Below, in pieces: positions 1-21,249 of a stretch of DNA of 21,249 nucleotides. The position numbers were made by a program, and so were the translations under genes. The stretch covers positions 1 to 21,249 of the IMG/VR virus record IMGVR_UViG_3300009168_000586; one strand, 5' to 3'. The DNA is from a virus. Numbering within the stretch: position 1 is the first letter of the stretch; each line of letters begins with the position of its first letter. The notes under the pieces were generated by a model. That model did not search any database and was not told the origin of the DNA. It saw only the letters and a program-made list of their open reading frames with translations.

Positions 1-320
1 AAAGAATTCAACTGCATCGCCGCGCTTGCGCCGCCATCTGGCGCACCGTTATACCAGCGCCAGGGATAACCAGCGGGTATCTTCGTGTAGGCCGCTCCAG
101 ACTCTACGCCGAAGCCCCAATTCCCGTCGTTATTTAGATCGACTTTTAACCCGAAACCGCCCGACACCACAACCTTGCCATTCGCCCAGAGATAATCAGG
201 GCCAAGCTCCATCTTCTTTGTCGCGCCACCATCTGGAGCCGTGCCGACATACCAGCGATGAACCGAATTTGCGCCCACTTGCTGATACATGCAGCTCGAT
301 TCAATGCCAAATCCAAAATT
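1..320 (-). repeat. 66-residue repeat inside the tail fibre (two units visible)
   Basis: Within the fibre frame, unit 1 starts at the Asn codon at 320 and unit 2 at the Asn codon at 122, a period of 198 bases or 66 residues. Unit 1 has NFGFGIES, HRWYVGTAPDGGA and KKMEL. Unit 2 has NWGFGVES, WRWYNGAPDGGA and AAMQL. The conserved pattern is N-(F/W)-GFG-(I/V)-ES, then RWY, then APDGGA, then M-(E/Q)-L. The two copies differ clearly in DNA, so this is an old repeat or a structural repeat rather than a recent duplication. It may continue to the left of the window. Confidence 0.75.
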
Positions 321-866
321 GACTCCACCCACATCAAACAGTCGGATGCGCTCTCCATTGGAATTCCTAAACCGCACGCTATTGGCATCCACCAGACTGA
401 AGTTGTCCGCATCCACATCTTGTGTCCACGGTGTTTGCGCCTGCCCTGTCGAAACTGCTTGCCAGGAACCATCCCCTCGCAAATAGTTAGCCGCGCTTGG
501 CGTGCCTGTGCCGAGACGCGCCACCGCCATCACGCCGCTGGTAATGTCCGCCGCCGCATGAACGTGCGCCGATGGAGTGAACGTCGCCGGAACTCCTGTC
601 AGCTTCGCCCACGCGAGCGAAGTGAGCCACGAGGGATCAGCATATGCCCCAAGCACTGAGACGGCGTTCGTCACTTGCGCTGCGGTGTAATCTCCCGCCG
701 CCGACACCACCGCGCCTGTGCGCCCGAATACCGAAGCCACCGCGCCACCACCGCTCACCGGCACATACGCAGACACGTTCGCTGCCGCGTCCTTCTGCCA
801 CTTGACGTTGACGTAGCCACTCGGTGCCGCTGGCGAAGTGTCGTTGTAATTGATGAAATCTGCCAT
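1..866 (-). CDS. Phage tail fibre protein, 3' end cut by window edge
   Basis: The frame is open from ATG at 866 to the left edge, giving 288 residues with no stop. Residues 45-60 read SVFGRTGAVVSAAGDY, a motif common in tail fibres and tail needles of many phages. Residues 101-135 (HVHAAADITSG, then ARLGTGTPSAANYLRGDGSW) form a second widespread fibre motif, often just before a receptor-binding or repeat region. From residue 183 a repeat of about 66 residues starts; two copies are visible, the second cut off. The start codon overlaps the stop of the preceding gene by one base (TGATG), so translation is probably coupled. By position and motifs this is a distal tail adhesin. The receptor-binding tip and any chaperone domain lie outside the window. 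Confidence 0.85.
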   Translation of the reverse strand, partial: MADFINYNDTSPAAPSGYVNVKWQKDAAANVSAYVPVSGGGAVASVFGRTGAVVSAAGDYTAAQVTNAVSVLGAYADPSWLTSLAWAKLTGVPATFTPSAHVHAAADITSGVMAVARLGTGTPSAANYLRGDGSWQAVSTGQAQTPWTQDVDADNFSLVDANSVRFRNSNGERIRLFDVGGVNFGFGIESSCMYQQVGANSVHRWYVGTAPDGGATKKMELGPDYLWANGKVVVSGGFGLKVDLNNDGNWGFGVESGAAYTKIPAGYPWRWYNGAPDGGASAAMQLNS

Positions 867-1135
867 CAGTGCGCCATTCCGTTAACCTTCTGCTCCGGAG
901 AGGAAACGAGTCGCAAATCCGCCGTCAGATCCAGCGTTTCATCCGGTAGCTTGTGCTCCTGCTTTTGCAGCATCAACAACGACTGCAAATGTTTCGTCAT
1001 CGACGCCAAGTCATGCTCGATCCGATAGACCAGTGCCAACGACTTATCACGCTGCGCCTCCAGTTGATTCATCTGGCCCCGCAGTTCTTTCAAATGCGAA
1101 GCATAAGGCTCCGGTATCGTGTGATTTGTGCTCAT
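866..1135 (-). CDS. Small coiled-coil protein between tail adhesin genes
   Basis: This 89-aa protein starts at ATG 1135, with a GGAG ribosome site 8 bases upstream. The frame is open further upstream, but that part overlaps the preceding gene in another frame and has no matching start signal. Residues 15-60 form an uninterrupted helix with heptad-like Leu/Ile/Met spacing (LKELRGQMNQLEAQRDKS and onward), rich in Lys, Gln and Glu; I see no signal peptide or membrane segment. The stop overlaps the tail-fibre start by one base. I do not recognise the family. A trimeric coiled-coil stalk, an attachment piece or a fibre-folding chaperone would all fit the position. This is inference only. Confidence 0.75.
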   Translation of the reverse strand: MSTNHTIPEPYASHLKELRGQMNQLEAQRDKSLALVYRIEHDLASMTKHLQSLLMLQKQEHKLPDETLDLTADLRLVSSPEQKVNGMAH

Positions 1136-1164
1136 GATGTTTCTCCGAGTTTTGTATTTGGTCT

Positions 1165-1944
1165 TCATGCGGTAAATCCAGAATTGCCGCCGCCAGTGCC
1201 GCCACCACCTGCCTCGCAGAACTTCGGAAAATACGAAAACCGAATAGACTGCTGCTGGACCCACACATGAGTGGAAGGCCCCTGATATGCCTGATATCCC
1301 ACCGCGCCAACAGATCCCGCCATACGGAGCGCCACCAGCGCGGTAGCCCAATTCGTGCTGGCCGACAACCGGACCTTCGTTCCGACAACCGCCACAGCAC
1401 CGCCAGAATTGTCGGTTATGGCAACGCCGACACTGGCCACAGACGGAATCGTGCTGCTGCGAAAAGCCGCCGTACTCGCAGAGACTGCTGTGTCCCCAGG
1501 AGCACTGACGAATCCGTGAACACCCACCACCCAATCACCGAAGCCTTGCAACGTCAACGATGCAGAGGGATACAGATCAGAACCAGTGTTGCTCGCATTA
1601 CTTTGGGGAAGGGAAGTATTGGTGGTGTTATAAGCCTGCGTTACAACCGCCATCAGAGTCGATCCGGTGGTGTTCACAGTGACGGTAATACTCACGGTCG
1701 TAGAAATGGTGCGGCGTGACCAAAGCTCGACCCTGACGGAAGACCCATTCGTAATTGTCTTCACCAGTGTGTATGAGCCTCCATTCGTATCCGTTACTGA
1801 TGAAACCGACACCGATGTATTCGCTAGTGCAATGCCGACGATGAACTCGTCCCCCGCACCAATGAAGAACGAACCAGTAGTCACACTGGTGCCAGCCGTT
1901 GTGTTGAAAGCCGAACCTACGCCACCACCTACATTGATTGGCAT
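1165..1944 (-). CDS. Beta-rich tail-surface protein of unknown function
   Basis: This protein has 259 aa and starts at ATG 1944. Its AGGAAG ribosome site overlaps the stop of the preceding gene. Residues 1-210 are Ser/Thr/Val/Gly-rich with alternating hydrophobic residues (for example RTISTTVSITVTVNTTGS), the profile of a beta-sandwich. Segments such as GDEFIVGIALANTSVSVSSV and FGDWVVGVHGF resemble a type of secreted or phage-borne beta-sandwich seen next to adhesins, but I cannot assign a named family. The C-terminus after residue 235 is short and glycine-rich (GGGGTGGG). It sits between adhesin genes, so a structural role on the tail tip or fibre is likely. Confidence 0.75.
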   Translation of the reverse strand: MPINVGGGVGSAFNTTAGTSVTTGSFFIGAGDEFIVGIALANTSVSVSSVTDTNGGSYTLVKTITNGSSVRVELWSRRTISTTVSITVTVNTTGSTLMAVVTQAYNTTNTSLPQSNASNTGSDLYPSASLTLQGFGDWVVGVHGFVSAPGDTAVSASTAAFRSSTIPSVASVGVAITDNSGGAVAVVGTKVRLSASTNWATALVALRMAGSVGAVGYQAYQGPSTHVWVQQQSIRFSYFPKFCEAGGGGTGGGNSGFTA

Positions 1945-1950
1945 AACTTC

Positions 1951-2856
1951 CTAGTCGAACCGAAACAACAAAGCGCCATTTCCCCCACCTTCAGGGGCAA
2001 TAGCGGAAGCAAACCCCAACTTCGTCGCAAGATAGGTCCTGGATGCTCCGTACAGTGTCGCGGTAACCAGCGATGCCTCCGCAACATCAACAGCACGACA
2101 CGTCGCCAATACGGTGTGAGGATTCCCAAAACGCCCGTAGACGGGAAACATTGGACTGATTGCAGCCTTGGAGTTGTAGACCGACGAAGTGTTAGTCGTA
2201 TCCATCAAGGAGATGAAGTTATTCGTAGCCGGAAGAGGAGGCCCGGCCCCGAAGATAATCGTGTGCTGGAATCTGAGAGTACGTCCTGAGCTATCGCGAG
2301 GACGCATGAAAAAGAGAGTCACCCCCTCCGTACTGTCGGTGCCGTCAAGATTCTTTGTTCTCTCCACGCAGAAGATGTACATCGCTGGAGCACCATTTAC
2401 TAGCACCGTGGTATTCCGCCACATCATGATTCCGATGCGATTTGATTCCCCGGAAAAGTTACATTCAAACAGGTTTGTTGTGACGCCAGACAGTCCCACG
2501 AATTGGTTGTCGTCTGTTGCCGATAGCTGCCCAGTCAACGTACCAGCGCCATCTGTGGCGGTTCCAAGGGAGAACTTAAAGATCGGCTGGTTGGTACCGC
2601 CAATTGCATTACCGTACTGCACCTTCACGTAGTATCTTGTCGCTCCGGTTTGCAGGGCATCAGAAGGTTGCCAGATCTCGTACACCAAGCCGTTTGCAGC
2701 GGGAACCGTGACTGTTGACCAGTTGACTTGGCCAGTGTCCGCCGTCTTGGTCCAGCCAGCAGCAGTGAAAGCAGCAGAGATCGCATTACCCCATGTTCGA
2801 AAGTTCGCGTCCGAAGCGTTGTTATGCGGAAGGTATTGAGTATTTGTGTATCCCAT
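1951..2856 (-). CDS. Putative tail structural protein, family not recognised
   Basis: I choose ATG 2856, giving 301 aa starting MGYTNTQYLPHN. A GGAG lies 11 bases upstream, overlapping the end of the preceding gene. An in-frame GTG at 2892 would add 12 residues but overlap the preceding gene by 28 bases. The N-terminal part (FRTWGNAISAAFTAAGWTKT, then a Val-rich strand region and VYEIWQPSDALQ) looks like modules found in phage tail proteins that describe one copy of a repeated surface element. The rest is beta-rich with scattered aromatic residues. There is no transmembrane segment. Location in the adhesin cluster is the main clue to function. Confidence 0.75.
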   Translation of the reverse strand: MGYTNTQYLPHNNASDANFRTWGNAISAAFTAAGWTKTADTGQVNWSTVTVPAANGLVYEIWQPSDALQTGATRYYVKVQYGNAIGGTNQPIFKFSLGTATDGAGTLTGQLSATDDNQFVGLSGVTTNLFECNFSGESNRIGIMMWRNTTVLVNGAPAMYIFCVERTKNLDGTDSTEGVTLFFMRPRDSSGRTLRFQHTIIFGAGPPLPATNNFISLMDTTNTSSVYNSKAAISPMFPVYGRFGNPHTVLATCRAVDVAEASLVTATLYGASRTYLATKLGFASAIAPEGGGNGALLFRFD

Positions 2857-2864
2857 CGTTTCGT

Positions 2865-5837
2865 TTACTCCAGTTGCGCGGTAAACTTCCACGCCGATCC
2901 GCCCGAAGAAATGTCCATCGTGAACACGTCATGGAGCGCCACCGGCAAGGGCGTTGCGCTCAACGGAATCGTGAACACAGTTCCCGAAGCCGCGCCAGCG
3001 CTCACACTGCCAGGAGCAGCAAATACCGAGACGCCAGCCCGCTTGATCGTGAACGTCAAGGCCGTTGACCCATCCGCTGCCTTCACCACTCCGAAGCACC
3101 GCTGAAACGCCCCGGCGCGGGCAGCCGCGAGCATCGGCCCAATGTTGGTTCCGGCTGAGCCATCGTTGATGACGAAGCCCACGACCGGCGATGCGCCACC
3201 GGCAACGCCAGCCTCGCCAACCACATCCCCGTTGATCTCGATGGGGATGCCGCCGCCCACCCCGCCCGAATCCACGGCATTGCCGCAGTCGTCAGTCGTC
3301 AGTACGTTTCCGGCAACAAACTCCCCCTTCGCCATCAGGACGATGGGCGAGTTACCCTGGCGCAGTGCCGCTTGGATTTGCTCGGGCGAGATCGTTCCCC
3401 GCTCGCGCTTCGGACAGGGATCTACCGCCACGACTGTGAAAGCCGCCGTAGCCACTTCTGCGCCGGTCGTGACAGCTATGATGCGAGCATCCGCCGAAGC
3501 GCCTGCGGCGATGGTCAGCGGCACCGTCAGCGATGTCGCCGATGCAACGGACACCGCGCCCACTGTGACCCCGGTGCCGCTCACGGCAACGGTCGTGGCC
3601 CCGCTGAAGTGAGTCCCGGTCCCGGTGACCGCCAGCGAGATCGTTTCACCCTGTTCTCCACTGGACGGTGCGATCACGATGGACGCTGGGATCGCTACGG
3701 TGAACGTTCGTATCTCTCCCGCCGTCCATGCGGCGGAAGTATAACTTTGCAGCGTCGTGAAGGAACTTCCGCCATTCGTTGACTTCTGGAGATCAAACGT
3801 CACTGGCGTGTCACCGGCGCTCGATGCCGGTGCCTGAATCGAAAATGATCCGACCGTCACCGATCCGTTAAAGCGGAACTGCCACCAGAACGGCGCACCG
3901 GAAGTATGCGAAATCCACGCCGTGGAAGCGGAACCATCCACCGCCGCCGATGGCCCCTTGCCCGCACCAGGATTCGTAAACACATTCGCCGCCGATGCCG
4001 CGCCATTAGTGAATGGAATCAGGGAAGCCCCGGCATCGTAAAATTTCACTTCCGCCATTTGGTACACCGCGCCGCCGCCATTCGAGTTCAGCGCAATCCG
4101 GTAGATATCCCCGAGTCCGAAACTCCCAACCGTGAAGGTTTTCGTTTCGGATGCTGTGACCCACATCGCGCCGTAATTGGCAATCGTGGTCCATGTGCTT
4201 CCGTCATTACTCGCCAGCAGTGTGAAGGCATTCGGCATCTGTTCCGGCTCCGAACTGCGAGCCGTCAAGGTGAAAGTGGCGGGAGCAACCGCAGAGGCGA
4301 ATTGATACTGAATGTAGGCGGGCGCAACCGGTGTCGGCGGGTAACCCGTCGCCCACGCCGTGGACGCATTGTTATCGAACGCATTCGCCGCCTCCCAACC
4401 GGTGCCGAGAATGTTGGAAGCCGAAGCCGTCCCGCCCGTTGTCGGAATCTGCGTGGCCGCAACGTCATAAAACTTCCAGTCACTCAACACACAAACATTG
4501 CTGCCAATGTTGTTGACCTGCAATCGCCAATAGGTGTACGCAGCCGGTGGAGGACCAACCGTGAACGTTTGCGTCTGGCCCGCCGTCCATGTCGCTGCTG
4601 TGTAGGACTGAACATCCGTCCACACCGAACCGCCATCGATGGATTTCTGTAACTTGAAAACTTTCGGTGTTTGATTGGCGATCGAACTCCGCGCCGTGAT
4701 CGTGAAGGAACCAATCCCCGGCGAACCGGAAAACCGATACGCCAGCCATTGGCCGCTAGTAGCGTCAAACGAGGCCCACTGATTTCCAGTCACCCCATCG
4801 AAGGCGTTTGATGGCCCGTTGGAAGCGGAATCATTAAAGACGCTGGACGCCACCGCCGCACCGACCAGCGGAATCGTGGATCCGCCCGCATCCTTGAATC
4901 CCCATTCCGCCACCGCGAATACAGGACCGCCGTCATTCGAGGTCATCAGTAAGCGGTACGCATCCCCAAAGCCACGCGGCGGACTCACCGTAAACGTGTT
5001 GACCTGACCATTTGCACTCCACCCGGCGCTGAAATAGCCGACCGTGGTCCACGTTACCCCGTCATTACTGCCAAGCAACGCAAACGAATCCGGCGACTGC
5101 ATGTACTCGCCGCTGGATCGAGAAGTCAGAGAAAAAGACGCGACATCTACTGGCGCGGCAAATTGATACTGAAGCCATTGAGGAGCCGATGGCGAAGGCG
5201 CATAAGCGGACGCCCAGAACGTGCCAGCGTTCCCGTCAAACGCATTATTCTGTGAACCGTATGTTGAATCCGATGCTGACGCCGTACCGCTCGTTGTAGG
5301 AATCAGCGTGGAACTTGCATCGTACAGCTTCCAATCCGCCAGGGACACCACGCTATGGCCCGATATGTTGAACACGTTCAAGCGCCAGCGGCTGTAACCG
5401 GACGCCGACCCAGACAACGCGTAAATTTCCCCGCAGGCCATGTTGCCGTAAATGCTGGCATCCGTATTTCCCTGGAGTTTGAAATAGCGTTTGGTGACCG
5501 GCGCAAAGGTCAGAAACTTGTCAGCCGCATCCTGCACCCATGTAGCCGTGGCGATCGGACTCCCCCACGTCACGCCGTCATCGGAAACATACAGCGCCAC
5601 CTGGGCCGGATCGGAATTGCGGGAGTCGGTTCGCGGCACAAACCGGATCGCATCGAACGTCTGGGCCGATCCCATATCCACGATCAGATAGTGCGGATAC
5701 GGCGTAGGAGCACCGCCACCATTCCCCGAATGCCAGCAAGTCGCCGTGTTGCCGTCGATCGCATTCGCCGCTGCAAAGGAGCCGTTCCAGATGCCGTCAG
5801 CCGATATGATCCAGCCCGTTCGCGAGAGATCCGGCAT
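2865..5837 (-). CDS. Multi-domain tail adhesin with five discoidin-like (F5/8 type C) domains
   Basis: This protein has 990 aa, with a GGAGG ribosome site 8 bases before ATG 5837 and a TAATG overlap with the gene before. Residues 1-145 form a discoidin-like domain (AANAIDGNTATCWHS, then HYLIVDMGSAQTFDAIRFVPR, then VALYVSDDGVTWG). Four more follow at about 148-290, 291-430, 434-573 and 574-715. Each has an NAFDG or AVDG-type motif, a W in the next strand, QYQFA or similar, and SNDG-x-TWT or KSTNGG. F5/8 type C domains usually bind carbohydrates or lipids through loops. Residues 719-805 look like an Ig/IPT-type fold (SSGEQGETISLAVTGTGTHF). Residues 806-990 are a separate Gly/Ala/Val-rich C-terminal domain with cysteines at DPCPK and DDCGN. 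It is probably a side or tip fibre binding surface glycans. Confidence 0.85.
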   Translation of the reverse strand: MPDLSRTGWIISADGIWNGSFAAANAIDGNTATCWHSGNGGGAPTPYPHYLIVDMGSAQTFDAIRFVPRTDSRNSDPAQVALYVSDDGVTWGSPIATATWVQDAADKFLTFAPVTKRYFKLQGNTDASIYGNMACGEIYALSGSASGYSRWRLNVFNISGHSVVSLADWKLYDASSTLIPTTSGTASASDSTYGSQNNAFDGNAGTFWASAYAPSPSAPQWLQYQFAAPVDVASFSLTSRSSGEYMQSPDSFALLGSNDGVTWTTVGYFSAGWSANGQVNTFTVSPPRGFGDAYRLLMTSNDGGPVFAVAEWGFKDAGGSTIPLVGAAVASSVFNDSASNGPSNAFDGVTGNQWASFDATSGQWLAYRFSGSPGIGSFTITARSSIANQTPKVFKLQKSIDGGSVWTDVQSYTAATWTAGQTQTFTVGPPPAAYTYWRLQVNNIGSNVCVLSDWKFYDVAATQIPTTGGTASASNILGTGWEAANAFDNNASTAWATGYPPTPVAPAYIQYQFASAVAPATFTLTARSSEPEQMPNAFTLLASNDGSTWTTIANYGAMWVTASETKTFTVGSFGLGDIYRIALNSNGGGAVYQMAEVKFYDAGASLIPFTNGAASAANVFTNPGAGKGPSAAVDGSASTAWISHTSGAPFWWQFRFNGSVTVGSFSIQAPASSAGDTPVTFDLQKSTNGGSSFTTLQSYTSAAWTAGEIRTFTVAIPASIVIAPSSGEQGETISLAVTGTGTHFSGATTVAVSGTGVTVGAVSVASATSLTVPLTIAAGASADARIIAVTTGAEVATAAFTVVAVDPCPKRERGTISPEQIQAALRQGNSPIVLMAKGEFVAGNVLTTDDCGNAVDSGGVGGGIPIEINGDVVGEAGVAGGASPVVGFVINDGSAGTNIGPMLAAARAGAFQRCFGVVKAADGSTALTFTIKRAGVSVFAAPGSVSAGAASGTVFTIPLSATPLPVALHDVFTMDISSGGSAWKFTAQLE
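3687..5396 (-). repeat. Tandem duplication of a two-domain discoidin module
   Basis: Within the 990-aa adhesin, residues 148-430 and 434-715 match as pairs (A-B and A'-B', about 285 residues each). The A copies share WRL-x-V-x-NI, then SDWKFYD or LADWKLYD, then IPTT-x-GTASAS. The B copies share a G-x-GD-x-YR start, then a WTAG then TFTV ending. The alternating order shows that a two-domain unit was duplicated, rather than single domains added one at a time. The copies have diverged enough to leave no long identical DNA. Confidence 0.7.
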
Positions 5838-6985
5838 TACCGTCGCCTCCGCGCCATCAGGCTGAGTGTCGCGAAATGTGCAGCGACTTGCGCCTCCGAC
5901 AGTGCCTCGTTATAGATGGCAATCTCATCCAGCTTTCCCGGTAAGAAACTGCCGCCCCCAAACGTAATGCTGGCAAAGCGCACGGTAGCGGTGGCATCCT
6001 GCGGGCCGGTGTCGAGAGTATCCGTCTCCTGTATGACGCCATCCACATACAATTTCGATAGCCCGGTAGATCGAACGTGAGTGAGGACCACGTAATGCCA
6101 CACCCCGTCCGATAGGTCCACAGCGGGATCGGAAGTCATCCCGAAAAACGGGCCGGTATAGGTCGAGCCACATTGCGCGGTAACGAGTGTTTTTCCACTA
6201 ACACGAGCCAGCGCAAGGCCCCAATCGTCATCGCCGCCGTTGGTTGAATTTACGAGTCCGAAGCCGCTCTCCGCTGGCGCGAGCGGATTATTGATTCCGA
6301 TCGGAATGCCGGTTGTCTGAAACCAGAACTCCACGGAGTAGTCCCCGGCCCCGATCAGGTTCGTGATGGACACGTAGCCGTTCGAACCGCCGAAGTTGTA
6401 GCAGTTATCCAAGCCGGGAACAGATGCCACACCTTGTGTGACGTTGCCCGGATTGAAAATCGTGCCGTGGTTCGTTCCCTTGGAATCGTAGGCAATCGTC
6501 CCAGACGTTTCCTCCAGCCGGTAGTAACCGACGAGCGAAGGTTCCGCCATGATGGTTTCTGGATAACTCAGCCCCGGCGCAGGTGCGCCTTTCAGGTAGA
6601 TCGCCTCGTGAACATCCCCCGGCTGCGGAGCCACCGCGTAGATAATGATGTTGCCTTCAACGGTGTATTGCGCCCCGGCTATCGGGCCTTCATCCACTGC
6701 GTTGACCGATGAATACTGGAGTGTTTGATTCAGGATCAACTCCAACATCCAAGGCGGCTCGGGACTGTAACTCAACTCAAAGACAGTATTCGTTCCATCG
6801 ATATCGCCAATCGGAATCTCTCGGAACCACGAACCTACGCCACCACCGCCGCCACTGCCACCGCTACCGCCTGTTCTGGTGTAGATCCAGTCCTTGACGA
6901 TCGGCCCTGTCGATTGAGGATCTGGCGCACCGCGGCCCTGCCGGTGCCGTGTGATCGGGATGGGGAATGAAACGCGATCACTCAT
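5837..6985 (-). CDS. Tail adhesin with C-terminal LamG/concanavalin-like domain
   Basis: This protein has 382 aa, starts at ATG 6985 with an AAGGTGAG site upstream, and overlaps the hub gene by four bases (ATGA). Residues 1-50 are a Pro/Gly-rich attachment stretch ending in GGSGGSGGGGG. Residues 52-132 match a short beta domain common in phage tail proteins (DGTNTVFELSYSPEPPWMLE, then YTVEGNIIIYAVAPQPGD). Residues 150-372 are a Laminin-G-3-type jelly roll: LVGYYRLEETSGTIAYDSKG, YSVEFWFQT, DGVWHYVVLTHV, KLYVDGVIQ and KLDEIAIYNEALSEAQVAAH. LamG domains are lectin-like and often bind glycans. It lies right after the hub gene, so it could be a tip-attached receptor-binding protein. Confidence 0.88.
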   Translation of the reverse strand: MSDRVSFPIPITRHRQGRGAPDPQSTGPIVKDWIYTRTGGSGGSGGGGGVGSWFREIPIGDIDGTNTVFELSYSPEPPWMLELILNQTLQYSSVNAVDEGPIAGAQYTVEGNIIIYAVAPQPGDVHEAIYLKGAPAPGLSYPETIMAEPSLVGYYRLEETSGTIAYDSKGTNHGTIFNPGNVTQGVASVPGLDNCYNFGGSNGYVSITNLIGAGDYSVEFWFQTTGIPIGINNPLAPAESGFGLVNSTNGGDDDWGLALARVSGKTLVTAQCGSTYTGPFFGMTSDPAVDLSDGVWHYVVLTHVRSTGLSKLYVDGVIQETDTLDTGPQDATATVRFASITFGGGSFLPGKLDEIAIYNEALSEAQVAAHFATLSLMARRRR

Positions 6986-9900
6986 GCGGATCTCACCTTC
7001 AGCATTTCTCCGAACGTGTCCAGAATCACTTCGGTTTCATCGTCGTAGAAGTGTTCGCCCGCCACTGTCCTCACGCTGACAAGGCCCGCCGTGCCGTCCA
7101 TGAAGATGGAGATCTCCCGGCCCGCGTAGGCAGCCAGCGGCAGCAACAGCAGAGTCATCGTTCCGCCCTCGGGATCGCACCGGATGGTGGTATCCGTGGC
7201 GTACACATCGAACACATCAGGACCATTGAGATAGCGCACCAGCGGTGGCGCTCCGTACACGAATACTTCCCGAAAGACCGCCTTCGTCTCGATCGTTTCG
7301 CGGCCCAGGCGGTCGACGAGAAAGCCACCTACCAGCGCCACCTTGTTCTGCAGGTTGTCGACGCGCAGGCGAATGTCGATTTGCGTTGTGTCAACAGGTG
7401 TCGGCAGGTCCGTTGTCTCAGAGTTGTAGACCCAATCCGGGCCTTCGATCAGGCAGATCGACGTGGAGTCGGGGATGATATCCCATGCCGGATCCACAGT
7501 CACCGTGTCGCGGGTATTGTCTTCGATCGTCCGGAACTGGCCCGCGCCCTTGCCTCGCCAGATGCGGAAAACCCGGCCGTGCTCTTCGCCTGGTGTCATA
7601 CCGTCCGCTCCGAATTGGGCGAGGTTGACCGAATTGCGCCATAGCGGATCGGTAACTGTGGTGGCGGTAGCACTCACGGCGATCGAGCGGATGATCAGTA
7701 CGTCGCCGATGCCGATGGGATCCGCAGCGAACGATGGCGTGACCGTAAAGGTTCCGGTCGTACTATCGAACGCCGTAATTTTGAAATTCCACAGCGGCGC
7801 CGAGCCGTCCGAAAAATCAGCGAGCACCGTCGCCATGCGGTTGATCCAGTTGTCGGTCGAGCCGATGAAGTCGGCAGACTGGATCTGATTGTCTGCCGGC
7901 ACCGAATGCACCTGTACGCCGACGACACCCGAATGCCAGACATGCTTTGCCTTAATGCGGATCCGGCGAGCGGAGATGGCAGGCAGGCCCTTGGTCATCT
8001 GCGCCGGCATCGTGGTCAGTGAGACAGATGTGGGAATCTGGCCCGACCGCAGGCCACCCTGCCGTGCCAGCGCACGCAGATCCGTTCCGGCGTACAACTC
8101 CCAGTTCTGATTGGGAAGACCCGTCGTGGCAAGAACATCGGCCCGGAGAACGGCGTTATTGATGCCTGCAGGCACGAACACACCGACCGTTCGCGCTGGC
8201 TCGGTGATGTAGGCGTTCGATACCTGAGTGACCGTGAAATAGATCATGATCGGCCCAGCGATCGATCCGCCGGTGGGATCGTATCGGACGTTGCCGAGCT
8301 GCGGTTTGGAATAGTTTCCGCGAGCGCCGGCCACGAACTGATTGACGGTCATGCGGCCACGCACGTAGAGCACCGAATCCCAATTGCCTTCGCGGGTGAT
8401 GTTGTAGTCCTGCCACAGCGCGAACGTTCGCTCGCCGATATCGGTAAACAGCGGATCACCTGCCTGCGGAGCTTCGAAGTCCGGCATCCATACGAGTCCG
8501 GCCAGATCGGGGAAGGTTTCGGCCGGCACCAGCGGAGCCGCAACATCGGCAGGCTTCGGTCCCGCGGTCTTGTCGTACATCGAGTCGGTCGACGGCGAAC
8601 ACTGAACCGAAATGGAAAAGTCGGAATGGAGTTCCCACCGACTAACGCGACCTTCCTGCCGGCCGTCCGGCAGATCCTGATGATTGAGAGAAACGACATC
8701 GCCCACCATCGTGCGGAGCGCAAGCACGGTGGTCTTAAAGTTCATGGAGCGCGATTTCTGTTGTTCGGTGAGAGTCGCACCGCCCAACTCTTCCTTCAGC
8801 CGCACTTGGCAGATGCGGGCGGCCTGCGACTTGTTGGACACGCCCAACAAACTCAGCGTGCTGACAAGGAAGAACGGGTTCTCCAGGGATCCGGCAAACT
8901 GCGCAGCATCGATGTCGTAGGTGGAGACGTTGTTAAGTTCCCAGTCGAATTCCTCATCGGCGAACTCCACCGTGAGCCAGTTGTACTGTGGCCGGACAGG
9001 TGCTACCTGCAGGGATCCGCGCAGGATGGTCGCCCGAGTGAAGGCGTTGCCGGCGAGAACGGATGAATTGATGCGGGAGGCAATGTACAACTTGCCGTTC
9101 ACGAAAGTGTAGAAGCCGAGGCCGGTGACGCAGATTTCCCGCATCCAGTCCCGGAGCGGCTTCTTCTCTCGAAACTTTCCGCGGAACGGGAACTGCTTCT
9201 CGAAGACTCCCGGCGTGATCATGCTTTCGACCTGGAGCTCGGCGATGTCCGCGGCGGCAATGGCCGCGTTCACGTCGAAGTGCTTCTCCATCTCGGCAGC
9301 AGGAATCAGATCGCCATTCGAATCGTTGACCCTGAGTCCTATCGCCCGCAGAAAAATATTGATGAGCACCCAAGCCCAATTCGCAAGCGCCGGCTTCCAG
9401 ACGCGCACTCCTGGCGCAGTCCAGGTCCAACCGCCGATCCCGCCAATCACGACTACGCTCATGTCGTGCTCGTCGAGCTTGGAATACTGCGGGCCTTTCT
9501 CGTCCGTGCGCCGGATCTCCACGAATGCCAGACCTGCGGAATACACCGGAGGTGCTATGGTCGGCGGCCCGCCGTTGACCGTGATTTGGAAGAAATCAGA
9601 GTCGCTGGCAGGATCCGTGCCGATGATGCCCCTCCATCCGAAATTCGGCTTGCCGGGATCGTGCGGCCCTTGCCCGTCGAGCCGGTGATCCAGCATGTTC
9701 AGGGAATAGCCGCTGATCGGACCATCACCGACAATTCCCGTCGCCGCGTAGAAGTCGCCTTCCTCCCGGCCTTGTGCGATATCGCAGGGAACCCGCATCG
9801 CCTTATCGGTGTAGATCTCCTGCAGGACGCGCTGGTAGACGGAATCGGCAGACACGGAGACGGAAGTGAAGCTGGAGCGGCCGAAGCCCCAGATTCCCGT

Positions 9901-10941
9901 TGTGTTGTCCTTCAGCCTGACGCCGACCGGATAGAAGTCCAGACCCCCGAACGATTTGGGAACCCCATGCAGTCTGCAGTCAACGATCGATTTATTGCAG
10001 AAATCACCGCTGGTAGCAGGACAGAACCGCCCACGAAAAACCTTCCAACAGAGACGCGCCAGTTTCCGGTACGGATAGCCGAGCGTCATTTCAAAGACGC
10101 CATCCGAAGCGCTTACCTGGAACTGGCCCTGCGCGTCGAATCCCCAATCCGTGAGATAGCCGGCCCATAGATCGAGCTGGATCCGCGTGGACAGATGCAG
10201 GAGCGAGAAAGAGATATTCGACCGATACAGGCTGACCGCATTGGTGTAGTCGGTCCAGATGCGATCCGCATTGGCAAAGGTGAAGCTGGCACTGTCGGAG
10301 GACTCGCCCAGCGCCTGCGCGATGCCAGACCAATCCATCAGCCGCGGCAGATAGGTTTTGGTGTCGACGACAATGCGCCGATTAGATAGATAGAGCGGAC
10401 TAGGCTGCGCAGCGCCCGGAGGTGTCCGTGGCTGAATGACGATCAAGGGAACGATGTGCTGGACCTGCTGCTGAAGAGCCGTATCCAGTGCCGCAGAAGG
10501 AAAGCGGTTGAGCTTGGCGGTGGTGGTGATGGTCTGTGTCGACCCTTCCTGCGCGACAAGCAGGATGCCGGGATCTCCGGTGATCATCGCGGTCATCTGC
10601 GCGAAGGTGATGTTGGGATTCTCGTAGCGGACCTGATAGGTTTCCACACCACCTGGTCCGTAATAGTCAAACGGGAACACCGCATACCCGCCTTGGGCGG
10701 CCTTCCAGTGGGCAAGCAGGTTGTCGTACTCAGTGCAGGAGAGCTTGTCTTTCCTCACACGAAAGCGCCGTAGTCCGTCGCCCATGACGATCCGGTGTTC
10801 TGTTTTCAACCCCGGCTGATCGAACTGATGGACGGCGATCTGCGGCTGAATGTCCATCCCGGTTCCGTAGTCGATCTTCAACGGAAACTTGGCAATGACT
10901 GGCGGTTCCGGAATCGGAATCGGCCCGAGATTATCCGCCAT
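6982..10941 (-). CDS. Large tail hub/tip protein: Dit-like, gpL-like and gpJ-like parts fused
   Basis: This protein has 1319 aa. Its ATG at 10941 overlaps the preceding stop by one base (TAATG). Residues 20-120 resemble a distal-tail or DUF2460-type domain (FRVRKDKLSCTEYDNLLAHW, then GGYAVFPFDYY), the type also seen in the stand-alone gene before it. Residues 190-325 resemble lambda gpL/DUF2163: the region ends in a cysteine cluster at C298, C307, C315 and C322 (spacing 8, 7, 6). Lambda gpL uses four cysteines, with 8- and 6-residue spacings, for an Fe-S cluster. Residues of about 510-740 look like the hub part of gpJ-type tip proteins. Residues 740-1200 are beta-rich modules (probably FN3-like), and residues 1220-1319 form a compact C-terminal beta domain. 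It likely closes the tail tube and carries the adhesins. Confidence 0.8.
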   Translation of the reverse strand: MADNLGPIPIPEPPVIAKFPLKIDYGTGMDIQPQIAVHQFDQPGLKTEHRIVMGDGLRRFRVRKDKLSCTEYDNLLAHWKAAQGGYAVFPFDYYGPGGVETYQVRYENPNITFAQMTAMITGDPGILLVAQEGSTQTITTTAKLNRFPSAALDTALQQQVQHIVPLIVIQPRTPPGAAQPSPLYLSNRRIVVDTKTYLPRLMDWSGIAQALGESSDSASFTFANADRIWTDYTNAVSLYRSNISFSLLHLSTRIQLDLWAGYLTDWGFDAQGQFQVSASDGVFEMTLGYPYRKLARLCWKVFRGRFCPATSGDFCNKSIVDCRLHGVPKSFGGLDFYPVGVRLKDNTTGIWGFGRSSFTSVSVSADSVYQRVLQEIYTDKAMRVPCDIAQGREEGDFYAATGIVGDGPISGYSLNMLDHRLDGQGPHDPGKPNFGWRGIIGTDPASDSDFFQITVNGGPPTIAPPVYSAGLAFVEIRRTDEKGPQYSKLDEHDMSVVVIGGIGGWTWTAPGVRVWKPALANWAWVLINIFLRAIGLRVNDSNGDLIPAAEMEKHFDVNAAIAAADIAELQVESMITPGVFEKQFPFRGKFREKKPLRDWMREICVTGLGFYTFVNGKLYIASRINSSVLAGNAFTRATILRGSLQVAPVRPQYNWLTVEFADEEFDWELNNVSTYDIDAAQFAGSLENPFFLVSTLSLLGVSNKSQAARICQVRLKEELGGATLTEQQKSRSMNFKTTVLALRTMVGDVVSLNHQDLPDGRQEGRVSRWELHSDFSISVQCSPSTDSMYDKTAGPKPADVAAPLVPAETFPDLAGLVWMPDFEAPQAGDPLFTDIGERTFALWQDYNITREGNWDSVLYVRGRMTVNQFVAGARGNYSKPQLGNVRYDPTGGSIAGPIMIYFTVTQVSNAYITEPARTVGVFVPAGINNAVLRADVLATTGLPNQNWELYAGTDLRALARQGGLRSGQIPTSVSLTTMPAQMTKGLPAISARRIRIKAKHVWHSGVVGVQVHSVPADNQIQSADFIGSTDNWINRMATVLADFSDGSAPLWNFKITAFDSTTGTFTVTPSFAADPIGIGDVLIIRSIAVSATATTVTDPLWRNSVNLAQFGADGMTPGEEHGRVFRIWRGKGAGQFRTIEDNTRDTVTVDPAWDIIPDSTSICLIEGPDWVYNSETTDLPTPVDTTQIDIRLRVDNLQNKVALVGGFLVDRLGRETIETKAVFREVFVYGAPPLVRYLNGPDVFDVYATDTTIRCDPEGGTMTLLLLPLAAYAGREISIFMDGTAGLVSVRTVAGEHFYDDETEVILDTFGEMLKVRSA

Positions 10942-11333
10942 TACGCCACCTCCCGCAGCGCAAAGGAAGATTGCGAGCGGCCGATGGCAAGATTTTCAGA
11001 CCAGGAGGAATCGAAAACGACCGTATAGCGGCCCGCTGAAGCCGATCCGGTGGGATCAAACGCTCCGTTGGATTCCTTCAGGTCGTAGAACCAGAACGGA
11101 GCGCCATACTTGTGGTCCTGGTAGAAGACGCGCAACGTCGCCCACTGGATTGCTGTCATGGCGCGGGTGATCTGGAAGAAGGACCGCGGCACCAGCACCT
11201 GCGGAGCGCGTACTGCGGATCCGTCCGGCAGGTCGTTCTTTAATATTTCCCATCGGTACTCGTGGGTGAATGCCTTCAGCAATCCATAAGGCATAACCTC
11301 GGTTGGCGCGGCGGCAATGATGTTGCTCGGCAT
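10941..11333 (-). CDS. Minor tail protein, distal-tail (gpM / DUF2460-like)
   Basis: This protein has 130 aa; its ATG at 11333 is one base after the tape-measure stop. The pattern RSFFQITRAMTAIQWATLRV, then FYQDHKYGAPFWFYDLKES, then RYTVVFDSSW fits small distal-tail proteins. These have a helix with an L-x-x-F/Y, a G-x-x-F-x-F-x-D strand and a final Y-x-V-x-F strand. The position right after the tape measure is that of lambda gpM or the Dit protein of other siphoviruses, which forms the ring joining tube and tip. No clear ribosome site is visible, so it may depend on translational coupling. The family call rests on pattern and position, not on strong identity. Confidence 0.7.
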   Translation of the reverse strand: MPSNIIAAAPTEVMPYGLLKAFTHEYRWEILKNDLPDGSAVRAPQVLVPRSFFQITRAMTAIQWATLRVFYQDHKYGAPFWFYDLKESNGAFDPTGSASAGRYTVVFDSSWSENLAIGRSQSSFALREVA

Positions 11334-11334
11334 C

Positions 11335-14300
11335 TTATACGTTCATCACCGTCAGCGGTTCCATCAGGGAACCCTGCTGCGCATTGCGATTCACGCCACT
11401 CCGGGTTGCTGCCTCGTTCGCCTGCGCGACCGCTCCAGGATTGCTGCCGATGATCTCTACGACCTGTCCAGCGAGCAGGTTATTTGCGGCTCGTGGATCC
11501 AGTTGAATGTAGGTGGCCGATTGCGACCATTGCGCGGTGGTGACTCCGGTATACGGACTGGTCACAAGCGACCCACCCGAGTACACAGGCTGTTGCTGCA
11601 GCCCTGCGGCGGATTGCTGGAAGGTCACGCCATACATCGGCCGCGGTAGACCGTTGGCGCTCATCCCGGTCGACATCGCATAGAGCCGGACGATTTCCAT
11701 CACGGCCGGCGAACGCACTGCGACATCGATATTGCCGCCGTACTGAGTCTTTGCCGTCTCCGCGATCGAGGCGAGCAACTTGCGGTCGGAAACAGTGATG
11801 CCGTAGACCTGCTTGATCTTCTCGCCGACCTTGTCCACGGCCGACTTCTTCAGCGCCATGACGAGGCCCACGCCCAAGCCAACGGCCGCGCCGATGGCTG
11901 CGCCGATAGGGCCGCCGATCGCGCCGATCTGCGCTCCCAACATGAAGCCAGCGAGCGCTCCACCACCAGTGGCCAGAGCGGTTCCCAGAACCGGATGATT
12001 CGGCGCCATCTTCGCGCCGGCGAGCAGCGCCATCCCTCCCGCCATTCCCCCGGCAGGGGAGGAAGCGAACCCCGCAAGGCCACCTCCAATTCCGCCAATC
12101 CCGGCAGCGGTGGTGGCCGTGCCTGAACCCATGGCGATCGAGCCGCTGTTGAAGAAGAAGGGGTGCGTTGCAGCCCATGTCGACAGACCCGACTGCCACT
12201 TATACGACTGCGGTGCCAGAATCCCCGTTCCGGGAAGGTAGGGTGAGCCACCCCAGACCGGAACCCCTCGGCCCTTTAGCCCGCTGAACAGCGACCTGGA
12301 ACCCATTGCGTTCTGCAGCAATCCGCCAAAGAAGCCACTGCCACCACCACCACCAGCACTCCTTGCCATGGCCGGAGCGGCGATGCTGTTCACTCCGGAC
12401 ATCAGGTCCATTCCGCCCGGTAATCCCATCGGAACTTCGGCCGTGCGGCTGGCGCTCACACCGGATGCTCCGGAGCCGACAGTCACCGCTTCGACGATCT
12501 TGCCTACCGTTCCACCGCCGATCACGCTCTGGCCGGCCGCCTGGATCTGCATCTGCGCGGCTGTGATCTGCAGATTCGCCGCAGTGAGGTTGAGCCTGGC
12601 GTTGCGGTCGCCAAATACCGGCTGCGCCCCCAAGCCAAGCGATTGCAGGAAGCGGCCAAAGCCAGTCTTTGAGCGCATCCCCGGCTCCAGGCTGACGCGC
12701 TCGCCAGTGAGGAGTTGGGTAAAGCTGGCGGCAATCCGGCTGGTGACGATGTCTTTCATGGCCGTCAGGAAGATCGTCTTGATGGAATTACCGAGCGCCT
12801 GGAAGAGCGAGGTACTCCGGTCGAGCAACGCATCGAAGATGCGCTCGGCTTGACTCTTGAACTGGTCGAAGATCCGCTGGTACTCGGCGAGGATCAGCTG
12901 GTTCGTCTGCTGAACCGCCTGGAGCCGAAGTTTCTGAATCTCGATATCGGCGTCATTGGCGAGTCTGACCCGCTGTTGTTCGTACTTCCCGCCTGCCACA
13001 ACCGCAGCTTCATAGGCTTCCTCTTCCGTGATGATCTGTCGCTGCTTCAGTGAATTGATGTCTCGAATTGCCTTGTCGTACTCATCGTCGTAAAGGTCCA
13101 GCCGGTGGTCGTGAACCTTGTTGACGGCATCGATCTGGATCTGTGCCAACTGGTGTTGCCGTGCAATCTGCTGATCGGCAGTCTGGGCGGGTATCGCTTC
13201 TAAGGCCGTCGAACGCAGATCGGCCCGCGCCTGCGCCAGCTCAATTTCGTCCTCCAGCACCTTGCGCGTGGTTTCATGTTCCAGTTCGAAGATGGATTTC
13301 TGGAATTCCAGGCGCTCGCGATACTTGGCTGCGGCGATCTCGCGTTCCTTATCCATCATGGCGACGTGCTCTTTGAACGCTTCGCCCTGCGCGACACTCA
13401 GTTCAATTCCAAAGGCTTTAGCCGCCAGCGCCATGGCCTTCGGAACGCCCTTGAATTTCCGGAAGTGTTCAGCGTATTTCTGCCACGTCTCGTTGAGGAA
13501 GTCGCCTTCCTTCTTGAGTTCTTCGGCGCGAGCATGTTCCAGCAACTGCTGCGCCTGTTCAATGAGAGTGGCGATTCGCTTGATTTCTTGTTCGGACTTT
13601 TGCTTCGGCGGATCCTTTAATTCCAGGCCCTTGCGTAAGTTCTTGGTTTTTTCCGCTTCCTTGTTAGCCTTACTCCACCATTCGTAGGCGAGAATGCCGA
13701 GCGTGATCAGCCCCCCGATCACGGCACCCCACGCACCTGCACCGCCCCTGGAGATGAAGCTGATCAGGGTAATGATCAGCGGACCCAAATCCTTCAGAAC
13801 GGTCCACATCTTTCCAAGGGCAAGTGCGCCAGCCGTCCACGCAGCAGCCAGCGCAAGAAAGGCTGCAGCGGCAAGAGAGGCATCGATGATCAGTTTTCGA
13901 AGTTCTGCCGGCAGTGCTTGCCAGCCTGTGGAGAGCGTATTGAGGAACTGACCGAATACTCGAATCCAACCTTCCAACTCCTTCGAGATATCCTTCATGA
14001 CCGGCAGCAGATTGATCCTGATGGTGTCGGCTAAATTATCAAGCTGGTCCTGGATGCCGGGAAGCACTGTTGGCTTCTTCGACATCGCCACATTCAGGTC
14101 GCTAATCAACTTGACTCCGGTGATGCCCATCTTTTCGAGCTTTTCCGGATCCGACGTTTTGTATAGCTCCTGTAACAGCGGCCGCACGTTCTTCAACTGG
14201 GTGATGATCGGCCGCAGATCCTGCATGACGATCTTTCCGCTTGCCGCCATCTGCGCGAACTGCTCGGAAACCAGTCCAAACACTTCGGCACCGCCGCCGC

Positions 14301-15111
14301 CCAATGCCACGAGATTGGCGAGATTAGCGGTGAAGTCGAGAATGAATTCGTCATCCGAGATGACGGCCTTCAGGCTGGCGAATGTCGAAATCGCTTCCTG
14401 CAGGCCAATGCCGGGTTCTCTGGCAATTTCGGCGAGACGGGTAAACCATTGAGTCGCCTGTTGCTCGGAATCCGCAAGGGCGCTCAAGGTACGCTGCAAC
14501 CGTTCGACGCCGGCAGCAGTCTCCAGCATGTTCTTGACTGCATATGCAGGAGCCGCCAAGGCACTGGCAGTAAATAGAGTGGTGCCAACCCCACCACCGC
14601 CACCGCCGCCGCGGCTGGCCTGTTTTGCCGTTTGTGCGTTCTGCACCAACTGCTGGTTCTGCTGTTTCAGCGCTTGAGTGGCACGATTTGCCGCGACCGA
14701 CAGAGTGCGCATCGTCTGCTGAATGTCTTTGGCAAACTGCCGGGACGCCGCAGCACTGGATCGCAGGTTGAAATTGATGCGTTGGATCGTGTTTGCCGCG
14801 GCATCGAATCCTCGGGCAGCCGCTCGCGCATTCGTGCCGGCTGTCTGAAAATCTGTTGCGGCCTTCGCTGACGTAGTAGAGAGTTTTCTGATATCGCGCT
14901 CCAGAGCGGAGGCGCTTTTGGCCGATGCGTTTATGGCGGTGGCTTGCTTCTGAAAGGCCGAAGTGATGGAGCGGACGCCGGATTCGATCTGCTTGCTCGA
15001 AGTCGCCATGGCCGTTCCGGTGGCGGCAATCTTCTTATTAACAGCGTCAATCTGCTTCTGCGCCTTCGAAGTATCGAAGTCGATTTCAACCGATATGACG
15101 TTGTCAGCCAT
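11335..15111 (-). CDS. Tape measure protein (lambda gpH-like)
   Basis: I choose ATG 15111 (MADNVISVEIDFDTSK), which overlaps the chaperone stop by eight bases; the frame is open further upstream, but that part lies inside the chaperone gene. The protein has 1258 aa. Residues 1-160 are Ala/Gln/Ser-rich helix, then a run of seven glycines. Residues 200-380 match the N-terminal tape-measure domain (ISTFASLKAVISDDEFILDF, then MQDLRPIITQLKNVRPLLQE). Hydrophobic helices lie at about 405-430 and 440-477, long charged coiled coil at about 480-780, and a Gly/Ala-rich hydrophobic stretch at about 1000-1087 (MLGAQIGAIGGPIGAAIGAA). This is the usual build of proteins that set tail length and then help DNA cross the host membrane. 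At about 1.5 angstrom per residue it predicts a tail near 190 nm. Confidence 0.92.
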   Translation of the reverse strand: MADNVISVEIDFDTSKAQKQIDAVNKKIAATGTAMATSSKQIESGVRSITSAFQKQATAINASAKSASALERDIRKLSTTSAKAATDFQTAGTNARAAARGFDAAANTIQRINFNLRSSAAASRQFAKDIQQTMRTLSVAANRATQALKQQNQQLVQNAQTAKQASRGGGGGGGVGTTLFTASALAAPAYAVKNMLETAAGVERLQRTLSALADSEQQATQWFTRLAEIAREPGIGLQEAISTFASLKAVISDDEFILDFTANLANLVALGGGGAEVFGLVSEQFAQMAASGKIVMQDLRPIITQLKNVRPLLQELYKTSDPEKLEKMGITGVKLISDLNVAMSKKPTVLPGIQDQLDNLADTIRINLLPVMKDISKELEGWIRVFGQFLNTLSTGWQALPAELRKLIIDASLAAAAFLALAAAWTAGALALGKMWTVLKDLGPLIITLISFISRGGAGAWGAVIGGLITLGILAYEWWSKANKEAEKTKNLRKGLELKDPPKQKSEQEIKRIATLIEQAQQLLEHARAEELKKEGDFLNETWQKYAEHFRKFKGVPKAMALAAKAFGIELSVAQGEAFKEHVAMMDKEREIAAAKYRERLEFQKSIFELEHETTRKVLEDEIELAQARADLRSTALEAIPAQTADQQIARQHQLAQIQIDAVNKVHDHRLDLYDDEYDKAIRDINSLKQRQIITEEEAYEAAVVAGGKYEQQRVRLANDADIEIQKLRLQAVQQTNQLILAEYQRIFDQFKSQAERIFDALLDRSTSLFQALGNSIKTIFLTAMKDIVTSRIAASFTQLLTGERVSLEPGMRSKTGFGRFLQSLGLGAQPVFGDRNARLNLTAANLQITAAQMQIQAAGQSVIGGGTVGKIVEAVTVGSGASGVSASRTAEVPMGLPGGMDLMSGVNSIAAPAMARSAGGGGGSGFFGGLLQNAMGSRSLFSGLKGRGVPVWGGSPYLPGTGILAPQSYKWQSGLSTWAATHPFFFNSGSIAMGSGTATTAAGIGGIGGGLAGFASSPAGGMAGGMALLAGAKMAPNHPVLGTALATGGGALAGFMLGAQIGAIGGPIGAAIGAAVGLGVGLVMALKKSAVDKVGEKIKQVYGITVSDRKLLASIAETAKTQYGGNIDVAVRSPAVMEIVRLYAMSTGMSANGLPRPMYGVTFQQSAAGLQQQPVYSGGSLVTSPYTGVTTAQWSQSATYIQLDPRAANNLLAGQVVEIIGSNPGAVAQANEAATRSGVNRNAQQGSLMEPLTVMNV

Positions 15112-16032
15112 TAGATTTTCGCTGTTCTGATTGCTTCTTGATCTGCTCTTCCTGGTATTTGTCCTTCTCCTCCGCAAGAATTCGCAGCAGAGAGAACTCG
15201 TAGTAATTGGGCGTCTGGGAAATCCCCATCTTCAGCGCAAAATCGATTTCGATCGTTCGCTGTACCGCTTGTCCAAGCGGCTCGTCCATCCAATGCATGA
15301 GGATCACGTCGGGACAATCGAGGCAGGGAAGCCCGTCGTCGGTGTCCGGACAGGACGCGGCGCCCGGACAAATATCCGGACGCCGTAGCAGGCGGGAAAA
15401 GATGAATCGAGCCGTAGGGACTTCCGGCCACTCCCCCCACGGCTCTACTGATTTCCCTGTGCGGCTTCATCTTCGATCAGTTGAAGGGCAGCGCGAATCA
15501 CTTCATCCTTGTGAATCGCGGGTACTCCATTGGCGTAGTTTTCGGTGGAGATCTGACAGGCGTCATAGAGCTTCACCGATGGATGAATGGATTGCTTGAA
15601 CTGCTGCTGTCCGAAGCGCAAATTGATCACGTCGGTCGACCGTTTCAGGCTCCCCGCTTCTTCGGTCGTGGGGATCCGCACCCGATGCGTTGTGATCTGA
15701 TCCGGGAAGACGCGCAGATCGACAGTTACCTTGTCGGCATCCACCTGGCCACCCGCTACTTCCCGCAAAGCGATGCGTTCAACAACTTCGGTCGCTTCCG
15801 CTGCAACCAGATCGGCCGATCCAGGCTCGCGGATTTGCTCATAAAGACGCAGATCCGCTTCCCCGGTATCAATGTCGAGCTTGGTCTGGCCGCGGGCGTG
15901 GGAGGTGCTAATGACTTTGCGCCGGCGAAACCAATCAGCCCACTGCTCGTCATCAGGAAACTTAACGGTGATCGTTTCCGGGCCGTGGCTCCGGCGAATT
16001 GCGGTCTTTACCTTCATTTGCGAATCGAACAT
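15104..16032 (-). CDS. Tail assembly chaperone, -1 frameshift product (lambda gpGT-like)
   Basis: Reading starts at ATG 16032. It slips back one base at GGGAAAT (15451-15457) and continues in the -1 frame, from the TCA codon at 15451-15449 to TGA at 15104. This gives about 194 + 115 = 309 aa. The downstream frame has no stop between the slip site and 15104, although its only good-looking start (GTG 15307) lies far inside, so frameshifting explains the whole open stretch. The added part begins SVEPWGEWPEVPTARF. It carries cysteines in a C-x5-C-x8-C-x2-C pattern and ends in a charged helix (EEKDKYQEEQIKKQSEQRKS). In lambda, gpG coats the tape measure and the T part recruits tube subunits; here the T part ends exactly at the tape-measure start. 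Confidence 0.85.
15409..15445 (-). promoter_or_regulatory. Frameshift-stimulating stem-loop downstream of the slip site
   Basis: On the transcribed strand the 5' arm GAGCCGTGGGG (15445-15435) pairs with the 3' arm CCCTACGGCTC (15419-15409). This gives seven Watson-Crick pairs, one G-U, then three G-C, about 11 bp with a 15-base loop. The stem starts 5 bases after the heptamer, within the 5-9 base spacing typical of -1 frameshift stimulators. The loop is purine-rich, so a pseudoknot is possible but I did not find a clear partner. Confidence 0.75.
15445..16032 (-). CDS. Tail assembly chaperone, unshifted product (lambda gpG-like)
   Basis: This protein has 195 aa. ATG 16032 has an AAGGG site about 9 bases upstream, and TAG is at 15447-15445. 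It is a soluble, charged protein with no membrane segment (VKFPDDEQWADWFRRRKVIS at residues 24-43). The position between tube and tape-measure genes is diagnostic for the tail-assembly chaperone pair of siphoviruses. Sequence identity with lambda gpG is not obvious by eye; the call rests on gene order and on the frameshift signal at its end. It is somewhat longer than lambda gpG (140 aa). Confidence 0.82.
   Translation of the reverse strand: MFDSQMKVKTAIRRSHGPETITVKFPDDEQWADWFRRRKVISTSHARGQTKLDIDTGEADLRLYEQIREPGSADLVAAEATEVVERIALREVAGGQVDADKVTVDLRVFPDQITTHRVRIPTTEEAGSLKRSTDVINLRFGQQQFKQSIHPSVKLYDACQISTENYANGVPAIHKDEVIRAALQLIEDEAAQGNQ
15451..15457 (-). promoter_or_regulatory. Programmed -1 frameshift slippery heptamer GGGAAAT
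   Basis: In the frame of the first chaperone the codons read CA[G GGA AAT] CAG TAG, so the heptamer has the required X-XXY-YYZ phasing. Lambda uses GGGAAAG at the same place in G/GT. The heptamer lies three bases before the stop codon, as usual for this class of signal, and the -1 frame is open through to the tape-measure start. Confidence 0.85.
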
Positions 16033-16064
16033 GGATGTACCCTTTCGTTGAATGAGAAGGCCCG

Positions 16065-17159
16065 TTAGGCGGCCTTCTTGACTGATTCTGGAAGCGCTTC
16101 TTCCAGCGCTGGACCGACAGACCCTGTGGTCGTAGTGGCTTCAAACTGCACGTAAGGCTGGCCCGATGCCTTGAGAATGCGCATCGAGCAGTTGACCGTC
16201 ACCAGCCCGTCCTGCTCGCCATTGACGGTGGCGGACATGCGGGTGCGCGGAAACTTCATGACAAAGCCGTGCTTCTCCGGGCCTGCGCCGATAGTGGCTC
16301 CGGTCACGGTGATCTGCGAATCGGTCACTTCGCTCTGAGTCAGTAGCGACTGAAGCTCAAGCGATCCTTTCGCGGCTCGGGCAACGAAGGTGACTTCGCA
16401 GCTGCGGTCGCCCATCTCCATTCGCCCTCGAAGGGCAAAGCCGTGAGCATCAACGCCCGAACCTGGATAGACGCCTGTATCCAGGCGCACGTTGTTGTTC
16501 CACACCACCTGGCAGGAAATGAATTGCTTGGTGGCGACATAGTCGATGCCCTGCAACTTGAGCGTGGCCGATGCTGCGTTCAGCGAATGTTCCGGCGTGA
16601 GTGCCGGAATGATGGAGGTAGTCGGCGCTTCGATCTTGCCGGATCCGACCATTTCCGCGCTGAAGCGGCAATTGGCACGGCCGGGACCGCTCTCCATGTT
16701 GAACGTGAAGGAATTGACCACCATCCCGATCAACGCCTGGTCGACAACGGCATCCGGTGGTTCGCGGATCTTCTCCACCATGGTGAACGGCGGGAGGTCC
16801 AGACAATCCACGGCTGGATCCTGCGGCGTGCAGACGTATTTGAATCCTGTCCCCGCTGCCGTCTCTACGACACTTCCCAGTCCGAAGGCGAAACACCACG
16901 CGGCAAACTCGCTGCAGGCGTATTTCTCCAGGGTTCCCGCGACGTTCATCACAGTGGGAAAGACTTCAGTCGGAAACTCGTCGCCCTTCCCAATGTCCTG
17001 AGCGTTGTCTTCCGTCTGTGGATCAATGACAGTTAATGCGGCATTTACCTTTGTCAGCGACCAAAGGTCCGCATCGAGATTCTTGGTATGAAGATCGGTC
17101 TGCGGCTTTTTGCCGAATGCGATCTTCGTTTCACGTATATTAGCTGCGCACGTTGGCAT
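16065..17159 (-). CDS. Major tail tube protein (lambda gpV position)
   Basis: I choose ATG 17159 (MPTCAANIRETKIAFG), giving 364 aa. An ideal AAGGAG site lies 7 bases before it. An open extension up to 17312 would run through the preceding gene in another frame and lacks such a site. The protein is beta-rich; MVVNSFTFNMESGPGRANCR, followed by FSAEMVGSGK, is typical of tube subunits, where an inner strand pair describes the sampled domain. It ends in a Thr/Ala-rich tail (EATTTTGSVGPALEEALPES). It is longer than lambda gpV (246 aa), and extra domains on tube proteins are common. It starts 20 bases inside the terminator gene. It should polymerise as hexamers around the tape measure. Confidence 0.8.
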   Translation of the reverse strand: MPTCAANIRETKIAFGKKPQTDLHTKNLDADLWSLTKVNAALTVIDPQTEDNAQDIGKGDEFPTEVFPTVMNVAGTLEKYACSEFAAWCFAFGLGSVVETAAGTGFKYVCTPQDPAVDCLDLPPFTMVEKIREPPDAVVDQALIGMVVNSFTFNMESGPGRANCRFSAEMVGSGKIEAPTTSIIPALTPEHSLNAASATLKLQGIDYVATKQFISCQVVWNNNVRLDTGVYPGSGVDAHGFALRGRMEMGDRSCEVTFVARAAKGSLELQSLLTQSEVTDSQITVTGATIGAGPEKHGFVMKFPRTRMSATVNGEQDGLVTVNCSMRILKASGQPYVQFEATTTTGSVGPALEEALPESVKKAA

Positions 17160-17607
17160 CTGAAGTCTCCTTGATGAGAAGTTCAACCACGACGTAATCG
17201 ATTCCTTCCTCGTTAGTCGTGATCCGTGAAATGAGATTGACGACGGCAGGCAGCACGTCATCTTGAACTGGACAGTAACGCCATGGCAGGTCCGCATCCG
17301 GCCGCTTGCCATTGATCACCACCGTGGCGAGGGCGAGATCCGACTTACCCTTCATCGCCTTCACAACAACTACGAAGCGGTGTTGCCACGCTTCCATCTC
17401 GCCTTCGGTGATATTGGTGTCCTGCCATGCGATTAAAATTTCTCCGGATGCCATGGCGTACACGGCATTGGTGAATGAATTGGCGGTCGGATTGAGATCG
17501 ATGTAGGCGCGAATGGCTTCCGCCTTGCCGTCCAGCTCCTCCACCAGCAGCGGGATATCCCGCAGCGTGTCCTGGATCGCATACGACAGTGTGATGAGAT
17601 CGACCAT
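17140..17607 (-). CDS. Tail terminator / minor tail protein (lambda gpU position)
   Basis: This protein has 155 aa; ATG 17607 immediately follows the TAA of the preceding gene with no gap and no clear ribosome site, so it is probably coupled. The pattern is an N-terminal helix (LSYAIQDTLRDIPLLVEELD), a strand region (SGEILIAWQDTNITEGEMEA), a core with RFVVVVKA, and a C-terminal strand (YVVVELLIKET). This matches the alpha-beta fold of terminator proteins that cap the growing tube. The position between completion and tube genes supports the call. Identity to lambda gpU is not visible by eye. Confidence 0.7.
   Translation of the reverse strand: MVDLITLSYAIQDTLRDIPLLVEELDGKAEAIRAYIDLNPTANSFTNAVYAMASGEILIAWQDTNITEGEMEAWQHRFVVVVKAMKGKSDLALATVVINGKRPDADLPWRYCPVQDDVLPAVVNLISRITTNEEGIDYVVVELLIKETSDANVRS
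17167..17172 (-). promoter_or_regulatory. Ribosome binding site AAGGAG of the tail tube gene
   Basis: AAGGAG sits 7 bases before the ATG at 17159, inside the end of the terminator gene. It fixes the tube start against the longer open frame and suggests strong initiation, as expected for an abundant tail subunit. Confidence 0.75.
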
Positions 17608-18045
17608 TTAGAACTTTGCCGATACCCACGCATTCTTGGAAGCCACGCCGTACTTGAGCTTGCACAGCTTGGTGACGTTGGCCTTATCCTGCGGCGCCCA
17701 ACCGAACATATGTTCGAAACTCTGCGCCCGCAGCGCATGGCGCCGCGGTTCGGCTTCTGTGATGTCAGCGCGGATGACGCCCGCGTTCGCCTTCCGGAGC
17801 CGGAAATTGTTCATAGCCAGCCCCGTCATGTTCATGTCGCGGATCGGATTGGCGATTTTCCGGTACGTCATCTTCTGCTTGGCGTAGCCCTTGCTCAACG
17901 GCTTGGCCATCTGCCCATAGGCGTTGCGGCCGCGGGCGATCCGCGCTCTCATGCTGCGGACCATTTCCGTGCCGATTGCCTGATAGAAGCCGCCATCGAG
18001 ATCCGGCAACTGGAAGCGTCCTGACTTTTTGACCTTGAAACCCAT
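17608..18045 (-). CDS. Tail completion / neck protein (lambda gpZ position)
   Basis: This basic 145-aa protein starts at ATG 18045, five bases after the preceding stop. The segment QMAKPLSKGYAKQKMTYRKI, followed by a helix-strand pair with MTGLAMNNFRLRKAN, resembles the gp10-like or virion-morphogenesis (Mu gpG / P2 gpS type) families. In those, a W-x-P-L-S-x-x-Y/T-x-x-x-K motif precedes 'M-x-x-TG-x-L'. A match to HSFEH-x-x-G type ends is weaker (QSFEHMFGWAPQDK). These proteins complete the tail end that meets the head. The call is by motif and gene order. Confidence 0.7.
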   Translation of the reverse strand: MGFKVKKSGRFQLPDLDGGFYQAIGTEMVRSMRARIARGRNAYGQMAKPLSKGYAKQKMTYRKIANPIRDMNMTGLAMNNFRLRKANAGVIRADITEAEPRRHALRAQSFEHMFGWAPQDKANVTKLCKLKYGVASKNAWVSAKF

Positions 18046-18050
18046 GCGAT

Positions 18051-18380
18051 TTAATCCCGGTGAAGTTGAACAACCAGCTTGGTGATGTCGACCAGCGTCA
18101 CGTCGACTTTGACTACGTCGTAGATCTGGCCGTCGATGTCAAGGAAATCTCCCTGCAGCGGCACCTGGTCCAGATCCTTGTTCATCACCATCGCTCGCGT
18201 GTAACGGCCGGGAGAACGAGTCTCCGATTCGACACCTTCGGTGATGATCATCTCCACGCCGGACTTCGACCCGCCGCCGATGTAGTTGTAGGTGACGACG
18301 TGGCCGAAGACGGGCAGGAGCGCCCGCCATAGAGCCGGATTGTGGTCGGTATAGAACGTGCCGCGAGCCGAAGGAGACAT
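18051..18380 (-). CDS. Head-tail connector / head closure protein (lambda gpFII position)
   Basis: This protein has 109 aa; ATG 18380 has a GAGAGGG site about 8 bases upstream. It is a small beta-rich protein with a middle part GRYTRAMVMNKDLDQVPLQG, followed by DFLDIDGQIYDVVKVD. That pattern is typical of small beta-barrel head-closure subunits, where a loop precedes a final strand pair. Lambda gpFII has 117 aa and the same genomic place, after capsid and before Z/U. No gpFI counterpart is visible. The call is from size, predicted fold and order. Confidence 0.65.
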   Translation of the reverse strand: MSPSARGTFYTDHNPALWRALLPVFGHVVTYNYIGGGSKSGVEMIITEGVESETRSPGRYTRAMVMNKDLDQVPLQGDFLDIDGQIYDVVKVDVTLVDITKLVVQLHRD

Positions 18381-18403
18381 TTGGTTTCCCTCTCAAGCCG
18401 GTG

Positions 18404-18431
18404 TGCTTTTCGGTAGTACTCCCGAAAAGCA
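18404..18431 (-). terminator. Strong hairpin after the capsid gene, terminator-like but without U-tract
   Basis: TGCTTTTCGG (18404-18413) and CCGAAAAGCA (18422-18431) form a perfect 10-bp stem with an 8-base loop in the gap between the capsid gene and the connector gene. No run of T follows in the reading direction, so it is not a standard intrinsic terminator. It may act as an RNA-processing or 3'-protecting structure that keeps capsid mRNA above downstream mRNA, or as a weak terminator. Confidence 0.5.
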
Positions 18432-18445
18432 GTAACCGACTTTGC

Positions 18446-18465
18446 CTGAATGGGTACAGATTCAG
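18446..18465 (-). other. Second, shorter hairpin in the same gap
   Basis: CTGAAT (18446-18451) and ATTCAG (18460-18465) form a 6-bp stem with an 8-base loop, between the capsid stop and the stronger hairpin. Alone it is weak. The two together suggest that the approximately 107-base gap, the longest intergenic stretch in the window, is an RNA-level control region. No other gene or promoter is visible there. Confidence 0.35.
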
Positions 18466-18487
18466 ACTTCGTCTAACAACGCCCGCC

Positions 18488-19513
18488 TTAAGGCGCGATG
18501 CCGTTGTTAATAACTCCAGAAGCATTGATCCGAGTCGGAACCGGCAGCGGAGCCGACTGCAGCATCAGGAAACGGACAGAGGGATCCTCTTCTTCCCAGG
18601 ACTTCGGGTAGTAAGGAACCGCAATCAGCGCATCGTGATCCTTGATCGCGCCGTAGCAGCGGACACCATCGATCGCCGTCGATGTGAGGACGACTTTGGA
18701 TTCGTCCCAGATCGACTTGGAGGTGCCAGTCATGGGATCGATGTACTGGCCGCCGTAGACGTAGATGTTGAAGTTGTCGACCTGCCCCATGGATTGGGCG
18801 CCTTCAACCTGCAGTCCGCCGATTTCCATCGGAGAACGGCCACCAACGCCGCGGTACATACTGAGCCAGTTCTGGACTTCCGTATTTTTCCGGAATGCCT
18901 TCCAGGCTTTCGCTCCCATGATCACGTCGAAGCCGACCTGTCCCGCCACGGCCAGCATCGCGTCGTTCAGCCTTTCGAGATCCGACAGCGGTGTGGCCGT
19001 TGGCTGATCCCAAGCGACTGAGGCGGTAATCGTCAGGCTGGCACTGCGCCCGAAATTCAACTGCACTCTCGGGTACTTGTCGCCTTCGATGATCATCCCG
19101 CCCGTCTGCAGCGCTTCCGCTGCCATGATTTCCTGCCGGCGAGCAAGCATGTTCAGTTGATCCTGAAATGATGCCGCCAGATAGGCTCTCATGCGGTCCT
19201 GCGGCGACAGGGTGCCGCCGATCCCTTCCCCTGCCATGCGCCGATACGGCCGCTGTGTATCGAAGACCCGCTTGTCTTTGATGTACGGCGGCTTGAACGT
19301 GGTCGTCGCATAACCGGGCATCTCGACGATCTGCCCTTCCACCAGCGGCAGAACGAAGGGAGACACCCTGCGAAGCTCTTCCCAAACGTCGAAATGGATC
19401 TCGTCCGCGTTCTCCGTCTGGACCTCAACAAAGTATTTGTCGAGGAGAAATTGCGGCGCAGGGTGCATCAGAGACACCACGCGCAGCATTATGTCGGTTG
19501 AATAGAAATCCAT
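18488..19513 (-). CDS. Major capsid protein, lambda gpE family
   Basis: This protein has 341 aa, the same length as lambda gpE. ATG 19513 is three bases after the decoration gene stop, with a GAGGGGGTG site about 10 bases upstream. The C-terminal third matches lambda gpE well in pattern: VYGGQYIDP, then RCYGAIKDHDA, then YYPKSWEEEDPSVRFLMLQS, then APLPV. Lambda has VYSGQYVE, RTYGCIQDADA, ARYPKNW, DPAREFTMIQSAPLML. The N-terminal part also fits (SPFVLPLVEGQIVEMPGYAT versus the lambda SPIVSGEVIRSRG segment). It has the HK97 fold by family and builds the icosahedral shell, stabilised by the decoration protein encoded just before it. The stop lies in a 12-base palindrome. Confidence 0.93.
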   Translation of the reverse strand: MDFYSTDIMLRVVSLMHPAPQFLLDKYFVEVQTENADEIHFDVWEELRRVSPFVLPLVEGQIVEMPGYATTTFKPPYIKDKRVFDTQRPYRRMAGEGIGGTLSPQDRMRAYLAASFQDQLNMLARRQEIMAAEALQTGGMIIEGDKYPRVQLNFGRSASLTITASVAWDQPTATPLSDLERLNDAMLAVAGQVGFDVIMGAKAWKAFRKNTEVQNWLSMYRGVGGRSPMEIGGLQVEGAQSMGQVDNFNIYVYGGQYIDPMTGTSKSIWDESKVVLTSTAIDGVRCYGAIKDHDALIAVPYYPKSWEEEDPSVRFLMLQSAPLPVPTRINASGVINNGIAP

Positions 19514-19516
19514 TTC

Positions 19517-20200
19517 TTAGTCACCCCCTCTTCGGGTTTCGCTGGGTTTCGGAGGCTCGGGCCTCTTGGCAGGCTCGGGTTGCTTCGGAGGTGCCGGCTT
19601 CTTTTTCTTGGCGTCCTCGTCGTCTTCCTCTGCTGCCTCTTCGGCTCTCGCGACCGCTTTTTCGAAGTCACCCTCCAGCGGTTCGGTGAGTACCTTGTAA
19701 CCCTCGGCTCGGCGAATGGAGACTTCTTCGCCGACGAGCAAGGAACCGCTCTCGACTCCCTCGAAATCGCGAGGCGACGGTCGAAATCCCTCCGGTTCTG
19801 GCTTTTTCTCCAACGCTTCCGCTTCGAATGGCTCCACGCTGCGGACGATCAATCCGGTGGTTTCCATAACCGTCTCCAGGAAAATACCCACATCGCGCAG
19901 CAATTCAGCCTGCGCCCCGATCGTCTGCCCTGTCATCGGAGTGCAGGCGTTGTTCTTGAACCAGCCCTGAAAGTGGAGTGGCGCTTGAACGTCGCCGGCA
20001 GTTGTGTCGACATCGACGGTCAAGATGGCGAGTGGCGGCAGGTCGGTGAGGGTGTACTTACCGCCTGCGCTTCTACCGAGAATCTGCCCGCGGCGCAGAA
20101 TGCCCTGGCCTGTGGCAACGACTGCAGTGTGAGTGACAGTCTTGCCTGAAACCAGTTCCCGGTAATTGCTTGCGGTAGTGGTGGTATAAAACGCTCCCAT
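19517..20200 (-). CDS. Head decoration protein (lambda gpD family) with long charged C-terminal tail
   Basis: This protein has 227 aa; ATG 20200 has a strong AAAGGAGG site 8 bases upstream. Residues 20-120 match the decoration family: RRGQILGRSAGGKYT, then LAILTVDVDTTAGDVQAPLHFQG, then AELLRDVGIFLET (quoted in pieces). Lambda gpD has 110 aa, so residues 125-227 are extra. The extra part contains a short folded-looking segment (LLVGEEVSIRRAEGYKVL) and then an acidic run (EEAAEEDDEDA) followed by KKKK and a Pro/Lys-rich end. Trimers sit on the three-fold axes of the shell. The tail would point outward and might bind a surface or another capsid protein. Stop and capsid start are three bases apart. 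Confidence 0.85.
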   Translation of the reverse strand: MGAFYTTTTASNYRELVSGKTVTHTAVVATGQGILRRGQILGRSAGGKYTLTDLPPLAILTVDVDTTAGDVQAPLHFQGWFKNNACTPMTGQTIGAQAELLRDVGIFLETVMETTGLIVRSVEPFEAEALEKKPEPEGFRPSPRDFEGVESGSLLVGEEVSIRRAEGYKVLTEPLEGDFEKAVARAEEAAEEDDEDAKKKKPAPPKQPEPAKRPEPPKPSETRRGGD

Positions 20201-20581
20201 TTACTGGCCTCCTTTCTTCGAAACGAAAGCCAGAATGGCGCTCGCTTCCTTCTCAGCGTTGTTGACATCCGCCGGTTCATCGATACCGACGCTCGGGTTT
20301 TTGACGTTGTTCATCGCCGCAGCCAGCGGGTTCGCCTGTGTCTCGGCGTGCGCTGCACTGAGCAGACGCTTTGCCGTCTCAGGCTCGATGTCAGTGGTGC
20401 AGGCAAGCTCCCGCGCCATGGTCGGCTTGTCGGCCGCTTCGGTCGCGGTGAGAATCGCCTGAACGCGCTTGCGCTCTTCCAGCCGGCCTTCTTTAAGCCC
20501 GGACAGCCGTCCTTCCTCACGCGCTGCATCGATCTGCTGTTTGCTGTTGGCGGTTTCTACAACCGCGGGATTTTCCTGCAT
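20201..20581 (-). CDS. Nested capsid scaffold protein (lambda Nu3-like), in-frame internal start
   Basis: A start at ATG 20581, in frame with the protease, would give 126 aa beginning MQENPAVVETANSKQQID. A consensus AGAGGAGGT site lies 7-8 bases before it, one of the strongest in the window, although it sits in the middle of a gene. The product is helical and charged (ALREEGR-like coiled segment QIDAAREEGRLSGLKEGRLE, then ERKRVQAIL), with an Ala-rich middle and end. Those features are normal for scaffolds. Lambda makes Nu3 from the same relative place inside C, and it has similar size. No independent evidence of expression exists in sequence. Confidence 0.75.
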   Translation of the reverse strand: MQENPAVVETANSKQQIDAAREEGRLSGLKEGRLEERKRVQAILTATEAADKPTMARELACTTDIEPETAKRLLSAAHAETQANPLAAAMNNVKNPSVGIDEPADVNNAEKEASAILAFVSKKGGQ

Positions 20582-21249
20582 TTCCTGCACCTCCTCTGGT
20601 GACCTTTCGGTGGAGACATTAGTGATTGCGCCGTTCGAAACTGTGACTAAGTCGCGGACGGTGATAGTACCCGTGGAAACCGAACCGTTCAAAGCTGTGG
20701 AAAGCGCGAAGATTGCCGGATCCTGTTGTTTAGTCAGGGACCGGACGGTTTCTTCGAGCGTGGAAATTTCATCGGCCATGCCGACCGCCACGCATTTCTG
20801 ACCAAGGAAACAAGCGCCGGCACCGAAGCGCTCCTGCACGCGCTCTGAAGTGATGCCGCGATACTTCGCCACATGCGAGATGAAGATCGCTGCAGCGCCG
20901 TCAACCAGATCCTGGATCTGCGCACGGCCGGCATCGGTGCGCACATCAGGACGCTTGTTCGGCGTCTGACTGGAGACGATTTCGTACTTGCGGATGCCCG
21001 CCTTGGCTTGCGCTTCGCTGGTATCGACTACCGTTGCAGCCACGCCCAAGCAACCTGCCTGCGCCGTCTCGCTCATCACGATCTTGCTGGCTGCTGAAGC
21101 AATCCAGTAAGCGCCGGACGCCGCGGTGCCGCCGACGTAGGCTGTAACCGATTTCTTACTGCGGGCGCGGTAGACCATGTCGGCCAACTCCGCGCAGCCA
21201 TCGACCTCGCCGCCTGGAGAGTTGATGTCCAGAACGATGTGCTCGATGG
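20201..21249 (-). CDS. Head maturation protease, S49 (lambda gpC-like), 5' end cut by window edge
   Basis: The frame is open to the right edge; about 349 residues are visible and the true start lies outside. A TTG at 21187 is inside the fold and not a start, because upstream in-frame codons encode IVLDINSPGGEVDG, a core S49/ClpP-like motif. Next comes GGTAASGAYWIASAA with the nucleophile Ser codon at 21118-21116, and SSQTPNKRPD with the likely catalytic Lys codon at 20956-20954. The domain ends near ISTLEETVRSLTKQQ. The last about 126 residues form the scaffold part. The enzyme should degrade scaffold and trim portal or capsid parts inside the prohead. TAA at 20203-20201 is directly followed by the decoration gene start. 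Confidence 0.9.
   Translation of the reverse strand, partial: IEHIVLDINSPGGEVDGCAELADMVYRARSKKSVTAYVGGTAASGAYWIASAASKIVMSETAQAGCLGVAATVVDTSEAQAKAGIRKYEIVSSQTPNKRPDVRTDAGRAQIQDLVDGAAAIFISHVAKYRGITSERVQERFGAGACFLGQKCVAVGMADEISTLEETVRSLTKQQDPAIFALSTALNGSVSTGTITVRDLVTVSNGAITNVSTERSPEEVQEMQENPAVVETANSKQQIDAAREEGRLSGLKEGRLEERKRVQAILTATEAADKPTMARELACTTDIEPETAKRLLSAAHAETQANPLAAAMNNVKNPSVGIDEPADVNNAEKEASAILAFVSKKGGQ
20589..20595 (-). promoter_or_regulatory. Internal ribosome binding site AGGAGGT for the nested scaffold
   Basis: AGGAGGT, preceded by AG, lies 7 bases before ATG 20581 inside the protease frame. The region also encodes EEVQE, which is not a constrained motif, so the perfect site is more likely selected for initiation than for protein sequence. 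Confidence 0.7.

Follow-up and report, generated by a model that had tools for sequence, protein, structure and literature searches.

Gene content of the window and the probable frameshift signal

The window analysed here is the whole of the IMG/VR virus record IMGVR_UViG_3300009168_000586 (21,249 bases, positions 1 to 21,249), a metagenomic contig of a soil phage. Its siphophage structural genes are located on the minus strand and include a Phage_cap_E major capsid gene, head-tail genes, a tail tube gene, a candidate frameshift pair, a tape measure gene and a gene for a J-like tail protein. The tail tube gene (16065..17201, minus strand; PF18906, 2e-8; PHROG 290) is upstream of the pair and the tape measure gene (11335..15111, minus strand; PF20155, 5e-16; PHROG 167) is downstream of it, which is the placement that the G/GT type requires; the same order was found in the related locus L002. 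At 5837-2865 on the same strand, the window encodes a 990-aa protein with repeated segments resembling F5/8 type C (discoidin-like) domains by eye, and this protein with its putative discoidin-like repeats is possibly involved in receptor binding.

The upstream member of the pair is a 0-frame ORF of 195 aa (15445..16032, minus strand), a putative G-like tail assembly chaperone with homologues at 65 other junctions and an AlphaFold2 model of pLDDT 95.7. It ends in ...QGNQ, encoded by CAG GGA AAT CAG TAG. An earlier note on this DNA had placed a correctly phased heptamer GGGAAAT three bases before the stop, and we confirmed it at 15457-15451 on the minus strand (15451..15457): read as G_GGA_AAT in the 0 frame, it is phased for a tandem -1 slip to GGG AAA T, with one sense codon between it and the TAG (15445..15447, minus strand). 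Only 19 nt separate the opening of the -1 frame from this stop, which confines the shift to the last few codons. As the earlier note had also stated, the frame remains open from the slip site to the tape measure start, where its TGA (15106-15104) overlaps the ATG at 15111 (15111-15104, ATGGCTGA). This ATG/TGA overlap suggests that the tape measure gene is translationally coupled to the frameshifted frame. GGGAAAT is the sole canonical phased heptamer in the short overlap. Phased X_XXY_YYZ heptamers, GGGAAAT included, occupy 7 of the 6216 codon positions in the window genes; given about five permitted positions in the overlap, this frequency corresponds to a chance occurrence of ~0.5%.

The heptamer is followed by the 5-nt spacer CAGTA, composed of CAG and the first two stop bases (15446..15450, minus strand), and by a probable stimulatory stem. 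Its 5' arm, GAGCCGTGGGGG (15434..15445, minus strand), and 3' arm, TCCCTACGGCTC (15409..15420, minus strand), are separated by a 13-nt loop. The spacer and a stem of about 11 bp (15445-15435 / 15419-15409) had been described previously; the spacer stands, and the stem extends to 12 bp through a terminal G-U pair (15434/15420), with a second G-U pair inside the helix and a helix energy of about -21 kcal/mol. The window therefore has a complete canonical -1 signal, consisting of an X_XXY_YYZ heptamer, a 5-nt spacer and a structure; the spacer range for such signals is 5-9 nt (PMC8211752). Rfam gave no match in the window, and no mention of GGGAAAT as a frameshift site was found in our literature search.

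The predicted -1-frame extension, a T-like domain of 115 aa plus stop (15104..15451, minus strand), would be joined to N194; the resulting fusion would measure about 309 aa and have the junction QG-N/K-SVEPWGEW. A gene call based on start codons begins at GTG15307 and reports only the fragment 15104..15307 (minus strand). The previous claim that such a call misses 48 residues proved correct, and all four invariant cysteines of the extension are among the lost residues.

Relatives of the junction

Direct searches with the two proteins of the pair gave no relatives. The route to the relatives led from the capsid protein to L002 and then through an alignment of the tail tube protein, which yielded 45 viral loci and 3 loci in Acidobacteriota/Bryobacteraceae genomes. 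A second scan and genome searches added more, and 396 Acidobacteriota genomes contributed one genome beyond those already known. The capsid-reached loci L003-L006 were left out, having no match to the pair (the tail region of L003 was inspected). After removal of repeats, the final set contains 66 distinct junctions, namely the window and 65 others, 61 of them from viral contigs and 4 from Acidobacteriota genomes. The Acidobacteriota genome G001 (contigs C18 and C30) has two tail tube genes of the family, L140 and L142, which are probably two prophages. Among annotated phages, neither the L002 tube protein nor the L059 extension had a match, and no cultured relative was found at these genes. 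The extension follows directly on the upstream stop and is read in the -1 frame at all 66 junctions, the window included.

Slip-site classes

Of the 66 junctions, 65 carry a slip site, which is either a tandem heptamer or of the T_TTY kind and lies at the stop or one codon earlier. A tandem heptamer ending at the stop is present in 31 junctions and is mostly AAATTTT (AAATTTY type), as in L017, where TAG follows it. Another 21 junctions have T_TTT immediately before the stop and no tandem re-pairing (L002, L007, L009, L010, L011, L019, L020, L021, L023, L027, L029, L032, L036, L042, L043, L045, L046, L048, L051, L072 and L122); L002, for example, reads ATT TTT TAG. In eleven junctions, a single codon separates the tandem heptamer from the stop (GGGAAAT in the window, elsewhere GGGAAAC, CCCAAAC or AAAAAAC), and two, L108 and L125, have both heptamers overlapping in GGGAAATTTT, which includes an identical GGGAAAT and in L108 is followed by TAG. 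The only junction with no recognised slip site is L050 (CCG GAA TTT TAG, stop at about 7681), and its -1 extension is kept.

On the tree, these five slip-site classes need a minimum of 17 changes. The sister of the window, L121 (support 100/98), has GGGAAAC (G_GGA_AAC) at the same position, reading GGA AAC GAG TAA; the two share the candidate G_GGA_AAY site despite long branches, and they differ in the last residue. Where the slip-site codon ahead of Phe is AAT, the base before it is A in 29 of 29 cases, compared with 6 of 88 for AAT codons at other places in these genes, which indicates that the XXX of AAATTTY is selected. The earlier note had counted loss of the stem and heptamer with retention of the downstream frame against a frameshift. 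In most relatives the heptamer is literally lost and the frame kept, but nearly all of them have a replacement slip site. Judged by the junction sequences, several slip sites, GGGAAAT among them, can stand in for one another, and the GGGAAATTTT composite is a plausible intermediate between the window type and the AAATTTT type.

In the 21 relatives with T_TTT at the stop, only tRNA-Phe can re-pair, and a -1 slip there possibly competes with termination. For about a third of the relatives, frameshifting apparently relies on one slipping Phe-tRNA next to the stop. Neither such a large class of stop-adjacent Phe slips nor the repeated replacement of slip sites within one family via composite intermediates was described in the literature searched.

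The stem downstream of the slip site

In the window, a helix as strong as the observed one at a spacing of 3-8 nt was obtained in only 0.15% of 2000 synonymous recodings of the -1 peptide (~0.0015); this test was restricted to correctly spaced helices after the whole-region MFE result had been seen. The MFE of the whole 60 nt does not differ significantly from that of synonymous recodings (z -1.2 in the window), and the claim is therefore limited to the specific helix and does not extend to a general GC-rich foldedness. A dinucleotide shuffle provides a weaker test of the window stem (z -1.9, 7/200).

Across the family, simple helices start mostly 3-6 nt past the slip site (39 junctions). The earlier note had presented the strong stem as an addition relative to lambda; the stem is real, yet it is not peculiar to the window, since most of the family has a stem at similar spacing. 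The sister L121 has only a longer interrupted helix and no simple uninterrupted one at the expected spacing. Shine-Dalgarno-like words 7-24 nt ahead of the slip site show a mild excess, with 22 of 66 junctions compared to 12.9 +- 3.1 elsewhere in the gene.

A stem of this kind might arise as a by-product of the Gly-rich and Pro-rich peptide (GGxWPExPSP), in which case the frameshift would be real and the stem would not be its stimulator. Most T-type relatives are indeed no more folded than their synonymous recodings (mean z -0.35), and the helix permutation was not significant for the T_TTT-only (Phe-only) class alone (46/500). The whole-region MFE was uninformative for most relatives in this comparison. 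The window helix, however, is far stronger than recoding yields, and permutation of synonymous codons within columns weakens the helix across the family from the observed -11.2 to -8.7 +- 0.5 kcal/mol (0/500, a count that, as in the other permutation tests, ignores relatedness and is not a strict probability). Permutation has its largest effect on junctions whose heptamer lies a codon earlier (-12.3 vs -6.0, 0/500); six of the eleven members of this class are close kin.

Synonymous third positions also covary. Pairing was seen in 96 of the 120 cases of facing third positions, compared with 81 +- 3.3 expected (0/2000 with GC3 strata), and the covariation score of 0.153 exceeds both the shuffled value of 0.073 and the more cautious slid control, which is at most 0.109. 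For example, column pair 9/27 of alignment A5 swaps between G-U, C-G and G-C. Finally, in the earlier-heptamer class (4 of the 39 junctions), the helix starts 5-7 nt past the heptamer, which is only 2-4 nt past the start of the stop codon. The distance is thus kept constant from the heptamer, and the stem tracks the slip site, not the stop. Taken with the codon usage around the AAATTTY sites, these patterns support selection on both the slip site and the stem, and we regard the by-product explanation as unlikely.

Translation of the -1 frame

In alignment A7 of 32 extensions, W8, P12, C28, C34, C43 and C46 are invariant and P9, R23, L27 and P47 are nearly so, and the conserved peptide after the slip follows the pattern WPExPSPRFIF..LCP..CP..C..CP. 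Counted from the frame opening, or from 24 nt before the stop, the -1 frame reaches the WPE motif with no ATG, GTG or TTG in 61 of the 66 junctions. The first -1-frame start is typically found 50-60 nt past the stop, and 140 nt past it in the window. Changes before this first start, in pairs up to 30% different, number 1170, 1017 and 3331 at codon positions 1, 2 and 3. The conservation ahead of the first start and the third-position bias place the 48 residues dropped by the GTG call among the best conserved of the extension. The invariant cysteines are spaced C-x5-C ... C-x2-C (15451-15308, minus strand) ahead of any start in the window, and their pattern probably represents a zinc site.

The downstream frame could alternatively be a separate gene, started at GTG15307 or ATG15298 by reinitiation or coupling, with the open -1 frame ahead of these codons being due to chance. 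Both start codons are present, and termination-reinitiation is common in phage operons. This explanation is contradicted by the best-conserved portion of the extension, the WPE, RFIF and CPG motifs and all four cysteines, which precede any start in the window and largely precede the first start in most relatives, and by the substitutions before the first start, which follow the coding pattern of the -1 frame. Five relatives have a TTG or ATG near the junction, where translation might start internally. For the window, two separate genes appear very improbable, and the data support translation of a -1 frame that is entered at or near the slip site.

The slippage could also be transcriptional instead of ribosomal, and stretches of five or six T are present in some relatives. 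However, known transcriptional slippage sites consist of T runs >8 or A runs >7 (PMC3711429) and the slip site of the window contains no homopolymer >3 bases, which makes this mechanism extremely unlikely. A sequencing or assembly error that split a single fused gene, conceivable in a metagenomic contig, can be dismissed for practical purposes, since the same -1 arrangement recurs at 66 distinct junctions from many assemblies, bacterial genomes included.

Proposed mechanism and protein functions

The signal and its conservation make a programmed -1 ribosomal frameshift of the lambda G/GT type very probable in the window. Most ribosomes would terminate at the TAG and release the 195-aa upstream protein. 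For a minority, the 12-bp stem would impose a pause while tRNA-Gly (GGA) and tRNA-Asn (AAT) occupy G_GGA_AAT, and these ribosomes would re-pair one base back on GGG AAA, presumably by tandem two-tRNA slippage with the stem as stimulator. Translation would then continue for 115 residues in the -1 frame to give the fusion. By analogy with lambda, the short form may bind the tape measure protein while the fusion recruits the tail tube subunit (PMC5009743). The AAT second codon counts against this scheme, as slippage on it is expected to be poor in E. coli: A_AAA_AAG is ranked far above A_AAA_AAC (PMC5009743), from which we infer the case of T.

Neither protein of the pair matches a known chaperone family in Pfam or PHROGs. 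Fold searches with the model of the upstream protein gave no PDB or BFVD match at E<=0.001, and those with the model of the extension (pLDDT 90.8), compared with BFVD only, gave none at the same threshold. A fold match to the 'tape measure chaperone' of Salmonella phage Shivani (E 0.39) is insignificant and was not counted as evidence. The upstream protein is best described as a member of an unplaced putative chaperone family that has a confident predicted fold with no significant match. The designation of the pair as tail chaperone genes in the earlier note fits the gene position and the frameshift architecture, even though no known chaperone family or fold was matched; we infer the tail assembly chaperone role from the location between tube and tape measure and from that architecture.

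Comparison with known systems

The lambda slip site is G_GGA_AAG. Lambda G/GT resembles the window in its place among the tail genes, the direction of the shift, the re-pairing on GGG AAA and the logic of two products (PMC5009743). In contrast to the AAG (Lys) of lambda, the second codon in the window is AAT (Asn), and the window differs further in that a single codon separates its heptamer from the stop, that a 12-bp stem begins 5 nt past the heptamer and that its proteins are unlike known chaperone families. The tail frameshift of the haloarchaeal siphovirus HCTV-1 is likewise a -1 shift of the g-t type with Asn as the second codon, and its G_GGA_AAC is the heptamer of the sister L121 (PMC5009743); its host is archaeal, and it has AAC where the window has AAT. 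Bacterial signals of the dnaX type (A_AAA_AAG plus stem) share the arrangement of heptamer and stem-loop (PMC3711429), whereas no clear upstream Shine-Dalgarno stimulator was seen in the window.

Single-codon Z_ZZN slips and near-heptamers such as that of T7 gene 10 are known (PMC5009743). These minimal sites resemble the T_TTT relatives, in which only the Phe codon would re-pair (PMC5009743); in the relatives, however, the Phe codon abuts the stop, and the site of the window is a tandem heptamer. For tail chaperones of phages, PRFect also lists several non-canonical slip motifs (PMC10885494).

Since a -1 shift among the tail genes is a widely conserved trait of long-tailed phages (PMC5009743), the window frameshift belongs to a known class, that between tail tube and tape measure, and the unusual part is the family-wide replacement of slip sites. 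We tentatively suggest that the frame switch has stayed constant while its slip site was repeatedly replaced via composites like GGGAAATTTT, with about a third of the family using a single-tRNA T_TTT slip while the stop codon occupies the A site (a -1 'shifty stop'). The window would then represent a lineage whose two-tRNA site lies a codon further upstream and whose stem has shifted along with it.

In many of these genomes, the conserved part of the extension with the four cysteines would escape gene callers that rely on start codons. The 66 junctions form a deep natural series in which one frameshift is kept and slip site, spacer and stem vary, and this series allows slip-site strength and stem strength to be tested against each other in comparable contexts.
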